In this document: in pieces, positions 1 through 64,000 of the stretch
Numbering within the stretch: position 1 is the first letter of the stretch
Layout of the letters: the number at the start of each line of letters is the position of its first letter
Assembly (NCBI RefSeq): GCF_016428855.1
Contig: NZ_JAELTN010000014.1
Span: 1 to 64,000 of the forward strand
Length of the DNA: 64,000 bases
DNA from: Pedobacter sp. ASV28
Lineage (GTDB): Bacteria; Bacteroidota; Bacteroidia; Sphingobacteriales; Sphingobacteriaceae
Direction of reading: 5' to 3'
Position numbers and translations under genes: made by a program
The notes under the pieces: model-generated
What the model was told of the DNA's origin: nothing
Databases searched by the model: none
The model's input: only the letters and a program-made list of their open reading frames with translations

Positions 1-126
<126 letters not shown>

Positions 127-173
127 GATGGCGTCTACTTAATAAGCTCAAAAAGCTAACGTAGACTTTATTT
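127..173 (+). promoter_or_regulatory. Probable 3' end of a fluoride riboswitch with its terminator platform
   Basis: The first genomic bases (127-139) read GATGGCGTCTACT, one base away from the conserved 3' end of the crcB/fluoride aptamer as I recall it (GATGGCCTCTACT). The strand GTCTAC at 133-138 can pair instead with GTAGAC at 161-166. An inner AGCT/AGCT stem (145-148 with 154-157) lies between them, and a U-rich TTTATTT (167-173) follows. That layout is a transcription-terminator platform that ligand-bound aptamer would block. The 5' half of the aptamer is lost at the contig edge. The downstream CLC-F gene strongly supports the reading, but it rests on a partial motif. Confidence 0.5.
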
Positions 174-181
174 GATAAATC

Positions 182-1450
182 ATGCCACAAGACATCCACA
201 AAAATCTTTCCTCCTCCTTTCTTTCTATCTTAAAATGGAGTGCCACTATACTGAGTATTGGTGTAGCTATAGGCTGCTCTTGCGCGTTATTTCTATACTT
301 GTTAGATCAGGTCACCGGTTACAGAGAAAACCATAAATGGATCATTTCCCTTTTACCTCTAGCCGGGTTGAGTATCGGCCTGGCCTACCATTATTGGGGA
401 AAGGAAATTACCAAAGGCAATAATCTTTTGCTTACAGCATATGAAAATCCAAAAAAAGTAATCCCCTTTAGAATGGCGCCATTTATTTTAATAGGCACCC
501 TTATAACCCATTTATTTGGTGGTTCTGCAGGACGCGAAGGCACAGCCATACAAATGGGTGGAGCTATAGCAGACCAGTGTACCAAATATTTCAAGCTGAC
601 ACAGCACAGCAGAAGAACACTAATCATCATGGGCATTAGCGCTGGTTTCTCTGCTGTTTTTGGCACCCCCCTTGCCGGAGCCTTATTTGCAATCGAGGTT
701 TTGGCTTTCAAAAAAATTGATCTTAAAGCAGTCATAGGTAGCATTTTGGTGGCCTATATTGCTCATTATACCTGTATATCATTAGGTATTCACCATACTC
801 CTTACCTGGTTAGCTCTAACCAAGTGCTTAACTTTAAAAGTTTGAGCTGGAGTGCTTGTACTGGATTAATATTTGGCATAACCGCTCTATTGTTTAGTCG
901 CCTACTACATTTTTGGAACAAAATTTTCTCCAGTACGATTAAATATCCACCTTTTAGGCCATTACTTGGCGGAATATTTATTGTCATAGCCGTGTGGTTG
1001 CTCGGCACGAAGTACATAGGCTTGGGCATCCCAACCATAGAAGCTGCCTTTAAAACCCAGCTGAATAGTTACGATTTTCTCCTTAAGATCATACTAACCA
1101 CCTTTACGCTAGGTGTCGGCTTTAAAGGCGGAGAGGTTACTCCCCTGTTCTTTATTGGGGCAACATTGGGCAATGTACTGATATGGATTGTTCCATTGCC
1201 CCTAGATTTACTTGCTGCGATGGGGTTTGTGGCCGTTTTTGCCGGAGCAACACATGCACCTATTGCCTGTACTGTTATGGCCGTAGAATTATTTGGAATT
1301 AAGGTCATGCCATTCATAGCGGTTTCATGCTGTATATCTTACTTTTTTTCAGGAACCCACGGCATTTATGCAGACCAATTCATTAGCCGGCCAAAACTCT
1401 ATTTTCACAAGAAAGTTTTAAGAAGGTATAAAAAAGAAGTTAAACATTAG
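182..1450 (+). CDS. CLC-F type fluoride/proton antiporter (CLC chloride channel family)
   Basis: A 422-residue inner-membrane CLC protein with roughly ten hydrophobic segments. The external-gate motif reads GREGT at residues 117-121 (gating Glu119), inside GGSAGREGTAIQMGG, where ordinary CLC channels have GREGP. The usual GSGIP anion-binding motif is replaced by GNNLL at about 79-83, so the central serine is missing. GGEVTPLF lies at about 316-323. These substitutions are, as I recall, hallmarks of the CLC-F branch, which expels fluoride in exchange for protons. The ATG lies 8 nt after the U-tract of the riboswitch-like leader, which agrees with fluoride control. The stop overlaps the end of the convergent next gene. 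A general chloride transporter is less likely. Confidence 0.85.
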   Translation: MPQDIHKNLSSSFLSILKWSATILSIGVAIGCSCALFLYLLDQVTGYRENHKWIISLLPLAGLSIGLAYHYWGKEITKGNNLLLTAYENPKKVIPFRMAPFILIGTLITHLFGGSAGREGTAIQMGGAIADQCTKYFKLTQHSRRTLIIMGISAGFSAVFGTPLAGALFAIEVLAFKKIDLKAVIGSILVAYIAHYTCISLGIHHTPYLVSSNQVLNFKSLSWSACTGLIFGITALLFSRLLHFWNKIFSSTIKYPPFRPLLGGIFIVIAVWLLGTKYIGLGIPTIEAAFKTQLNSYDFLLKIILTTFTLGVGFKGGEVTPLFFIGATLGNVLIWIVPLPLDLLAAMGFVAVFAGATHAPIACTVMAVELFGIKVMPFIAVSCCISYFFSGTHGIYADQFISRPKLYFHKKVLRRYKKEVKH

Positions 1451-1767
1451 CTATGTATAATTTCATATACTTTATGCATATAGACGGCCTCATCCATGGC
1501 ATGGATAAAATCATATAGTTCTGCCCTACTAAACTTCAGGCATAAATCTGGAAAGGGCGTAGAAAGCATAACAATACGATTACCATCTGGACCAAACTCA
1601 TGATACTTATCAAAATTGAGTTGCTTTGCCACGTTCACAAACTCAAAAAACTGCGTATATGAAAAGCTTAAAAGCACTCCCGGCTTCCATATGTTGATCA
1701 TCCTACAATGATTACACTGGGTAATCTGAATATCTCCTGAATTGGCTATAATGGTTTTTTCGCACAT
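1447..1767 (-). CDS. Conserved hypothetical protein, possibly DUF6686-like
   Basis: A protein of 106 residues if it starts at the ATG at 1767 (MCEKTIIANSG); an in-frame ATG 57 nt upstream would add a hydrophobic N-terminus that looks like non-coding sequence. It has a CNHC pair near the N-terminus followed by a hydrophobic segment (VLLSFSYTQFFEF). The size and pattern resemble a small Bacteroidota family of Cys-pair proteins, but I cannot assign it with confidence. It is convergent with the CLC-F gene and overlaps its stop by 4 nt. No signal peptide is visible and the function is unknown. Confidence 0.6.
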   Translation of the reverse strand: MCEKTIIANSGDIQITQCNHCRMINIWKPGVLLSFSYTQFFEFVNVAKQLNFDKYHEFGPDGNRIVMLSTPFPDLCLKFSRAELYDFIHAMDEAVYMHKVYEIIHS

Positions 1768-1939
1768 GATTTTAAAACTGGATTTCACAAATATCTCATT
1801 ATTTAGAATAATTCCAAATAACAAGAGCTATTATTTATATTTTGTTATCAACATGTGACAAATTAATTCAGCACATCAATTCAACTCTTTAAAAAAATCC
1901 GACTAATAACTAACTTAGAAGTTAATTAAATTGAATTCA

Positions 1940-2350
1940 ATGAAAACAACTGGATATTCTGGTACACCCTTGGCAAAAAAATTGGGCATAAAGGAGCATT
2001 TTAAATTATTATTAATCAACACCCCCGCTCATTACTTTGACTTATTAGTGGACCTTCCCAAAATTCTAGAAATAAACGAATCATCACCTCAAGACCTCAT
2101 ACACTATTTCACCAAGCAGCTTTCAGAATTAGATCGTGAGTTACCCTTCTTAAAGAGCCAAATAAAAGACAATGGAATGATATGGATTTCTTGGCCCAAG
2201 AAATCGGCCAAGGTGCCAACAGACCTAACTGAAGACTTAATTCGAGAAATTGCAATCAAAAATGGCCTTATAGATGTTAAAGTATGTGCAGTAGATGAAA
2301 TATGGTCTGGTTTAAAACTGGTAATTCCAGTTAAGAACAGAAGAATATAA
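1940..2350 (+). CDS. DUF3052 family protein
   Basis: A 136-residue soluble protein with the family pattern: GYSGTPLAKKLGIK at the N-terminus, MIWISWPKK in the middle, and DLTEDLIRE followed by VDVKVCAVDEIWSGLKLV at the C-terminus. The family is widespread and usually stands alone; it has no established biochemical role that I know of. The ATG at 1940 is preferred over the TTG at 1931, because homologues begin just before GYSGTPL. It is followed after 46 nt by an SRPBCC gene on the same strand. Confidence 0.85.
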   Translation: MKTTGYSGTPLAKKLGIKEHFKLLLINTPAHYFDLLVDLPKILEINESSPQDLIHYFTKQLSELDRELPFLKSQIKDNGMIWISWPKKSAKVPTDLTEDLIREIAIKNGLIDVKVCAVDEIWSGLKLVIPVKNRRI

Positions 2351-2396
2351 GCACCTCTACTGTCGGCATTTATACATTTAATCTAATAACAGAACC

Positions 2397-2840
2397 ATGA
2401 AGACAGACAGCATTGTAATAGAGAGGACACTTCATGCACCCATAGCTAAAGTTTGGAGCGCTATTACCAACAAAGACGAAATGAAGGAATGGTATTTCGA
2501 TCTAGAAGAGTTCAAACCAAAAGTGGGCTTTAAATTCGATTTTATAGGTGGGGATAAAGATCAAGCACAATACTTACATCTTTGCGAGGTTCAAGAAGCT
2601 GAAGCAGAGACTAAACTATCCTATACTTGGCGATATGACAATTATCCTGGAAATTCATTAGTTACTTGGGAACTAATGGACAAGGGAGAAAAAACCATAC
2701 TTAGGCTTACCCATGCTGACGTACATACGCTCGCGGAAGGAGGACCAGATTTCGCTAGAGAAAATTTTGTAAAAGGCTGGACCTATATTATACATACTAG
2801 CCTAAGAAAATATCTAGAGGCCAATAACATAGAGAAATGA
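2397..2840 (+). CDS. SRPBCC / AHSA1-like domain protein
   Basis: A 147-residue single-domain protein of the START/Bet v 1 (SRPBCC) fold, similar to the C-terminal part of activator of Hsp90 ATPase. Visible signs are the opening ERTLHAPIAKVWSAITN, the tryptophan-rich strand LSYTWRYDNYPGNSLVTWEL, and the closing helix FVKGWTYIIHTSLRKYLE. Such proteins bind hydrophobic ligands in a cavity, and the ligand here is unknown. It ends directly next to the stop of the convergent pyrD. A second SRPBCC gene lies at 38028. Confidence 0.85.
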   Translation: MKTDSIVIERTLHAPIAKVWSAITNKDEMKEWYFDLEEFKPKVGFKFDFIGGDKDQAQYLHLCEVQEAEAETKLSYTWRYDNYPGNSLVTWELMDKGEKTILRLTHADVHTLAEGGPDFARENFVKGWTYIIHTSLRKYLEANNIEK

Positions 2841-3869
2841 TCAGATCAAAGCCTTACAAATTCTTTTGATCAAACCAGGTCCTTCATAAATAAAACCCGT
2901 ATATAATTGAACCAATGAAGCGCCTGCATCTAATTTTTCTTTCGCATCTTCTGGTGTATGTATACCACCTACCCCTATAATTGGAAATGATTTGCCAGAT
3001 TTTTGTGCCAAATAACGAATGACTTCAGTTGAACGCTTGGTCAATGGCTTGCCACTCAAACCTCCCATTTCACTTTTCAATTTTTCCTCTGCATATAGAC
3101 CATTTCTGTCAATGGTGGTATTGGTCGCTATTACTCCGGCAATATGGGTTTCCTTTACAATCTCAACAATATCGTCTAATTGTTCGTTGGTCAGATCTGG
3201 AGCAATCTTCAATAAAATGGGTTTAGATCTATTGTCTTTGTTATTACGTTTCTGTAAAGTATTCAGCAATTCTTTAAGGGGTTCCTTTTCTTGCAAGGCA
3301 CGTAAACCAGGTGTATTGGGCGAACTTACATTTACCACAAAATAATCGACCACGTCAAACAAACAATCAAAACACTTCACATAATCGCAAATGGCATCTT
3401 CATTCGGCGTATTCTTGTTTTTACCAATATTTCCACCTACAATAATACCCGGTTCCCTATTCTTCAACAGGCGAAGCCGCTCTGCCATTACATCTACCCC
3501 CTTATTGTTAAAGCCCATCCTGTTAATAATCGCATGGTCATCCTGTAAACGGAACATTCTTGGTCTGTCGTTACCAGGTTGTGGCAAAGGCGTTACCGTA
3601 CCCACTTCAATAAAGCCAAAGCCCAGATTACTTAAAGCCTCTACATATTCGCCATTTTTATCAAAGCCTGCAGCCAAACCCACCGGATTTTTAAACTTTA
3701 GGCCAAAAACTTCGCGTTCTAATCCTTTATAACTGATATCATAATTTCCACGCAATATGGTTTTTCCCAAAGGGAAGAAATCATGGAACCATTTTAAGCG
3801 TTTAACCACAAAATGATGAACATTTTCTGGATCAAATTTGAAAAATATGGGTTTTACAAGGCGATACAT
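2841..3869 (-). CDS. pyrD: Dihydroorotate dehydrogenase (quinone), class 2
   Basis: A 342-residue flavoenzyme that oxidises dihydroorotate to orotate in pyrimidine synthesis and passes electrons to membrane quinone. The class 2 N-terminal extension is present at residues 1-50. FMN and substrate motifs follow: [14 protein letters not shown] (61-74), RMGFNNKG (118-125), and NVSSPNTPG (180-188) with the catalytic base Ser183. The C-terminal FMN-phosphate site reads IIGVGGI. Length is normal for class 2. A near-consensus -7 box (TATCTTCG on the minus strand, 3881-3874) lies just 4 nt before the ATG, so the mRNA may be almost leaderless. Other pyr genes are not in the window. Confidence 0.97.
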
Positions 3870-3960
3870 AGTGCGAAGATAGGAAAAAAGTCAAATCTAT
3901 TAAAAGACCAAATCGTTTTGTTCCTTTTCCTAAGTAAAGACCAAGATGTCACCCTTCAAA

Positions 3961-3996
3961 CTTCATCATCTCCACTTTTTTTTGAAGATGATGAAG
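3961..3996 (-). terminator. 11-bp hairpin between the Rrf2/NAD(P) operon and pyrD
   Basis: CTTCATCATCT (3961-3971) and its exact complement at 3986-3996 form an 11-bp stem with a 14-nt loop. It lies 35 nt past the stop of the minus-strand NAD(P)-binding gene and upstream of pyrD. The U-tract after it is weak, so termination is only likely. Confidence 0.4.
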
Positions 3997-4031
3997 GATA
4001 GAGTTTTGTACAGCGTTTCAAAAACATTCTT

Positions 4032-4679
4032 TTAATAAGCTGCCGTAAATCTTTGTTTTGGGTGTTTATTTTGTTCTATTTCATCAACTACGGCTACTGC
4101 CAAATCTTGAACCGAAAGTATGCTTCTGCCTTCTTCGTTAAAAACCGGATTTTCTAATCCCAGACGATATTTTCCTGTACGCCCAGTGGTAATCCCTTGG
4201 TGCATTTCAATAGCGGGGCTAAAGAAAGTCCAATCCAGGTCCTTTTCTTTCTTGAGCAGGTCCAGATAATCTCTAGCTGCAGTTGCTCCAGGTTTAATCT
4301 CTGCTGGAAAATTTGGACCATCTACCAGTTGCTGCCCATCTATGAACAAGCTACCTGCCCCACCAATTACCACCAAGCGTTTAACGCCAGCCTCCTTCAC
4401 AGCCTTTTGTATGGATTCTGATCCTTTAATAAAATCGTTGTAGATGTTAGGATTGGTCCAACCAGCATTGAATGCACTCAACACTACATCAGCACCTTTT
4501 AAAGCGGCTGTTAAAGCAGTCTCGTCAGTCACATCTACACTTTGAGAAATTACATTTTCTTTCTGCGCTACTTTAGTGGCATCTCTTGCTATTGCTAAAA
4601 CTTCATGTCCCCTATTAGCTAATTCTTCTACTAGATTTTGGCCAACAAAACCTGTGGCACCAATTACTACTACTTTCAT
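4032..4679 (-). CDS. NAD(P)-binding Rossmann-fold protein (atypical SDR, NmrA/YwnB-like)
   Basis: A 215-residue protein with an N-terminal dinucleotide-binding motif GATGFVG (residues 8-14), typical of extended or atypical short-chain dehydrogenases. There is no clear YxxxK catalytic pair, and the sequence resembles NAD(P)H-sensing or quinone/flavin-reductase-like members such as YwnB. It is the second gene of a two-gene operon behind an Rrf2 regulator, with a 78-nt spacer that carries its own copy of the regulator's palindrome (4712-4732). This suggests a stress- or ligand-inducible enzyme repressed by the adjacent protein. The substrate is unknown. Confidence 0.85.
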   Translation of the reverse strand: MKVVVIGATGFVGQNLVEELANRGHEVLAIARDATKVAQKENVISQSVDVTDETALTAALKGADVVLSAFNAGWTNPNIYNDFIKGSESIQKAVKEAGVKRLVVIGGAGSLFIDGQQLVDGPNFPAEIKPGATAARDYLDLLKKEKDLDWTFFSPAIEMHQGITTGRTGKYRLGLENPVFNEEGRSILSVQDLAVAVVDEIEQNKHPKQRFTAAY

Positions 4680-4711
4680 GTTTTATTTTTTTTAATTTAT
4701 CATTCTCTAAA

Positions 4712-4732
4712 TTGTAACTTAATTTATTACAG
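4712..4732. promoter_or_regulatory. Second copy of the Rrf2 operator, before the NAD(P)-binding gene
   Basis: An imperfect inverted repeat with arms TTGTAA and TTACAG spaced as in the copy at 5170-5190. It ends 32 nt before the ATG at 4679. On the minus strand a -7-like TATTTTTT lies a few bases upstream of it, so a bound repressor would block initiation. Confidence 0.6.
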
Positions 4733-4757
4733 TTTTGTTTAAAAAAATATCAAATAC

Positions 4758-5168
4758 CTAAGTAAAACGATGGCTAAAATCGGCCAAGGTCTGTTTATTA
4801 AGTTGGGATATTAAAATCTGTTCTGTTTCATCATATAGATCATTCAAATGCGAGTTGATGTGCTTCCCTACTGTACATGATGGATTAGGCTCATTTTTTT
4901 GGCTACCTAATAAATGCGATTGTCTTACGCTTTCATAAAGGGCTCCAAGCGTAATCTCTTCTGCCGGCTTCGCTAATGTTGCTCCGCCATTTTTTCCCTC
5001 TTTACTAGCTACAAAACCTTTTTTCCTTAAATTAATCAATTCCTTTCTTACCAAAACAGGATTAATGTTAATGCTTCCCGCCATATACTCCGACGACAGC
5101 AATTCACCTTTTGCCTTATCAAGCAAAACCAAAATATGTAGAGAAATGGCAAATTTTCCGTTGTTCAT
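4758..5168 (-). CDS. Rrf2 family transcriptional regulator
   Basis: A 136-residue winged-helix DNA-binding protein. The N-terminal helix FAISLHILVLLDK, the recognition region NPVLVRKELINLRKKGFV, and the wing GKNGGATLAKP are characteristic. Cluster-binding members such as IscR and NsrR carry three cysteines in the linker; here only one cysteine is visible (SCTVGKH), so an Fe-S sensor is unlikely. It is probably a YwnA-type repressor answering to a small molecule or thiol stress. An almost perfect palindrome lies 1 nt upstream of its ATG, just after a TATATTTG -7 box, which indicates autorepression. It is divergent from the AsmA-like gene. Confidence 0.92.
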   Translation of the reverse strand: MNNGKFAISLHILVLLDKAKGELLSSEYMAGSININPVLVRKELINLRKKGFVASKEGKNGGATLAKPAEEITLGALYESVRQSHLLGSQKNEPNPSCTVGKHINSHLNDLYDETEQILISQLNKQTLADFSHRFT

Positions 5169-5169
5169 T

Positions 5170-5190
5170 CTGTAATATTAATTATTACAG
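5170..5190. promoter_or_regulatory. Rrf2 autoregulatory operator
   Basis: A 21-bp inverted repeat with 8-bp arms CTGTAATA and TATTACAG around an AT-rich centre. It sits 1 nt upstream of the Rrf2 start codon and 2 nt downstream of the -7 box at 5193-5200, so it covers the expected transcription start. The same half-sites recur at 4712-4732. Confidence 0.75.
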
Positions 5191-5192
5191 TA

Positions 5193-5200
5193 CAAATATA
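5193..5200 (-). promoter_or_regulatory. -7 box of the Rrf2 gene promoter
   Basis: On the minus strand this reads TATATTTG, an exact match to the Bacteroidota -7 consensus TAnnTTTG. It lies immediately before the operator palindrome. Confidence 0.6.
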
Positions 5201-5283
5201 ATGCATTATTTTCCATTCTGCCAAATGTGTTGCAAAATTTTGTTAAAAAAGTTGGCACATGGACAAAATCAGCTATTTAAAAC

Positions 5284-5291
5284 TATCTTTG
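5284..5291 (+). promoter_or_regulatory. -7 box abutting the AsmA-like start
   Basis: TATCTTTG matches TAnnTTTG exactly and ends 2 nt before the chosen ATG at 5294. Transcription would begin at about the start codon, giving a leaderless mRNA. No convincing -33 TTG is seen at the usual distance. Confidence 0.5.
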
Positions 5292-5293
5292 CA

Positions 5294-8200
5294 ATGAACG
5301 CCAAAATCTATTTTATCTTGAAGAAGTTTTTTAAAATCCTTGCCATAAGCGTCATATCGCTTCTAGCTTTATTGTTCATCATCCCCTACCTCATTCCACA
5401 AACCATCAACAAACAGATTACCCAAACCATTAACCAGAACATTAAAGGTAAAGTAAGCTTTAAAGGTACGGGACTGTCTTTTTTCAGCCATTTTCCCTCT
5501 CTTACCCTAAATCTGGAAGAGTTTCTATTAAAAGGTTCTGCGCCTTTTAAAAATGACACCTTGATCTACACCAAACAATTATCCCTTGGAATTAATCTAC
5601 TTTCGTTATTTAGTAATCAGATCAAAGTTGATGAATTTTACCTGGACAATGCCAAGATCAATATCCTTTCCGATGAACAGGGACATGCCAACTATAATGT
5701 GTACGATAGTAAACCGAATGGTAAACAAGCCAGCGACACTAGCAACACGGCCATAAAAATAGAAGGTATATATATTAAAAATAGCGATTTGGTATATAAT
5801 GATAAATCAATACCCATGCAGATTAATGCAAAAGGAGTCAATTATTCGGGCACTGGAGATCTGAGCCATGCCATTTTTGATTTAAAATCAAAGCTATCCA
5901 TTGCCGATGCCGATATCTATTACAACAACATACCTTACCTATTAAACAAAAAACTAAATGCCAAACTGATTACCAAAGTTAATACCAACTCTTTAGATCT
6001 TGTATTTGATGAAAATGATCTTAAAATCAATTCTCTACCTATCCGTTTTGTGGGCCGTTTTTCTTTCTTGAAAGATGGTTACGATATGGATTTTAAGACC
6101 GACGCCAAAGAAACCGATCTGCACAATATCTTTACTGCGCTCCCACCTGAAATTGCGGAAAGGTTAGAACGTACCAACATTAAAGGCTATGCAGAGATTG
6201 ACGCCTCATTGGTTGGAAAGTACATTGCCCAAAGTAACACCATGCCTACCTTAAACTTTAACATGAAGGTAAGAAAGGGCGAAATTACGAATCCAAATGC
6301 ACCAGAATCGATTAAAAATCTTTTCCTAAACCTACAAACAAGACTTCCAAGTTTGAATCCAGATAGCCTGTATCTTAACATGGATAGCCTGTTCTTCAAC
6401 ATTGGCAACGATTATCTATCCTCAGTCACCAAAATACAGGGCCTAAAAGAACCTGAAATCTATACCAAAACCCGTTCAAATATCGATTTAGAAAAATGGG
6501 CCAAAGTAGTCAACTTAGATAGTCTAGATCTTAAGGGACGATTGTTTATGGCCATTCATGCCGATGGTAAATACAGCAAAAAAGTGGTTAAAAGTGGCAT
6601 AAGAAAAATAGATACTGTAATTGCTACCGTACCAAAATTCGAGGCCAAAATCAAACTTACCGATGGTTATTTCAAATATGCCCCATTGCCTTCTCCCATC
6701 GACAAAATTGCTTTTGATTTTACGGGTTCAAACACCAACGGCGATTACAAAAACACTAAACTGGAAATCATCAATATTGACATAAATGCCATGTCAAACT
6801 ATATTAAAGGTTATTTTAAGCTACAAACTGTTAACAATATTACGGTAGACCTGGGATTAAAAACAGCTATCAACTTTTCGGAGATCAAAAACTTCTATCC
6901 GATCAAAGGCCTGGTGTTAAATGGTAAACTTTCTGTAGACCTAAATAGCAAAGGCTCATATGATAAAACCAAGAAATTATTTCCAGTTACCCATACCCTG
7001 ATCAAACTGGATCATGGTTATATCAAGACCAGTCATTTTAGCGAAGCTTTAGAAAAAATTGATATTGATGCTGCGCTTACCAATACTGATGGCACACTGA
7101 AAGGCACTTTATTAAACGTAAAACCCATTTCATTTGAAATGGCGGGACAACCATTCATGCTGAAAGCCAATGTGAGTAATCTTGAAAATGTATCTTATCA
7201 TATTAGTTCGAAAGGCACCTTGGACATTGGCAAGCTCTATAAAGTCTTTGCTATCCCTGGCTATCAGGTTAATGGTCTCATCTACACTAATGTTTCGTTT
7301 AAAGGTTTACAAAGTGATGCTATGGCAGGTAGGTATGGTAGACTACAGAATAACGGCATGATGAACATCAAGGAATTGAATGTACGGACAGATATGTTCC
7401 CTCATCCATTTCTAATCAGGAATGGAAAGTTCTCTTTTACTTCTTCTGCCATGAAATTTGAAGAGTTCAATGCTTCTTATGGCGGGTCTGACTTTAAATT
7501 GAATGGAAATTTAGGGAATTATATCAATTATGTCTTTGATGAAAAGGCCAAACTTACCGGAAGTTTTATGCTCCACAGCAACAAGATCGTTGCCGATGAA
7601 TTTATGGCCTACGCTGGCGAGACCAGTACGCCTACAAACAGCACCAGCAAAGGCGTTATCCTTATCCCGAACAACCTCAACATCAGTTTCAGTGCCAATG
7701 CCAACAATGTTGCTTATAATGGACTGGACCTGAAGAATGCCAAAGGAACGCTTACCGTAAACAACGGCCAATTGACCTTATCACAAACTGGATTTGACGT
7801 GGTTGGTGCTAAAGTAGCTATGGATGCCACCTACAAGAGTTTAAGCCCTACCTCGGCCAATTTCGATTTCAAGCTAAGCGCCAAAGAGTTTGATATTGCC
7901 AGGGCCTACAAAGAGATTAAATTATTTAGGGAAATGGCTACTTCTGCCGCCAAGATTAAAGGTATTGTAGGCTTAGATTACCAATTAGCAGGCCGCTTGA
8001 ATGAAGAAATGTATCCTGTTTTCCCCTCTATTAAAGGAGGCGGCACATTAACGCTAAAAGAAGTCAAGCTAGCAGGCTTTAAAATGATGAATGCGGTAAG
8101 CAAGGCTACAGACAGGGATACCTTAACCAATCCCAACCTTAAGGATGTGGTAGTTAAAACCACCATTAAAAACAACATCATTACCATTGAGCGTACCAAA

Positions 8201-8407
8201 ATGAAAATTGCCGGATTTAGACCGCGTTTTGAAGGTCAAGTGAGTTTCGATGGCCGGTTAAACCTTAGTGGCAGATTGGGTCTTCCGCCCTTTGGTATCA
8301 TTGGTATTCCCTTAAGTGTTACAGGAACACAGGAAAAACCAATAGTAAAACTAAAACGAAACAAAGAAGGCAAACTAGAAGAAACAGAGGATTCAGAAAG
8401 CAAATAA
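5294..8407 (+). CDS. AsmA/TamB-like envelope protein
   Basis: A protein of 1037 residues. A single N-terminal transmembrane helix (about 8-32, FKILAISVISLLALLFIIPYL) is followed by a long periplasmic region of repeated beta-strand segments, as in AsmA-clan proteins that form bridge-like lipid-transfer structures between the membranes. The C-terminal portion GRLGLPPFGIIGIPLSVTGTQEKPIVKLKR resembles the family's terminal domain. The ATG at 5294 is chosen because the preceding in-frame codons run through the regulatory region of the Rrf2 gene and do not look like protein. It stands alone with a good terminator behind it. A role in phospholipid transport or outer-membrane homeostasis is inferred from the clan only. 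Confidence 0.85.
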   Translation: MNAKIYFILKKFFKILAISVISLLALLFIIPYLIPQTINKQITQTINQNIKGKVSFKGTGLSFFSHFPSLTLNLEEFLLKGSAPFKNDTLIYTKQLSLGINLLSLFSNQIKVDEFYLDNAKINILSDEQGHANYNVYDSKPNGKQASDTSNTAIKIEGIYIKNSDLVYNDKSIPMQINAKGVNYSGTGDLSHAIFDLKSKLSIADADIYYNNIPYLLNKKLNAKLITKVNTNSLDLVFDENDLKINSLPIRFVGRFSFLKDGYDMDFKTDAKETDLHNIFTALPPEIAERLERTNIKGYAEIDASLVGKYIAQSNTMPTLNFNMKVRKGEITNPNAPESIKNLFLNLQTRLPSLNPDSLYLNMDSLFFNIGNDYLSSVTKIQGLKEPEIYTKTRSNIDLEKWAKVVNLDSLDLKGRLFMAIHADGKYSKKVVKSGIRKIDTVIATVPKFEAKIKLTDGYFKYAPLPSPIDKIAFDFTGSNTNGDYKNTKLEIINIDINAMSNYIKGYFKLQTVNNITVDLGLKTAINFSEIKNFYPIKGLVLNGKLSVDLNSKGSYDKTKKLFPVTHTLIKLDHGYIKTSHFSEALEKIDIDAALTNTDGTLKGTLLNVKPISFEMAGQPFMLKANVSNLENVSYHISSKGTLDIGKLYKVFAIPGYQVNGLIYTNVSFKGLQSDAMAGRYGRLQNNGMMNIKELNVRTDMFPHPFLIRNGKFSFTSSAMKFEEFNASYGGSDFKLNGNLGNYINYVFDEKAKLTGSFMLHSNKIVADEFMAYAGETSTPTNSTSKGVILIPNNLNISFSANANNVAYNGLDLKNAKGTLTVNNGQLTLSQTGFDVVGAKVAMDATYKSLSPTSANFDFKLSAKEFDIARAYKEIKLFREMATSAAKIKGIVGLDYQLAGRLNEEMYPVFPSIKGGGTLTLKEVKLAGFKMMNAVSKATDRDTLTNPNLKDVVVKTTIKNNIITIERTKMKIAGFRPRFEGQVSFDGRLNLSGRLGLPPFGIIGIPLSVTGTQEKPIVKLKRNKEGKLEETEDSESK

Positions 8408-8447
8408 TTGACATCGAAATTATCCTTAGGATAACGGCCTTCTATCA

Positions 8448-8494
8448 ATGTCCTACTTTATTGGCCCTTGGCCCATTACAGTAGGGCATTTTTT
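8448..8494 (+). terminator. Rho-independent terminator after the AsmA-like gene
   Basis: ATGTCCTACT (8448-8457) pairs with AGTAGGGCAT (8480-8489) through ten pairs including one G-U. An inner GGCC-rich stem extends it, and TTTTTT follows. Confidence 0.85.
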
Positions 8495-8565
8495 CTTAAA
8501 AAATCATTCCCAAACAGAATACTCAAAATCGTAAAGCCGAATCCCAATTCGTCAATCAAATTACG

Positions 8566-8573
8566 TACTTTTG
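8566..8573 (+). promoter_or_regulatory. -7 box of the ABC-F gene
   Basis: TACTTTTG fits TAnnTTTG and ends 7 nt before the ATG at 8581, so the leader would be only a few bases long. Confidence 0.55.
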
Positions 8574-8580
8574 TGCCCAA

Positions 8581-10491
8581 ATGATTTCTATAAACGATTT
8601 AACTTTTTTAATTGGCTCAAGGGCCTTATATGATGAAGCTGATTGGCACATCAAGCCAGGCGATAAAGTGGGATTGATTGGTGCCAATGGAACCGGAAAA
8701 TCTACCTTACTCAAAATAATTGTTGGCGAATATGCCCCTACATCGGGTAGTATTTCGATGGCCAAAGACCTAAAAATCGGCTATCTGAACCAAGATTTAC
8801 TTTCTTATGATTCACACCATAGCATTTTACATGTGGCCATGGAGGCTTTCGAACGCCAGAACAAATTACATGATGAGATTGAAGACCTGCTCAAAAAAAT
8901 CGAAACTGATTACAGTGAAGAGATCTTAAATAAACTAAGTGACAAACAACAAGAATTTGAAGCTTTAGATGGCTATAATATCGAGTATCGTGCCAATGAG
9001 ATCCTAGCAGGTTTAGGATTTAGCACCAACGATCAGCAAAGGCCATTGAATACCTTCTCTGGAGGTTGGCGCATGCGGGTAATGTTGGCTAAAATTTTAC
9101 TACAAAACCCTGATATCCTTTTACTCGATGAGCCTACCAACCACATGGACTTACCGTCTATTAAATGGTTGGAAACCTATCTGGGTGGTTTCGAAGGAGC
9201 CATTGTAATCGTATCGCACGATAGGTATTTTCTAGATAAAATCGTTAACAAAACCGTCGAATCAAGAAAAGGAAAACTGACTACCTATGCTGGCAATTAT
9301 TCCTTCTACCTGGAAGAAAAAGCATTAAGGTCAGAAATACAACGTGGCGAATTCAAAAATCAGCAGGCCAAGATCAAACAGGAAGAACGTTTGATTGAAC
9401 GTTTCAGGGCCAAGGCAAGTAAAGCTAAAATGGCACAATCGCGTATGAAGGCCTTAGATAAGATGGAGCGTGTAGAAGATGTTGACGATGATAACCCTAC
9501 GGTAAACTTTAGCTTTAAATTCAGCAAGCCTTCAGGCCGTCATGTGGTCCGTATTGAACATGCCTATAAAAGTTATCCTAACGTTGATATCCTGAAAAAT
9601 GCCGAAGGGGTAATAGAAAAAGGAGATAAAATTGCATTGATCGGAGCCAATGGTAAAGGTAAATCTACCTTATTGAGAATTATTGCTGGTACCGAAAAAT
9701 TTGAAGGCTTCTGTGAAACCGGACATAATGTAACCACTACCTTTTTTGCCCAACATCAATTAGAATCCCTACACTTAGACAATTCTATATTGGAAGAGCT
9801 CCAAGCTTTTGCCCCTAAGCATAGCGACACAGAGTTAAGAGGTATACTAGGCTGTTTCTTGTTTACTGGTGATGATGTATTCAAAAAAATTAAGGTATTA
9901 TCTGGAGGGGAAAAATCAAGAGTGGCCTTGGCCAAATCACTAACGACCGATTCGAACTTTTTAATACTGGATGAGCCTACCAACCACTTAGATATTCAAT
10001 CGGTTAATATACTGATTCAGGCTTTACAGCAATATGAAGGTACTTTTATTACCGTATCGCACGATAGGTATTTCCTAGATCATGTGGCCAATAAAATTTG
10101 GTTCATAGAAGACGAAAAGATTAAGGAATATCCAGGCACCTACGCAGAATACGAAGAATGGGATTCTAAACGTGTTAAGCCCACTCCTAAACCGATCCCT
10201 GTAAAACAGGAAGAGAAAAAAGCTAAAGTAGCAAATGAGCCTGCTTCTCCCAATACGCAACAAAGGTTAAAAAAACTAAATGATCAGCTTAAAAAGGTAG
10301 AAGAAGAAATTGCTGCCTTTGAACATAGCGTAACTGAAAAAGAAGCAGAATTAACTAAAGAAGAAGTATTTAGCAATCAACAAAAGCTCGATGAGGCCAA
10401 TAAAAAATATTTGGCCGAAAAAACTTTATTGGATGATGCGCAAAAAAGATGGGAAATACTGGCCTCAGAAATCATGGAACTTGAAGGCTAA
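8581..10491 (+). CDS. ABC-F family ATPase (Uup/YdiF-like)
   Basis: A 636-residue soluble protein with two ATP-binding cassettes and no membrane domain. Walker A motifs are GANGTGKST (34-42) and GANGKGKST (about 354-362). Signatures are FSGGWRMRV and LSGGEKSRV. Walker B/D-loop motifs are LLLDEPTNHMDL and LILDEPTNHLDI. The inter-domain linker is a charged helix, and the C-terminus from about 560 is a coiled coil rich in Lys and Glu, as in Uup and YdiF. ABC-F proteins act on the ribosome as translation factors, and some members protect against antibiotics. Nothing here points to resistance, so a housekeeping role is more likely. Confidence 0.93.
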   Translation: MISINDLTFLIGSRALYDEADWHIKPGDKVGLIGANGTGKSTLLKIIVGEYAPTSGSISMAKDLKIGYLNQDLLSYDSHHSILHVAMEAFERQNKLHDEIEDLLKKIETDYSEEILNKLSDKQQEFEALDGYNIEYRANEILAGLGFSTNDQQRPLNTFSGGWRMRVMLAKILLQNPDILLLDEPTNHMDLPSIKWLETYLGGFEGAIVIVSHDRYFLDKIVNKTVESRKGKLTTYAGNYSFYLEEKALRSEIQRGEFKNQQAKIKQEERLIERFRAKASKAKMAQSRMKALDKMERVEDVDDDNPTVNFSFKFSKPSGRHVVRIEHAYKSYPNVDILKNAEGVIEKGDKIALIGANGKGKSTLLRIIAGTEKFEGFCETGHNVTTTFFAQHQLESLHLDNSILEELQAFAPKHSDTELRGILGCFLFTGDDVFKKIKVLSGGEKSRVALAKSLTTDSNFLILDEPTNHLDIQSVNILIQALQQYEGTFITVSHDRYFLDHVANKIWFIEDEKIKEYPGTYAEYEEWDSKRVKPTPKPIPVKQEEKKAKVANEPASPNTQQRLKKLNDQLKKVEEEIAAFEHSVTEKEAELTKEEVFSNQQKLDEANKKYLAEKTLLDDAQKRWEILASEIMELEG

Positions 10492-10521
10492 TCTGGACTT
10501 ATCGTCATAAAGCACCTTACA

Positions 10522-11499
10522 ATGAATGAAATAAAATGGGGAATTATAGGTTGTGGAGATGTAACCGAAGTTAAAAGTGGTCCTGCCTTTAACAAGGTTC
10601 CCCATTCGCAGTTAGTGGCCGTAATGCGACGAGATGCCCACAAGGCAGCAGATTATGCCAAAAGGCACCATGTTCCAAAATGGTATAGCCGGGCAACCGA
10701 CCTCATTCATGACCCTGAAGTAAACGCCATATACATTGCCACACCGCCCCTACAACATGAAGCTTATACCATTACCGCACTTGCTGCAGGCAAGCCCGTT
10801 TATGTAGAAAAGCCCATGGCCATAGATAGTGCCTCGGCCAAAAGAATGACAGAGGCATCCAATCAATACGGTGTAAAGCTAACCATAGCGCATTATCGCA
10901 GGGCACAACCCTTATTCTTAAAAATAAAATCGCTGCTAGAAGAAAAGATTATTGGCGATGTTCTTTTTGTTGATCTAAAGATGCTACAGCCCAAGGCCAG
11001 TAATATTATTGCCAATACTGCAGAAAATTGGAGGCTAAATCCGGCTATTTCTGGCGGCGGCCTATTTCATGATCTGGCTCCCCATCAGCTCGACCTGATG
11101 TTATATTATTTCGGGCAGGTACAACATTTCAATGGTCTTTCCAGTAAACTGGATCCTTTACAAGCAGTAGACGATTTGGTAACGGGCCACATTTTATTTA
11201 AAAATGGTACAATATTTAATGGCCTGTGGTGCTTTTCTGCTTCTGCCGACCAACAAACCGATAGTTGCCAAATTTTTGGTTCAAAAGGTAAAATTAGTTT
11301 TTCCGTATTTGGACATCACATTAAAATCAGTCAAAACAATCAAGAAGAAATATTAACTTTCAATCCCCTTGAACACGTTCAACAACCTATGATCGAAAAA
11401 GTGGTAAGCTATTTTAGAAATGCGGGTAACAATCCCTGTAGTGCAGAAGAAGCTTTACAGAGTATGAAACTTTTGGATGGATTTACCAAACCATATTAA
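10522..11499 (+). CDS. Gfo/Idh/MocA family oxidoreductase
   Basis: A 325-residue NAD(P)-dependent sugar or cyclitol dehydrogenase-like enzyme. The N-terminal Rossmann motif reads GIIGCGDVTE (residues 7-16). The family EKP motif appears as VYVEKPMAID at about 94-103, and the C-terminal domain carries GGGLFHDLAPHQLDLM, whose histidine is in the usual catalytic area. It starts 30 nt after the ABC-F stop and may be co-transcribed with it. The substrate cannot be told from the sequence. Confidence 0.93.
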   Translation: MNEIKWGIIGCGDVTEVKSGPAFNKVPHSQLVAVMRRDAHKAADYAKRHHVPKWYSRATDLIHDPEVNAIYIATPPLQHEAYTITALAAGKPVYVEKPMAIDSASAKRMTEASNQYGVKLTIAHYRRAQPLFLKIKSLLEEKIIGDVLFVDLKMLQPKASNIIANTAENWRLNPAISGGGLFHDLAPHQLDLMLYYFGQVQHFNGLSSKLDPLQAVDDLVTGHILFKNGTIFNGLWCFSASADQQTDSCQIFGSKGKISFSVFGHHIKISQNNQEEILTFNPLEHVQQPMIEKVVSYFRNAGNNPCSAEEALQSMKLLDGFTKPY

Positions 11500-11576
11500 G
11501 CATTTTAAATAATACCGTTTCTCTATTAGGTATAAATCATTTGTTTAGCTAATTTAGTTAACTTGTAATTAAAGCT

Positions 11577-12836
11577 ATGATAAAACTTAAAATACTTATT
11601 TGTCTTTTATTCCTCTTTCGCTTATCTGGTGCAAATGCCCAAGCCGAATATCAGAACAAAATATATCAGCCATACATTAAAACTGTAGAATGCTACAATA
11701 CCATTAAGGAGCAATCTTTCCCTATTATTGCCTTAAAAAGTGGCGAAACCTTAACTTTTGGCTTTGATGATTTACGTGGTGGACAGAAAAACTATACTTA
11801 TACCATAGAACATTGCACGTGGGACTGGAAACCTTCTGGAATTAATCAAATGGATTATCTGGAAAGCTTTAAGGAGGATATCATCTTCAATTACAGGTAT
11901 TCTTTTAACACCCTGGTAAAATTCACTCACTACCAGCTCACTTTTCCCAATGACCAGATTAAACCTAAAATAGCTGGTAATTATATCCTGAAGGTTTATG
12001 AAGACAGTGATCCAAATAAAGTAGTCATTACACAACGTTTTTACATTGTTAGCAACACTGTAAACATTGGTGCCGAGGTGGTACCAAGTACAGAAGTGGC
12101 CAGCAGAAATACCAAACAAAAAATTAATTTTAGCATCTTCTATACTACGCCAATTGCCAATCCTTACTTAGAAGTAAAAGCCGTGGTTATGCAGAATGCC
12201 ATACCACAAACTGCTATCGTAAATACCAAGCCCTCTTTTGTTAAACAAGGTTCATTGGTTTATAATGATATCAATACCAATCTTTTTTGGGGTGGTAACG
12301 AATTTAGAAAATTCGATATCAGAAGCTTCAGGTACAAAGCGGAACATGTAGCCGATATTTATCTTGATAGCACCCAAAATGTTATTCTGTCTACAGATCT
12401 GGAAAACAGTTCTTCCAGGTATAGTAACCAATTTGATGAAGATGGTAATTTCTTTATTCGAAATATGGATGGCAGGGATAACATTACCGATAGCGATTAT
12501 GCCTATGTTCTGTTTTCTTTAAGCGCCCAACTTCCCACACCAAAAGGAAATGTGTATGTGTTTGGACGTTTTAACAATTACGCACTTACAGAGGATAACA
12601 AACTCACTTACGAATCCTCAAGAAGAAGATTTTATGGTAACATTAAACTAAAACAAGGGTTATATGATTTCAAATATGTTTGGGTAGACGAAAATAATAA
12701 ATTTGATGATACCGTATTTGAAGGTTCTTTTTTTGAAACCGAAAACAACTATCAAATTTTGGCCTATTATAGAAGACCAGGCAGCAGATATGATGACCTT
12801 GTAGGTTTTACCAATATCAATAGTATAAAAAGGTAA
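11577..12836 (+). CDS. DUF5103 domain exported protein
   Basis: A 419-residue protein with a signal peptide (residues 1-22, ending GANAQA). The mature part opens with [12 protein letters not shown] and contains [24 protein letters not shown], which I recognise as the DUF5103 pattern common in Bacteroidota. The C-terminal third ([17 protein letters not shown] onward) looks like a carbohydrate-binding or early-set immunoglobulin-like module, as seen in proteins with glycan-handling partners. The function is not established. The neighbouring convergent alpha-amylase is suggestive but the pairing may be accidental. Confidence 0.85.
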
Positions 12837-12870
12837 GTTAACCCAACCGGCACACAAAGCTTTCGCTAAA

Positions 12871-14340
12871 CTATTTCAATATCCAAACACTTACACTTCC
12901 TGCATTACAATAAAAATCAGCAAAACCATCTTCACCTATTACTATTTCTTCTGCCCTGTAATTTAAGCTATCTATAAAAGTTTTACCGGCAAAATGTTGC
13001 CCTACTTCCATTTTTTTAGTCCCAGCCTCTCCATTGCTCAATAAAACGGCAAGGCCTGAATTTTCGAATGCTACATCTCCTTCCCTGGTCCAGCCAATGC
13101 AATTGGGATGATCGAGATAATCACGTTGTAGGCCATAGGCAAAATATCTTCTTGCCTTCAACAGTAGCATCAACTCTGGCAAAGCAGCTAACGTTACAGG
13201 TGTTTCATTATCCTCATAATCTGCTCCGTAGAGATCGGGAAAGAATATACAGGGTATGCCCTGCTCCCTTAACAATATCATGGCATAGGCCAAAGGGCGA
13301 AACCAAAAATCGACATAGGATTGTAAGGCTTGCATAGGTTGAGAATCATGGTTATCGACAAAAGTGACAGCCAATAAGGGATTGACCTGAACCAAGGTAT
13401 CATCAAAAATCTTGCTGAGATTGTAAGTATTTCCTTCTATAGAGGCCAGATAAAACTGGTGGTGCAACATCGAATCGAAAAGCTGCGTCCTTCCCTCTGT
13501 AGTTTCAATATAGCCCTGAAGTTCACCAACATTTTCAATGGTCCAGTTTTCCGAAACAAAAAATAGGTTTTCACTACATTCGGCCTTTACAAAGTCTATC
13601 CACTCTATTACAAACCCTGGCGAAATGTGTTTCACCGCATCTAATCTGAAACCGTCTATCTTACAAGTATCATAAAACCACTTGGCCCATTTCTTTAACT
13701 CCTCTTTTACGGCAAGGTTTCGGAAATCAATGTCATTACACATCAGGTAATCAAAATTACCGTGCTCTGTAGAGGGTACATTTTCCCATTTATCACCATA
13801 TTGGTTCTGTATGGAATATATCCCCGTTTCCTTCAGGTCTTCAGCCCAATCGGTTCCACTAAAACATTGAAAATCCCAGGTAAAGTCAGAATATGTTCCC
13901 TTCCTACCAGGAAAAGTAAACTTTGTCCAAGCAGCAATTTCAAAGATTTCGGAAATGAACTGATTACGGTTTTCAGGATCAACCTTCCTTACGGGTATAT
14001 TTTCCAATTCATCGCCACCTGCCTTATGATTGAATACCACATCGGCAATCACTTCAATATGATTTTGCTGAAGTGCTTTTATGGCCGTGAGCAATTCTTC
14101 TTTGGTGCCATATTTTGTGGCAACGCTGTTCTTTTGATCAAACTCCCCTAAATCATACAGGTCATAGGTATCATAGCCTTGTGCATGTACTCCATCAGCC
14201 CCCTTAAAAGCAGGTGGTATCCACAATTTGGTAATTCCCAAATTGGCCAAATTTTCTGCTTCCTTTGCTATTTTTGTCCATAAGTTGTCTTTTTCGTTAT
14301 AATACCAATGAAAATATTGAACCAGCGTTTGATTTTGCAT
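12871..14340 (-). CDS. Alpha-amylase, GH13 (cytoplasmic AmyS-like)
   Basis: A 489-residue glycoside hydrolase cleaving alpha-1,4-glucans. The four GH13 regions are visible: DVVFNHKAGGDE (region I), GFRLDAVKHI with the nucleophile Asp (II), FVSENWTIE with the acid/base Glu (III) and FVDNHDSQP (IV). There is no signal peptide, and the opening QYFHWYYNEKDNLW resembles the GH13_5 intracellular type, so it probably acts on stored or imported oligosaccharides. The size fits that subfamily. It is a single gene, convergent with the DUF5103 gene. Confidence 0.95.
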   Translation of the reverse strand: MQNQTLVQYFHWYYNEKDNLWTKIAKEAENLANLGITKLWIPPAFKGADGVHAQGYDTYDLYDLGEFDQKNSVATKYGTKEELLTAIKALQQNHIEVIADVVFNHKAGGDELENIPVRKVDPENRNQFISEIFEIAAWTKFTFPGRKGTYSDFTWDFQCFSGTDWAEDLKETGIYSIQNQYGDKWENVPSTEHGNFDYLMCNDIDFRNLAVKEELKKWAKWFYDTCKIDGFRLDAVKHISPGFVIEWIDFVKAECSENLFFVSENWTIENVGELQGYIETTEGRTQLFDSMLHHQFYLASIEGNTYNLSKIFDDTLVQVNPLLAVTFVDNHDSQPMQALQSYVDFWFRPLAYAMILLREQGIPCIFFPDLYGADYEDNETPVTLAALPELMLLLKARRYFAYGLQRDYLDHPNCIGWTREGDVAFENSGLAVLLSNGEAGTKKMEVGQHFAGKTFIDSLNYRAEEIVIGEDGFADFYCNAGSVSVWILK

Positions 14341-14677
14341 ATTGAAGAATTAGAGGCTTATTTATTGCAACAAAATCTTCGTTCTTAATGTTTGATATTG
14401 GTTCAATTTTATTCAATGATTTGGGGAAACTTTTAAAATGAACAACATACCCATTATCAAAAGACAAATTGACTTACCAAGCCAAATAAAAAGTTCTATA
14501 AAGCCTTGGTTTATATCCACGAAAGATGAGCTAACTTAATGGGAAACCTAGTAAAAATTTACTTGGAAAAACAACTCACTTATCCACAAAACAGCAACAT
14601 TGCCTAATAAAAAAGGATATTGAAACTTATATAGCCACCTTAATCATTATTAGCTATTATTCTATAGCCAAAAGCAA
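14341..14677. other. Intergenic gap of 337 bp
   Basis: AT-rich sequence upstream of the minus-strand alpha-amylase gene and beyond the end of the glycosidase operon. I see no open reading frame worth calling and no strong hairpin. It should hold the amylase promoter, but no clear TAnnTTTG box was found. Confidence 0.5.
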
Positions 14678-15565
14678 TTAATAACCCCTACCGTAAATCT
14701 CTATTTTTTCAGCGCCTTGCGAACGATTTTCTTGCGTAGAGAAGATAGAAAAATAATTTGAGCTTGGACATTTCATCTCAGTATATCGCCCATCATGAAA
14801 AGGTGCTTCAACCAACGCACCATTCACCATACGATAAATGTAGGTCACTTTCCATTCTGCTCCAACAACCTTCGTATTGGTGGCCTGAACAGGTTTACCT
14901 TCGTTTGATACTTGATCAATAGCGTTTACTCGTTTAAACTCTCCCTTGCCAGCAAAAGTGTAACCACCGCACTCAAAATCTCTTTCAAATTTCTTTCCCC
15001 CACCCTCAACAGTAAGCCTCAACATACCATTAGAAACGATTTTAACTGACATCCATACCTCTTCTCCAGGATACCAGTAATACCTGGCTTCAGCAGGAGC
15101 ATTTTCATATAAAGCTGCCTGACCACTCCCTGCATGGGAAGATCTCCTTAAAAATGGTCTAAAAGCCCTCCTATCTGCGGTTACAGCCCCATTCTCCTCA
15201 CGAATAACTTCCCAAGTTAAACCAATATCGGTTTCCTGTCCGCCCATATTTCCTCCCATATAGATAGAGGGGTTATCTAAAAATTGAGCGGGCTTAGCCG
15301 GATTAATCCTAGAAGGATCAAAAACAATGGTGGGCAAAATCACTCGCCCACCAATGCCTCCCCATATGTCTACACTTGAAACCAATTTGCGATAATAAGC
15401 ACCGGCAAAACAGCTTTTTGAAGCTGCAGGCTGTACCTCTCCTACAAAGAACGTATTATTTGAAGGACTTGGCGATGTGGGTACTACCGTAGTCTTACTG
15501 TCCTTCTTTGAACAGGAAAACATCAAACAGCACCATAAAGACAAAATTAGATGACGAATGGACAT
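14678..15565 (-). CDS. Hypothetical lipoprotein, last gene of a secreted-protein operon
   Basis: A 295-residue protein with a lipoprotein signal peptide: a hydrophobic stretch ending in the lipobox MFSC, followed by SKKDSK and a Ser/Thr/Pro-rich linker. I do not recognise the mature domain. It is rich in glycine and aromatic residues, with beta-strand character, and has only a few cysteines. It lies 23 nt after the preceding gene and is surely co-transcribed with the phosphodiester glycosidase. It may sit on the outer membrane surface and help handle the same substrate. Confidence 0.7.
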   Translation of the reverse strand: MSIRHLILSLWCCLMFSCSKKDSKTTVVPTSPSPSNNTFFVGEVQPAASKSCFAGAYYRKLVSSVDIWGGIGGRVILPTIVFDPSRINPAKPAQFLDNPSIYMGGNMGGQETDIGLTWEVIREENGAVTADRRAFRPFLRRSSHAGSGQAALYENAPAEARYYWYPGEEVWMSVKIVSNGMLRLTVEGGGKKFERDFECGGYTFAGKGEFKRVNAIDQVSNEGKPVQATNTKVVGAEWKVTYIYRMVNGALVEAPFHDGRYTEMKCPSSNYFSIFSTQENRSQGAEKIEIYGRGY

Positions 15566-15588
15566 TGGGTAATGGAGTAAATCAAAAA

Positions 15589-16359
15589 CTAATAATAAAA
15601 CTTATAAGCATTTTTTTCCGTTGCCGAAGACAGCAAGGCAATCAACAATTGAGGAGAAGCATTTAACGTGTACTCCAATACATTATTTCCTTTTTGCAGG
15701 GAGACATTTTTAGCATTTAGCAATACACGACCATTTACATCAGAAACCGTAAAACCAGCTATGCGATTAACCGGCGAATACACATTTACCTTGATGTGTT
15801 GATTTGCCGAGCTTGCAATTACGGTAATGTCAGTCTTATTAAGGTCAAACTGAACGGCCACAACAATGGAAGTGGTAAAAGTGCCATCCCTGTCTACACT
15901 TTTAAGCTGGTAATAATTTGTTCCATTTACCGGCTTTGTATCCCTATAAGAATAATTTATCAACTCATTAGCATTTCCCTTTGCCCCAATAGTAGCAATA
16001 CGTTCAAACTTTTTGCCATCTGAAGAACGAAGAATTTCGAAATGTAAGGCATTTTTCTCCATTGAAGTTGCCCAAGTTACATTTACCGCATCGGCATCTT
16101 TTCTGGCATTAAACTTACTTAAGGTAATTGGCAACACCTCATTTCTAAGTGCTTGTATAAATGCCCTGTTGGCTACACTGAAACCATCACCCCAACTAAT
16201 ATCTGCATGCGTGTTAATGGTCCCACCCTGTTCATTGATAGTCGCAAAAGCAACGTTTCCTCCATTAACATCCTGTAAAAGTTTTATAGGGTCTACCTTT
16301 TGTGCTTTGGTGTAGGTAGATAAGCACAGCATAACCAGTAATATAAAAATATTCTTCAT
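15589..16359 (-). CDS. Exported protein with a fibronectin-III-like domain and sorting-like C-terminus
   Basis: A 256-residue protein with a signal peptide (residues 1-19, ending TKAQ). Residues from about 80 to 175 hold a fibronectin type III-like module, recognised by VNVTWATSMEKNALHFEILRS and YSYRDTKPVNGTNYYQLKSVD, which is common in Bacteroidota surface proteins. The last 75 residues (VNVYSPVNRIAGFTVSDVNGRVLL and onward) resemble a type A secretion-system-9 sorting domain in layout, though the usual terminal motif is degenerate. It lies only 4 nt after the glycosidase gene. The biochemical role is unknown. Confidence 0.75.
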   Translation of the reverse strand: MKNIFILLVMLCLSTYTKAQKVDPIKLLQDVNGGNVAFATINEQGGTINTHADISWGDGFSVANRAFIQALRNEVLPITLSKFNARKDADAVNVTWATSMEKNALHFEILRSSDGKKFERIATIGAKGNANELINYSYRDTKPVNGTNYYQLKSVDRDGTFTTSIVVAVQFDLNKTDITVIASSANQHIKVNVYSPVNRIAGFTVSDVNGRVLLNAKNVSLQKGNNVLEYTLNASPQLLIALLSSATEKNAYKFYY

Positions 16360-16363
16360 GATC

Positions 16364-17899
16364 TTAGTTTTTTGATTTGATTAAAATTACTCCAGGCATA
16401 GTACGTTCAGTACCGCTATCTGAAGGGCGAACGGTTAATTGATTATTTATACGCAAAGTGGTAGAGCCTCCTCCATCTAAGTTTAATGCAGAAACACAGC
16501 CCATATCTTTCATCAAATTGGCCAATTCATTCAAAGTAAGACCCAATACGTTAGGCGTTACTGTGGTATTACCTCCTTCAACCGCTAGCAATATTACTTT
16601 GCCAGTAGCGGTGTAACCAATTGCTGATCTTCCCCTCATAGAAGTGTTATCAAGATCGGCAAGCTCTTCAGTTGACGTAACATTTACCACACCATTTTTC
16701 ACCAGAACAGGCGATCCGCCTACGCCACTTACTACATTCCAAATCGTTCCTCCTGCTGCTGTTGGGATAGGTTGCGGCGCATTATTTACGTTATTTGGAG
16801 AGGGTGTTTGATAAGAGTAAACATTGGAACCTACTTTATAGGTCCAAGTAATATCTGGTTGCCAAGTTGGTGACAAACCAAAAGTTCCCCTGGTTGGATA
16901 ATAGGTACTATTAACGCCATTATAGACATTACGTACAAGAGAAGCCACATTATTTGCAGCGGTAGTACCATTATATTGCAAATGGCTTAATGCCGTAGTA
17001 TAAAAGAAACCTGCATTTAAACAGGCCAAAACCGTTCCTGTTTCTGCAGAAACAAAACTTTCTGGTGTTTTAAAAGTTGATGAATAGGTAGGTTTAAACT
17101 CTACTAACTTTGGATCAAAAACCACAATATAAGCGTTCATTTGCCGTGTCATATAAGGAGTGGTGCAGCGGTAAATCTGTATCCCTGCCGGAAAATTTCT
17201 CATTAATTCAGTTTCTTTTTGCCAATAAGATGGTAATGCAACCAATTCGGCATTGCTATCAAAAACAGTGGTATACGATTGGTAGTTAGGATTGGTTAAG
17301 TGAACTACGCCTTTTACATTATTTCCTCCCGTATAATTATCATATAAAGATTTAGGACTGGTAATGGCATTCCATACTGGTCTATTAAAATAGTTACCTA
17401 TACCCAAGCCCAATGCGTGGACAGCTTTATTTGCACCATCGCCAGTAACATCTTCCGTATCTGCCCTAACCAATACCACCTCATTGACCGTAAAATTCCA
17501 TGCCTTGCCCGGAGCCAAGTCTTCCATATAGCGGGTATCATTTACAGCAATGCTGATTTTAAAATCAGAAGCATCGATATCTGGCGTATAGGTGTTTAGC
17601 TCGGTTGCTGAAAGCCTTCGTAAGACAATGGTAGTGCCCGATCTAAGGTTTCTCCACAAATCGATATTATTAAATCTGAATTTAGATCCGCCGTCATCTA
17701 GATTGGAACCCCCATTAGCGTAATCTTTAATGATGTATTTTCTGATATCCAAGTGGTCCTGTACCACCAAAAGTTCAGCAACATCATCTACCCCATCTGA
17801 AGTACCGCTGTTGAAATAGCGGTTCACTAAGATACTTTGAGCTTTGCCATTATTAAAAAAGCAAATTGCAAAGCAAACAACAAGTAAAATTTTTTTCAT
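16364..17899 (-). CDS. Phosphodiester glycosidase family protein (NAGPA/DUF2233)
   Basis: A 511-residue exported protein with a signal peptide (residues 1-20). The C-terminal half contains the hallmark motif ALNLDGGGSTTL near residue 470, preceded by GRSAIGYTATGKVILLAVEGG, which defines the family of the mannose-6-phosphate uncovering enzyme. Members cleave phosphodiester-linked sugars, and bacterial relatives may act on cell-wall or capsular phosphodiesters. The N-terminal 200 residues are an extra beta-rich region. It is the first of three tightly spaced genes all encoding exported proteins. Confidence 0.88.
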   Translation of the reverse strand: MKKILLVVCFAICFFNNGKAQSILVNRYFNSGTSDGVDDVAELLVVQDHLDIRKYIIKDYANGGSNLDDGGSKFRFNNIDLWRNLRSGTTIVLRRLSATELNTYTPDIDASDFKISIAVNDTRYMEDLAPGKAWNFTVNEVVLVRADTEDVTGDGANKAVHALGLGIGNYFNRPVWNAITSPKSLYDNYTGGNNVKGVVHLTNPNYQSYTTVFDSNAELVALPSYWQKETELMRNFPAGIQIYRCTTPYMTRQMNAYIVVFDPKLVEFKPTYSSTFKTPESFVSAETGTVLACLNAGFFYTTALSHLQYNGTTAANNVASLVRNVYNGVNSTYYPTRGTFGLSPTWQPDITWTYKVGSNVYSYQTPSPNNVNNAPQPIPTAAGGTIWNVVSGVGGSPVLVKNGVVNVTSTEELADLDNTSMRGRSAIGYTATGKVILLAVEGGNTTVTPNVLGLTLNELANLMKDMGCVSALNLDGGGSTTLRINNQLTVRPSDSGTERTMPGVILIKSKN

Positions 17900-18240
17900 A
17901 AAGTTTGGTTATTTTGTTAAAAAATTCAAAATCAACGATAAACTTATTAAAATATATAAATAACACGAAATAATTACTAAATTATTTTACTAACTATCGG
18001 CAATCACTTAAAAATGAAAGCAATACATTAGGCCACATCAGATATTCAAATCAAACATTAGGGTTAAACTGTCCTTAAAAGAGTTTCATTACTTTCTAAT
18101 AATTTTAATCAAAAAGCTGGCAGGCAACATAAGCCCGTCTATAAAGAAACGATATATGAATTGCCCAAGCAATATCTTGCAAGCGCTACTTTACATAAAT
18201 TTAATCTTGAGAACACGCTTAATTTAGTTAATTTAGCCGC
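17900..18240. other. Intergenic gap of 341 bp between divergent genes
   Basis: Promoter region for both the minus-strand glycosidase operon and the plus-strand thioesterase. A near-consensus -7 box TAATTTAG (18229-18236) lies 4 nt before the thioesterase ATG. No reading frame or strong hairpin is seen elsewhere. Confidence 0.5.
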
Positions 18241-18762
18241 ATGAGTTTAAACGTTAAAAGCCCTAAAAACTCGTTCACCATTATGAATGAGCTTGTTCTG
18301 CCCAACGACACCAACACGTTAAACAACTTAATGGGTGGACGTTTATTACACTGGATGGATATTGCCGCTGCTATTTCTGCTCAAAAACACTGCAACAGGA
18401 TCGTAGTTACCGCCTCGGTAGATAACGTATCGTTTAAGCAACCCATTAAATTAGGCGATGTAATTACCATAGAGGCAAAAGTAACCCGTTCTTTTCACAC
18501 TTCTGTAGAGGTACGTTTGGATGTTTGGGCCGAAAATATCCCTTCTGGCAGTAGAGCTAAATCTAATGAAGCTTACTATACCTTTGTAGCACTCGACCAA
18601 AATGGGCAAACTATTCCGGTACCTGAACTAAAACCAGAAACAGAAGAAGAAATTGAATTATTTAATGGCGCCTTACGCCGTAGACAATTACGCTTGGTAT
18701 TGGCAGGCAAAATGCAGCCTGAAGATGCCACAGAACTTAAAGCCTTATTTTTTAAAGATTAA
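18241..18762 (+). CDS. Acyl-CoA thioesterase (hotdog fold)
   Basis: A 173-residue hotdog-fold enzyme hydrolysing acyl-CoA to free acid and CoA. The pattern NTLNNLMGGRLLHWMDIAAAI holds the active-site region of the YciA/BFIT group, followed by VDNVSFKQPIKLGDVITIEAKV. The C-terminal extension of about 40 charged residues is frequent in Bacteroidota homologues. It is monocistronic, with 154 nt to the next gene. Confidence 0.93.
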   Translation: MSLNVKSPKNSFTIMNELVLPNDTNTLNNLMGGRLLHWMDIAAAISAQKHCNRIVVTASVDNVSFKQPIKLGDVITIEAKVTRSFHTSVEVRLDVWAENIPSGSRAKSNEAYYTFVALDQNGQTIPVPELKPETEEEIELFNGALRRRQLRLVLAGKMQPEDATELKALFFKD

Positions 18763-18916
18763 AGTTGCCCATCACAGGCTAGCCTGTATAATTTATCACA
18801 CATAGGTATAATCATAGTGCTGTTATTACAAAACAAATGGGCTAATTTTCAATAAAGACATTGGCATCTATTTTTATTGGGGCATACTAACCATTCAACT
18901 TATTAGAACATAACAG

Positions 18917-20143
18917 ATGAACTTAGATATTCCACATTTCGAACTTCCTTTTTTTACCAACCTACTGATCTTATTAGTTGCCGCCCGATTATTGGGCGAG
19001 CTTTTTGAACGGTTCAAGCAGCCCGCAATGATTGGAGAAATTATTGCCGGGATAATTTTGGGGCCCAGCTTACTGAACATCATCCATAGAACTGAGGATA
19101 TAAAAGTAATTTCCGAGCTCGGTGTTTTCTTATTGGTCATCATTGCCGGACTGGAAATCAACATTGATGATATTTTGGACTCTTTTAAGGGGAAAAATAT
19201 CATTATTTCTATCATGGCCTTTTTCCTACCTATCCTAAGTGGATTTGCCGTTGGTTATTTCTTTGATAAGGATGTAGCAACCACTGTATTTATTGGTTTA
19301 TGCGTGGCCATAACTGCTTTGCCCGTCAGTATTAGAATTTTAATGGATTTGGGCAAGATTAATTCCAGTGTGGGCAAGAAAATAATTTCTGTTGCTATTT
19401 TTGATGATGTATTGGCCCTCACTATTTTGGGTGTCATTTTACAGGTAAAAGATACCGACCAAACTTTAAATGCCATTATCAAAGTTTCCGCAATATCGCT
19501 TTTAAAGCTTTTCATTTTTATCGCTATTTTAATTATCAGCTATTCGCTCATCAGAAAAATTTCAAAGCGGGAAAACTATATTGAAAACAATATCAATAAA
19601 CTCCTGTCCTTCCTCAAAGGGAAAGAATCGTTATTTGCTTTGTTCTTTGTTTTCGTATTGATCTTTTCAACAATTACGGAGACCCTGGGCTTCCACTTTA
19701 TTATTGGTGCTTTTTTTGCCTCCATGCTCATCAGCGAAAAAATAATTGGGAAAAGCCATATTGACACGATACACGCCACCACAAATGGGCTGGCCATGGG
19801 TTTCTTGGCCCCTATTTTCTTTGCCGGTATAGGCTTAGAATTTAACATTGCAGCAATCAAAAATTATGGATTGCTAATTGCCATACTTGGTGTTTCTTAT
19901 TTATCAAAGATTTTAGGTGGATTTCTTGGAGGAAAATTTGCCGGATTTAGCAACAAGGTTTCCCTGGTCATGGGAATAGGCCTAAACGCCCGGGGCATTA
20001 TGGAACTTGTTATTGCCAACATTGCCTATAAGGCTGGCCTTATAGACTTGGAAATATTCTCAATATTGGTCATTATGGGCGTATTAACTACATTAAGCAC
20101 CCCTTTTATGTTAAAGCAAAGTTTCAATAAATTAGAACGCTAG
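18917..20143 (+). CDS. Cation/proton antiporter, CPA2 family (KefB/NhaS-like)
   Basis: A 408-residue inner-membrane protein with about twelve hydrophobic segments forming a Na+/H+ exchanger domain. Typical stretches are RLLGELFERFKQPAMIGEIIAGIILGPSLL in helices 1-2, GLEINIDDILDSFK, and LNARGIMELVIANIAYKAGLI near the C-terminus. It ends after the membrane domain, with no TrkA-N nucleotide-binding domain, unlike full-length KefB or KefC. The transported ion (Na+ or K+) cannot be decided. It is convergent with the next gene at 5 nt. Confidence 0.92.
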   Translation: MNLDIPHFELPFFTNLLILLVAARLLGELFERFKQPAMIGEIIAGIILGPSLLNIIHRTEDIKVISELGVFLLVIIAGLEINIDDILDSFKGKNIIISIMAFFLPILSGFAVGYFFDKDVATTVFIGLCVAITALPVSIRILMDLGKINSSVGKKIISVAIFDDVLALTILGVILQVKDTDQTLNAIIKVSAISLLKLFIFIAILIISYSLIRKISKRENYIENNINKLLSFLKGKESLFALFFVFVLIFSTITETLGFHFIIGAFFASMLISEKIIGKSHIDTIHATTNGLAMGFLAPIFFAGIGLEFNIAAIKNYGLLIAILGVSYLSKILGGFLGGKFAGFSNKVSLVMGIGLNARGIMELVIANIAYKAGLIDLEIFSILVIMGVLTTLSTPFMLKQSFNKLER

Positions 20144-20148
20144 GGCTG

Positions 20149-20685
20149 TTAATTACTTACATGCTGTATCGTTGCCGGGTTTACGTACGGTACCAACTTT
20201 ATATAGTTTTTATTAAAGTATTCCTGATTGCCATTAATTCTTAAGGTCAATTTATGGTTAATAACTTCTGCAATTGCTCCAATAAGAGTACCACTCATTG
20301 CACCTGTTGCGGTTAATGCTATGGTCAGCTTGGCCATGTCGGCAAAGTCATTGCCATTTTCATCTACCGACCAAATACCACCTCCTATGCCCAAACCTGT
20401 TAGTGCACCGGCACCAGCACCTTTTCCTATGGTCAACCCCCTTTTTTTAATTTTTATCCTGATCAGGTCTGCTGTTCTAAAAATATAATAATTCCCTTTA
20501 TCATCTTCTATACCAATACCTTCGGCATTTACTTTTTTCAACTGTCCTTTAACCGTCTTATATTGATAGGAAACTACTTTAATCTTATAATCGCCCTGTT
20601 GTGCCTTTGTAGCCGTAAAACTAATAATGAGCAGCAATACAAAAACAAAGCGTACCACAATACAGTATAGATTATTTTTTGCCAT
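20149..20685 (-). CDS. Hypothetical exported protein with glycine-zipper segment
   Basis: A 178-residue protein with a signal peptide (about residues 1-29, ending TKAQ). Residues of about 85-140 hold a glycine-rich hydrophobic stretch (GKGAGAGALTGLGIGGGIW and GAMSGTLIGAIAEVI) typical of membrane-inserting glycine zippers. It starts with two charged beta-strand segments. I do not recognise a family. The product is probably a small envelope protein. Confidence 0.7.
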   Translation of the reverse strand: MAKNNLYCIVVRFVFVLLLIISFTATKAQQGDYKIKVVSYQYKTVKGQLKKVNAEGIGIEDDKGNYYIFRTADLIRIKIKKRGLTIGKGAGAGALTGLGIGGGIWSVDENGNDFADMAKLTIALTATGAMSGTLIGAIAEVINHKLTLRINGNQEYFNKNYIKLVPYVNPATIQHVSN

Positions 20686-20759
20686 TTTAATTAAATGCTC
20701 CTAATTCTTCATGATGAACATTGTAAATAATTTGCTTTATTTCCATAGCAATTCAAGCA

Positions 20760-21167
20760 CTAAAAACTACCCATTTCAAGAATCTTATCAAATTCTTCGA
20801 CTTTTAGAGGCATTACCGATAAACGACCCTGACGCACTAACGAGATGTCTTTTAAACTTTCTTCCGCTTTTATTTGCTCTAGTGTTACTGGTTTTTGAAG
20901 GGTTTCTACCGGCACCAAATCTACCACTACCCAATTTGGATCTGAAGTAGTGGGATCTTGGTAAAACTCCCTAGCTACTTTGGCCACCCCTACAACGTGC
21001 TTGCCTTCATTACTGTGATAAAACAATACCAGATCGCCTTCTTTCATTGCTTTGAGATTATTGCGGGCCTGATAATTGCGCACTCCATCCCAAAAGGTTC
21101 TTCCATCCTGATTAAATTTTTCCCAACTGTATTTAAAGGGTTCTGATTTGACAAGCCAATGATTCAT
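20760..21167 (-). CDS. EVE domain protein
   Basis: A 135-residue protein that is a single EVE (PUA-like) domain. It starts with MNHWLVKSEPFKYSWEKF, followed by WDGVRNYQARNNLKAMKEGDLVLFYHS, which is the core of the fold. EVE domains bind modified bases, such as 5-methylcytosine derivatives, in DNA or RNA. The human relative is THYN1. No restriction gene is next to it. It is 74 nt upstream of the glycine-zipper gene on the same strand. Confidence 0.93.
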   Translation of the reverse strand: MNHWLVKSEPFKYSWEKFNQDGRTFWDGVRNYQARNNLKAMKEGDLVLFYHSNEGKHVVGVAKVAREFYQDPTTSDPNWVVVDLVPVETLQKPVTLEQIKAEESLKDISLVRQGRLSVMPLKVEEFDKILEMGSF

Positions 21168-21548
21168 ATATTAGTTATTTATAGATATTCTAGGGCATAT
21201 TAGCAATCCTCAAAGGATTGTTGGCAAATGTGGCAAAAAAAATCAGATTTATGAAACAAAGAAAGACTTCCCATTTGATATATGTACGCATGGTAAAATG
21301 ATAAATTTAACCTCAGCATTTTACAAACTTTCGTAGGCACTTCCCCCCTTATCTTCCATTATTACTAGAGATCAAAACTAATAAAAGAATATGAACACGA
21401 AAATACATTAGCGATACAATTTTAGAACATGCGAAAACTTGAAACATTTTGTTTATTTTAGTTATACAGGTTCCATTTTGCAAGTAATCAAGGTTTAACG
21501 TAAATCTGCAAACCATGAGATGGATTTATCTAGACAACAAAGAAAAAA
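21168..21548. other. Intergenic gap of 381 bp
   Basis: Promoter region of the minus-strand EVE gene and the plus-strand lipoprotein gene. A perfect 7-bp hairpin CAATCCT-caa-AGGATTG lies at 21204-21220, 37 nt upstream of the EVE start. It has no U-tract, so it is more likely an operator or leader structure than a terminator. The rest is AT-rich without coding signs. Confidence 0.5.
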
Positions 21549-21947
21549 GTGAAAATATTAAAATTAACTTGTATTTCCTGGCTCATTTGGCTGACAAGTT
21601 GTAGCGACCAGCCAACCAAGCTTTCGGGCAAGACAGAAACAATTGAAGTTTCATACCTAAACTGGGCTTGTGACTGTGCAGACTTTATGGAAACGAAATT
21701 TTATACACAGAATGCCAACTATGAAGCTAAAGAGGAAGATTGCATTTTTATTGAACCATCAAAAAAAGGCAATGAAATACCCGATCAATATTATAGGCAA
21801 GGACAATTTGAGTATTATTTGAAATTACGTGGGCAATTTTATATTGACAAAGGAGTCCCTAATTCCTATAACCGTAAAACAGCTGAACAACCTAAAAAAT
21901 CAAAAGTTTTTCGATATGACAGTTTCGAACTTGTAAGGAAGCAATGA
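21549..21947 (+). CDS. Hypothetical lipoprotein
   Basis: A 132-residue protein that appears to begin with GTG. The hydrophobic N-terminus ends in a lipobox (LTSC) at about residue 19, so it should be a lipid-anchored envelope protein. The mature part has a CDCADF motif and another cysteine (EEDCIFIE), perhaps forming disulfides, and many Tyr, Lys and Glu residues. I do not recognise the family. It is single, with long gaps on both sides. Confidence 0.6.
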   Translation: MKILKLTCISWLIWLTSCSDQPTKLSGKTETIEVSYLNWACDCADFMETKFYTQNANYEAKEEDCIFIEPSKKGNEIPDQYYRQGQFEYYLKLRGQFYIDKGVPNSYNRKTAEQPKKSKVFRYDSFELVRKQ

Positions 21948-22222
21948 CCATAAATAAAAAAGCTACAAAATATGGGTTTTGCACCAGCTCCATTGCGCTT
22001 CAAGGCCTCCCACAGCTAGTCGCAGAATCTTAACTATAGTTGACTTATTTCTTTAAAGGTCAAGTTAATAATTAGAAAAATTTTGTTTTATCATTACAAG
22101 TTTTTTATCTTTATTTAAAATCAACTTATATTCAGCACTTACAAAAATAAAAACTGATGTTTTTCCTGTTGATGATTGGATAAGCGCAACCCTCGAACTT
22201 TAATAAACTAAACTATACTGGG
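21948..22222. other. Gap between lipoprotein gene and terminator
   Basis: About 275 bp of AT-rich sequence without a reading frame worth calling. The terminator at 22223 is unusually far from the stop codon at 21947, so a long 3' untranslated region or a small RNA gene could be present. No clear promoter was seen inside it. Confidence 0.4.
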
Positions 22223-22256
22223 TAGGTCAATGTGAAAACATTGGCCTATTTTTTTT
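22223..22256 (+). terminator. Strong rho-independent terminator
   Basis: TAGGTCAATGT (22223-22233) pairs with ACATTGGCCTA (22238-22248) through eleven pairs with one G-U, closed by a GAAA tetraloop and followed by eight T. It reads on the plus strand. Confidence 0.9.
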
Positions 22257-22330
22257 ATAAAATATAGCTCATAAAAAAAGAGACACCTAATGGCACCTCT
22301 TTTTATATCTTTTTAGAGTTGGGACTAAAA

Positions 22331-22681
22331 CTAATTTTCTTGGTGTAACCAAGCTTTCTTTGCCAATAACTCTTCCTCTGTTTCACGTACATCCTCGTCG
22401 TCTACACAACAATCGACCGGACATACTGCTGCACATTGAGGTTCGTCATGAAATCCCTTACATTCTGTACATTTATCAGATACGATATAATATACCTCAT
22501 CTGAAATTGCATCTTGGGCTGCACCGGCATCAATTTGTTGATATCCAAAATCAATAATACCATCTAAGCTGGTGCCATCAGAAAATCTCCAAGCGGTACC
22601 GGCGTCATAAATTGCATTATTTGGGCATTCTGGCTCACATGCCCCACAGTTTATACATTCGTCTGTTATTTTAATTGCCAT
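22331..22681 (-). CDS. Ferredoxin with two 4Fe-4S clusters
   Basis: A 116-residue electron carrier. The first cluster motif is [12 protein letters not shown] at residues 9-20. The second is [18 protein letters not shown], with the eight-residue insertion between the second and third cysteines that marks the Alvin/YfhL-type ferredoxins. An acidic C-terminal tail ([13 protein letters not shown]) follows. It is divergent from a LuxC-like acyl-CoA reductase and may serve as its electron donor, although that is inferred from position only. A TATATTTG -7 box precedes it. Confidence 0.95.
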
Positions 22682-22722
22682 CTTTTCGTCTAAATCTAAA
22701 TGCTAAGTTTAACTTTGCTGCG

Positions 22723-22730
22723 CAAATATA
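22723..22730 (-). promoter_or_regulatory. -7 box of the ferredoxin gene
   Basis: On the minus strand this reads TATATTTG, an exact match to TAnnTTTG, 41 nt upstream of the ferredoxin ATG. Confidence 0.6.
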
Positions 22731-22760
22731 ATACATAATCCATTTAAAATAGTTCTAAAT

Positions 22761-23786
22761 ATGTCATCACTTCATAAAGAACATCTAATTAGCGCATTTA
22801 AACAACTTGGTGAGTTCATGGCTAATCCGAATGAAGCGTTCAAAACAGTTGTGAAATCTGCCAACCATCATAATGCCTGGTTTACAGAAGAAGAAGTGAA
22901 TAAATCATTATTGGCATTGTCCAATATGCTAAATGAAGCCGATTTAAAGCAATGGTTTAGCACCATAGAGATAAGCAAAAGCCCAAAAAAAATTGGTTTA
23001 ATTCTAGCAGGGAATATCCCTTTAGTAGGGTTCCACGATGTATTATGCGTTTTGGCCACTGGAAATATAGCACAGATCAAACTTTCTTCTTCTGACGATA
23101 AGCTATTACCTGCACTGCTTCAACAACTTGTTATTTATGAACCTCTGTTATTGCCACATATCATTTATGCGGAACGTTTAAAGGACTTTGATGCAGTTAT
23201 TGCAACCGGCAGCAATAATACTTCCAGATATTTTGAATATTATTTTGGAAAAGTGCCCAATATCATCCGTAAGAATAGAAATAGCATTGGCATTTTAACG
23301 GGACAAGAATCAGCATTAGAGATCGAAGCGCTTGGCCATGACTTATTCGACTACTTTGGCATGGGCTGCAGGAGTGTCTCCAAACTATATATCCCCCAAG
23401 GTTATGACATCAGACAATTTTTCGAACCTTTAGAAAAGTTCCAGCCCATTATTAACCATTTTAAATACAATAATAATTACGATTATAATAAATCCATTTA
23501 CCTGGTTAACCTACAACCTCATTTCGACAATGGCTTTATGCTGCTTAAAGAGGAAGAAAGTTTTTCTTCTCCATTGGCCGTACTCTATTATGAAACTTAT
23601 ACCGATTTAGCCCACTTGGCCAAAAAGTTGAATGATAAAATAGATGACATCCAATGTATTGTAGCTAAGACTGATCTTAACCTAAAAAAAGCTATACTAG
23701 GTTTCGGGGAAAGCCAAAATCCAAAACTTTGGGACTATGCAGATGAGGTAAATACCATTTACTTTTTAAATAACTTGGCGGGTTAG
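22761..23786 (+). CDS. Acyl-CoA reductase (LuxC-like)
   Basis: A 341-residue member of the LuxC/acyl-CoA reductase branch of aldehyde dehydrogenases, reducing acyl-CoA or acyl-protein thioesters to aldehydes. The presumed catalytic cysteine is in YFGMGCRSVSKLY at about residue 205. The motif KKIGLILAGNIPLVGFHDVLCVLATGN near residues 75-101 is the conserved nucleotide-binding segment. There are no luciferase genes nearby. In this group it is often found next to a ferredoxin gene, as here, where the two are divergent with 79 nt between them. Confidence 0.88.
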   Translation: MSSLHKEHLISAFKQLGEFMANPNEAFKTVVKSANHHNAWFTEEEVNKSLLALSNMLNEADLKQWFSTIEISKSPKKIGLILAGNIPLVGFHDVLCVLATGNIAQIKLSSSDDKLLPALLQQLVIYEPLLLPHIIYAERLKDFDAVIATGSNNTSRYFEYYFGKVPNIIRKNRNSIGILTGQESALEIEALGHDLFDYFGMGCRSVSKLYIPQGYDIRQFFEPLEKFQPIINHFKYNNNYDYNKSIYLVNLQPHFDNGFMLLKEEESFSSPLAVLYYETYTDLAHLAKKLNDKIDDIQCIVAKTDLNLKKAILGFGESQNPKLWDYADEVNTIYFLNNLAG

Positions 23787-23797
23787 TTAACTCATTT

Positions 23798-23832
23798 AAC
23801 TGGCTTATTGTTTAATAGTTGAAAAGCCAGTT
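23798..23832 (+). terminator. 9-bp hairpin after the acyl-CoA reductase gene
   Basis: AACTGGCTT (23798-23806) pairs exactly with AAGCCAGTT (23824-23832). A second small palindrome GACCGGTC follows at 23833-23840. No U-tract is present at once, so its role as a terminator is uncertain. T-rich sequence starts 25 nt later. Confidence 0.4.
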
Positions 23833-23899
23833 GACCGGTCCAAACCGACCGCTTTCAACTTTTTACTTTAACTTTTACTTTTAACTTAATTTTAAACAC

Positions 23900-23907
23900 T
23901 ATTTTTG
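23900..23907 (+). promoter_or_regulatory. -7 box before the 67-residue gene
   Basis: TATTTTTG matches TAnnTTTG and ends 5 nt before the ATG at 23913, implying a nearly leaderless mRNA for the small gene and ftsE. Confidence 0.5.
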
Positions 23908-23912
23908 GGCTG

Positions 23913-24116
23913 ATGTATATTATTAAAGTTAAAGGCATTGCAAAAATACCCGATTATGTACAATTAAGGGATGAGAAGTTTACACTCCTCGCCTACTTCA
24001 GGGTAGATAGACCAGATAAATCTTTGGAGAAGCTGGGCTATGGCGATAAGCAGGAATACATTATGCGCATTATTAACGACCTCCCTTTTGGACAGGTCAC
24101 CAAACTAGATATTTAA
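23913..24116 (+). CDS. Small conserved-looking protein upstream of ftsE
   Basis: A 67-residue protein with alternating hydrophobic strands (MYIIKVKGIAKIP, FTLLAYFRV) and a helical end (EYIMRIINDLPFGQVTKLDI). It has no signal peptide or cysteine. Its stop codon is followed 1 nt later by the ftsE ATG, so the two are translationally linked. I do not recognise a family. The tight coupling argues that it is a genuine gene, perhaps a regulator or partner of the ATPase. Confidence 0.7.
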   Translation: MYIIKVKGIAKIPDYVQLRDEKFTLLAYFRVDRPDKSLEKLGYGDKQEYIMRIINDLPFGQVTKLDI

Positions 24117-24117
24117 C

Positions 24118-24798
24118 ATGGCAGAAAATGTAATTAATCTACAAAACGTCGATGTTTTTCAACAAAAACATTTGGTTTTATCGAACGTTGATCTCAATAT
24201 AGCCAAAGGCGAGTTTGTTTTTTTAATTGGGCAGACTGGCTCTGGAAAAAGTAGCTTATTAAAAATTATTTATGGAGATCTGCACATTGGCAACGGCAGT
24301 GGTAAGGTCGCAGATTTCGACCTCAAAAATTTAAGCGATAGGGACATTCCCTACCTACGAAGAAAATTAGGCATTGTTTTTCAAGACTTTCAACTACTCA
24401 GTGACAGAACCATTGAGCAAAACTTAGAATTTGTATTGAAAGCTACAGGATGGAAAGATAAAAACCTGATCAGTGAACGCATTAAGGATGTATTGGAAAA
24501 GGTTGGCCTTCGGTCTAAGATCAAAAAAATGCCACATGAACTTTCGGGGGGCGAGCAACAGCGAATTGTCATTGCAAGAGCCCTGTTGAACAACCCAGAA
24601 ATTATCTTGGCAGATGAACCTACTGGAAATTTAGATCCCGAAACTTCGGAAGAGATTGTGCTTTTATTGAAACAGATTAGCCAAAACGGTACAGCCGTAC
24701 TTATGGCTACCCACGACTACCATATCATCCGTACCTTTCCTTCACGAATTATTAAATGTGAAAATGGATTGATGCACGAGGATGCGCAAATTGCCTAG
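24118..24798 (+). CDS. ftsE: Cell-division ABC ATPase FtsE
   Basis: A 226-residue ATP-binding subunit. The motifs are Walker A GQTGSGKSS (about 39-47), LSGGEQQRIVIARALLNNPEIILADEPTGNLDP for signature and Walker B, and a switch histidine in LMATHDYHII. Length and the opening INLQNVDVFQQ fit FtsE, which with FtsX controls peptidoglycan hydrolases during division. No ftsX lies beside it here. That is common in Bacteroidota, where ftsX may be elsewhere. LolD-like lipoprotein export is a less likely alternative, since no permease is adjacent. Confidence 0.85.
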   Translation: MAENVINLQNVDVFQQKHLVLSNVDLNIAKGEFVFLIGQTGSGKSSLLKIIYGDLHIGNGSGKVADFDLKNLSDRDIPYLRRKLGIVFQDFQLLSDRTIEQNLEFVLKATGWKDKNLISERIKDVLEKVGLRSKIKKMPHELSGGEQQRIVIARALLNNPEIILADEPTGNLDPETSEEIVLLLKQISQNGTAVLMATHDYHIIRTFPSRIIKCENGLMHEDAQIA

Positions 24799-24824
24799 TC
24801 TATTTCTGACAAAAATTTAATGAT

Positions 24825-24879
24825 CAGTCATTCTGTTAGCTAAATTTTAAATAAAACTGACAGCATGACTGTTTTTTTT
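24825..24879 (+). terminator. Strong terminator after ftsE
   Basis: CAGTCAT and CTGTTAG (24825-24831, 24833-24839) pair with CTGACAG and ATGACTG (24857-24863, 24865-24871), giving fourteen pairs with one G-U and one mismatch. Eight T follow at 24872-24879. Confidence 0.85.
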
Positions 24880-24882
24880 CAT

Positions 24883-24897
24883 TGGCAAAGCTTTTGA
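24883..24897 (+). promoter_or_regulatory. Sigma-54-like promoter before grpE
   Basis: TGGCA (24883-24887), six bases, then TTGA (24894-24897) matches the spacing of the -24/-12 consensus TGGCAC-N5-TTGC with one change in the -12 element. It lies 26 nt upstream of the grpE ATG, just after a terminator, so grpE needs its own promoter here. No CIRCE element is present. Confidence 0.35.
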
Positions 24898-24923
24898 GCT
24901 GAACCCCAAAAACACCAGTACAC

Positions 24924-25508
24924 ATGTTTAATAAGAAGAAAAAGGAAGAAGAACCTATTGTAGAAAACAATACGGCTGAAGAAGCTTTACAAAACACGGT
25001 CACAGAAGACACTGAAAAAGAAGCGCCAACTGCTACAGCAGAAACTGGTACCGAATTAAGTGTAGAAGAAAAATTGCAACAAGAAATTGCTGCTTTAAAT
25101 GACAAATATCTACGCTTGTTCGCTGAGTTTGACAATTTTAAACGCCGTACACAAAAAGAACGTATAGAACTTTTACAAACTGCCGGAAAAGATGTAGTGG
25201 TTTCTCTTTTACCTGTTTTAGACGATTTTGAACGTGCAATAAAAGCGACAGAAAAAGCGACAGAAATTGAAGCTGTTCGAGAAGGTGTAGTGTTGGTTCA
25301 ATCTAAGCTGAAAAGCATTCTAAGCCAAAAAGGATTAAAAGAGATTGAAAGTCTAAATACACCTTTCGATACCGATCTACATGAAGCCATTACCCAAATT
25401 CCTTCCCCTACCGAAGAGCAAAAAGGAAAGGTAATTGACGAGCTAGAAAAAGGATATACGCTAAATGACAAAGTGGTTCGTTTTGCGAAAGTAGTTGTAG
25501 GGGCATAA
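24924..25508 (+). CDS. grpE: GrpE nucleotide-exchange factor
   Basis: A 194-residue co-chaperone that releases ADP from DnaK. A disordered acidic N-terminus (to about residue 50) is followed by a long coiled coil (LNDKYLRLFAEFDNFKRRTQKER) and the beta-domain with FDTDLHEAITQIPSPTEEQKGKVIDELEKGYTL. This agrees with the family in order and length. It is followed by dnaJ, 147 nt downstream, the usual Bacteroidota pairing. DnaK is not in the window. Confidence 0.97.
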   Translation: MFNKKKKEEEPIVENNTAEEALQNTVTEDTEKEAPTATAETGTELSVEEKLQQEIAALNDKYLRLFAEFDNFKRRTQKERIELLQTAGKDVVVSLLPVLDDFERAIKATEKATEIEAVREGVVLVQSKLKSILSQKGLKEIESLNTPFDTDLHEAITQIPSPTEEQKGKVIDELEKGYTLNDKVVRFAKVVVGA

Positions 25509-25655
25509 AAATTTAAGTGTTACAAGGTTGAAAAGTTGAAACATCCTAAATATCAACATGATAACCTTAAAGACAAATAAAAACTGAATGTTTGTTATTG
25601 AACACTTAACCTTACAAGGTTTCTTCAATCTTCAAGCATTTCAACGTTTAAAAAA

Positions 25656-26822
25656 ATGAGCAAAAGAGATTATTATGACATACTAGGGGTTGCTAAAAAT
25701 GCATCAGCTGAGGAAATCAAAAAGGCCTATCGTAAGTTAGCTATCAAATACCACCCTGACAAAAATCCTGACGACAAATCAGCTGAAGATAAGTTTAAAG
25801 AAGCAGCAGAGGCTTATGAGGTATTGAGCAGCCCGGAAAAGAAACAACGCTACGACCAATTTGGTCATGCTGGTGTAGGTGGAGCCGCAGGTGGTGGATA
25901 TGGCGGGGGCGGTATGAACATGGAAGATATCTTCAGTCAGTTCGGAGATATTTTTGGCGGCGGTGGCGGCAGCCCATTCGACAGCTTTTTTGGCGGAGGT
26001 CAATCTCGTGGTGGAGGTGGTCGTAGAGTGGCCAAAGGTTCCAATCTACGTATCAAGGTTAAACTAACGCTCGAAGAAATTGCCAATGGTGCGGAGAAAA
26101 AAATCAAGGTAAACAAGCAGGTAAGCTGTAAAACCTGTGATGGAACGGGAGCAAAAGACAAATCGTCAGTAAGCACTTGTAAAACCTGTGGCGGTAGCGG
26201 TGCCGTACGTAGGGTAACCAATACCATTTTAGGCCAAATGCAGACTACCGCAACCTGTCCTACCTGTCATGGTAGCGGACAACAGATTACGGCCAAATGT
26301 AATGTTTGCCATGGTGACGGAACGGTGCGTGGTGAAGAAACCATTTCAATCAACATCCCGGCAGGTGTAAGCGAAGGCATGCAATTGAGCATGGCAGGAA
26401 AAGGTAACGCAGCGCCTAATGGTGGTATTCCAGGTGATCTGATTATCCTGATTGAAGAAACTCCCCACGAAACGTTAAAACGTGAGGGAAATAATGTAGT
26501 TTACGACCTTCACGTAAGCATTCCTGAGGCAGCTTTGGGCGCAAGTGTCGAAGTACCTACCATTGATGGCAAGGCCAAGATCAAGATCGAACCAGGTACA
26601 CAGAGTGGCAAATTGCTACGCCTAAAAGGCAAAGGCATCCCAGAAGTAAATTCTTACCATAGGGGTGATCAGATTATACACGTAAACATCTGGACACCAA
26701 AAGCGTTGAGTAGTGAAGAAAGGTCATTATTAGAAAAACTTAAAGAGTCGCCTAATTTTAAGCCACAACCTAGTAAAAATGACAAGAGCTTCTTTGATAA
26801 GATGAAAGAATATTTCGAATAA
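25656..26822 (+). CDS. dnaJ: Chaperone DnaJ
   Basis: A 388-residue type I Hsp40. The J domain occupies residues 1-70 with the HPD tripeptide ([10 protein letters not shown]). A Gly/Phe-rich linker follows (about 80-125), including runs of GG and the DNA-coding tract at 25870-25990. Four zinc-binding CxxCxGxG-type motifs are [24 protein letters not shown] and CNVCHGDG. The C-terminal substrate-binding domain is complete. It delivers unfolded clients to DnaK and stimulates its ATPase. Confidence 0.98.
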
Positions 26823-26846
26823 ACAATACCCAAAAATAGAAAAATG

Positions 26847-26965
26847 GGGTTTGAAAAAGTTAAAACAATTTTGTCATTCTGACACCAGGACGAATCTATG
26901 CTGATAATTACATCTCATAGATTCATTACTAGGCGCTGAACAACAAAAATGCCTTTTCAAGCCCC
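26847..26965. repeat. Palindromic intergenic element after dnaJ
   Basis: Two nested stems: outer GGGGTTTGAAAA (26847-26858) with TTTTCAAGCCCC (26954-26965, one G-U), and inner GAATCTATG (26892-26900) with CATAGATTC (26916-26924). The words GTCATTCTGACA and GAATCTATG resemble repetitive palindromic units seen widely in Bacteroidota intergenic DNA. A T-rich TTATTTTTTA follows the outer stem, so the element may also end dnaJ transcription. Confidence 0.55.
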
Positions 26966-27080
26966 TTATTTTTTATTTCACATTGTCTTAGCTAGTGCTA
27001 AATAGCCAATTAAATTGAAAAAGGTTAAGGTGTATTTCCCATCCAACCTTACAAAGTAATATTTCACTTCATATTACCCC

Positions 27081-27827
27081 TTACAACCTACCTTCTTTAA
27101 TCAACCTAAAAAAATCATCTCTATAGGTCTCCCCTATAGGCAGAGACTGCTCTCCAATAAATACAGAATTACCATCGATCATTTTAATATGCTCCGTAGA
27201 AACAATGTACGATCGATGTATCCTATAAAATGGCGGTTGGGGTAGCTGCTCTTCAAATTCCCTTAAAGTTTGATAAGTAATAATTCTTTGGGTCGCGGTA
27301 TAAATAGATACATAATTCTTCAGCCCCTCTATATATAGAATTTCATTGTAGTTCACCTTGATGAATTTATTTTTAGTATCACCTTTAATGAACATAAAGT
27401 CGTTGGGCATAGGCACATTAGCTATGATTTCTTCGCTTTCTGGCAAAACCGATGCATGCTGTACACCACCCAACAATAATTGTTGTGCCTTTGATGCCGC
27501 TTTATAAAAGCGCTCATAAGAAATAGGTTTAAGCAGATAATCCACTACATCCAGATCAAACCCCTCCAACGCATACTCGGTATAAGCTGTTGTCAAAATT
27601 ACTTTGCACTTTCCTCCACAAATTTTCAAAAATTGTATCCCAGTCAATTCGGGCATCTGTATATCTAAGAACACCAGGTCTACAGCTCCTTGTTGTACCA
27701 AATTTAAAGCTTCGAAGGCATTGGTCGTAGTACCCACAAGTTCCAAAAAAGGTGTTTTCTTGATATAATTTGAAATAATTTCCGAAGCATAGGCTTCATC
27801 GTCAACGGCAAGACAGCGGATCATCAT
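27081..27827 (-). CDS. LytTR family response regulator
   Basis: A 248-residue two-component regulator. The receiver domain (residues 1-115) has the acidic pair Asp9-Asp10, the phospho-acceptor Asp55 in LVFLDIQMPELTG, and the conserved lysine in YLLKPI. The C-terminal LytTR DNA-binding domain (about 140-245) shows FMFIKGDTKNKFIKVNYNEILYIEG and FYRIHRSYIV. It is the likely partner of the LytS-type kinase at 29073, although a DUF5694 gene sits between them, which is unusual. LytTR proteins bind paired direct repeats upstream of targets. Confidence 0.95.
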   Translation of the reverse strand: MMIRCLAVDDEAYASEIISNYIKKTPFLELVGTTTNAFEALNLVQQGAVDLVFLDIQMPELTGIQFLKICGGKCKVILTTAYTEYALEGFDLDVVDYLLKPISYERFYKAASKAQQLLLGGVQHASVLPESEEIIANVPMPNDFMFIKGDTKNKFIKVNYNEILYIEGLKNYVSIYTATQRIITYQTLREFEEQLPQPPFYRIHRSYIVSTEHIKMIDGNSVFIGEQSLPIGETYRDDFFRLIKEGRL

Positions 27828-28006
27828 CTGATAAGATTGTTTAAATTCTGGTATCTATTTGTGAAATATATTCATTAAAATACAATTTTATTGGAATAAT
27901 CTTCCATCTTAACTAGAATAACAGGATTTACATAGAAGATTTGTGCTAAATTTTCTTAAACATAAAAGTATTCAACTTCATAGCTTCAGCAGGTACTAGA
28001 CAAGTG

Positions 28007-28948
28007 TCAATCTGCCACCAACCTGATTACCAAATCAGGGTATTGCTTCTGCAACTCATTTTTTAAGCCAATCACATGGCCAGCTCCAACCACCACTACG
28101 CTTTTCGTATAATTATGCGCTGTAAGCTGGCTCACAATATTTTGAGCCATACGCTCATTTCTTTCATCCCAATACCTAGTAGCCAGTGTACAAGCCTCAT
28201 TCTGATGAAGAACATACCTAAATGAGTTAAGTTGATGCATTCTTTGTAAGGAAGCTAGCTTATTGGTATGTTTTCCTAAGCGGCCTAAAAGGGCAGGAAG
28301 AATGGACCGATTATAATCTTGCTTATTGAGCTTGTTGTTCAACATGTTATCGCCATTACTGGCGCCAACTTTTAAACAGCCCCTCCATGCCAAATGATAT
28401 TCCTTATTGGTCTGTTGATCGTCCATATTAAATAGCGTACGGATTCCTAAAAGAAGGGCGAGCTTATAGCTAAGGTCTTCATCTTCATTCCTCAACGGCT
28501 TTTTGGAACCCTTTATTCCGTATTTTTTAACATAGCGATAGAATTCATAATTGGCGTAGTTGCGCATATAGGCAAATGAAGTAATCAATGTATCCAATTC
28601 CTGTTGACTGAGCGTAGCCGTTTCCTTTCTCAATAAGACTTCCAATATCTTAGGGCTAACTTGATGGTACTTTTTTAACGAATCGGATAACTTATAGAAT
28701 TGCTTATATGCATCAGACCATCCATCCTTAAGGTATGTCCAACTTATTTCATCATTGGGCATTGGACGTTCTATATAGATAGCTTCTGGCCGATATTTCA
28801 AAGCGACCTTAAGTAAAGGCTTATAGCTATGCTTTACGATTTTGGGCACCACATGCATGGTCCCTATAATCAGCACTTCTTTTTTAAGATTTTGGGCAAA
28901 AGCAGTTGCCGTAGTCAAAAAGACTATGAAGAATAATGACACTCTCAT
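28007..28948 (-). CDS. DUF5694 exported protein (TraB/Tiki-like), copy 1
   Basis: A 313-residue protein with a signal peptide (residues 1-19). The motifs are GTMH at 29-32, AIYIERP at about 60, and GAGH at 288-291. This is the GxxH / E / GAGH pattern of the TraB/PrgY, Tiki and EreA-like superfamily, which I recognise here as DUF5694. Members of the superfamily are known or suspected metal-dependent hydrolases, such as Wnt-cleaving Tiki and pheromone-blocking PrgY. It lies between the genes for a LytTR regulator and a LytS kinase, and a paralogue (30314) is on the other side of the kinase. The substrate is unknown. Confidence 0.75.
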   Translation of the reverse strand: MRVSLFFIVFLTTATAFAQNLKKEVLIIGTMHVVPKIVKHSYKPLLKVALKYRPEAIYIERPMPNDEISWTYLKDGWSDAYKQFYKLSDSLKKYHQVSPKILEVLLRKETATLSQQELDTLITSFAYMRNYANYEFYRYVKKYGIKGSKKPLRNEDEDLSYKLALLLGIRTLFNMDDQQTNKEYHLAWRGCLKVGASNGDNMLNNKLNKQDYNRSILPALLGRLGKHTNKLASLQRMHQLNSFRYVLHQNEACTLATRYWDERNERMAQNIVSQLTAHNYTKSVVVVGAGHVIGLKNELQKQYPDLVIRLVAD

Positions 28949-29072
28949 AAGTTATATTATTTTATGTTTTTATCGTTAAAGGGAAGCGTGATTTTCTGTT
29001 TCTATATCCATATCAATCTCCATTGTTTTCATTTTATTTTGACAACATATAGGACGGATTAGCAAATGGTTG

Positions 29073-30098
29073 TTACTTTAATTTTTTGGGCAAATGGATC
29101 ATTAACGAAGTTTTATAAGTATTTCCATTATTAGAAATCAGAAGCTCATGCTCACCAGGATAGATCAGATCCAATCTCCTGTGAATATTGATCAAGCCTA
29201 TACCACTGGAATGGTCTTTCTGCGCATGACTGATCTTATTGCTCACTTCAAAATTTAATCGCTGTCCCTGCACTTTTAAACTGATTCTTATCGGATGTTT
29301 TTCATCATTAATCACGCCATGCTTAAAGGCATTTTCTACGAAAGGAATTAACACTAATGCCGCTATTTCCTGCTGTTCATCTATGCCGTCCACTTTAAAA
29401 TCCACATAAAAATTAGGTTCAAACCGCATTTTAAATAGAGCAATGTAATTTTTAAGGTAATCTATCTCTTTGTTAAGCTTCACATTTCCATCGACCCCTT
29501 CTGTTAAAGTATAACGCATCAGATCAGACAAACGGATCACCGCATTGGCCAAGCGATCGGATACCGGAATAGCCAAAGAATAGATATAATTTAAGGTATT
29601 ATACAAAAAATGTGGGTTGATCTGCGACTTTAAAAAAGCCAACTCTGCTTTTACTACTTCGTCTTTCAGTTTTCTGTTGACCTGCTCATTTTTAAAATTT
29701 TGCTGCATGCTATATACCGCAGCAGCGATAACAATATATGAGATACCAAAATAGATATTATCGGTGATGTAATAACTGATCGTAGTCCCTTCGAAATAAT
29801 TATGAAAACCGAATAGCTTCAGATAGAGCACTTCCTCTATCAGATACCTTAATAAGATAAAAGAAGCCATAGCCACTATAACACCTCCTAGCAGCTGAGC
29901 TATCTTGCCCCTTTTTAAATATTGGGGATAGACCCACAAATAGCAGATATAAAACTCTACCAATTGTATAAAAGACATTGAAATATCAAAAGCTGCCGAA
30001 CTAAAACTTACCCCTTTTATAAGATAGCCACCATAACGATAAGTCAATATGGCTAGCCAACAGGCAATATGTATAAGTATTGTACGATTTCTATTCAT
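29073..30098 (-). CDS. LytS-type sensor histidine kinase
   Basis: A 341-residue membrane kinase of the His_kinase (PF06580) type. About four N-terminal transmembrane helices (residues 8-28, 40-57, 69-90, 112-130) replace a classical sensor domain. The phospho-acceptor histidine is in LKSQINPHFLYNTLNYIYSL at about residue 163. The ATPase part has LIPFVENAFKHGV and SGIGLINIHRRL. The gene is read in the same direction as the DUF5694 and LytTR genes after it. A -7-like TAGTTTTA lies 4 nt upstream of its ATG. The signal it senses is not evident. Confidence 0.95.
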   Translation of the reverse strand: MNRNRTILIHIACWLAILTYRYGGYLIKGVSFSSAAFDISMSFIQLVEFYICYLWVYPQYLKRGKIAQLLGGVIVAMASFILLRYLIEEVLYLKLFGFHNYFEGTTISYYITDNIYFGISYIVIAAAVYSMQQNFKNEQVNRKLKDEVVKAELAFLKSQINPHFLYNTLNYIYSLAIPVSDRLANAVIRLSDLMRYTLTEGVDGNVKLNKEIDYLKNYIALFKMRFEPNFYVDFKVDGIDEQQEIAALVLIPFVENAFKHGVINDEKHPIRISLKVQGQRLNFEVSNKISHAQKDHSSGIGLINIHRRLDLIYPGEHELLISNNGNTYKTSLMIHLPKKLK

Positions 30099-30158
30099 GC
30101 CATAAAACTATGAAAAGCTTTTCCAACCCTATAGTTTTTAATGCCAATCCTGCCGAAA

Positions 30159-30223
30159 ATTATCCCAACCCCCCATTTCTGGGGACGAACCCATTTTTAG
30201 CCTCCCAAAACGATTGGGATAAT
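30159..30223. promoter_or_regulatory. Palindrome between the divergent kinase and DUF5694 genes
   Basis: Perfect 10-bp arms ATTATCCCAA (30159-30168) and TTGGGATAAT (30214-30223) enclose a centre with two direct repeats CCCATTTCT (30172-30180) and CCCATTTTT (30190-30198). It lies in the 215-bp region between the divergent genes and could be a control site. The direct repeats are 18 bp apart, somewhat less than usual for LytTR sites. Confidence 0.45.
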
Positions 30224-30313
30224 ATTTTAGGGGCTTCGGATTATTTAATTTCCATAGTGGAGCACATTGCCAACCTTTGAGTAACAAATAAAGAACAATC
30301 AATTTAAACACAC

Positions 30314-31189
30314 ATGAAAAAGACCTATCCACTACTCGCCATATTAACAATATCTCACTTACTTTTAACAACTTATGCCATTGCCCAAGGCATAAAAAAG
30401 AAACAGCTATTGCTTATCGGTACTTTCCATTTCAACAACCCCAATGCTGATGCGGTAAAAACAATAGATTTTGATGTGACTACACCTACTGTTCAAAAAG
30501 AGCTAGAGCAAATTACAGATCGAATTAAGGAATTTGCCCCTCATCAAATATTTGTAGAATGGTCACATGATAAACAGTCACAATTAGACAGCCTCTATCA
30601 TTTATACCAACAAGGCCAATACGAAGCTTATATTAACCAAAAATATAAAAGCCAGGAAAAACGTATGTCATACCTAAGAGACGAGGTCTCGCAATTGGCA
30701 TTTAGGGCCGCCCACAAAGCAGGTTTGCCACAAGTTAAAGCCATCGACTATTTTCTACCCATGCCTTATGACACTGTAATGAATGCCATTAAAGTAGCCA
30801 AACAAACAGAGGTAATGAACGAGATCAACTCTTTTATTTCCACCATGGAAAAAGAGGCCAACAAAAAGAGGAAAACCATGTCCCTTACCAATATTCTGCT
30901 CGACCTCAATACCCCAATTTCCAGACAACAAAACAGAAGTATTTATTTAACCACACTTAATAGGGCTGGTAGTATTGACAATTTTGCAGGAGCATTTTCA
31001 GTTGCGGCATGGTACCAGAGAAACCTCTATATGTATGCCCTTATGCAAAAACAAATGCAGGCTAAAGATCAAAAAGCAGTGCTAATTCTTGGCGCTGGAC
31101 ATATTGCCATGATTAAAAAATTCATAGAAGATGACGGCAGATATGAGGTTGTTGAGCTTAAAGATGTATTGAATAAAACAAGCAAATAA
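30314..31189 (+). CDS. DUF5694 exported protein (TraB/Tiki-like), copy 2
   Basis: A 291-residue paralogue of the 28007 protein. A signal peptide (residues 1-25, ending IAQG) is followed by GTFH at 36-39, QIFVEWSHD with the conserved glutamate at about 78, and GAGH at 260-263. The two copies differ widely outside these motifs, so they are not a recent duplication. It is followed after 66 nt by an outer-membrane barrel gene in the same direction and probably shares its transcript. A hydrolytic role in the periplasm or at the cell surface is inferred only from the superfamily. Confidence 0.75.
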   Translation: MKKTYPLLAILTISHLLLTTYAIAQGIKKKQLLLIGTFHFNNPNADAVKTIDFDVTTPTVQKELEQITDRIKEFAPHQIFVEWSHDKQSQLDSLYHLYQQGQYEAYINQKYKSQEKRMSYLRDEVSQLAFRAAHKAGLPQVKAIDYFLPMPYDTVMNAIKVAKQTEVMNEINSFISTMEKEANKKRKTMSLTNILLDLNTPISRQQNRSIYLTTLNRAGSIDNFAGAFSVAAWYQRNLYMYALMQKQMQAKDQKAVLILGAGHIAMIKKFIEDDGRYEVVELKDVLNKTSK

Positions 31190-31255
31190 CTTGAATTCCC
31201 CAAGCAACGTTCCACACCAGAAAACCGTCTTTTTATTTATCAAACAAACTTTTAT

Positions 31256-33670
31256 ATGAAAACCTATTTATTGAGATCTATTTTTATACTTGCCTTATTA
31301 TCGTGTTGCAAATGGGCAAATGCACAAACCTTTAAACTGAACGGAAAAATTATTGACCAACATACAAAACAACCTTTAGACTATGTTTCTATTGCCTTGA
31401 TACAATTACCAGACTCTAGCACTACCGCTACACAAGTAAGCAATGAGCAAGGTAACTATGAATTCAAAGTGGTAAAAGCAGGGAAATACCTGATCAAAGC
31501 CTTAATGGTGGGTTATGACAAGGCCTCTACTGCTGTCTTTGAAGTGAAGGCAGATCTTTCCCTCCCCGTGCTGGCGCTCGTTAATCGTACCCAGCACCTT
31601 AAGGAAGTAAACATCATCTCCAAAATGCCGGTCATCGACCAAAAAGCAGATCGCACCATTGTCAATGTTGAACAGATGAATACTACTGGAGATAATGCAC
31701 TGGAGGTATTGAGCCAAGCACCAGGCATTACATTAGACAAAGATGATAACATCATACTAAAAGGTAAAAAGGGCATTAATGTAATGATTGATGGAAAAAT
31801 GAGCTATATGAGTGGTGCCGAACTTACTACTTATCTCAAGTCACTTCCTGGATCGGTACTCAGTAAAATTGAGCTGATCTCCAATCCTCCCGCCTCTTTT
31901 GATGCTGCTGGTACAGGTGGCTTTATCAACATCAAACTAAAACGCAATAAAATGCAGGGCATGAATGGAAATGCCAATATTGGTGGCGGATATGGCAAAT
32001 ATGAAAAAGTATACGGCGGGACCAACCTGAACTACAATACAGGTAAAGTAAGCACTTATGTTCGTTTAAATGCAGGTAGATATAATTCATTCAACCGGCT
32101 TACATTAGAAAGAACAATAGGTAATGAACAATATAACCAGAGCAATTATTGGCACCCTATTACCCATAGCTTAAACTATTCTACGGGAGCAGATTATTTT
32201 ATCAATAATGAAAATACCTTGGGCTTTATGTTTAAAGGCTTTAATTCGCCAATGGAAACCGATGTAACCAGCACTTCGCCCAATTATAATGCCCAGGGCA
32301 TTAAAATGGGATCTGTAAACATGCATAACCCACAAGATAACCACAGTGGCAACCATGCTTTTAATATAAATTATCGCTACAGAATTGACAGTACAGGTAA
32401 GGAATTGGGTTTTGATGCCGATTACGTATTCTATAAAACCAATAAAGATGAGGACTTTACCAACACTTATTACGATGCTCAAGACCAATTAAAGAATGGC
32501 CCCATCTATCTTCGTAATAAGGGATATAGTAACATTACCATTTATGCCCTAAAATTAGATTACACCTACCCTTTTAACAAAAATCTTAAATTAGAAACTG
32601 GCTGGAAAAGCAGTTGGATACAGGCTAAAAGCGATGTACAGTTTGATTCCCTCAAAACAGCAGGATGGATTAACGATCCAAGACGTACCAACCTGTTCAA
32701 TTATAATGAAAACATCAATGCAGCCTACCTTTCCCTTAACCAAAGTACTAAACAATTAGATATAAAAGTTGGGGCCAGGATAGAACAAACACTAGGCGAT
32801 GGCCATTCTTCGGGCACTAATACTATCATTGAACGAAAATATTGGAAGATTTTCCCTAACGCATCCATTTTATATAAAGCTACTGCCAACCATCAATTTA
32901 CCCTCTCCTATAGAAAAAGTATCAATCGTCCTTCATACAGCAGTTTAAATCCCTTTGCCTTCTATACCGATCCGTATACTGCCCTACAGGGAAATCCAAT
33001 GTTACAGGCTTCTTATGCCAATAATTTCGAATTCAATTACACCCTAAAAAACTTTAGGCTCCTCACGGTGAGCTATGCCACAACCAATGGGGCTGTTGCT
33101 GAAGTGATCTATCAGAATAACGTTTCCAAGGAAAGCATCAGCAGGCCAGAAAACCTCAATAAAGAAACGAACCTATACATGGCTACCGGTAGTCCTTTCG
33201 ATATTAAAAAATGGTGGAATATCAATACTGAAATAGCTGTTTCTTATAATAAAACTTCATCTCCTATCCAAGGTACTGGTTTTAATGCTTCACAGTGGAG
33301 CTGGTCGGCCAGTACCACCAATACCTTTACCCTACCCAAAGATTATTCGTTAAATTTTTCTGCTTATTATTATTCCCCTTCAGTGAATGGCTTATTCCGA
33401 AATTTAGAAAATTATGCCATAAATGTAGGCGCAAAAAAGACCTTTTGGCATAAAAATGCCACCTTAGCCTTAAGGGTAAATGACATTTTCGCGACCAGCA
33501 TGTTCAGGGCCACCTTGCGCTATAACAATATCAATACCTATTGGCAAAACGAATGGGAAAATAGAAAGGTAAACCTAAACCTTACCTATAAATTTGGTAA
33601 CATGAAGCTAAAAACTGCACGTAACCGAAGAACCAGTACGGGAGAAGAAGAACGAAGAGTAGGACAGTAA
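31256..33670 (+). CDS. Outer-membrane beta-barrel protein (TonB-receptor-like)
   Basis: An 804-residue exported protein (signal peptide 1-23). Residues of about 25-110 form a CarboxypepD_reg-like domain (LNGKIIDQHTKQPLDYVSIAL). A plug-like region follows (GDNALEVLSQAPGITLDKDD, VMIDGKMSYMSG, SFDAAGTGGFINIKLKR). The rest is a long barrel of alternating strands with many Asn, Tyr and Ser residues, typical of the OMP_b-brl_3 family. No TonB box was picked out. It lies directly behind a DUF5694 gene, and the two may act on the same substrate. Confidence 0.9.
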   Translation: MKTYLLRSIFILALLSCCKWANAQTFKLNGKIIDQHTKQPLDYVSIALIQLPDSSTTATQVSNEQGNYEFKVVKAGKYLIKALMVGYDKASTAVFEVKADLSLPVLALVNRTQHLKEVNIISKMPVIDQKADRTIVNVEQMNTTGDNALEVLSQAPGITLDKDDNIILKGKKGINVMIDGKMSYMSGAELTTYLKSLPGSVLSKIELISNPPASFDAAGTGGFINIKLKRNKMQGMNGNANIGGGYGKYEKVYGGTNLNYNTGKVSTYVRLNAGRYNSFNRLTLERTIGNEQYNQSNYWHPITHSLNYSTGADYFINNENTLGFMFKGFNSPMETDVTSTSPNYNAQGIKMGSVNMHNPQDNHSGNHAFNINYRYRIDSTGKELGFDADYVFYKTNKDEDFTNTYYDAQDQLKNGPIYLRNKGYSNITIYALKLDYTYPFNKNLKLETGWKSSWIQAKSDVQFDSLKTAGWINDPRRTNLFNYNENINAAYLSLNQSTKQLDIKVGARIEQTLGDGHSSGTNTIIERKYWKIFPNASILYKATANHQFTLSYRKSINRPSYSSLNPFAFYTDPYTALQGNPMLQASYANNFEFNYTLKNFRLLTVSYATTNGAVAEVIYQNNVSKESISRPENLNKETNLYMATGSPFDIKKWWNINTEIAVSYNKTSSPIQGTGFNASQWSWSASTTNTFTLPKDYSLNFSAYYYSPSVNGLFRNLENYAINVGAKKTFWHKNATLALRVNDIFATSMFRATLRYNNINTYWQNEWENRKVNLNLTYKFGNMKLKTARNRRTSTGEEERRVGQ

Positions 33671-33884
33671 TAACTATCTTGAAGCAGTGTAGCCAAAAAA
33701 ATCTCATTGAGAATGTTTAAATTCCCATAATTTGAAATTCCTATAATGGGTCTTTAGGACACACTGCTTTTATCCTAAACTTTAGTCAAATGATGATAAT
33801 TCAGTACTTTTAAACAAGCTCCTTACCAAGGCCAACTTTTTCCTGAAAGAGAAAACCATTGCTGTCTTACCTTGTTCTTTACGT

Positions 33885-34604
33885 ATGGATTGGAAGATTG
33901 GCTGCTCTGGCTTTTATTATAAAGAATGGAAGGAAGCTTTCTATCCAAAAGGCTTGGCCCCAAAAGATTGGTTCCATTATTATGCTGAGCATTTTAATAC
34001 GATAGAAATCAATTCTACCTTTTATAAAATGCCCACTATAAAATCATTGGCAAAATGGCACGAAGAAAGTCCTTCAGCATTTTCGTTCACCATCAAAGCC
34101 CCTCGCATTATAACTCACTATCAGCAGCTAAAAGACAGCGAAGAACTACTCATTGATTTTTATAAGACTATACAAAGTGGCCTTCAAGAAAAACTCGCCT
34201 GCGTATTGTTTCAATTTCCGCCTTCATTCAGCTATAACACAATGAGACTGGAACTACTTATTAAAATACTTGATCCTTCTTTCGTCAATGTGGTCGAATT
34301 TCGACATCCTTCATGGTGGAAAGAAGATCTTTATCATCAACTTACAGCACACGATATTATATTTGCTGGACAGAGTTATCCTAGCGAACTGCCCAGCTTA
34401 CTGATCAAGAATAATCCTACGGTTTATTATCGTTTTCATGGCAAGCCAATACTTTATAAGTCTGAATATCAAATCAACAGCTTAAAAGCTTTGGTTAGTC
34501 AAGTGCCAGATGACACCAAAACTATTTTTGTCTATTTTAACAATACTTGGGGTATGGGTGCACTACATAATGCTAAACAGCTTAAATTACTTACGGGAAA
34601 CTAG
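33885..34604 (+). CDS. DUF72 domain protein
   Basis: A 239-residue TIM-barrel-like protein of the DUF72/YecE family. Signs are WKIGCSGFYYKEWKEAFYPKG at the N-terminus, INSTFYKMPT, VVEFRHPSWW at about residue 146, and a C-terminal VYFNNTWGMGALHNAKQL, all family hallmarks. The biochemical role is not established. The gene is alone and convergent with a lipoprotein gene. Confidence 0.93.
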   Translation: MDWKIGCSGFYYKEWKEAFYPKGLAPKDWFHYYAEHFNTIEINSTFYKMPTIKSLAKWHEESPSAFSFTIKAPRIITHYQQLKDSEELLIDFYKTIQSGLQEKLACVLFQFPPSFSYNTMRLELLIKILDPSFVNVVEFRHPSWWKEDLYHQLTAHDIIFAGQSYPSELPSLLIKNNPTVYYRFHGKPILYKSEYQINSLKALVSQVPDDTKTIFVYFNNTWGMGALHNAKQLKLLTGN

Positions 34605-34611
34605 CAGCTTA

Positions 34612-35112
34612 TTATAGCACGATATAATATATATTTTTTAGATAGGCAGATACTGGGCCGGTTTCAACAGGTAGCTCGACTTTATTAACCAATAGTTTTT
34701 CTATTTTATAATCGGTATGGTCTATTGCCAAATTTATTTCTAGAGGCGCATGATCACCTACTTTGAGGTAGAAAGATTGATCTATGGATTTGGCAAGGGC
34801 CATTAACTCAGCAGAAATAAGCTGATAATAGTCAAATTTCTCATTTCCATAGGAAAATGATGGTCTTATGCCAAAGCCTATTTGTTTTAAACTTCCATTG
34901 CTCTCTTTTTGGTAAAGTTTTATTTGAGACGAAGTAAAAGAGCCAGAGACTGCTGGGTTTAAAAGATCTGCACCATTTGGTGATTTTACAACCAAGAACA
35001 ACTGCGGATAAACAGTGGGAGAACAAGCGCAAAGACGTTCGGTTTCGGCTACTTTTTTGCAGCCAAAGTTGGCCATGAACACTACAAAAAGTACAATTAG
35101 AAATTTTCTCAT
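34612..35112 (-). CDS. Hypothetical lipoprotein
   Basis: A 166-residue protein with a lipoprotein signal peptide: a hydrophobic start ending in NFGC at residue 18. The mature N-terminus has two more cysteines (LCACSPTVYPQ), and the remainder is beta-rich with a Ser-rich GSFTSSQIKLYQ stretch. I do not recognise the family. It is single, with no clear promoter. Confidence 0.65.
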   Translation of the reverse strand: MRKFLIVLFVVFMANFGCKKVAETERLCACSPTVYPQLFLVVKSPNGADLLNPAVSGSFTSSQIKLYQKESNGSLKQIGFGIRPSFSYGNEKFDYYQLISAELMALAKSIDQSFYLKVGDHAPLEINLAIDHTDYKIEKLLVNKVELPVETGPVSAYLKNIYYIVL

Positions 35113-35263
35113 ATTTTAGTTTTTTGATAAAGGTTTTATTTTGTCTGCTTCAGAGACCATCATAGCTCCCTGTTTGTAAACCATACGTACAAGATCTTCC
35201 ATTCGCTACAATTGTTCTAAATTTATACCTGTATTAAGCAATATTTTCAAGAAAGGAGTTTTG

Positions 35264-35271
35264 TATATTTG
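35264..35271 (+). promoter_or_regulatory. -7 box before the DUF1801 remnant
   Basis: TATATTTG matches TAnnTTTG exactly and lies 18 nt upstream of the start codon at 35290, so the promoter remains although the gene is damaged. Confidence 0.5.
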
Positions 35272-35289
35272 ATTATAAGCAATAACAAA

Positions 35290-35633
35290 ATGAATAAGGA
35301 TATTCAAACGTACCACAATGTTATAGCAATGGAAGACTTTAAATTTTGTCAATTGTTAACTCAAGAGATCAATAAACATTTACCTCAAGCGGAAAACAAA
35401 ATATGGCATGCCCACCCTGTTTGGTTTTTAGATGGCCACCCTATTGTAGGTTACAGCAAGTTGAAAAATAGAGTAAGATTATTATGTTGGAGCGGCCAAT
35501 CTTTTAAAGAAGCTTTCCTAAAGAAAGAAGGAAGTTATAAAGCAGCAGAAATAAGACAGAATCCATTCAATGGAACTACAAAAATCTGATCAAACGTAAA
35601 GGAAACTTAAAGGCTAAACAAATAGCTTATTAA
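35290..35633 (+). pseudogene. DUF1801 protein gene with internal deletion and frameshift
   Basis: From the ATG at 35290 the frame reads a DUF1801/YdhG-like domain (IWHAHPVWFLDGHPIVGYSKLKN, LLCWSGQSF) up to KAAEIR at about 35557. It then runs into ten non-matching residues and a TGA at 35587-35589. The family's expected C-terminus is present in another frame: from 35565 it reads IQWNYKNLIKRKGNLKA and ends with TAA at 35631. About 20 residues that normally join EIR to IQW are missing. I therefore read it as a gene that lost some 60 bp plus frame, although a truncated product of about 99 residues may still be made. Confidence 0.7.
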
Positions 35634-35671
35634 TTAAAAAACATTCGACATAGTACTAAAGCAATATTGAG

Positions 35672-36313
35672 GTGAAAAATATTTTTTTTCTATTAATGGT
35701 TACTATTGGCCTACTAAGTGTAGCCAAAGCACAAACAACAGATATTAAGCCTCAGGGAATTTATAAAGAGATTGATATTTCCAAACAGAACAATGTTATT
35801 GAAATTTTAAAAGGTGAAAATAAAGAGCTGAAACAGCAGACAGTGGATAATATTTTACAAAATCCAAGCGATTATAACCCTCCTGTCATTTATGCTCTTT
35901 CAAGAGAACTATACCTACAAGACAAAAAAGAAGAAGCTACTTATTGGTTCTATTTAGCTCAACTAAAGGCCCGTTATGATGCAAACTTGTGTATGGATAA
36001 TTCAGCAAAACAAGCTGTCCCTATGTTGAATAATGAATATGGACCAGAAATTAACAAATATGCATTTCAAGATATTAAAACACTTGAAAAGACAATATAT
36101 AAAGTTGTTAACTTCATGAGAACTAACGAAGATCATTATGATCATAGATGGATAAATCTACATGGTATGGACGCTATTTTGGCTGGAATGGATAGCACAT
36201 CTGAAAAGAAAGAGTTAAGTCAACCAAAAAAGAAATGGGATGAAATAAAAAAGAAAACTGTTGATGACTATTACAATGGATTTATCGAATATGTTAAAAC
36301 CTTAAAAAAATAA
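35672..36313 (+). CDS. Hypothetical exported protein
   Basis: A 213-residue protein apparently starting with GTG, with a signal peptide (residues 1-20, ending AKAQ). The mature part is helical and charged (LYLQDKKEEATYWFYLAQLKARYDANLC), resembling a helical-repeat fragment. It has one CMDNSAKQ motif. I do not recognise the family. It follows the damaged DUF1801 gene by 38 nt. Confidence 0.65.
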   Translation: MKNIFFLLMVTIGLLSVAKAQTTDIKPQGIYKEIDISKQNNVIEILKGENKELKQQTVDNILQNPSDYNPPVIYALSRELYLQDKKEEATYWFYLAQLKARYDANLCMDNSAKQAVPMLNNEYGPEINKYAFQDIKTLEKTIYKVVNFMRTNEDHYDHRWINLHGMDAILAGMDSTSEKKELSQPKKKWDEIKKKTVDDYYNGFIEYVKTLKK

Positions 36314-36384
36314 GGAATATCATGCTTTGTCCAACAAACCACTAGAGCATACCTTTACAAAAAGTTAAATCTATATCCCCAACA

Positions 36385-37200
36385 ATGAATTACCAGGTAT
36401 TTGAGCCCCACCCAAATCTTAGTTCCTATGTAAAATGCTATTGGAGTTTGGAAAGCCTTAAAACCGAAAATCCACAACGACAAATCATTATCCCAGATGG
36501 CTGTATGGAAATGGTTTTTCATTACGGTGACCTATATAGACAATACATCAGCAGCGGCAAAAGTATTATACAACCCCGGTGCTTTGTCATTGGCCAGCTT
36601 ACCCAGCCACTAGAGATCGAACCTACCGGACAGACTGGCATTTTCTCGGTACGTTTCCATCCCGAAGGATTTACGCCTTTTGCTAGCCTGTCTATCAGGG
36701 AAATGGAAAATAGAGCCATTGACCTAGAAAAACTCTTTGGAGCAGATGGACTGGAAATCGACAAAAGAATATTAAGCGCCAACTCCACTGCAGCAAGAAT
36801 ACAAGCCATAGAAACGTTTTTAACTGCCCGTTTGACCACCAGTGAAAGCATCGATCGTATGGTAAAATCTACTGTAGACACCATCTTGACGGCCAATGGA
36901 CAACTTTCCATAAATGAGCTTTCAGCGCAAGCAAACATCAACCGTAGGCAATTGGAACGCAAGTTTGCTGCACACATTGGATTAAGCCCCAAACAGCTTT
37001 CCAAGATCATTAGGTTACAAGCTACACTCAAATTATTACTAGATAATAAATCTAGCAAGCTGACCACCTTGGCCTACCAAGGCGAATATTACGATCAGGC
37101 GCATTTTATTAAAGATTTCAAGGAATTTACAGGACAGACTCCAAAAGAATTTTATGGCGATAAGCTTAAAATGTCGGCCCTATTTTACAACGTAGAATAA
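36385..37200 (+). CDS. AraC family transcriptional regulator
   Basis: A 271-residue regulator. The N-terminal domain (YWSLES, QIIIPDGCMEMVFHYGD, GIFSVRFHPEGFTPF) is of the DUF6597 type found in many AraC-like proteins. The C-terminal 100 residues hold the two helix-turn-helix motifs (INELSAQANINRRQLERKFAAHIGLSPKQ and LAYQGEYYDQAHFIKDFKEFTGQTPKEF). It is followed by a DUF6265 gene, which may be a target. Confidence 0.93.
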   Translation: MNYQVFEPHPNLSSYVKCYWSLESLKTENPQRQIIIPDGCMEMVFHYGDLYRQYISSGKSIIQPRCFVIGQLTQPLEIEPTGQTGIFSVRFHPEGFTPFASLSIREMENRAIDLEKLFGADGLEIDKRILSANSTAARIQAIETFLTARLTTSESIDRMVKSTVDTILTANGQLSINELSAQANINRRQLERKFAAHIGLSPKQLSKIIRLQATLKLLLDNKSSKLTTLAYQGEYYDQAHFIKDFKEFTGQTPKEFYGDKLKMSALFYNVE

Positions 37201-37456
37201 CATTGTCGCATTTTTACAATTTTATCTTTTTATTTAGGCTTCTCTTTGTTATAAAAAACAATATAAATATAACATGGGAACCATCATGATTTTAAAAGCA
37301 CACTACTTGTCCCTAATTCATGCCGGGAGGGCATGGACAAACCGAGTTTACGAACGCATTAACCAATGCAAAGCCTTCTCTTGAACACCGTTGAAAATGG
37401 ATACAATATGAAAAATACAAGAGAAAAAGAACAACAACTTATTAATTAATATACAA

Positions 37457-37930
37457 ATGAAAAAGAAATTATTTATCGCTCTGGCATGCATACTAGCTTT
37501 TTGCAGCTGGAATACCAAACAAAAAAACGAAATCAAAAAAGCTATCTGGCTTATTGGTACCTGGGAAAATAAGACATCGAGGGGTAGTCTATATGAACAA
37601 TGGACTAAAGCAACCCCCAATGAACTGCATGGTAAGAGCTATATGCTCAAAGAAAAAGATACCCTGGTATTTGAAACCATCAGGTTGGTACAAGAACAAG
37701 GCAGCATGTTCTATATTCCTACCGTTAAAAACCAGAATAACAATCTACCTGTACGCTTCGCCCTCAAAACCGTTTCCGACAGTCAATTGGTCTTCGAAAA
37801 TCCAAATCATGACTTTCCTCAGGTCATATCATACACTAAAATCAATGCCGATTCGCTAATAGCAAAGATTTCAGGTATAAAAAATGGACAGGAACGGCAA
37901 CAGACCTTTGCCATGAAACGCTTGAAATAA
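37457..37930 (+). CDS. DUF6265 family exported protein
   Basis: A 157-residue protein with a hydrophobic N-terminus that ends near a cysteine (LAFCSW), so it may be a lipoprotein or simply exported. The mature region opens WLIGTWENKTSRGSLYEQWTKATPNELHGKSYML and closes with LVFENPNHDFPQVISYTKINADSLIAKISG, which I recognise as the DUF6265 pattern, a calycin-like beta-barrel. The function is unknown. It lies 256 nt after an AraC regulator. Confidence 0.85.
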   Translation: MKKKLFIALACILAFCSWNTKQKNEIKKAIWLIGTWENKTSRGSLYEQWTKATPNELHGKSYMLKEKDTLVFETIRLVQEQGSMFYIPTVKNQNNNLPVRFALKTVSDSQLVFENPNHDFPQVISYTKINADSLIAKISGIKNGQERQQTFAMKRLK

Positions 37931-38027
37931 TATTCCAGTCTGTCCAACCCACCCCTAATAATGTCTGTTTTGCCCCCAAATAAAATGCAATGCTGTCTTT
38001 AATTTTAATCATTATTTTTTTAAAGTC

Positions 38028-38516
38028 ATGGCAACATCTAATTTCACACTTACTTTATGGTTCAACCAAACGCCTCAACAAGTATTTCAGGCCGTCACCA
38101 ATGTTCGTGGCTGGTGGTCTGAAGATATGGAGGGCAGCACTGCACAAACTGGAGATGAGTTTATCTACCATTATAAAGACATCCATTATTGCAAAGTAAG
38201 GCTTATAGAAGTTATTCCATACCAAAAAGTGGTATGGCTTATTTTAAACAACTATTTTAGTTTTACAGAAGATCGTACCGAATGGAAAGACACCAAGGTT
38301 TGTTTCGAGATTTCAGAAATTGACGGCAAGAGCCAGCTCCGCTTCACCCATATGGGTTTGGTACCTGAATATGAATGTTACCAGGTGTGCCAAGATGGCT
38401 GGAACAATTTCATTAAAAATAGTCTATATCAGCTTGTCACTACTGGTAAAGGGCAGCCTAATCCCAAAGAAGGTGGGTTCAACGCCGAGCAGGTCAAAAA
38501 GTGGAAATTACAATAG
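38028..38516 (+). CDS. SRPBCC (AHSA1-like) domain protein
   Basis: A 162-residue single-domain ligand-binding fold. Signs are FTLTLWFNQTPQQVFQAVTNVRGWWSEDMEG at the start and WNNFIKNSLYQLVTTGKGQPN near the end. It is a divergent relative of the protein at 2397. The gene is preceded by 97 nt and stands in a row of small plus-strand genes with no obvious shared pathway. Confidence 0.9.
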   Translation: MATSNFTLTLWFNQTPQQVFQAVTNVRGWWSEDMEGSTAQTGDEFIYHYKDIHYCKVRLIEVIPYQKVVWLILNNYFSFTEDRTEWKDTKVCFEISEIDGKSQLRFTHMGLVPEYECYQVCQDGWNNFIKNSLYQLVTTGKGQPNPKEGGFNAEQVKKWKLQ

Positions 38517-38632
38517 AAAGTATATTGGTTGTTACTACAATCAGTTTTTTAAAGCCAGTACCGACACTTTGAACTGGAGTTTCCGCTATTAAAAAATTAT
38601 GGTAAATTCGGCCTAGGGTACAATATAACAAT

Positions 38633-39355
38633 ATGGCTAAAGAAAACATAATAGCAGCCTATGAAGAAATGGCTGAAAAATACAACGAACTCATTGACCA
38701 TAAACCTCATAACGCTTATTACGACAGACCCAACACGCTTCAGTTACTGCCTGAAGTACATGGAAAAACAATTCTTGATGCGGCATGTGGACCAGGTAAA
38801 TATGCAGAAATTCTAATGGCCAAAGGAGCCATTGTAAAAGGTTTCGATATTAGTCCTAAAATGATAGAGCTGGCCATTCGTAGAAATAACAACCAGGGAG
38901 AATTTTTCGTACATGACCTGTCCAATCGGTTTGATAAGCTAGAAAATAGCTCGTGCGACATTGTGCTTTGTGCCCTGGCACTCCATTACGTTGAAGATTG
39001 GACCTTAACGATCCAAGAGTTTTACAGGGTTTTAAAACCTAATGGAATTCTTGTTCTATCAATTGAACATCCATTTTATGAATTCAATTTCTTTAAATCC
39101 AACAACTATTTTGGAGTGGAGCATGTAAAATGTACCTGGAGTGGATTTGGAAATCCAATTGAGGTGAATAGCTTTAGAAGACCTTTGGGCCAATGCCTAT
39201 CTCCATTAACAGATCATGGCTTTTACATCGATAAATTGCTTGAACCTAAACCTACAAAAGAATTTGAGCAGTTAGACCCTAGACATTTTAAGGAACTAAA
39301 CGAATTTCCTGCCTTTATGTGTATTAGGGCGGTAAAAAGAAATGACTTCACTTAA
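38633..39355 (+). CDS. Class I SAM-dependent methyltransferase
   Basis: A 240-residue methyltransferase. The AdoMet-binding motif I is ILDAACGPGKYAEILMAKGA (about residues 46-65), with the acidic residue in VKGFDISPKM and motif IV as CDIVLCALALHYVED. It resembles UbiE/Tam-like enzymes acting on small molecules. The substrate cannot be told. It is single, before the efflux operon. Confidence 0.93.
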   Translation: MAKENIIAAYEEMAEKYNELIDHKPHNAYYDRPNTLQLLPEVHGKTILDAACGPGKYAEILMAKGAIVKGFDISPKMIELAIRRNNNQGEFFVHDLSNRFDKLENSSCDIVLCALALHYVEDWTLTIQEFYRVLKPNGILVLSIEHPFYEFNFFKSNNYFGVEHVKCTWSGFGNPIEVNSFRRPLGQCLSPLTDHGFYIDKLLEPKPTKEFEQLDPRHFKELNEFPAFMCIRAVKRNDFT

Positions 39356-39449
39356 AAATGAACAGTACTTCATTTTCCTAAAAAACTTCATGACCTCTTT
39401 CTGACAATACATAGGCGATAAGTTCATAAAAACTTCATAAACCTCGTCT

Positions 39450-39457
39450 TATTTTTG
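39450..39457 (+). promoter_or_regulatory. -7 box before the efflux operon leader gene
   Basis: TATTTTTG matches TAnnTTTG and ends 7 nt before the ATG at 39465. Direct repeats TTCATAAA (39423 and 39434) lie just upstream, with further TTCAT copies at 39369 and 39387, and might be a regulator site. Confidence 0.5.
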
Positions 39458-39464
39458 GCGCCAG

Positions 39465-39854
39465 ATGAGAGCTATAATTTTCTTTTTACTATCGCTATGT
39501 TTCCTGTTACTGAGGGGATATAATCATGTTTACGCACGTGCCCATCATGATCGTATGGTCTACTCGCCGGCACAAGTTCCACAAAAAGAAAAACGTAACA
39601 GCTTTGGCCTTGACCATCCCACTTCTCTTCACAAGACCCTACTTACCAAAGAAATCCATTCTACTTATGTAGAAGAAAATGAAGATGAGGATAATATAGC
39701 TGCAAGAAAGGACACCATACCCTACCCTATGTCTTTCAGTTATGAAGTATTGGCCAGCCATAGCGCCAATATTAAACATGCCTTGCCCTGTTGCAGGCAT
39801 TTATCCTATACCTCTACCTACAAATACCTTACCCAGTGCGTCATCAGAATATGA
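39465..39854 (+). CDS. Hypothetical exported protein upstream of RND efflux genes
   Basis: A 129-residue protein with an N-terminal hydrophobic helix (residues 3-17) that could be a signal peptide. The rest is polar and basic, with a PCC pair near the C-terminus. I do not recognise it. It has its own promoter-like box and lies 153 nt before the efflux adaptor gene, so it may be the operon's first gene, but its reality is less sure than that of its neighbours. Confidence 0.5.
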   Translation: MRAIIFFLLSLCFLLLRGYNHVYARAHHDRMVYSPAQVPQKEKRNSFGLDHPTSLHKTLLTKEIHSTYVEENEDEDNIAARKDTIPYPMSFSYEVLASHSANIKHALPCCRHLSYTSTYKYLTQCVIRI

Positions 39855-39941
39855 TATAATGAATATGGATAACCCACTTGAGGTTTTCCAGAGGAAGGTC
39901 ATCAGGCCATTTCCACAAATATCAAATTAAAACACTATTGT

Positions 39942-39953
39942 TTGCCTAGGCAA
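39942..39953. promoter_or_regulatory. Perfect 12-bp palindrome before the efflux adaptor gene
   Basis: TTGCCTAGGCAA reads the same on both strands and lies 54 nt upstream of the adaptor ATG. It is GC-richer than its surroundings and could be an operator for a dimeric regulator. No regulator gene is next to it. Confidence 0.35.
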
Positions 39954-40007
39954 GCAACTACAGATAAGGTATTTCCAAATAAAAATCGCTTAAAACAAAT
40001 AGATAAC

Positions 40008-41087
40008 ATGAAGAAAACAATGATGCTCATGGGCTTGTGTACATTACTTTACTATACAAGCTGTACCCAAAAAAAAGAAGAAAAAGAAGAACAGACCAAT
40101 TACACGGCAACCAGCCCGTTAACACTCGACACTTCTTTTACCAAGGAATATGTTTCGCAAATCCGCTCGGTACGCAATATTGAAATAAGAGCGCAAGAGA
40201 AAGGCTTTTTGCAAAACATCTATATAGACGAAGGCCAAAGCGTAAAAGCAGGACAATTGCTTTTCAAAATTATGCCTAAAATGTACGAAGCAGAAGTGAT
40301 GAAGGCAGAGGCAGAAGTAAAAGCTTCTGAAATTGAATTGCAAAATACCCAATTATTGGCTGATAAAAACGTAGTGGCCAAAAATGAACTTGCTATGGCA
40401 AAAGCCAAACTGGAGCAAGCTAAAGCAAGTAGAGCACTGGCCAAATTACATTTATCATTTACGGAAATAAGAGCGCCTTTTGACGGTACGATTGACCGCT
40501 TGCCTAAAAAACTGGGAAGTTTGATTGACGAAGGTGAACTATTGACCACCCTTTCTGATAACAGCCAAATGTTTGCTTACTTCAATGTCTCAGAACCTGA
40601 GTACCTGAATTTCCAACAAGCAAAATCAAGTCATAATAAATCTGTTAGCTTAGTTTTAGCCAATGGCGAAACCCTAAATGGAAAAGGGGCTGTAGAAACT
40701 ATTGAAGGTGAGTTTAATTCCGAAACGGGCAACATTGCCTTTAGGGCAAAATTCCCAAATCCAAATAAGCTATTAAGAAACGGGGAAACAGGCAAAGTGC
40801 AAATGGTAATTCCATTGAAAAATGCTTTAATCATTCCTCAAAAAGCAACTTACGAACTGCAGGATAAAACCTATGTTTTTGTCATTGATAAAAATGGTGT
40901 GGCAAAATCTAAAGAAATTAAGATTGGTGGCGAACTACCAGACATTTACATAGTGGCCAGCGGCTTGCAGCCAGGCGATAAAATTGTGCTTGACGGTGTA
41001 CAAAAAGTGAAAGATGACGATAAAATCAAATTCAGCTTCATAGCGCCTAAAGAAGTATTAAACCAATTACAGTTAAAAGCAGAGTAG
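40008..41087 (+). CDS. RND efflux periplasmic adaptor (AcrA-like lipoprotein)
   Basis: A 359-residue membrane-fusion protein. The lipobox YTSC at about residue 16 gives a lipid anchor. The lipoyl half-motifs (QNIYIDEGQSVKAGQLLFKI and LHLSFTEIRAPFDGTIDRLPKKLGSLIDEG) flank a helical hairpin, followed by beta-barrel and membrane-proximal domains (GLQPGDKIVLDGVQKVKDDDKI). The ATG at 40008 is chosen because the upstream in-frame codons run through a palindromic operator-like region. It is the first of three linked efflux genes; the permease follows after 19 nt. Confidence 0.93.
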   Translation: MKKTMMLMGLCTLLYYTSCTQKKEEKEEQTNYTATSPLTLDTSFTKEYVSQIRSVRNIEIRAQEKGFLQNIYIDEGQSVKAGQLLFKIMPKMYEAEVMKAEAEVKASEIELQNTQLLADKNVVAKNELAMAKAKLEQAKASRALAKLHLSFTEIRAPFDGTIDRLPKKLGSLIDEGELLTTLSDNSQMFAYFNVSEPEYLNFQQAKSSHNKSVSLVLANGETLNGKGAVETIEGEFNSETGNIAFRAKFPNPNKLLRNGETGKVQMVIPLKNALIIPQKATYELQDKTYVFVIDKNGVAKSKEIKIGGELPDIYIVASGLQPGDKIVLDGVQKVKDDDKIKFSFIAPKEVLNQLQLKAE

Positions 41088-41106
41088 GTTCCTTTTCAAG
41101 AAAATT

Positions 41107-44100
41107 ATGTTTAGTAAATTCATAAAAAGACCAGTTTTATCGATAGTGATATCGCTGGTAATTGTATTTATGGGCGTGCTGGCGCTTGTTGGCCTACCCG
41201 TAACACAACTTCCAAATATTTCGCCGCCAATGGTAAACATTGTGGCAGAGTACCCAGGAGCAAATAACGAGCTATTGATCAAAGCGGTGGTTATTCCTTT
41301 AGAAAGAGCCTTAAATGGTATTCCGGGAATGAAATACATGACTTCTGATGCGGGTAACGATGGCGAGTGCTCCGTCCAAATTGTATTTAATTTAGGTACC
41401 GATCCAGATCAAGCTACACTTAACGTACAAAATCGTGTAGCCGCAGTAACCAATAAATTACCGCCTTTGGTGATTCGTGAAGGGATCAAAATTAGCCGCG
41501 AGCAGCCCAACATGTTAATGTACTTGAACGTTTTCAGTAAGGATCCGCATATGAACGAGAATTTCTTGTACAATTATGCCGACATCAACCTACTGCCAGA
41601 ACTGAAACGTGTAGATGGGGTTGGCTTTGCCGATATCTTGGGTAACCGTGAATATGCCATGCGTATTTGGTTGAAACCCGATAAAATGCTGGCCTATAAA
41701 ATCTCTTCCGAAGAAGTCTTAGAAGCACTTAACAATCAAAGTTTAGAGGCATCGCCAGGCAAAACAGGCGAAAGTTCGGGTAAACGCTCAGCCTCTTTTG
41801 AATATGTATTGAAATACCCAGGACGTTTCACCAACGAAGACGGCTATCGAAACATTGTGTTACGTGCAAGCGCAAATGGCGAATTATTGAGGTTAAAAGA
41901 TGTTGCCGACGTTGAATTTGGCAGTTCGATGTACGATTTATATTCACACATTAATGGTAAGCCATCTGCCGCTATCGTGCTAAAGCAATCTTATGGCAGT
42001 AATGCGCAGGAGGTAATTGATAATGTGAAGAAACGCATGGAGGAAATCAAAGCCACCTCGTTTCCCAAAGGAATGGATTATGAAATCAGTTATGACGTTT
42101 CTAAATTCTTGGATGCTTCCATCGAGAAAGTAATTCACACCTTAATTGAAGCGTTTATATTAGTGGGTTTAGTGGTTTTCATTTTCTTGGGCGATTGGCG
42201 TTCAACCTTAATTCCAGCCATTGCCGTACCCGTTTCTTTGATAGGCTCATTTATGTTCATGCAATTTTTCGGCATTACCCTCAACCTCATAACCCTTTTT
42301 GCATTGGTATTAGCCATTGGTATTGTGGTGGACGATGCCATTGTAGTAATTGAGGCGGTACATGCCAAGATGGAAGCAGACAAGCGTTTATCGGTACTTA
42401 AAGCTACACAGTTGGCTCTGGGCGAAATTGGGGGTGCCATCATAGCCATCACCTTTCTAATGGCTTCGGTATTTATTCCCGTAGCTTTTATGTCTGGTCC
42501 GGTGGGGGTATTTTATCGCCAGTTTTCCATTACCATGGCCACTTCTATCATTTTATCAGGAGTTGTAGCATTAACTTTAACGCCAGCTCTGTGCGCCATC
42601 ATGTTAAAGAAACACAGTGCTAATCACCATAAGAAAAAATCGATTATTGATAAAGGTCTAGATACCTTTAATTCATGGTTCTTTAAGTTAACTGGTCGCT
42701 ATCAGAAAGTGATGACCAAAGTGGTTACCCGTAGGGCTACAATCTTTGGTGTGCTCGCTATTTTCTGTGTGGCCACTTATTTCTTGAGCAATTCTGTACC
42801 ATCAGGATTTATTCCCAATGAAGATCAGGGAATGATTTATGCCATTATCCAAACGCCCCCAGGCTCTACCTTAGAGAGAACCAATCAGATTTCTGAAAAA
42901 TTAGAGAAAATCTGTGAGGAAATTGAAGGGGTAAAATCAGTTTCTGCCTTAGCAGGATATGAAGTTTTAACAGAAGGTACAGGCTCTAACTCAGGTACCT
43001 GTTTAATTAACCTAAAAGATTGGAAAGACCGCAAAAATACCGCTCAAGATATCATCAGGGAACTCGAAGAGAGATCTAAAGATATGCCAGGTGCCATGAT
43101 AGAATTCTTCCAACCGCCCGCGGTTCCTGGTTATGGTGCCGCTGGAGGTTTCGAATTACGTTTGCTGGATAAGGCAGGGAGAAATGATTATGTAGAAATG
43201 GAAAAAGTGAGCAAGGATTTTGTGAAAGAACTGAACAAACGTCCCGAACTGCAATCTGTATTTACCTTTTATAGCGCAAGTTTCCCTCAATATATGCTGA
43301 ATATAGATAATGATAAAGCGCAACAAAAAGGCGTAACGCCAGAAAAAGCATTGGAAACCTTATCAGATCTAATCGGTAGTAACTACGAAACCAATTTCAT
43401 CAAATTTGGCAGGCAGTATAAAGTTATTGTTCAGGCCTTACCGCAATATAGAGCACTGCCAGCAGATGTGATGAAGCTATATGTAAAAAACAACAAAGAT
43501 GAAATGGTGCCTTTTTCATCGTTTATGACCATGAAAAAAGTATACGGGCTTTCGGAAATCACTCGTCACAACATGTACAACTCGGCAGAAATCAATGGCT
43601 CTGCGGCTAGTGGCTACAGTTCTGGCGAAGCATTGAAAGTGGTAGCAGAGGTTGCTAAAAAAACATTACCGAGGGGTTATGGTATAGACTGGGCAGGTAT
43701 TTCTAAAGACGAAAGTAATAGAGGTAACGAAGCCATTTATATCTTCTTAATCTGTTTAGGCTTCGTATATCTGGTCCTTGCGGCACAGTATGAAAGTTTC
43801 ATTTTACCATTAGCGGTAATCATTTCTTTACCAGCAGGGATATTTGGAGCGTTCCTTTTCCTGAAGTTATTTGGACTGGAAAACAACATTTACGCACAAG
43901 TTTCAATGGTCATGTTGATTGGTTTACTTGGTAAGAATGCGGTGCTGATTGTAGAGTTTGCGGCACAGAAACATGCAGAAGGCAAATCTATTTTGGCAGC
44001 CGCGATGGAAGGTGCCGTAGTCAGGTTCCGCCCTATTCTGATGACCTCATTTGCCTTCATCGCAGGTTTAATTCCTTTGGTTTTTGCAAGTGGTCCAGGT

Positions 44101-44280
44101 GCAATCGGTAACCGCACTATTGGTTCAGCCGCCGCTGGTGGTATGTTATTGGGAACCTTGTTCGGTGTAGTCATCATCCCAGGCTTGTACTACATCTTTG
44201 GCACCATTGCCAGTAAACGTAAATTGATTAAAATCGAAGAAGAACATCCATTAACCGAAGAATTTGAGAACAATGCTTAA
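41107..44280 (+). CDS. RND efflux permease (AcrB/HAE1 family)
   Basis: A 1057-residue inner-membrane pump powered by protons. Twelve transmembrane helices and two large periplasmic loops are inferred from the usual pattern. The opening FIKRPVLSIVISLVIVFMGVLALVGLPVTQLPNISPP is typical, and the proton-relay aspartate pair is in GIVVDDAIVVIEAVHAKME (helix 4). The HAE1 region GLLGKNAVLIVEFA lies in the second half. It exports hydrophobic or amphiphilic compounds, probably including drugs or bile-like agents. It is complete and overlaps the next gene by 8 nt. Confidence 0.96.
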   Translation: MFSKFIKRPVLSIVISLVIVFMGVLALVGLPVTQLPNISPPMVNIVAEYPGANNELLIKAVVIPLERALNGIPGMKYMTSDAGNDGECSVQIVFNLGTDPDQATLNVQNRVAAVTNKLPPLVIREGIKISREQPNMLMYLNVFSKDPHMNENFLYNYADINLLPELKRVDGVGFADILGNREYAMRIWLKPDKMLAYKISSEEVLEALNNQSLEASPGKTGESSGKRSASFEYVLKYPGRFTNEDGYRNIVLRASANGELLRLKDVADVEFGSSMYDLYSHINGKPSAAIVLKQSYGSNAQEVIDNVKKRMEEIKATSFPKGMDYEISYDVSKFLDASIEKVIHTLIEAFILVGLVVFIFLGDWRSTLIPAIAVPVSLIGSFMFMQFFGITLNLITLFALVLAIGIVVDDAIVVIEAVHAKMEADKRLSVLKATQLALGEIGGAIIAITFLMASVFIPVAFMSGPVGVFYRQFSITMATSIILSGVVALTLTPALCAIMLKKHSANHHKKKSIIDKGLDTFNSWFFKLTGRYQKVMTKVVTRRATIFGVLAIFCVATYFLSNSVPSGFIPNEDQGMIYAIIQTPPGSTLERTNQISEKLEKICEEIEGVKSVSALAGYEVLTEGTGSNSGTCLINLKDWKDRKNTAQDIIRELEERSKDMPGAMIEFFQPPAVPGYGAAGGFELRLLDKAGRNDYVEMEKVSKDFVKELNKRPELQSVFTFYSASFPQYMLNIDNDKAQQKGVTPEKALETLSDLIGSNYETNFIKFGRQYKVIVQALPQYRALPADVMKLYVKNNKDEMVPFSSFMTMKKVYGLSEITRHNMYNSAEINGSAASGYSSGEALKVVAEVAKKTLPRGYGIDWAGISKDESNRGNEAIYIFLICLGFVYLVLAAQYESFILPLAVIISLPAGIFGAFLFLKLFGLENNIYAQVSMVMLIGLLGKNAVLIVEFAAQKHAEGKSILAAAMEGAVVRFRPILMTSFAFIAGLIPLVFASGPGAIGNRTIGSAAAGGMLLGTLFGVVIIPGLYYIFGTIASKRKLIKIEEEHPLTEEFENNA

Positions 44281-45706
44281 GAATCACTATAAATTTTTTG
44301 GATTTGCAGCCTTATGCTTGGCTTATACCAGCTGTAAAGTGCCCACTCTTGTCCAAAAAACCGAAAACAAAAATGTTCCAGGGGCTTATGCCAACACCGT
44401 TAGCGATACAACTAATACGGGCAAACTAAAATGGAAAGAATATTTTAAAGACAAACATTTAATTGCATTAATTGACACTGCTTTAAAAAACAATCAAGAG
44501 CTGAACATCACTTTGCAGGAAATTGAAATCACCAGAAACGAAATTAGGGCCAAGAAAGGTGAAATATTACCAAGTGTTGGGCTAAGGGCTGGTGCAGGGC
44601 TAGAAAAAGTAGGCCGTTACACCAGTCAGGGTGCAGGTGATGCTGCGACTGAGATAGACGAAGGCAAAAAAATGCCTGATCCACTACCCGATTATCTGGT
44701 AGGCCTTTACGCCAATTGGGAAATAGATGCATGGCATAAGTTACATCATGCAAAAAAAGCTGCAGTTAGTCGTTATTTGGCCACTGTAGAAGGCAAAAAC
44801 TTTGTAGTAACCAATCTTATTGCAGAAATTGCCAATTCCTATTACGAGCTTTTGGCGCTCGATAACCAACTGGATATGGTGAAAAAAAGCATCCAGCTTC
44901 AGACCAATGCACTTGAAATTGTAAAGGTGCAGAAAGAGGCTACCAGGGTTACCGAACTGGCCGTACGAAAATTTGAAGCAGAAGTTTTAAATTCGAGAAG
45001 CTTAGAATATGACATCCAACAAAAAATTACCGAAACAGAAAATCGTATCAATTTTCTTTTGGGTAGGTATCCACAGCCTATAGTAAGGGATATGGGCAGT
45101 TTCACAGACTTAGTACCTTCTAGCGTTCATGCCGGCCTGCCTTCGCAACTTTTGGCCAACCGTCCTGATGTTAAACAGGCTGAGCTCGAACTGGCCGCCA
45201 CAAAACTGGATGTAAAAGTAGCCAGGGCGCAGTTCTATCCTTCTTTGGGCATCAGCGCATCATTTGGAATACAAGCTTTTAACCCCTCCTATCTGGTAAA
45301 ATTCCCCGAATCGATGCTTTATTCGCTGGCAGGAGATATAGCTGCACCCTTGATCAACAGAAATGCCATAAAGGCCAGCTATCTTAACGCCAATGCCAAA
45401 CAGTTACAAGCTGTATATAACTATGAACGCACCATTTTAAATGCCTATATAGAAGTGAGCAACCAACTGTCCAATATCAGCAACCTTGAAAAAAGCTACG
45501 GACTAAAATCCAGTCAGGTGAAAGCACTTACCCAATCCATTGACATTTCCAACGACCTTTTTCGCTCGGCAAGGGCAGATTATCTGGAGGTATTGATGAC
45601 ACAACGTGATGCTTTGGAATCAAAACTAGAGTTGATAGAAACCAAAAAGCAACAATTGGCAGCTGTGATCAAAATCTATCAGGCGTTAGGTGGCGGATGG
45701 AACTAA
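44273..45706 (+). CDS. TolC-like outer-membrane efflux protein (NodT family)
   Basis: A 477-residue protein with a lipobox (YTSC at about residue 18), so it is a lipid-anchored channel-tunnel protein of the OprM/NodT type. Two outer-membrane efflux domains are visible through the paired helical repeats (LKNNQELNITLQEIEITRNEIRAKKGEILPSV and LANRPDVKQAELELAATKLDVKVARAQFYPSLG). The ATG lies inside the permease stop region (ATGCTTAA), so the two are translationally coupled. The TTG 9 nt upstream is not favoured. A terminator follows. Confidence 0.95.
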   Translation: MLKNHYKFFGFAALCLAYTSCKVPTLVQKTENKNVPGAYANTVSDTTNTGKLKWKEYFKDKHLIALIDTALKNNQELNITLQEIEITRNEIRAKKGEILPSVGLRAGAGLEKVGRYTSQGAGDAATEIDEGKKMPDPLPDYLVGLYANWEIDAWHKLHHAKKAAVSRYLATVEGKNFVVTNLIAEIANSYYELLALDNQLDMVKKSIQLQTNALEIVKVQKEATRVTELAVRKFEAEVLNSRSLEYDIQQKITETENRINFLLGRYPQPIVRDMGSFTDLVPSSVHAGLPSQLLANRPDVKQAELELAATKLDVKVARAQFYPSLGISASFGIQAFNPSYLVKFPESMLYSLAGDIAAPLINRNAIKASYLNANAKQLQAVYNYERTILNAYIEVSNQLSNISNLEKSYGLKSSQVKALTQSIDISNDLFRSARADYLEVLMTQRDALESKLELIETKKQQLAAVIKIYQALGGGWN

Positions 45707-45742
45707 TTAGTTAATTAATTAGGTGGATTATTTACTAGTGGA

Positions 45743-45768
45743 AGTCCCGGGAAACCGGGGCTTTTTTT
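45743..45768 (+). terminator. Terminator of the RND efflux operon
   Basis: AGTCCCGG (45743-45750), a GAAA tetraloop, and CCGGGGCT (45755-45762) form an eight-pair stem with one T-G pair, followed by seven T. Confidence 0.9.
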
Positions 45769-45818
45769 GTTTAAGAACAAACCATTTCATCAGCCGAAAA
45801 ATTTAAGAGAATATATCA

Positions 45819-46602
45819 TTACTTCTCTGTTTTGCTAAGTATGAATATGGTAGAGATAATGCACAAACTGCCTACCCAATCAATAGCATGAAACGCACCT
45901 TTAGCCAAACTACCGATAATATAGCTGCCGAAAGCGGCTCTGCCGATGCCAATAAACTTGATTTTTGCCTACCAATTAGTTTTATAGCAGTTAAATAAGT
46001 ATAAAATACAATTAGCGTACCAAATACAATAATAAATATTGCAGCTATAAAACTATAACTGTCCCAAATTCCTTCAACTTTCCAAGGAGCCTTAATGAAT
46101 GAAAATGCCCCCCAATTAACATCGCCCATCCTACCACAATGGTAGATTTGTACTTGTTCAATAGGCCTACCGGTTGCAAAGTATAAATGGCTAAAGCAAA
46201 AGCTGAGGCTATGCCCATAAAGAAAGCTGTTCTAGAATAGATAAGGTACCTATATCTCCATGTTTGACCAACAAAAACGTACCTAACACCGCTAGACCAA
46301 TGGCCAATATTTCTAGCCAACGTGGCCATCTTCTGTTTTTAAATGCCAGATAGGTTGCAATAACTACAGGGTCCTGTATATTACAACATTGTAGCTGCAT
46401 TAGCATACTTAATGGCAGCAAAATAGGTATATTGTACCGCTATCATCCCCGTAATTCCGAAAATTACCAATTGCAACGCATTCCGTTTATGCTTCCAAAT
46501 TGAGAAGGTCTCATGTCTATTGGTCACATAGGAAAACAATAAAAGAGGTGATAAGCAAAGAAAACCTGCGCACCGCACTAAAAAAACAAAATGGATATGC
46601 AT
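45819..46602 (-). pseudogene. EamA/DMT family transporter pseudogene
   Basis: The minus strand carries a recognisable EamA drug/metabolite transporter broken into pieces in different frames. In order they are: LQLVIFGITGMIAVQYTYFAAIKYANAATML (ending near 46381), [81 protein letters not shown], and [31 protein letters not shown] last piece continues AFHAIDWVGSLCIISTIFIL to the TAA at 45819. At least four small insertions or deletions separate them, and the first 50-60 residues of the family are missing at the 5' end, where the divergent AraC gene begins. Confidence 0.85.
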
Positions 46603-47499
46603 ACCGATTATATCAAAAGCATAAATAAAGTACTGATCTACATCGACGAAAATCTGGGAAACGAATTATCATTGGAGCTTATTTCGAAAATTGCCTGTTA
46701 TTCTCCATTTCATCTGCACCGTCTTTTTAAGGCCATCACCAATGAAAATCTAAATGCCTACATCATAAGAAAACGGATAGAAAAGGCATCTTCATTGTTA
46801 GTTCATCAAAGAATGCTAACTGTTACCCAACTTGCACTACAATGTGGCTTCAATAGCAATTCTTCCTTTACCCGTGCTTTTAAAAAACATTACGGACAAA
46901 GTCCTGCTGCCTTTCGGCAGTCATACCCCAAGCATTTTAGCAAGATAGGTAAAGTAAATAGCAAGAATGGACAAGTCGATTTTATGTCAGAGGCCTACAT
47001 TTGCAACATTAACCACCTTAAAAACTGGATAACAATGAATGCAAAAGTAGAAATTAGAGAAGTACCTACATTAAACATAGCTTATCTTACACATATTGGT
47101 ATAGATGCCCTAGATCAGACCTTTGAAAGGCTCATTAAATGGGCCGTACCAAGAGGACTGTTCGAAAATAACGGTGCTAAATTGGTCAGGGTTTATCACG
47201 ATAGCTTTAAAGTAACTGAAGCAGATAAGGTAAGGATGAGCTTAGGAATCATTTTAAAAGAACCTATACAGGTAGATGGAGGAATTGGGCTCACCACCAT
47301 TAAGAAGGGGAAATACCTTTCAGGACATTTTATCATCGAACCGAAGGATTTCGAACCATCATGGAGCAGCCTTTTCATTTGGATGAACGAGAAAGGCTAT
47401 AAAAAAGCTGATGGAAATCCATTTGAAATACTACACAATGACTTCAATGAGCACCCCGAAAAAAAGTGTATCGTAGATCTATATATTCCTATTGAATAA
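46591..47499 (+). CDS. AraC family regulator with GyrI-like effector domain
   Basis: A 302-residue regulator. The N-terminal 110 residues are two AraC helix-turn-helix motifs (LSLELISKIACYSPFHLHRLFKAITNENL and LTVTQLALQCGFNSNSSFTRAFKKHYGQSPAAF). From about 150 on, a GyrI-like small-molecule-binding domain follows (VEIREVPTLNIAYLTHIG, EKGYKKADGNPFEILHNDF). It is similar to Rob- and SoxS-like multidrug sensors. The start overlaps the broken end of the divergent EamA pseudogene, which may once have been its target. Confidence 0.93.
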   Translation: MDMHTDYIKSINKVLIYIDENLGNELSLELISKIACYSPFHLHRLFKAITNENLNAYIIRKRIEKASSLLVHQRMLTVTQLALQCGFNSNSSFTRAFKKHYGQSPAAFRQSYPKHFSKIGKVNSKNGQVDFMSEAYICNINHLKNWITMNAKVEIREVPTLNIAYLTHIGIDALDQTFERLIKWAVPRGLFENNGAKLVRVYHDSFKVTEADKVRMSLGIILKEPIQVDGGIGLTTIKKGKYLSGHFIIEPKDFEPSWSSLFIWMNEKGYKKADGNPFEILHNDFNEHPEKKCIVDLYIPIE

Positions 47500-47540
47500 G
47501 AAAAAACTATATATTACATAAATTTTTATAGCCCTGAACT

Positions 47541-47564
47541 ATGGTTGGGCTTATCGCCAACCAT
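47541..47564. terminator. 8-bp hairpin between the AraC and DinB genes
   Basis: ATGGTTGG (47541-47548) and CCAACCAT (47557-47564) form a perfect stem 15 nt before the DinB start. No T-run follows. Because it covers the first in-frame ATG of the DinB reading frame, the later ATG at 47580 is more likely used. Confidence 0.4.
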
Positions 47565-47579
47565 ATAAATCTTAAAAAG

Positions 47580-48023
47580 ATGACCGTAGAACAATCTATT
47601 AATCGACTCGAGTTTTTAACAAGCCACATTCCCCGTCTACTTTCAGAAATTGAGGAAGCAAACCTTTCTTTGAAAATCTCTCCTAAAAAATGGAGTAAAA
47701 AAGAAATTATAGGTCATTTAATAGATAGCGCTACCAATAATCACCAGAGGTTTATCCGCGGACAATTTGAATTAAATCCGGAAATAAGCTATAATCAAGA
47801 CAAATGGAATGAGTTTAATTTTTACAATGACATATCGGGTAAGCAGATAATATCCTTTTGGAAATTTTACAACCAGCAGCTTATGGAAATTGTGAAACGA
47901 ATTCCAAAGGAAAATTTGAGTAAAGAAGTAAGAATTGAAGACAAAAGCCTAACATTAGCATTTCTGTTTATTGATTATGTAAAGCATTTAGAACATCATT
48001 TAAAACAGATTGTGGAGTATTAA
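47580..48023 (+). CDS. DinB family protein
   Basis: A 147-residue four-helix-bundle protein of the DinB/YfiT-like superfamily. Two of the metal-binding histidine positions are seen in IIGHLIDSATNNHQRFIRG (near 45) and in FLFIDYVKHLEHHLKQI at the end. Members use a metal and thiols in transfer reactions, and some are induced by DNA damage. The start at 47580 is chosen over the ATG at 47541, which lies in a hairpin. No partner gene is evident. Confidence 0.88.
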   Translation: MTVEQSINRLEFLTSHIPRLLSEIEEANLSLKISPKKWSKKEIIGHLIDSATNNHQRFIRGQFELNPEISYNQDKWNEFNFYNDISGKQIISFWKFYNQQLMEIVKRIPKENLSKEVRIEDKSLTLAFLFIDYVKHLEHHLKQIVEY

Positions 48024-48037
48024 AATAGTTAGCGACA

Positions 48038-48178
48038 TCAAGTTTTACAGATATAACTGCCTGACATATATTCAATAACCTCAAGCACAGATTTCTCCTC
48101 ATGTTGGAATAACAAAACACTCGTATAGCCAATTGAAAATGCTCCCAATAAAAACACTGAACAAGAGATTCTAATCAT
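48038..48178 (-). CDS. Possible 46-residue membrane protein
   Basis: A short frame begins with ATG at 48178 and ends with TGA at 48038. It gives a hydrophobic helix (VFLLGAFSIGYTSVLLF) followed by a charged tail (HEEKSVLEVIEYMSGSYICKT). Such single-span miniproteins exist in Bacteroidota, but a chance frame in AT-rich DNA cannot be excluded. No promoter or ribosome site is clear. Confidence 0.3.
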   Translation of the reverse strand: MIRISCSVFLLGAFSIGYTSVLLFQHEEKSVLEVIEYMSGSYICKT

Positions 48179-48268
48179 AAGAAATTTCAGAAGCTAAAAA
48201 GAATTAAGATAGAAGCAGTTTACTAAACCCGACTGGCAGCGTTATCCAAATGAAATTGGATTAAGCCA

Positions 48269-48311
48269 AAGGCAAGACCATAGGTCGCCAAATGTACCTT
48301 GCCTTGTTTTT
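48269..48311 (+). terminator. Terminator-like hairpin before the ABC-exporter operon
   Basis: AAGGCAAG (48269-48276) pairs exactly with CTTGCCTT (48298-48305), with an inner GACC-ata-GGTC stem, and GTTTTT follows. It probably ends plus-strand transcription from the DinB side. Confidence 0.6.
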
Positions 48312-48437
48312 CTAAAAGTAACATACTTAAGTTTTTTAGCCTATTTTATGATAGCACACAGAAAGCGGCTTAAAATTCATAAAAAAAGTAACAAAACCAC
48401 ATTTTTTGTATCTTATAGGCAAACTAAAATTATTTAT

Positions 48438-49346
48438 ATGTTAAGTGTTAGAAATATTGTCAAACAATATGCTACGCATCTTGCCCTAGATCAGGTTAGT
48501 CTCGAAATTGAAAGGGGAAAGATTTTTGGGCTTTTAGGACCAAATGGTGCTGGCAAAACATCATTGATCAGAATCATTACCCAAATTACGGCACCCGACA
48601 GCGGAGAGGTTTATTTTAATGGCGAAAAACTAAATAGCAATCACATTGCCCAAATTGGCTATCTGCCCGAAGAACGTGGCTTATACAAAAAAATGGAAAT
48701 TGGCGAGCAGGTGCTTTACCTGTCCAAACTCAAAGGCCTGAATACCGCCGAGGCCACTAAACGCATCAAATACTGGTTCGAAAAACTGGAAATGAAAGAC
48801 TGGTGGAGCAAAAAGGTTGAAGACCTGAGCAAGGGCATGCAGCAAAAAGTACAATTTGTGGCCACCGTACTGCACCAACCAGAACTTATTATATTAGATG
48901 AGCCTTTTTCGGGCTTCGATCCTGTAAATGCCGATATCATCAAGAACGAAATTTTAGAACTCAACCAACAAGGTGCTACCTTTATTTTCTCTACCCACCG
49001 TATGGAAAGCGTAGAAGAGCTCTGTGACAACATTGCACTGATCAACAAATCTAAGAAGATATTGGATGGCAGTGTAGATGAAATTAGGGCCTCCTACCGT
49101 AACAATACCTATTGGATCGAATACGAAGGTGATTATCCGGTTGCCTCTAATGATATTTACGACGTGCTGCAAACGGAAAAAGTAAAGGCCAATACGCTGA
49201 TCAAAGTACAGCTAAAAACAGGCAAAACTGCCAATGAAGCACTGGCTAGCCTATTGCCTTATGTTCATCTGCACCGCCTAGATGAAGTAATACCTACTAT
49301 GAATGATATTTTTATTGAAAAAGTGAAAGGACAACACCATGAATAA
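48438..49346 (+). CDS. ABC exporter ATP-binding protein (NatA-like)
   Basis: A 302-residue ATPase of the ABC-2 type. Motifs are Walker A GPNGAGKTS (about residues 35-43), LSKGMQQKVQFVATVLHQPELIILDEPFSGFDP for signature and Walker B, and a C-terminal DUF4162 region (residues 215-300). The ATG at 48438 is chosen since upstream codons give an unrelated basic stretch. It overlaps the permease by 8 nt, so the two form one unit, similar to Na+ extrusion NatAB, but the substrate is unproven. Confidence 0.92.
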   Translation: MLSVRNIVKQYATHLALDQVSLEIERGKIFGLLGPNGAGKTSLIRIITQITAPDSGEVYFNGEKLNSNHIAQIGYLPEERGLYKKMEIGEQVLYLSKLKGLNTAEATKRIKYWFEKLEMKDWWSKKVEDLSKGMQQKVQFVATVLHQPELIILDEPFSGFDPVNADIIKNEILELNQQGATFIFSTHRMESVEELCDNIALINKSKKILDGSVDEIRASYRNNTYWIEYEGDYPVASNDIYDVLQTEKVKANTLIKVQLKTGKTANEALASLLPYVHLHRLDEVIPTMNDIFIEKVKGQHHE

Positions 49347-50673
49347 GATTTTACTCATTATACAAAGAGAATATTTTTCGAGGGTTAAAAAGAAATCGTT
49401 CATTATCATGACCTTTTTAACCCCATTATTAATTGCAGGCGTATATGGATTGATCGGCTATTTTACCTATAAAGGCATTAAAGACACCTTCGACAAGGTA
49501 GCCGTAGTGAGCCAGAACAAAACGCTAAGCGAAAGACTTCTTTCAGACAAAAATATATCTTATACCTATCTGGATGAAAGTCTTGATGAAGCTAAAAAGA
49601 ACATCAAAAAGTCTGATTACGACTATGTGCTGTATCTACCCGAATTTAGTTTAGATGATCCTAAGGGCATTGCACTGTTTGGTAGTAAACAAGCAGGCAT
49701 GTCATTAAACAGGCGAATTTCTGGAGATATTGAAGAACTGATCCGTAATCAAAAACTCAAAGAATCGGGCATTTCACAAAGTGACCTCGACAAGCTGAAA
49801 ACCTCAGTAGATATTGCCATCAAAAAAATTGCCGAAACGGGAACCGAACAAGAATCGAGTGCCGGGGCAAGTACTTTTATTGCCTTTGCCGCAGGTATCC
49901 TCATGTTTATGTTTATTATGCTCTATGGTATACAGGTAATGCGGGGCGTTATTGAAGAAAAAACCAGTCGCATTATCGAGGTGATGATTTCTTCGGTTAA
50001 ACCTTTCCAGTTGATGATGGGCAAGATTATAGGCATAGCTATGGTAGGCCTAACACAGTTCGTCCTATGGATCGTACTCACTTTTGCCATCAGTACAGTT
50101 GCAGTTAGTGTATTTGTCAACAAAGATGAGGTCAAAAAAATAAGTACTTCTACGCAGGTACAGCCTCAATTGACTGATGCCACCCAGGCAAGTGCTACGG
50201 CTGCAGCAGGACCAATTGGCGATATCCAAAAAAGCTTAGCAGGATTAGATATTGGCAAAATTGTTACCATATTCCTATTCTTCTTCCTAGCAGGCTATCT
50301 TTTCTATAGTGCTTTATATGCGGCCATAGGCTCGGCGGTAGATAATGAAACCGAAACCCAGCAATTTATGATGCCCGTTATGTTACCCTTACTATTAGGC
50401 TATGCCCTTTCGCTTAGCGTAGTGACCAATGATCCTTATGGCAATACTGCCTTTTGGTTATCTATGATCCCTTTCACCTCACCTATTGCCATGGTGGTAC
50501 GCCTACCTTATGGTGTTCCCAATTGGGAACTGGCCTTATCTATGATCATATTGGTACTTGGTTTTATTGGCACCGTTTGGACGGCCAGCAGAATTTATAG
50601 GGTAGGAATTTTAATGTATGGCAAGAAAACCACCTTTAAAGAAATGTTCAAATGGTTCACTTATAAGAACTAA
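49339..50673 (+). CDS. ABC-2 type permease (NatB-like)
   Basis: A 444-residue inner-membrane permease. One transmembrane helix near residues 20-45 is followed by a large extracytoplasmic region (to about 170), then five further helices (from FIAFAAGILMFMFIMLYGIQ on). The conserved EEKTSRIIEVMISSVKPFQLMMGKIIG motif marks the ABC-2/NatB class. It pairs with the ATPase at 48438. Confidence 0.92.
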   Translation: MNKILLIIQREYFSRVKKKSFIIMTFLTPLLIAGVYGLIGYFTYKGIKDTFDKVAVVSQNKTLSERLLSDKNISYTYLDESLDEAKKNIKKSDYDYVLYLPEFSLDDPKGIALFGSKQAGMSLNRRISGDIEELIRNQKLKESGISQSDLDKLKTSVDIAIKKIAETGTEQESSAGASTFIAFAAGILMFMFIMLYGIQVMRGVIEEKTSRIIEVMISSVKPFQLMMGKIIGIAMVGLTQFVLWIVLTFAISTVAVSVFVNKDEVKKISTSTQVQPQLTDATQASATAAAGPIGDIQKSLAGLDIGKIVTIFLFFFLAGYLFYSALYAAIGSAVDNETETQQFMMPVMLPLLLGYALSLSVVTNDPYGNTAFWLSMIPFTSPIAMVVRLPYGVPNWELALSMIILVLGFIGTVWTASRIYRVGILMYGKKTTFKEMFKWFTYKN

Positions 50674-50726
50674 ATTTCTGTAAAACTACTTATAAGCCGC
50701 TTAAAGATGGATAAGAAATTTAACGA

Positions 50727-50756
50727 GCTACCTTTGGCGAGGATGCCAAAGGTAGC
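50727..50756. repeat. 12-bp perfect hairpin after the ABC exporter
   Basis: GCTACCTTTGGC (50727-50738) and GCCAAAGGTAGC (50745-50756) form a perfect stem with a GAGGAT loop. It is followed 9 nt later by a second stem (50766-50789). It is too GC-rich for its surroundings and may be a structured RNA element rather than just a terminator. Confidence 0.6.
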
Positions 50757-50765
50757 CATTAGACC

Positions 50766-50797
50766 GGAGAGCGGCGTCCCCGCTGCTCCCATTTTTT
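50766..50797 (+). terminator. Second hairpin and T-tract, natAB operon terminator
   Basis: GGAG and AGCGG (50766-50774) pair with CCGCT and CTCC (50780-50784, 50786-50789) with a single bulged G, followed by CATTTTTTT. With the hairpin just before it, this makes a double stem ending the ABC-exporter operon. Confidence 0.75.
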
Positions 50798-50872
50798 TGA
50801 TTTGAATTTAAACGGCTTCTATTCAACTTTAGGCATAGTAAATATTTAGGTAGATAAAAGACGAACAACACC

Positions 50873-51778
50873 ATGAAAATCGCTGCTATAGATTTGGGTA
50901 CAAACACCTTTCATCTCATTATTGCTGAAAAAAGGGATAGTGAGATGAATATCATCTACAAGACCAATCAGCCCGTCAAATTGGGTGAAGATATTACCAA
51001 AGAAAACCGTATTATCCCAGTGGCATTTGAGCGTGGCATAAATTGCTTGAAAGATTTTAAAACCAGACTTGATGCCTATAAAGTAACCCGTCTTAAGGCT
51101 GTAGCTACATCTGGCGTACGCAGTGCCAGTAATGGACAGCAATTTATAGATAAGGTAAAAACAGAAACAGGTATAACCATTGATATTATAGACGGCCAAG
51201 AAGAAGCGAAGCTGATCTATGAAGGAGTAAAATATAGTGGCGCCATACAAGGAAAATCTGTAATAATGGATATTGGTGGCGGAAGTACAGAATTTATATT
51301 TTGTGATGAGCACCAACTCTACTGGAAAAAAAGCTTCGATATTGGGGCAGCAAGACTGATGCAAAAATTCTTCCATACAGACCCTATAAGTATTACAGAC
51401 CAGCAAAGTATTAAATCCCACTTACAGGAAACCTTATCTGAATTGATCACATTTGGAAATGACTTTGGTGCCCAAACCCTAATTGGCTCTGCCGGTGCTT
51501 TCGAAACCTATTCGGCCATGTTAAATCCATCCATTGACATCCATAAAATCTCCAAAGGAGAAATCGACATTATAAGTTATCACCGGTTATCAAAACAACT
51601 CATTAACTCAACTCACGAAGAACGCAGCAAAATGCCTAATCTTATTCCATTAAGGGTTGACATGATTGTAATGGCCAGTTTAATTACAAATTATGTATTG
51701 CAAGAGCTAAACGTTGAGAAAATAACACTGTCTACTTATGATTTAAAAATGGGAGTTTTACAAAGTTTGAGGTATTAG
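50873..51778 (+). CDS. Ppx/GppA phosphatase family protein
   Basis: A 301-residue exopolyphosphatase or guanosine pentaphosphate phosphatase of the actin-like ATPase fold. The first phosphate-binding motif is AAIDLGTNTFHLIIAE (residues 4-19) and the second is VIMDIGGGSTEF (about 129-140). It consists of the catalytic core only and lacks the C-terminal HD-like domain of E. coli Ppx, as is common for short Bacteroidota members. It hydrolyses polyphosphate or pppGpp; which one cannot be told. It is single. Confidence 0.93.
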   Translation: MKIAAIDLGTNTFHLIIAEKRDSEMNIIYKTNQPVKLGEDITKENRIIPVAFERGINCLKDFKTRLDAYKVTRLKAVATSGVRSASNGQQFIDKVKTETGITIDIIDGQEEAKLIYEGVKYSGAIQGKSVIMDIGGGSTEFIFCDEHQLYWKKSFDIGAARLMQKFFHTDPISITDQQSIKSHLQETLSELITFGNDFGAQTLIGSAGAFETYSAMLNPSIDIHKISKGEIDIISYHRLSKQLINSTHEERSKMPNLIPLRVDMIVMASLITNYVLQELNVEKITLSTYDLKMGVLQSLRY

Positions 51779-51889
51779 AATTGTATTTTTTCACTGCCTT
51801 AGATATTTTAGAAGATTTTAGACGAAATGCTTAAGTATACTTAGGTTTCTAAGGAGGTAAAAAATTATAAGGTAAAACTTACAGGTCTC

Positions 51890-53110
51890 CTACTTAAACC
51901 TAATCGCTTTCAAAGGACTGATCCTACTCACCAACATGGAAGGAATGATCAATACCATTGTACAAATTACTATAGTGGCGATATTGAGCAATAATACATC
52001 CGTAAAATGAACTTCCACCGGGACATAAGCTAAATAATAATTGGTTTGGTCCAATTTAAACAGGTGAGTGTATTCTTGTAAAAAGGCAAGCCCCAGGCCC
52101 AAGATATTGCCCAGAAGTAAGCCAATTCCCACCAGATATACCGCATTATAAAGGAAAATCTTCATCATGCTGCTGTTCTTCATCCCCATGGCTTTTAGAA
52201 TACCGATCATATTGGTCCGTTCCAAGATCATGATCAATAAGGCTGTAATCATATTGATCACACCTACAATGAGCATGAGTATCAACAGCACCTTTGTATT
52301 TACATCCAGCAATGACAACCAGGTAAAAATTTCTGGCGTACTCTCTACTACCGATCTCGATCTCAGTTTAAGCTCCAGGTTATTGTAAACTTCATCGGCT
52401 ACCACCTTCAACTTCTTAAAATCTTTAATACGGACTTCAATTCCCCCCATTTGGTTGGGTTCCCAATTATTTAATCGCCTGATCAGGTTAAGGTCACCTA
52501 TGGCAAAACTCTTGTCTATATTTTCTATACCAATGGAATAAATACCCACAATGGTAAGCTTACGTTTTCTGGGCGGATCTTGAACAAAATGCATGATAAA
52601 ACTGTCTCCCTTCTTAAGCATCAACCGTTTGGCCGTATACTCCGAAATCAATATCTGCTGCATCGCCTTGGCACTGTCAGCAAAATCAATAACCTTTCCA
52701 CTTATTAAATGCTTCTTAATATAGCTCCAATCGTAGCTTTGCTCAATTCCCTTAAAATTAATGCCCTCTACTTCGCCATTGGCCACAATGATGGCTGGTT
52801 TTGTAGCAAAAGGATAATAGGAAGCCAGCTCTTTATTTCCCTTTAAGTTATTGATCGTTGTATCATTGGGCACAAAAGGCGATTTTTCAAAAGAACCATT
52901 TAGATCATACCTATAGATTTGGATATCGCCAATAAATCCCCTCACCTTATCTTGTATTTCCGTTTTAAACCCTTTAATAATGGCGATAGAAAGTATCATC
53001 ACAGCCAAGCTGAGCATCACTCCAGCAATGGCAATACGAACAATGAGCTTGGAAAAGGTCCGTTCAGATTTTAGGGATATTCTACCCGATATGAAATATT
53101 CTACATTCAA
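51890..53110 (-). CDS. LolC/LolE-like ABC transporter permease (FtsX family)
   Basis: A 406-residue inner-membrane protein. An N-terminal helix (residues 24-50) is followed by a periplasmic MacB-like domain (about 55-260) and three C-terminal helices (VLLILMLIVGVINMITALLIMILE, then two more). The start VEYFISGRISLKSERTFSKLIVRIAI fits Lol-type permeases that release lipoproteins from the inner membrane. The ATPase is not beside it. Another MacB/FtsX transporter is the alternative. Confidence 0.85.
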   Translation of the reverse strand: MNVEYFISGRISLKSERTFSKLIVRIAIAGVMLSLAVMILSIAIIKGFKTEIQDKVRGFIGDIQIYRYDLNGSFEKSPFVPNDTTINNLKGNKELASYYPFATKPAIIVANGEVEGINFKGIEQSYDWSYIKKHLISGKVIDFADSAKAMQQILISEYTAKRLMLKKGDSFIMHFVQDPPRKRKLTIVGIYSIGIENIDKSFAIGDLNLIRRLNNWEPNQMGGIEVRIKDFKKLKVVADEVYNNLELKLRSRSVVESTPEIFTWLSLLDVNTKVLLILMLIVGVINMITALLIMILERTNMIGILKAMGMKNSSMMKIFLYNAVYLVGIGLLLGNILGLGLAFLQEYTHLFKLDQTNYYLAYVPVEVHFTDVLLLNIATIVICTMVLIIPSMLVSRISPLKAIRFK

Positions 53111-53189
53111 TTTTTCGCAATAAATTGTACCTTAGCAAAAATGCTGATTCAAATTCGAATTAGTGGACAAATGTTAAAAAAACCTGAAA

Positions 53190-54437
53190 ATGAACAAATC
53201 TATTTTACTGTTAAAGGTACTATTAGCCGTATTTACCTTTAGTGCCTGCGGACAGGCCACTAAAACAGCAAAAAAAAAGCCTGTAACCAAGGTATCAAGC
53301 CCAAAGACTACTAAATTTTTAACGGGTGCCGAACAAACAGAGCTATACCTGCCTTTATTAAAAGGAAAAAGAGTAGGTATGGTGGTTAATCCCACTTCTA
53401 TTATGGGCCAAACCACTACTGTAGACAGCCTATTGAAAAGAGGCGTAAACATTGTCAAGATTTTTGGTCCAGAGCATGGCTTTAGGGGTAATGCAAGTGC
53501 AGGTATCCATGTTGATGATGATGTTGATCAAAAAACAGGTATTAAAGCCATTTCCTTATATGGCAAACACAGCACACCAACCAAGGAAGATTTAGCAGAC
53601 ATAGACGTAATGATTTTTGACATACAAGATGTAGGTGTACGTTTCTATACCTATATCAACACGCTACAGCATGTTATGGAGGCCTGTGCATTATATGAAA
53701 AAGAAGTCATGATCTTTGACCGCCCCAATCCAAATGGCTTTGTAATTGATGGGCCTATACTAGACCCTCAATATAAATCTGGCGTGGGCATACAGCCCAT
53801 TCCCGTTGCCCACGGGCTTACCGTTGGCGAATATGCCCACATGCTAAATGGCGAAGGATGGCTAAAGGACAAGTTGAAGTGCAAGATTACGGTCATCAAA
53901 AATGCTAATTATACACATGATATGCCTTATGTACTACCAGTTAGCCCTTCTCCAAATCTCAATACTGCACAATCTATCTTATTATATCCCAGCACCTGTC
54001 TATTTGAAGGTATTTACATAAACCACGGTAGAGGCACCAAGTTTCCCTTTACCATATTGGGTGCACCTTATTACAAAGGGATCTACGATTTTTCATTCAC
54101 ACCTACAGGCATAAAGGGAATGGCCGAAACACCTATATTCAAAGATGAAGTATGCTATGGCGTTGACCTAAGAAACTATGACACTTCTATATTTAGGAAA
54201 ACCAGACAAATCAATATCCAATGGATAATGGAGCTCTATAAAGCTTCTCCCCGCAAAGCTGACTTCTTCAATTCGAAATTGAGCAATCAAATGCTCACCA
54301 TAGAAAAATTAATCGGTGTGGGCACCTTTAGACAACAAATTATTGATGGAAAAAGTGAGGCTGAAATTAGGGCAAGCTGGGAACCAGGCCTAAGCAAATA
54401 CAAGCAAATAAGAAAGAAATACTTGCTTTATCCTTAG
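53190..54437 (+). CDS. DUF1343 / NamZ-type exo-beta-N-acetylmuramidase
   Basis: A 415-residue lipoprotein with a lipobox (FSAC) at about residue 20. The family core is unmistakable: FGPEHGFRGNASAGIHVDDDVD, DIQDVGVRFYTYINTLQHVMEAC and DRPNPNGFVIDGPILDP. The founding member NamZ cleaves N-acetylmuramic acid from the non-reducing end of peptidoglycan chains, so this protein probably recycles cell-wall sugars at the cell surface. It is a single gene divergent from the Lol-like permease. Confidence 0.92.
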   Translation: MNKSILLLKVLLAVFTFSACGQATKTAKKKPVTKVSSPKTTKFLTGAEQTELYLPLLKGKRVGMVVNPTSIMGQTTTVDSLLKRGVNIVKIFGPEHGFRGNASAGIHVDDDVDQKTGIKAISLYGKHSTPTKEDLADIDVMIFDIQDVGVRFYTYINTLQHVMEACALYEKEVMIFDRPNPNGFVIDGPILDPQYKSGVGIQPIPVAHGLTVGEYAHMLNGEGWLKDKLKCKITVIKNANYTHDMPYVLPVSPSPNLNTAQSILLYPSTCLFEGIYINHGRGTKFPFTILGAPYYKGIYDFSFTPTGIKGMAETPIFKDEVCYGVDLRNYDTSIFRKTRQINIQWIMELYKASPRKADFFNSKLSNQMLTIEKLIGVGTFRQQIIDGKSEAEIRASWEPGLSKYKQIRKKYLLYP

Positions 54438-54511
54438 TTGACGTTTCGGGCTACGAATTAAGGTTACAGGGCAATACCCCCACTAAATGTTATGTCCTTA
54501 GTTAGAACAAT

Positions 54512-54585
54512 GATAAAGGAACAAAGAGCAAAGATAAAAGACTTTATATATAGCGAAGTTTTTCTTTACTCCTTGTTCCTTTATC
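54512..54585. repeat. Inverted repeat between namZ and pcm
   Basis: GATAAAGGAACAA (54512-54524) and its exact complement (54573-54585) flank a 48-bp AT-rich centre, with further copies of the words AAAGA and CTTTAC around. It lies between the convergent ends of namZ and pcm and may serve as a bidirectional terminator. Confidence 0.5.
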
Positions 54586-54654
54586 TTTACCCCTTTTTTA
54601 CTCTTTACTTTTTATATCAAATCGTAATTCGTAAATCTACAATCGTAAATTTTA

Positions 54655-55311
54655 TCACCAGGCCTGATCACCTACCAAAGGCACGAACCTAAACGTATCC
54701 AGCTCTATTCTATCGTATTCGTTCTCACTCACCCTGATGACGGTAATCATTTTCTGTGATTTTTCATCACCTACTGGAATAACCAAAATACCCCCTATCC
54801 TTAATTGTTTAAGTAATAACTCGGGTACGAAAGGTGCACCAGCAGTCACTATAATCTTATTATAGGGGGCATGTTGCTCTATGCCTTTTGAGCCATCGCC
54901 CAAAAAGAAATGAGCATGATAGCCCATTCCAGGCAATACTTTAATGGTTCTGGCGTAAATATTAGACTGACGCTCAATGGTAAATACTTCTGCACCCAAT
55001 TCCATCAAAATACAGGTCTGGTAGCCAGAACCCGTACCAATTTCCAATACCTTATCTCCTTTTTGAATGTGCAGTAGTTCTGTTTGATAAGCTACCGTAT
55101 AAGGCTGCGATATCGTTTGCCCATCGCCAATGGGAAAGGCAATATCCCGGTAAGCTTGATTCCAAAATGTTTCATCGAAGAAAAAATGACGGGGTACCTT
55201 AGCAATGGCCCTTAAGACTTTGGCATCTGATATTCCCCTTTCCTTTAAGATCTCTACAAGTTTTTTTCTTGCTCCTTTTTCTCTATAATTATCTACAAAC
55301 TTATATGCCAT
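54655..55311 (-). CDS. pcm: Protein-L-isoaspartate O-methyltransferase
   Basis: A 218-residue repair enzyme that methylates isoaspartate residues with AdoMet. Motif I reads VLEIGTGSGYQTCILMELGA, preceded by the family motif ISQPYTVAYQTELL and followed by PYNKIIVTAGAPFVPELLLKQL. The ATG at 55311 is chosen over the TTG at 55320, because an exact -7 box (TATTTTTG) lies only 6 nt upstream of it. Length is normal. Confidence 0.95.
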   Translation of the reverse strand: MAYKFVDNYREKGARKKLVEILKERGISDAKVLRAIAKVPRHFFFDETFWNQAYRDIAFPIGDGQTISQPYTVAYQTELLHIQKGDKVLEIGTGSGYQTCILMELGAEVFTIERQSNIYARTIKVLPGMGYHAHFFLGDGSKGIEQHAPYNKIIVTAGAPFVPELLLKQLRIGGILVIPVGDEKSQKMITVIRVSENEYDRIELDTFRFVPLVGDQAW

Positions 55312-55317
55312 TTGCCC

Positions 55318-55325
55318 CAAAAATA
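55318..55325 (-). promoter_or_regulatory. -7 box abutting the pcm start
   Basis: On the minus strand this reads TATTTTTG, an exact TAnnTTTG match that ends 6 nt before the ATG at 55311. It overlaps the alternative TTG start, which is therefore unlikely to be used. Confidence 0.55.
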
Positions 55326-55637
55326 GCTTTAAACTCTTTATTTAACCAAATAAACCGCTTCTAAAATTGTAAATATTTATCCACAGCCAGCACTTTGGTC
55401 AAGCTAAAAAACTACAATTCAACAAGATCTAGAAAATGTTCTAAAATAGGAGAATATTCAAGAGGAATAATTCGGTGTAGGACAACAAACCCAAATATAG
55501 AGCTATAGACTTGGCTTCCCCACCAACCTAAATATTTTACATTTATCGAAATTAAAACCGTTTCTTAATTTATTAGGCTTTTTAAACAGCTCGAAGTAAC
55601 AAATAATTCATATTTTTGGACTAAACTTATATAGCGC
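55321..55637. other. Intergenic gap of 317 bp
   Basis: Region between the divergent pcm and outer-membrane protein genes. A second exact -7 box TATTTTTG lies at 55611-55618, 19 nt before the plus-strand ATG. No reading frame or hairpin of note was found in the rest. Confidence 0.5.
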
Positions 55638-56321
55638 ATGAACAAAAACTTATTGTTTATTTTTCTTTTATTCATTAGCACTTCTGCTTTTTCACAACTC
55701 GATGGTAATTATAATTACAGCATTGGGATAAAAGCTTTTAATATAGGACAATTGCCAAAGATATTAAACCAGTCCAATACCGATGACTATACCCAAACCT
55801 GGTTTAATGGAGGTATTATTAGGTTTAATGACAACCAGATGAGTTTTAGGTTAAGTGGGCATTATTTGTTCAAGAGAGATCTTAAATTTAGCAACCAGTG
55901 CGACAATTGCGAAAGCGCAAATGGTAATTTAACAGATTACGCTATTAAGATCGGTTTCGAGAAAAATTTCAACTATTCTATTATCCAACCTTATTTTGCT
56001 GTTGATTTAGGTTTTCGTGCCAATAGTTTCCACGGCGAAATCACCTCTACCAATACCCTAAATACCAATGCCACCTATTCGGCAATTACCAATAAGAACG
56101 GCGCTACCCTTTCACCTGTATTGGGTTTTAAAATCAATGTATTAAAACAGTTGAGCATCTTTGCAGAATCGAGCATTGATTTTTATTATGCCTATGAGCG
56201 TCAGGAAACCATACTACGTGATGCTGCCAACACAAGAACCTTTGCCAAATATAACAAACTAGAATCTCTGCTAAATCCGGTTTCAATAGGCATACAAATC
56301 CACTTGATTGGGAAGAATTAA
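55638..56321 (+). CDS. Outer-membrane beta-barrel protein
   Basis: A 227-residue exported protein with a signal peptide (residues 1-19, ending AFSQ). The mature part alternates hydrophobic and polar residues (FRLSGHYLFKRDLKFSNQC, FAVDLGFRANSFHGEI, SIFAESSIDFYYAYE), giving about eight strands as in small OmpA/OmpW-like barrels. One CDNC pair may form a disulfide. The family is a porin-like group common in Bacteroidota, and the function is unknown. The stop overlaps the end of priA by 4 nt. Confidence 0.8.
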   Translation: MNKNLLFIFLLFISTSAFSQLDGNYNYSIGIKAFNIGQLPKILNQSNTDDYTQTWFNGGIIRFNDNQMSFRLSGHYLFKRDLKFSNQCDNCESANGNLTDYAIKIGFEKNFNYSIIQPYFAVDLGFRANSFHGEITSTNTLNTNATYSAITNKNGATLSPVLGFKINVLKQLSIFAESSIDFYYAYERQETILRDAANTRTFAKYNKLESLLNPVSIGIQIHLIGKN

Positions 56322-58792
56322 TAAGGATCTACATCTATCTGTGTAATTACACTCTTAAATTCTTTCTGGGCATTAAACTCTTTGATGGTAGTAGATAGTA
56401 CAGTCTTTACTTTTTGAATGGCTACCGTACGCTCAATTTTAATGATAATCTGTTTGATGTAATAGTTCCTTATCCTCGCTACCAAAGGTTGTTCTGGTCC
56501 GAGTATCCTATGTCCTAACTGTGCCCTTAAATGATTGGCCAAAGTTTGTGATGCCTTATTAAGAATATTGGCATCTTTATGTTTCACATTCACAAAAATC
56601 AACCGGGTAAAAGGAGGATAGTGGAATTGGCGGCGTTCCTCTAGTTCGTCGGCATACATTTGCTCATAATCATTCGCAATTACCTGCTTAATAATACGGT
56701 GGTCATCGGCATAGGCCTGAATACAAACTTTACCTTGCTTATCTCTTCGGCCAGCTCTACCAGCCACTTGTGCCAATAATTGATAACTACGTTCAAACGC
56801 CCTAAAATCGGGAAAATTTAATAGAGTATCTGCATTGATCACCCCTATCAGGCTTACATTGTCAAAATCTAAGCCTTTGGCCACCATCTGCGTACCGATA
56901 AGAATATCATGTTTTTTTTCCTGAAAATCGGCAATGATCTGCTGCATCCCATTCTTGGTACGCGTACTATCCAAATCCAGTCTCGAAATTCTGGCTTCAG
57001 GAAAAATCAAGCTCAGTTCTTCTTCAATTCGCTCTGTTCCAAAACCCTTTTGCTCAATATGCACTGAGCCACAGGCAGGGCAAATGTTAATGCTGCTCTG
57101 GTGGTAACCACAATAATGGCAGTGCAGTTTACCACTTGACTTATGAAAAGTAAGGCTAACATCACAATTCACACATTTTGGGGCATAACCACAAGTAGCA
57201 CAAATCAGAATGGTAGCATAACCCCTACGGTTCTGGAACAAGATAACCTGTTCTTTATTTTCCAATGCCATTGCAATATCATCTACCAGTACACTGGTAA
57301 AATAGGAAACCATTTTTTTTCTTTTTGTTTCTTCTGCAATACTAATCACTTCTTGTAAGGGTAATTGAACGCCTCCAAAACGTTCTTTCAATACCACAAA
57401 TCCATACTTGTCTATCTGAGCATTATAATAGCTCTCCATAGAAGGCGTGGCCGAACCCAGCACCACTTTGGCCTGATGAAGAAAGGCTAAAAAAACAGCC
57501 GCATCTCTAGCTTGGTAACGCGGTGCAGGATCATATTGCTTATAAGAATTTTCGTGTTCTTCGTCAACAACTACCAATCTTAGATCTGAAAAAGGCAATA
57601 AAACTGCAGATCTGGCTCCCAAAATTACTTGATAGGCCCCATTCAATACCTTATTCCAAATCTCTACACGTTCATTATCATTGAATTTAGAATGGTAAAC
57701 ACCTATTTTATCGCCAAAATAGAGTTTTACTCTTTCTACAATCTGGGTGGTCAGTGCAATTTCAGGCAATAGAAACAAAACTTGACCTCCATTAGCAATG
57801 GCTTCTTCTATCAATTTGATGTATAATTGTGTTTTACCCGAAGCAGTAACGCCATGAAGAAGTACCACATCTTTGGTTTCAAATTGAGTGCTGATTTGAT
57901 GCAGTGCATTTTGTTGTTCGCTACTTAGATCAAAAGCGATTTCGAATTCATCGTGGTTAGTATGCAATCTGCTTACTTGGCGCTTTTCCACTACAAATAT
58001 CTCTTTATCCGTAAGCGATTTTAGGGCACCTTGTCCACAGCCACTTTCCTCTAGCAGCTGGTTTTTGGCCATAAAATCTCCATTTCTGGTGCATTTTAAA
58101 TAAGCCAAAAGTGCATCCAATTGCTTTGGCGCCCTTTCCAACTGCTCAAATAGCAATTTCAAATTTTCTTCATCCCTATAAAAAGGATTTAGCCTTACAA
58201 ATGATTTAAGCAAAGGCCTATATTTATCTACTACCTCCTCTGCGGCAACGATAATCTCCTTAGCAATCAATGAATTGATGATGGGGTATACCGTTTTCTG
58301 CCCCAACAGCTCCGCAACTTCATTAATCGTTATGCGATGCTGCTTAACCAGCACATTCACAATGAGATCTTCCTTATCTGTAAGTACTACCCCTTCTGGT
58401 TGCTCTTCTCTTAAAATCAAGATGGTTTCGCTCGCCAACTTTAATCCGGTAGGCAGTGCGGCAGCCATCACCTCTCCTTCATTACAAAGGTAATAGCTGG
58501 TCATCCAGTCCCAAAATTCAAATTGTTTTTGGTTAACAACCGGATATTCATCTACAACATCAATAATGTATTTTGCCTGATAATGCTCGGGTGGTTCATT
58601 GCCCATACCCTTAATCAGAGCGGTATAGATCTTATGCTTACCAAACTGTACCACTACCCTTTTGCCCACGGCAATTCTATCGTTAAGCTCAAACGGAACA
58701 CGATAGGTGTAGTTGATCGCTAACGATAATGGAAGAATAACCTCTACAAACAAGGTTTCTCTTTCAGAAAAATCTGATTCGGCAAATTGCAT
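56318..58792 (-). CDS. priA: Primosomal helicase PriA
   Basis: An 824-residue replication-restart helicase. The N-terminal DNA-binding domain is followed by Walker A GVTASGKTQLYIKL, the DEEH box (LRLVVVDEEHENSYKQ), the helicase C-domain (QVAGRAGRRDKQGKV), and a zinc region with cysteine pairs (CATCGYAPKCVNC, CHYCGYHQ, CPACGSVH). It restarts stalled forks by loading DnaB. Its start codon overlaps the stop of the DUF423 gene by one base, so the two are translationally coupled. Confidence 0.97.
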   Translation of the reverse strand: MQFAESDFSERETLFVEVILPLSLAINYTYRVPFELNDRIAVGKRVVVQFGKHKIYTALIKGMGNEPPEHYQAKYIIDVVDEYPVVNQKQFEFWDWMTSYYLCNEGEVMAAALPTGLKLASETILILREEQPEGVVLTDKEDLIVNVLVKQHRITINEVAELLGQKTVYPIINSLIAKEIIVAAEEVVDKYRPLLKSFVRLNPFYRDEENLKLLFEQLERAPKQLDALLAYLKCTRNGDFMAKNQLLEESGCGQGALKSLTDKEIFVVEKRQVSRLHTNHDEFEIAFDLSSEQQNALHQISTQFETKDVVLLHGVTASGKTQLYIKLIEEAIANGGQVLFLLPEIALTTQIVERVKLYFGDKIGVYHSKFNDNERVEIWNKVLNGAYQVILGARSAVLLPFSDLRLVVVDEEHENSYKQYDPAPRYQARDAAVFLAFLHQAKVVLGSATPSMESYYNAQIDKYGFVVLKERFGGVQLPLQEVISIAEETKRKKMVSYFTSVLVDDIAMALENKEQVILFQNRRGYATILICATCGYAPKCVNCDVSLTFHKSSGKLHCHYCGYHQSSINICPACGSVHIEQKGFGTERIEEELSLIFPEARISRLDLDSTRTKNGMQQIIADFQEKKHDILIGTQMVAKGLDFDNVSLIGVINADTLLNFPDFRAFERSYQLLAQVAGRAGRRDKQGKVCIQAYADDHRIIKQVIANDYEQMYADELEERRQFHYPPFTRLIFVNVKHKDANILNKASQTLANHLRAQLGHRILGPEQPLVARIRNYYIKQIIIKIERTVAIQKVKTVLSTTIKEFNAQKEFKSVITQIDVDPY

Positions 58793-59178
58793 TATTTATC
58801 TTTTAGGGCAGCAAAAAATAAGCAGCACCATCCTATAATAAAACATAGCCCGCCTATCGGGGTAATTGGTCCTATATAACTGGTAAAAGTTAAGTGATAG
58901 GCGTCTTTTAGCGACAATAAATATAACGAACCAGAAAACAAGATAATCCCCAAACTAAAAAACAAAAATGAAAGGCTGATGAGCTTGTTCTTATAACGTG
59001 CAAAAGTTGAAAGATATAATATAGCGAAGGTATGGTAAAACTGGTATTCAACTCCTTTTTGCCAGGTAAGCAATTGATCGGGCGAAATAATCTGCTTGAG
59101 GCCATGGGCTCCAAAAGCGCCTAATATTACCGCTAATGCCCCAAAAAAAGCAGCTGTTAGGATAATTCGTTTATTCAT
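58792..59178 (-). CDS. DUF423 membrane protein
   Basis: A 128-residue inner-membrane protein with four hydrophobic segments. The first is in LTAAFFGALAVILGAFGAHGLK, whose GAFGAHGL motif is diagnostic for DUF423, and GVEYQFYHTFAILYL follows. The role is unknown. It is the first gene of a pair with priA, overlapping it by one base. Confidence 0.93.
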   Translation of the reverse strand: MNKRIILTAAFFGALAVILGAFGAHGLKQIISPDQLLTWQKGVEYQFYHTFAILYLSTFARYKNKLISLSFLFFSLGIILFSGSLYLLSLKDAYHLTFTSYIGPITPIGGLCFIIGWCCLFFAALKDK

Positions 59179-59267
59179 GAGTAACGGCTTTTAATCTTGC
59201 TAAATTAATAAAATGACCTTACAATATCGCTAATCATAAAATTAAATTAAATTTGTTCTTCATAGGC

Positions 59268-60833
59268 ATGAAAAGAATATATTTTACACTTAGCATATTG
59301 ATCATAGGTACCGCTGTAATGGCCTATCTATATTTTTCGAACTTAAATACAGAGAACAACAGCAATGATCATCCACTGAATATTGTATCCAAAAACTCGG
59401 GTATCGTTTTTACCTTCGAAAATGACAAATCTTTTTTTGAAATCTTAAACGGACAGCGCATTCTCGGTCAGCTATTGGGTGCAAAAAAAACCAAGACCTT
59501 AATTGCCCTGCAACAAAACTTAAGCATAAATAAGCCTATAAACCAACTTGTAGATGGAGAAAATATCTACATTGGTTTTTTACCGGGAAAAAATAATCAG
59601 GTCGATTTTATCATAAGCACACAAGCTAAATTCGAGATCGATCAGAATAGATTAATACAGTTGGGCAACAACAAAGAGTTTAAGATAGAAAAGAACGGTG
59701 CATACAGCAAGCTTACTTTCCCCGATAGTAGTTTCTGCTACCTGATCACAGATAAAAAAACGATGATCGTTTCCAATTCCCCTGATGCATTGGTCAACCT
59801 GATTGACAATCACACCAAGAATGACTTTGCTGCTTACATTAAACAGAACAACCGCTTTGGCAAAAACACACTTGCCAATATTTATATTGACTATAATAAA
59901 ATCCCTAAATTATTAAAGAGCATACTGAACAGCAATATTAACGGAGAGTTGAATATCTTTAACCGACAAAACACCTATGCATCATTTAATTATAATTTCA
60001 GTAGCGAAAAATTATTGTTGAACGGCTATACCGATATACAAGACAAAAACAATTATTATAGGTTATATTTAGACCAAAAGGAACAAAAAATATTTATCGA
60101 CCAAGCTTTCCCAGAACAAACTGCCAATTATACCATTTTTGCAATAACAGATAAAGAAAAATGGAACAGTGCCTTTAAAAACTGGCAGCAAGATCATAAA
60201 GAAGCTGAAAAAATAGCGAAAACGCTAAAAGAACTGAATGAAAAATACAGAATTGATATCTATCAAACTTTCCCTAAATATTTCAATAAGCAACTCGCCA
60301 CTTTTCAATTAAGCTCAGGCGAGAAATTTGGTCTGCTTGCACTAGAAAATGGCGACAAATTGGGGCAGCTCTTATTGGATCTTAGTACTGAATATGAGCC
60401 AGAAATAAGGATTTTCAAAGAAGCTGACCTCTTGTACTACTTCTTTGGAGAACCATTTAAAAAATTTGAAAGACCCTTCTATACCATCATAGATAATTAC
60501 TTTGTCATCGCCAATAATGCCAGTAGCATAAAAGTGTTCCTTAACAGCTATAGAAACAACAAACTATTGGTAAACAATGCAGTATATATGCAGTTTAAGG
60601 ATCAAATTTCCAGTTCTGCCACATTATCTATTTATGTAAACCACAAAAACTCTAACGACATCTTTGGCAGAAACCTTAGAGCAGCATATTACAAGCAGTA
60701 TAAATCTGAAGACGGCCTCAAATCATACAATGCCTTCGGTTATCAACTTTCTTCCGATAATGGACGTTTTCTGAGCAATATTTTACTTTTAAAGCAACAA
60801 AAAGAAATTAAATTGGACAGTTTAACAAATTAG
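59268..60833 (+). CDS. Hypothetical membrane-anchored protein (DUF3352-like layout)
   Basis: A 521-residue protein. One N-terminal transmembrane helix (residues 5-24) is followed by a long exported region with mixed beta and helical character (NIVSKNSGIVFTFENDKSFFEIL, KFERPFYTIIDNYFVIANNASSIKVFL). The general layout recalls DUF3352-type proteins, but I do not claim identity. The ATG at 59268 is chosen over an upstream TTG. It lies 51 nt before the DUF5723 gene. Confidence 0.7.
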   Translation: MKRIYFTLSILIIGTAVMAYLYFSNLNTENNSNDHPLNIVSKNSGIVFTFENDKSFFEILNGQRILGQLLGAKKTKTLIALQQNLSINKPINQLVDGENIYIGFLPGKNNQVDFIISTQAKFEIDQNRLIQLGNNKEFKIEKNGAYSKLTFPDSSFCYLITDKKTMIVSNSPDALVNLIDNHTKNDFAAYIKQNNRFGKNTLANIYIDYNKIPKLLKSILNSNINGELNIFNRQNTYASFNYNFSSEKLLLNGYTDIQDKNNYYRLYLDQKEQKIFIDQAFPEQTANYTIFAITDKEKWNSAFKNWQQDHKEAEKIAKTLKELNEKYRIDIYQTFPKYFNKQLATFQLSSGEKFGLLALENGDKLGQLLLDLSTEYEPEIRIFKEADLLYYFFGEPFKKFERPFYTIIDNYFVIANNASSIKVFLNSYRNNKLLVNNAVYMQFKDQISSSATLSIYVNHKNSNDIFGRNLRAAYYKQYKSEDGLKSYNAFGYQLSSDNGRFLSNILLLKQQKEIKLDSLTN

Positions 60834-60883
60834 GATGTGGTAAATTGACTTCAAAACGGTTATCTTTATCAACAAGTAATGGT

Positions 60884-62299
60884 ATGAAAAGAAAGCTGAT
60901 TTGCTCCTTATTGATCTTATTTGTCGCGATGGGTACCCATGCCCAACAATATGCATTATTTAACACTAAGACCTTATTCGATACATTCGAAAATCCTGCA
61001 CAAAAGGCTTTTACCTTGGATTCCTCCCGACAATATGCTTCAAATTTTCTATTGCCCTATCTAGATCTGAGTGGCCTTAACAAAGGAAATTCAGATGAAG
61101 CACTCAGAAAATTGATCAATACTGGCTATAGCCATACCCGAAGCGGCCCATTAGACAAAACCACCAGAGAAAGCATTAATATTTATCTCTTGAGCTTTAG
61201 AATGTTCAAATACCACAAATATCATAGTGAAATGGGCTTTTCCTGGCAAATTCGTTCGGAAACAGAAATCAATTATTCGGAAAATGAAAGTCTTGGTTTT
61301 TTTGACACCTTTAAACGTTTTAGCAGTATACCCAGAATAAATGTTTTTAACAACAACAATAAGCTGCAGACCTATCACCAGATCAGTTTTAACTATCGTG
61401 AAAACTACAATAAGCGTTGGGCATTTGGCACTAAACTAAGTTTGTTGAGCGGTATAGGTTATAGTGAATTCCATGCGGATCAATCTTCAGTGTCCATTGA
61501 TCCGGCCAATAACAAGATGAATATCCAATTAGCCGGCAATTTCAAACTAAATTATCCAGAAGACAATAAAATCAGCTTCTCAAAATTATTACCTTTTAAA
61601 AACCTGGGCCTATCTATAACCTTGGGCACCACCCATACTACAAAATCGGGCATATTGCTTATGGCCAATGTTAAAGATCTAGGTTTCATAAGATGGGGCA
61701 AGAAAAAATCATTTTCTGGCAGTTTCGATATCAGTCGTGAAATTTCAGATATTACAGGCCCTGATGCAGAGAATAAAATGTATAAGGCAATGAACAAAAT
61801 TGCAGAAGATAGTGGCGAACAAAAAGCTTTCTACACACCTATAAATACCCGTGCCGACTTTTTAATCTCCAAAACATTTGGTCCTTATACACCAAGCCTA
61901 ATCCTTACCAAAAATGTATTCAACAAATTTGGTGAAGCGGCTTTTGTCAACACTATAAAATCGGGTCTGCTTTCTTTTAGTGCCGTTCCCAGTTATAACT
62001 TAGATCAAACATTTAGATTAGGGATACAGGGAATGATCCAAACGCCCAATTTTGAAATGTTCTTAGGTACCAATGATGTAATACAAAGCTATTACGCCAG
62101 TAAAGAAATTATAAAAAATAATGAAGCACAGGCTACCGGCTATAACAGAGGTTCTGTTTATATGGGCATAGCCTTTAAAATAGGCTATATAGTAGAACAT
62201 CCCCAAAACATGAGCTGGATGCCAGGTGTAGGCAAGTATAAAGACCGAAAAAGCTTTTTCGGTAGTCTTTTTGGCATATTCAAGAAAAAAAACAACTAA
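60884..62299 (+). CDS. DUF5723 family exported protein
   Basis: A 471-residue protein with a signal peptide (residues 1-20, ending THAQ). The mature part opens QYALFNTKTLFDTFENPAQKAF, shows many beta-strand segments (YHQISFNYRENYNKRWAFGTKLSLLS), and ends with a positively charged tail (FFGSLFGIFKKKNN). I recognise the family as DUF5723, probably an outer-membrane barrel of the PorV/FadL-like kind. The ATG at 60884 is chosen over a TTG 39 nt upstream. It overlaps the convergent tsaB stop by 4 nt. Confidence 0.75.
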   Translation: MKRKLICSLLILFVAMGTHAQQYALFNTKTLFDTFENPAQKAFTLDSSRQYASNFLLPYLDLSGLNKGNSDEALRKLINTGYSHTRSGPLDKTTRESINIYLLSFRMFKYHKYHSEMGFSWQIRSETEINYSENESLGFFDTFKRFSSIPRINVFNNNNKLQTYHQISFNYRENYNKRWAFGTKLSLLSGIGYSEFHADQSSVSIDPANNKMNIQLAGNFKLNYPEDNKISFSKLLPFKNLGLSITLGTTHTTKSGILLMANVKDLGFIRWGKKKSFSGSFDISREISDITGPDAENKMYKAMNKIAEDSGEQKAFYTPINTRADFLISKTFGPYTPSLILTKNVFNKFGEAAFVNTIKSGLLSFSAVPSYNLDQTFRLGIQGMIQTPNFEMFLGTNDVIQSYYASKEIIKNNEAQATGYNRGSVYMGIAFKIGYIVEHPQNMSWMPGVGKYKDRKSFFGSLFGIFKKKNN

Positions 62300-62982
62300 A
62301 CCTTTTTCTTTGGGGTAGTTAGCACAAAATCTTTGAGGTAAAAGGGTTCGAAATAAGCTACATCTTCAAATTTTCCTTTCAAAAAAGCCTCGTAGGCTAA
62401 ATTGCTCATATTAGCTGCCGTATTAAAATTGAGATCAGAAAAATGTGCATTTGGATTGACAATAACTTCTTTGCACTTCTCCGTTCCATCGCCTATAAAT
62501 GCCACATAATTATTCTGTAGCTCTAGTACAAAACTTTTATCGTTGATAATCTTTGCATGAGTATATTCTACTTCGGCCAATTTATGATCATATACCGCTG
62601 TAAACACTTCCATTCTACGGGCATCTATCATAGGGCATACTAAACCTCCAAAGTTTGGATGCTGTAACAAGTAACCATTTGCCATCATTTCCAAGGTATT
62701 GATTGCTATAAGTGGTTTATCTAGAGCAAAACAAAGACCTTTTGCCGTAGATACGCCTATACGCAGTCCCGTATAGGAGCCAGGCCCTTTACTTACCGCA
62801 ATAGCATCGAGCTGCTTATAAGAAATACCTGTCAACTTCATTACCTCATCTATAAATAGCGTAAGGCTAGCTGCATGGATATGAGATGCTTTTTCTTCTT
62901 TCACAGCAATGGTTTTTCCATTTACCGATATGGCAACTGCGCACACCTGCGTGGCGGTTTCAATTTGAAGTATTGTAGACAT
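62296..62982 (-). CDS. tsaB: tRNA t6A biosynthesis protein TsaB
   Basis: A 228-residue actin-like protein that scaffolds synthesis of threonylcarbamoyladenosine at tRNA position 37, together with TsaD and TsaE. The signature SKGPGSYTGLRIGVSTAKGL (about 64-83) and the opening ILQIETATQVCAVAI fit well. TsaD is not in the window. An exact -7 box (TAACTTTG) lies 23 nt upstream. Confidence 0.96.
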   Translation of the reverse strand: MSTILQIETATQVCAVAISVNGKTIAVKEEKASHIHAASLTLFIDEVMKLTGISYKQLDAIAVSKGPGSYTGLRIGVSTAKGLCFALDKPLIAINTLEMMANGYLLQHPNFGGLVCPMIDARRMEVFTAVYDHKLAEVEYTHAKIINDKSFVLELQNNYVAFIGDGTEKCKEVIVNPNAHFSDLNFNTAANMSNLAYEAFLKGKFEDVAYFEPFYLKDFVLTTPKKKV

Positions 62983-63005
62983 TTAGAAGTTGAAAATTTA
63001 CGGTG

Positions 63006-63013
63006 CAAAGTTA
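63006..63013 (-). promoter_or_regulatory. -7 box of tsaB
   Basis: The minus strand reads TAACTTTG, matching TAnnTTTG, 23 nt upstream of the tsaB start. Confidence 0.55.
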
Positions 63014-63051
63014 TAAGTTAAATTCATTTCGAACTCATAACTTTATACTTT

Positions 63052-63282
63052 TTAAGGTACCGGATCATGACCATGTCTGCCCCAGGGATGGCAGCTCGCA
63101 ATACGTTTTACCGTTAGCCAGCCACCCTTAAATGGACCATGCTTTTTAATGGCCTCTATTCCATATTGCGAACAGGTAGGCGTAAAACGGCAACTTGCTC
63201 CCAATAAAGGCGACAACAGCAATTGATAAAGCCTAATTAGCCATAAAAATAGCCAAGAAAACAGAATCTTAATTAGTTTCAT
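63052..63282 (-). CDS. yidD: Membrane protein insertion efficiency factor YidD
   Basis: A 76-residue membrane-associated protein. The family signature [26 protein letters not shown] and the C-terminal [13 protein letters not shown] are complete. It assists YidC-dependent insertion. The ATG at 63282 gives the usual length; an upstream ATG (63300) is possible. It overlaps the end of rnpA by 14 nt, in the conserved order rpmH-rnpA-yidD. Confidence 0.96.
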
Positions 63283-63664
63283 GGGCTTTAATCTGCGCAA
63301 TTAGTTTCTTCAATAATAGCACAAGCTTCTTCTCAAAGAAAACGTAGGGATAAATTTCCTTCCCTACATATTGTAGCCCCAACAATAAAAGTTGATTTTT
63401 ATTGGGCAATAATGCATAGAGCTCGGCAGCTTTATATAGCCTATAAACTTCTCGGGTGCGTCGTTTGACCAAATTTCTATCTACAGCATGCTTATAACGT
63501 CTTTTGGCCACATTTATAACCACTTGAACTGGTTGAGAGTGCACATCTGGCACAAAAAGGAAGGTAGCCCGAAAAGGGTACAACAAAAAAGAAGAGCCAT
63601 TTTTAAATAGCAAGTCTAAAGACTTTTTGCTACATAAACGCTCTTCTTTTTTAAATGTGTTCAT
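63269..63664 (-). CDS. rnpA: Ribonuclease P protein component
   Basis: A 131-residue protein subunit of RNase P, which with the catalytic RNA trims tRNA precursors. The basic signature [25 protein letters not shown] is present, preceded by the opening [19 protein letters not shown]. It is somewhat divergent, as is normal for Bacteroidota. It lies 63 nt after rpmH. Confidence 0.96.
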
Positions 63665-63727
63665 TTTTTGATTGCTATTTTGCAGAATGACTGCTCTGCC
63701 TCACCTACAAGGTGGCGCAATCAAAAA

Positions 63728-63886
63728 TTATGATTTATGACGACGCTCGTCAGAAACTGTTAATCTTTTTCTTCCTTTTGAACGGCGAGAAGCTAATACC
63801 CTTCTACCGTTTGCTGTAGCCATTCTTTCGCGGAAGCCATGTTTATTTCTTCTCTTTCTTTGCGAAGGTTGGAATGTTCTTTTCAT
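63728..63886 (-). CDS. rpmH: 50S ribosomal protein L34
   Basis: A 52-residue, strongly basic protein with the L34 sequence: [20 protein letters not shown] at the start, [18 protein letters not shown] after it, and a short family-typical tail [13 protein letters not shown]. It is the first gene of the rpmH-rnpA-yidD run and is preceded by a consensus promoter. Confidence 0.98.
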
Positions 63887-63927
63887 AACTGTATAATATC
63901 TTAACTAGAGTTTTTAAATAAGAGGTG

Positions 63928-63958
63928 CAAATATAAAGTGATTATTCCACAATTGCAA
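63928..63958 (-). promoter_or_regulatory. Promoter of rpmH
   Basis: On the minus strand TTG (63958-63956), 20 bases, then TATATTTG (63935-63928) is a full match to the Bacteroidota -33/-7 promoter. It lies 41 nt upstream of the rpmH ATG. Confidence 0.7.
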
Positions 63959-64000
63959 CAGGTATTTATTTTTATTTTTAGAAAAACAAAGATAGTCATA

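Follow-up and report, generated by a model that had tools for sequence, protein, structure and literature searches.

The window, a 64,000-nucleotide stretch of Pedobacter sp. ASV28 (contig NZ_JAELTN010000014.1), carries a locus that on balance appears to be a self-regulated LytS/LytTR module with a putatively exported Tiki/TraB (DUF5694) output built into its feedback circuit. We consider the control circuit itself very likely. The locus consists of the following features.

27081-27827, minus strand: LytTR-type response regulator (PF00072, 65.2 bits; PF04397, 79 bits)
28007-28948, minus strand: D1, a TraB/DUF5694-type protein, putatively exported (TraB_PrgY_gumN, 37.0 bits; DUF5694, 35.0 bits)
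29073-30098, minus strand: LytS-type histidine kinase (PF06580, 88.7 bits)
30131-30172, minus strand: predicted operator facing the kinase operon, direct repeats of 21-bp period
30210-30251, plus strand: predicted operator facing D2 and the barrel, direct repeats of 21-bp period
30314-31189, plus strand: D2, a DUF5694 protein (Tiki/TraB superfamily), putative exported hydrolase (PF18950, 160.7 bits)
31256-33670, plus strand: TonB-receptor-like outer-membrane barrel (OMP_b-brl_3 PF14905, 357.5 bits; PF00593, 44.7 bits; PF13715, 42.3 bits)

A Pfam scan of nine window proteins bore out the gene set and coordinates of the initial annotation (a LytS kinase, a LytTR regulator, two DUF5694/TraB proteins and an OMP_b-brl_3 barrel), and its placement of D1 between regulator and kinase, with D2 and the barrel across the control region, holds for this genome. 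The PF06580 kinase and the receiver/LytTR regulator are encoded together, as in LytS/LytTR pairs, with D1 intervening. The barrel passes the receptor profile (PF00593, cut-off 27 bits), and the PF13715 match places a carboxypeptidase-regulatory-like domain at its N-terminus. The grpE-dnaJ genes adjoin the locus.

The layout of the intergenic region supports a single control region common to the kinase and the D2-barrel genes. This region had been described as shared and palindromic; it is real and shared, but strictly it consists of direct repeats of 21-bp period, arranged as two pairs that oppose each other. Both operators are of the LytTR type and lie head to head, GTTGGGATAA-N11-GTTGGGATAA, one directed towards the kinase and the other towards D2. 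Each has a 10-bp direct repeat in two copies with 11 bp between them, and the second repeat of the kinase-facing operator ends 40 nt upstream of the kinase start. The arrangement at the target promoters agrees with the published definition of LytTR operators, under which repeats of some 9-11 bp are paired across an 11-13 bp spacer (PMC4847170, PMC11347149). When scored with a weight matrix from whose training the window was excluded, the kinase-facing and D2-facing operators reached 38.8 and 40.4 bits, respectively; across five mononucleotide shuffles of the window sequence, the best score was 12.1 bits. Their E values in the own genome are 1.5e-5 and 7.4e-7, respectively, and they are its only two strong sites, the next-best having an E value of 0.127. 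Of 69 regions examined on each side, 65 on the kinase side and 49 on the target side hold head-to-head repeat pairs of 21-bp period; 16 of the 69 have no divergent gene. The operator alignment holds 46 of the 47 non-redundant sites, the kinase-side site of L135 being left out.

The operator follows the kinase through the genus. A kinase orthologue with at least 49% identity is present in 68 of 145 genus genomes, the own genome included, and a scan of all 145 returned sites at E <1e-4 in 67 of these 68 and in none of the 77 kinase-negative genomes. Sites on the kinase and target sides of these loci had served to train the matrix, which makes their recovery there partly a matter of construction. 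Individual sites were read down to about E 1.6e-5, and the unlinked sites are those among the matches listed. At unlinked sites outside the training set, a TraB/DUF5694-like or S41 peptidase gene lies downstream in 47 of the 47 loci examined (46 among the matches listed and one more; L212, which sits at a contig end, was resolved by a further look-up, and the S41 assignment at L207 rests on a 110-residue ORF with 33% identity). A close TraB-like homologue occurs in 46 of the 68 kinase-positive genomes vs 1 of the 77 others (Fisher p 9e-20). All 16 genomes without a divergent target at the kinase carry a TraB-like gene, 15 of them with an operator. As exceptions, G190 and G209 have a close TraB-like gene with no operator among the matches listed, and G191 has a TraB-like gene without the kinase. 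Operators and co-occurrence thus tie the D2/TraB-like genes to the kinase and regulator as one linked system, in line with the initial annotation.

The composition of the cassette varies around this core. Among 67 orthologous genus loci, the regulator (58-81% identical in kinase-positive loci) adjoins the kinase in 58, a beta-lactamase-type serine hydrolase occupies the slot in eight, and the remaining locus runs off its contig. Divergently from the kinase lie the barrel (41 loci), a D2 orthologue (6), a TraB-like gene (4) or no gene (16), and the cassettes without a barrel number 24, made up of the last two classes and four of the six with D2. In 14 of the 68 kinase-positive genomes, a hydrolase was found neither in the cassette nor next to an operator, so Tiki-like proteins are not universal there; all 14 have the barrel in the divergent position, and the barrel may therefore be an older output of the system than the Tiki-like proteins.

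Hydropathy and sequence indicate that the N-terminal half of the kinase is hydrophobic, with no large predicted periplasmic domain. A multi-pass kinase of this kind would also suit envelope maintenance, in which the kinase senses that the membrane or envelope is disturbed, and the targets of the hydrolases and barrel are the cell's own envelope or misfolded exports, with no specific external ligand involved. S41 peptidase and beta-lactamase-type folds, both represented among the outputs, serve envelope upkeep as well, and the neighboring grpE-dnaJ genes fit this explanation. We nevertheless consider it rather unlikely, because the first gene behind the operator is never a classical envelope-stress gene at the 47 unlinked sites inspected, the own genome has just the two strong sites, and a kinase orthologue missing from 77 of 145 congeners is not housekeeping.

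Synteny beyond close strains, on which the initial annotation had staked its proposal, was recovered across the phylum. DUF5694 adjoins the kinase and regulator in 17 of 60 fetched phylum loci (ten further matches, mostly weak or fragmentary, were left out), which span several families and include Flavobacterium foetidum (L033); the barrel is present too in four. The other 43 loci, in which the kinase is not beside DUF5694, rule out DUF5694 at large as a kinase-linked family, and no such kinase was found among 521 ORFs of 55 unlinked loci. Kinase linkage on the tree is clustered yet recurrent, with nine changes, seven of them forced by starred branches, compared with 30 in shuffles. A single operator word across families was not found outside the genus, and the 21-bp repeat period alone stands out. 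Over 17 regions its mean is 7.47 vs 6.54 in roughly dinucleotide-preserving shuffles, with 0 of 400 shuffles as high (L298 was dropped for a 6-bp gap after the start-codon call); for a subset of nine regions, 3 of 400 were as high, and several of the regions have an A/T-rich best repeat that may be due to chance. That the barrel, D2 and D1 each vary among genomes could suggest a coincidental neighborhood of unrelated genes, which we judge highly improbable given the operators common to linked and unlinked genes, the gene co-occurrence and the recurrence in several families. Chance or close-strain synteny alone is ruled out by the operator distribution, the unlinked targets, the phylum adjacency and the gene co-occurrence.

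A link to antibiotic tolerance was considered separately. The kinase or the LytTR gene of F. johnsoniae was reportedly mutated in each of five coevolved lines (PMC10197871). The link through these genes is not supported, because base 46 of the F. johnsoniae regulator is G, whereas nine orthologues at Flavobacterium-type loci with D2-like partners (L033, L248, L250, L252, L254, L256, L258, L265 and L271) carry either A or C at that base. At L274, a linked locus that is more distant, the two compared positions are G and C.

Both D1 and D2 contain the initially noted signature, in the form GxxH/E/GxGH, together with a further conserved Glu. All 94 aligned proteins, D1 included, share H39, E82, E124 and H263 (D2 numbering) without exception; nine of the 94 have no Gly in the first GxxH motif. 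Published work on the TIKI family describes a set of two His and two Glu (PMC6254334), with which we equated the D1/D2 residues from their motifs and sequence order rather than from a structure. At the level of conserved residues, the superfamily active site is complete, which goes against the second refuting condition of the initial annotation, a lack of that site. D1 passes the cut-offs of both families (26.8 bits for TraB_PrgY_gumN and 27.5 bits for DUF5694), whereas D2 scores 21.2 bits against TraB_PrgY_gumN, below the cut-off. The D1 N-terminus, as read from the sequence, is signal-peptide-like. D1/D2-type proteins are likely to be catalytically competent exported Tiki-type enzymes. Evidence from the fold, however, is weak. 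The D2 model (pLDDT 75.9) returned no Foldseek match at E <0.001, and its TIKI-fold rows (VIA Z 4.4-6.7; HopBA1 and ChaN 6.7, EreC 5.7, RRSP 5.2, BcR135 4.5) are mixed with histidine phosphatases and unrelated rows, below a best row of a Tetrahymena complex IV subunit (Z 8.9). The D1 model (pLDDT 35.6) was unusable, and phmmer against PDB sequences gave nothing meaningful.

The notion of a conserved hydrolase pair did not survive. There is usually one Tiki-like gene, sometimes unlinked, and a search of 145 genus and 300 order genomes turned up no close relative of D1, just weak partial matches in four of them, which rules D1 out as a conserved part. D1 forms a very long branch in the tree, and its slot between kinase and regulator is found in this genome only, among the 67 orthologous genus loci. 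D2 orthologues, in contrast, diverge from the kinase in six of these loci and in F. foetidum.

In the mechanism we propose, the kinase would detect a membrane-proximal cue and the phosphorylated regulator would bind both operators, raising expression of kinase-D1-regulator and of D2-barrel; activation rather than repression is assumed because LytTR regulators usually activate. In relatives, the S41 peptidase or the beta-lactamase-type serine hydrolase would be a further output. Most speculatively, the cue, or the compound giving rise to it, may be a peptide-like or ester substrate that the hydrolases cleave at the envelope; such cleavage would close a negative feedback loop, and the barrel may bind or move the compound. 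That the enzymes cleave the inducing compound is a tentative proposal.

The same parts could instead form a nutrient circuit, in which a peptide or ester from outside the cell is split by the hydrolases and the product taken up through the barrel, with the kinase sensing either of the two compounds, substrate or product. The TonB-receptor-like barrel in the cassette and the S41 peptidase next to a Tiki-like gene in L114 and L125 are compatible with this, and there is a precedent in the LytS-type BtsS of BtsS/BtsR, which is reported to sense pyruvate and drive its transporter (PMC10653868). However, no SusD-like or other catabolic gene was recognized around the cassette among the nine Pfam-scanned window proteins (the scanned neighbors of the barrel are D2, a DUF72 protein and two without a match), and the barrel was not seen in eight f4 loci with D2-like proteins, in L033 or in 24 of 67 genus cassettes, making a nutrient circuit unlikely. 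PrgY-like signal quenching, with a peptide signal detected by the kinase and destroyed by the Tiki-like enzyme, would agree with the above-cut-off TraB_PrgY_gumN match of D1 and with the common use of LytTR regulators in peptide quorum sensing (PMC8895600). We regard it as improbable: the five intergenic gaps of the window locus hold nothing beyond short ORFs, unscored for conservation, among which no pheromone gene candidate stood out, and the kinase belongs to PF06580, a family that we take to differ from the AgrC type.

The self-regulated module is of the same kinase/regulator type as E. coli YpdA/YpdB and BtsS/BtsR. Each of these E. coli systems controls few genes, including one for a membrane protein. 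For BtsS/BtsR this is BtsT (PMC10653868), and the YpdB operator, GGCATTTCAT-N11-GGCATTTCAT, has the same geometry of 10-bp direct repeats and an 11-bp spacer (PMC4847170). The E. coli operator words differ from the Pedobacter one, and so do the targets, which here are putatively exported Tiki-type proteins, S41 peptidases and an outer-membrane barrel. With the TIKI/TraB/PrgY/GumN superfamily, the proteins have the two His and two Glu in common (PMC6254334), and D1 has a Pfam TraB match; what differs is that they form the DUF5694 branch, are putatively exported and lie beside, and apparently under, a two-component system. PrgY of pheromone plasmids is of the same superfamily and its gene lies near signalling genes, but to our knowledge these plasmids carry no kinase system of this sort, and here the host phylum is another and no pheromone gene was recognized. 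SusCD-type Bacteroidota nutrient loci likewise have a TonB-receptor-like barrel by a regulator; the present locus differs in having no SusD-like gene, an OMP_b-brl_3 barrel and hydrolases of unrelated folds.

Pfam names DUF5694 a family of unknown function. None of the literature searched names it, and judged from titles and abstract openings, no paper there describes an association of TraB/PrgY/Tiki/GumN with LytTR in Bacteroidetes. With a regulator, an operator and a regulon defined for DUF5694, its function becomes testable, since targets can be predicted from the operator, the inducer sought through the kinase and catalytic mutants designed from the invariant residues. At its boldest, and doubtfully, the system would be a Bacteroidota two-component lineage dedicated to Tiki-fold enzymes, whose kinase reads a peptide located outside the cell or in the envelope and whose circuit induces the destroyer of that peptide, with Tiki, S41 and beta-lactamase-type folds interchangeable in one regulatory socket, as a bacterial counterpart of Tiki/PrgY signal inactivation. 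If the enzyme does remove the inducer, Tiki/PrgY-type signal inactivation would extend to a two-component circuit in several families.

Gene calls and a Pfam scan bore out the five genes that the initial annotation had placed at this locus, in a genome of 5.28 Mb that groups with Pedobacter. Along the forward strand the order is:

LytTR-type regulator, minus strand
D1, a DUF5694/TraB-type gene, minus strand
LytS-type kinase (PF06580), minus strand
Control region with predicted operators at 30131-30172 (minus strand, kinase-facing) and 30210-30251 (plus strand, D2-facing)
D2, a second DUF5694 gene, plus strand
OMP_b-brl_3 outer-membrane barrel (PF14905), plus strand

Judged by eye, the N-termini of D1, D2 and the barrel resemble signal peptides, consistent with putative export. 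A weight-matrix scan of the 64-kb window gave no separate operator for D1, which is probably co-transcribed with the kinase because the gaps around it in the kinase-D1-regulator series are only 124 and 179 bp. A grpE-dnaJ pair adjoins the module in the window (24924-26822), in the fetched loci L070 and L078, and in L147, from another genus.

A kinase orthologue (at least 49% identity) is present in 68 of 145 genus genomes, the window's own included, and 67 fetched genus loci were compared, window excluded. Across the control region lies the barrel gene in 41 of these, D2 in 6, and a TraB/DUF5694-like gene of 356–374 residues (TraB365) in 4; the other 16 have no divergent gene and carry instead a GNAT gene in the same orientation as the kinase. 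D2 is followed by a barrel, as in the window, in two of its six loci and by an S41 peptidase in one. The DUF5694 gene described between kinase and regulator is indeed there in the window, but this slot holds D1 in none of the 67 loci; in 8 of them it encodes a protein of ~400 residues, of the beta-lactamase family (PF00144) in the one that was scanned. In two genomes an S41 peptidase gene lies directly 3' of a Tiki-like gene (locus L114, 3721-4923; locus L125, 1917-2942), and the two proteins are of different types. Locus L094 has a 442-bp gap upstream of the kinase and no divergent gene, yet the target-side repeat pair persists, as if the barrel gene had been lost.

Read in the kinase orientation, the predicted operator is GTTGGGATAA-N11-GTTGGGATAA. 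Of 69 regions (the window with its 67 genus counterparts, plus out-group L147; 16 lack a divergent gene), 65 have this 21-bp-period pair facing the kinase and 49 have one facing the target; L147 has neither. In 60 of 68 genus regions, the distance from the end of the kinase-facing pair to the start of the kinase is exactly 40 nt. The intergenic length is mostly 197–215 bp, the same with D2 or the barrel across, and the shorter exceptions stem partly from start-codon calls. On a weight matrix of 47 non-redundant sites, window sites excluded, the window's two sites score 40.4 and 38.8, and the rest of the 64-kb window has no score above 8. LytTR sites have the same geometry, the canonical form being two 9-bp repeats with 10–13 bp between them (PMC11347149), and the 11-bp spacer is that reported for the E. 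coli YpdB repeats GGCATTTCAT (PMC4847170). Over 17 intergenic regions from outside Pedobacter, the repeat lag with the highest mean was 21 (7.47 versus 6.54 in shuffles, 0 of 400 as high); for a 9-region subset, 3 of 400 shuffles were as high. Elsewhere in the window's own genome (L310, 1400-2657; contig C156, ~6518-6591), a second LytS-type kinase faces a divergent, exported-looking 344-residue protein with no Pfam match. By eye, this locus also has two opposed 21-bp-period repeat pairs of another word (TTTCGTATAATTT / TTSGTATAAAA), and head-to-head control may be a general design for such kinases in this genome.

When a profile of 46 operator sites was searched against the 145 genus genomes, the best site had E <1e-4 in 67 of 68 kinase-positive versus 0 of 77 kinase-negative genomes. 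The one kinase-positive exception (G223) reached 3.0e-4, and the lowest value among kinase-negative genomes was 1.2e-4 (G177). Because the kinase-locus sites trained the profile, the unlinked sites are the informative part. There are at least 46; all 46 were inspected together with L036, a weaker one from the weight-matrix scan. Forty of these 47 loci were newly fetched, and seven (L020, L021, L024, L028, L036, L037, L038) came from earlier DUF5694 or D1 searches, their gene being known before the site. Behind the site, the first gene is TraB365-like in 40 cases; six others have an S41 peptidase there, and in the last (G152) the gene is broken by a contig end and was identified as TraB365 by a homologue search. 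The L036 site is weak (25.8 bits, downstream homologue at 36% identity), and the L207 assignment is based on an ORF of 110 residues. In the window's own genome the only strong sites are the two at this locus (next best E 0.127).

Close TraB365 homologues (at least 44% identity) occur in 47 genomes, contig-split G152 counted, 46 of them kinase-positive. This amounts to 46 of 68 kinase-positive versus 1 of 77 kinase-negative genomes, with a Fisher p of 9e-20 that overstates independence because the genomes are related. Among the matches listed, the operator is found at 40 unlinked and 4 linked copies, and not at those of G190 and G209. Distant TraB365-like proteins (27–31%) show no kinase association (10 of 68 kinase-positive, 9 of 77 kinase-negative genomes), and the weight-matrix scan gave no operator at the two such loci inspected (L018, L025). 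Each of the 16 genomes whose kinase faces no divergent gene has TraB365, with an operator at 15. Among the matches listed, 48 of the 68 kinase-positive genomes have an operator-borne Tiki-like gene, and 54 have any hydrolase that is operator-borne or within the cassette; the 14 with no such hydrolase all have the barrel.

The co-occurrence proposed initially was searched for across genomes, and linkage of DUF5694 to a kinase and regulator recurs in the phylum. DUF5694 was found in 64 of 395 phylum genomes, and kinase and regulator stand beside it in 17 of 60 fetched loci, from families coded f3, f4 and f7:

f4, eleven loci: eight with D2-like proteins, and L260, L262, L274
f3, five loci: L291, L295, L297, L298, L302
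f7, one locus: L301

The DUF5694 gene of L302 is broken and on the same strand. Tandem DUF5694 genes lie beside the kinase in L250, L260, L262 and L291; the copies in L260/L262 and L291 fall into distant tree clades. In L291, L295, L297 and L298 the cassette includes a barrel (PF14905 by Pfam for L291 and L297). Two further adjacent loci are L033 (Flavobacterium foetidum) and L147, of the window's family, one of 13 family/genus loci inspected (L136-L148). Among 521 ORFs from the 55 non-adjacent loci, none matched the kinase profile. On a quick 94-protein tree, which drew long-branch warnings, foremost for D1, linked or operator-bearing versus unlinked status required 9 changes (shuffles: 30), and starred branches make 7 of the 9 unavoidable; kinase linkage was therefore gained or lost repeatedly.

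In the 94-protein alignment, H39, E82, E124 and H263 (D2 numbering) are invariant and R236 (97%) and N237 (96%) nearly so. A study of RRSP describes a catalytic 2His/2Glu set common to other TIKI enzymes (PMC6254334). Since the same source reports RRSP as metal-independent and Tiki as metal-dependent, a metal site is not to be assumed. The predicted D2 model (pLDDT 75.9) weakly matches the TIKI-fold proteins HopBA1, ChaN, EreC, RRSP and BcR135 (Z 4.4–6.7), mixed with histidine phosphatases, which leaves a TIKI fold tentative. Its top match, outranking the TIKI entries, is the Tetrahymena complex IV subunit 8b6h_DQ (Z 8.9), possibly a TIKI-like mitochondrial subunit.

Each component belongs to a known kind; we have seen no earlier description of the regulon or its operator. 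We found no literature naming DUF5694 and, in titles and abstract starts with subscription journals sparsely covered, none on a link between Tiki/TraB-type proteins and LytTR. The activated regulator would bind both operators, and binding would raise expression of the kinase, D1 and the regulator itself on one side and of D2 and the barrel on the other. One regulatory socket is common to three unrelated putative exported hydrolase folds, which suggests that hydrolysis of something beyond the inner membrane is the purpose of the system. Such hydrolysis might serve envelope maintenance, a possible but doubtful role; nutrient use seems somewhat less probable again, and signal quenching improbable. 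We favor a system in which the putative hydrolases would remove the inducing compound.
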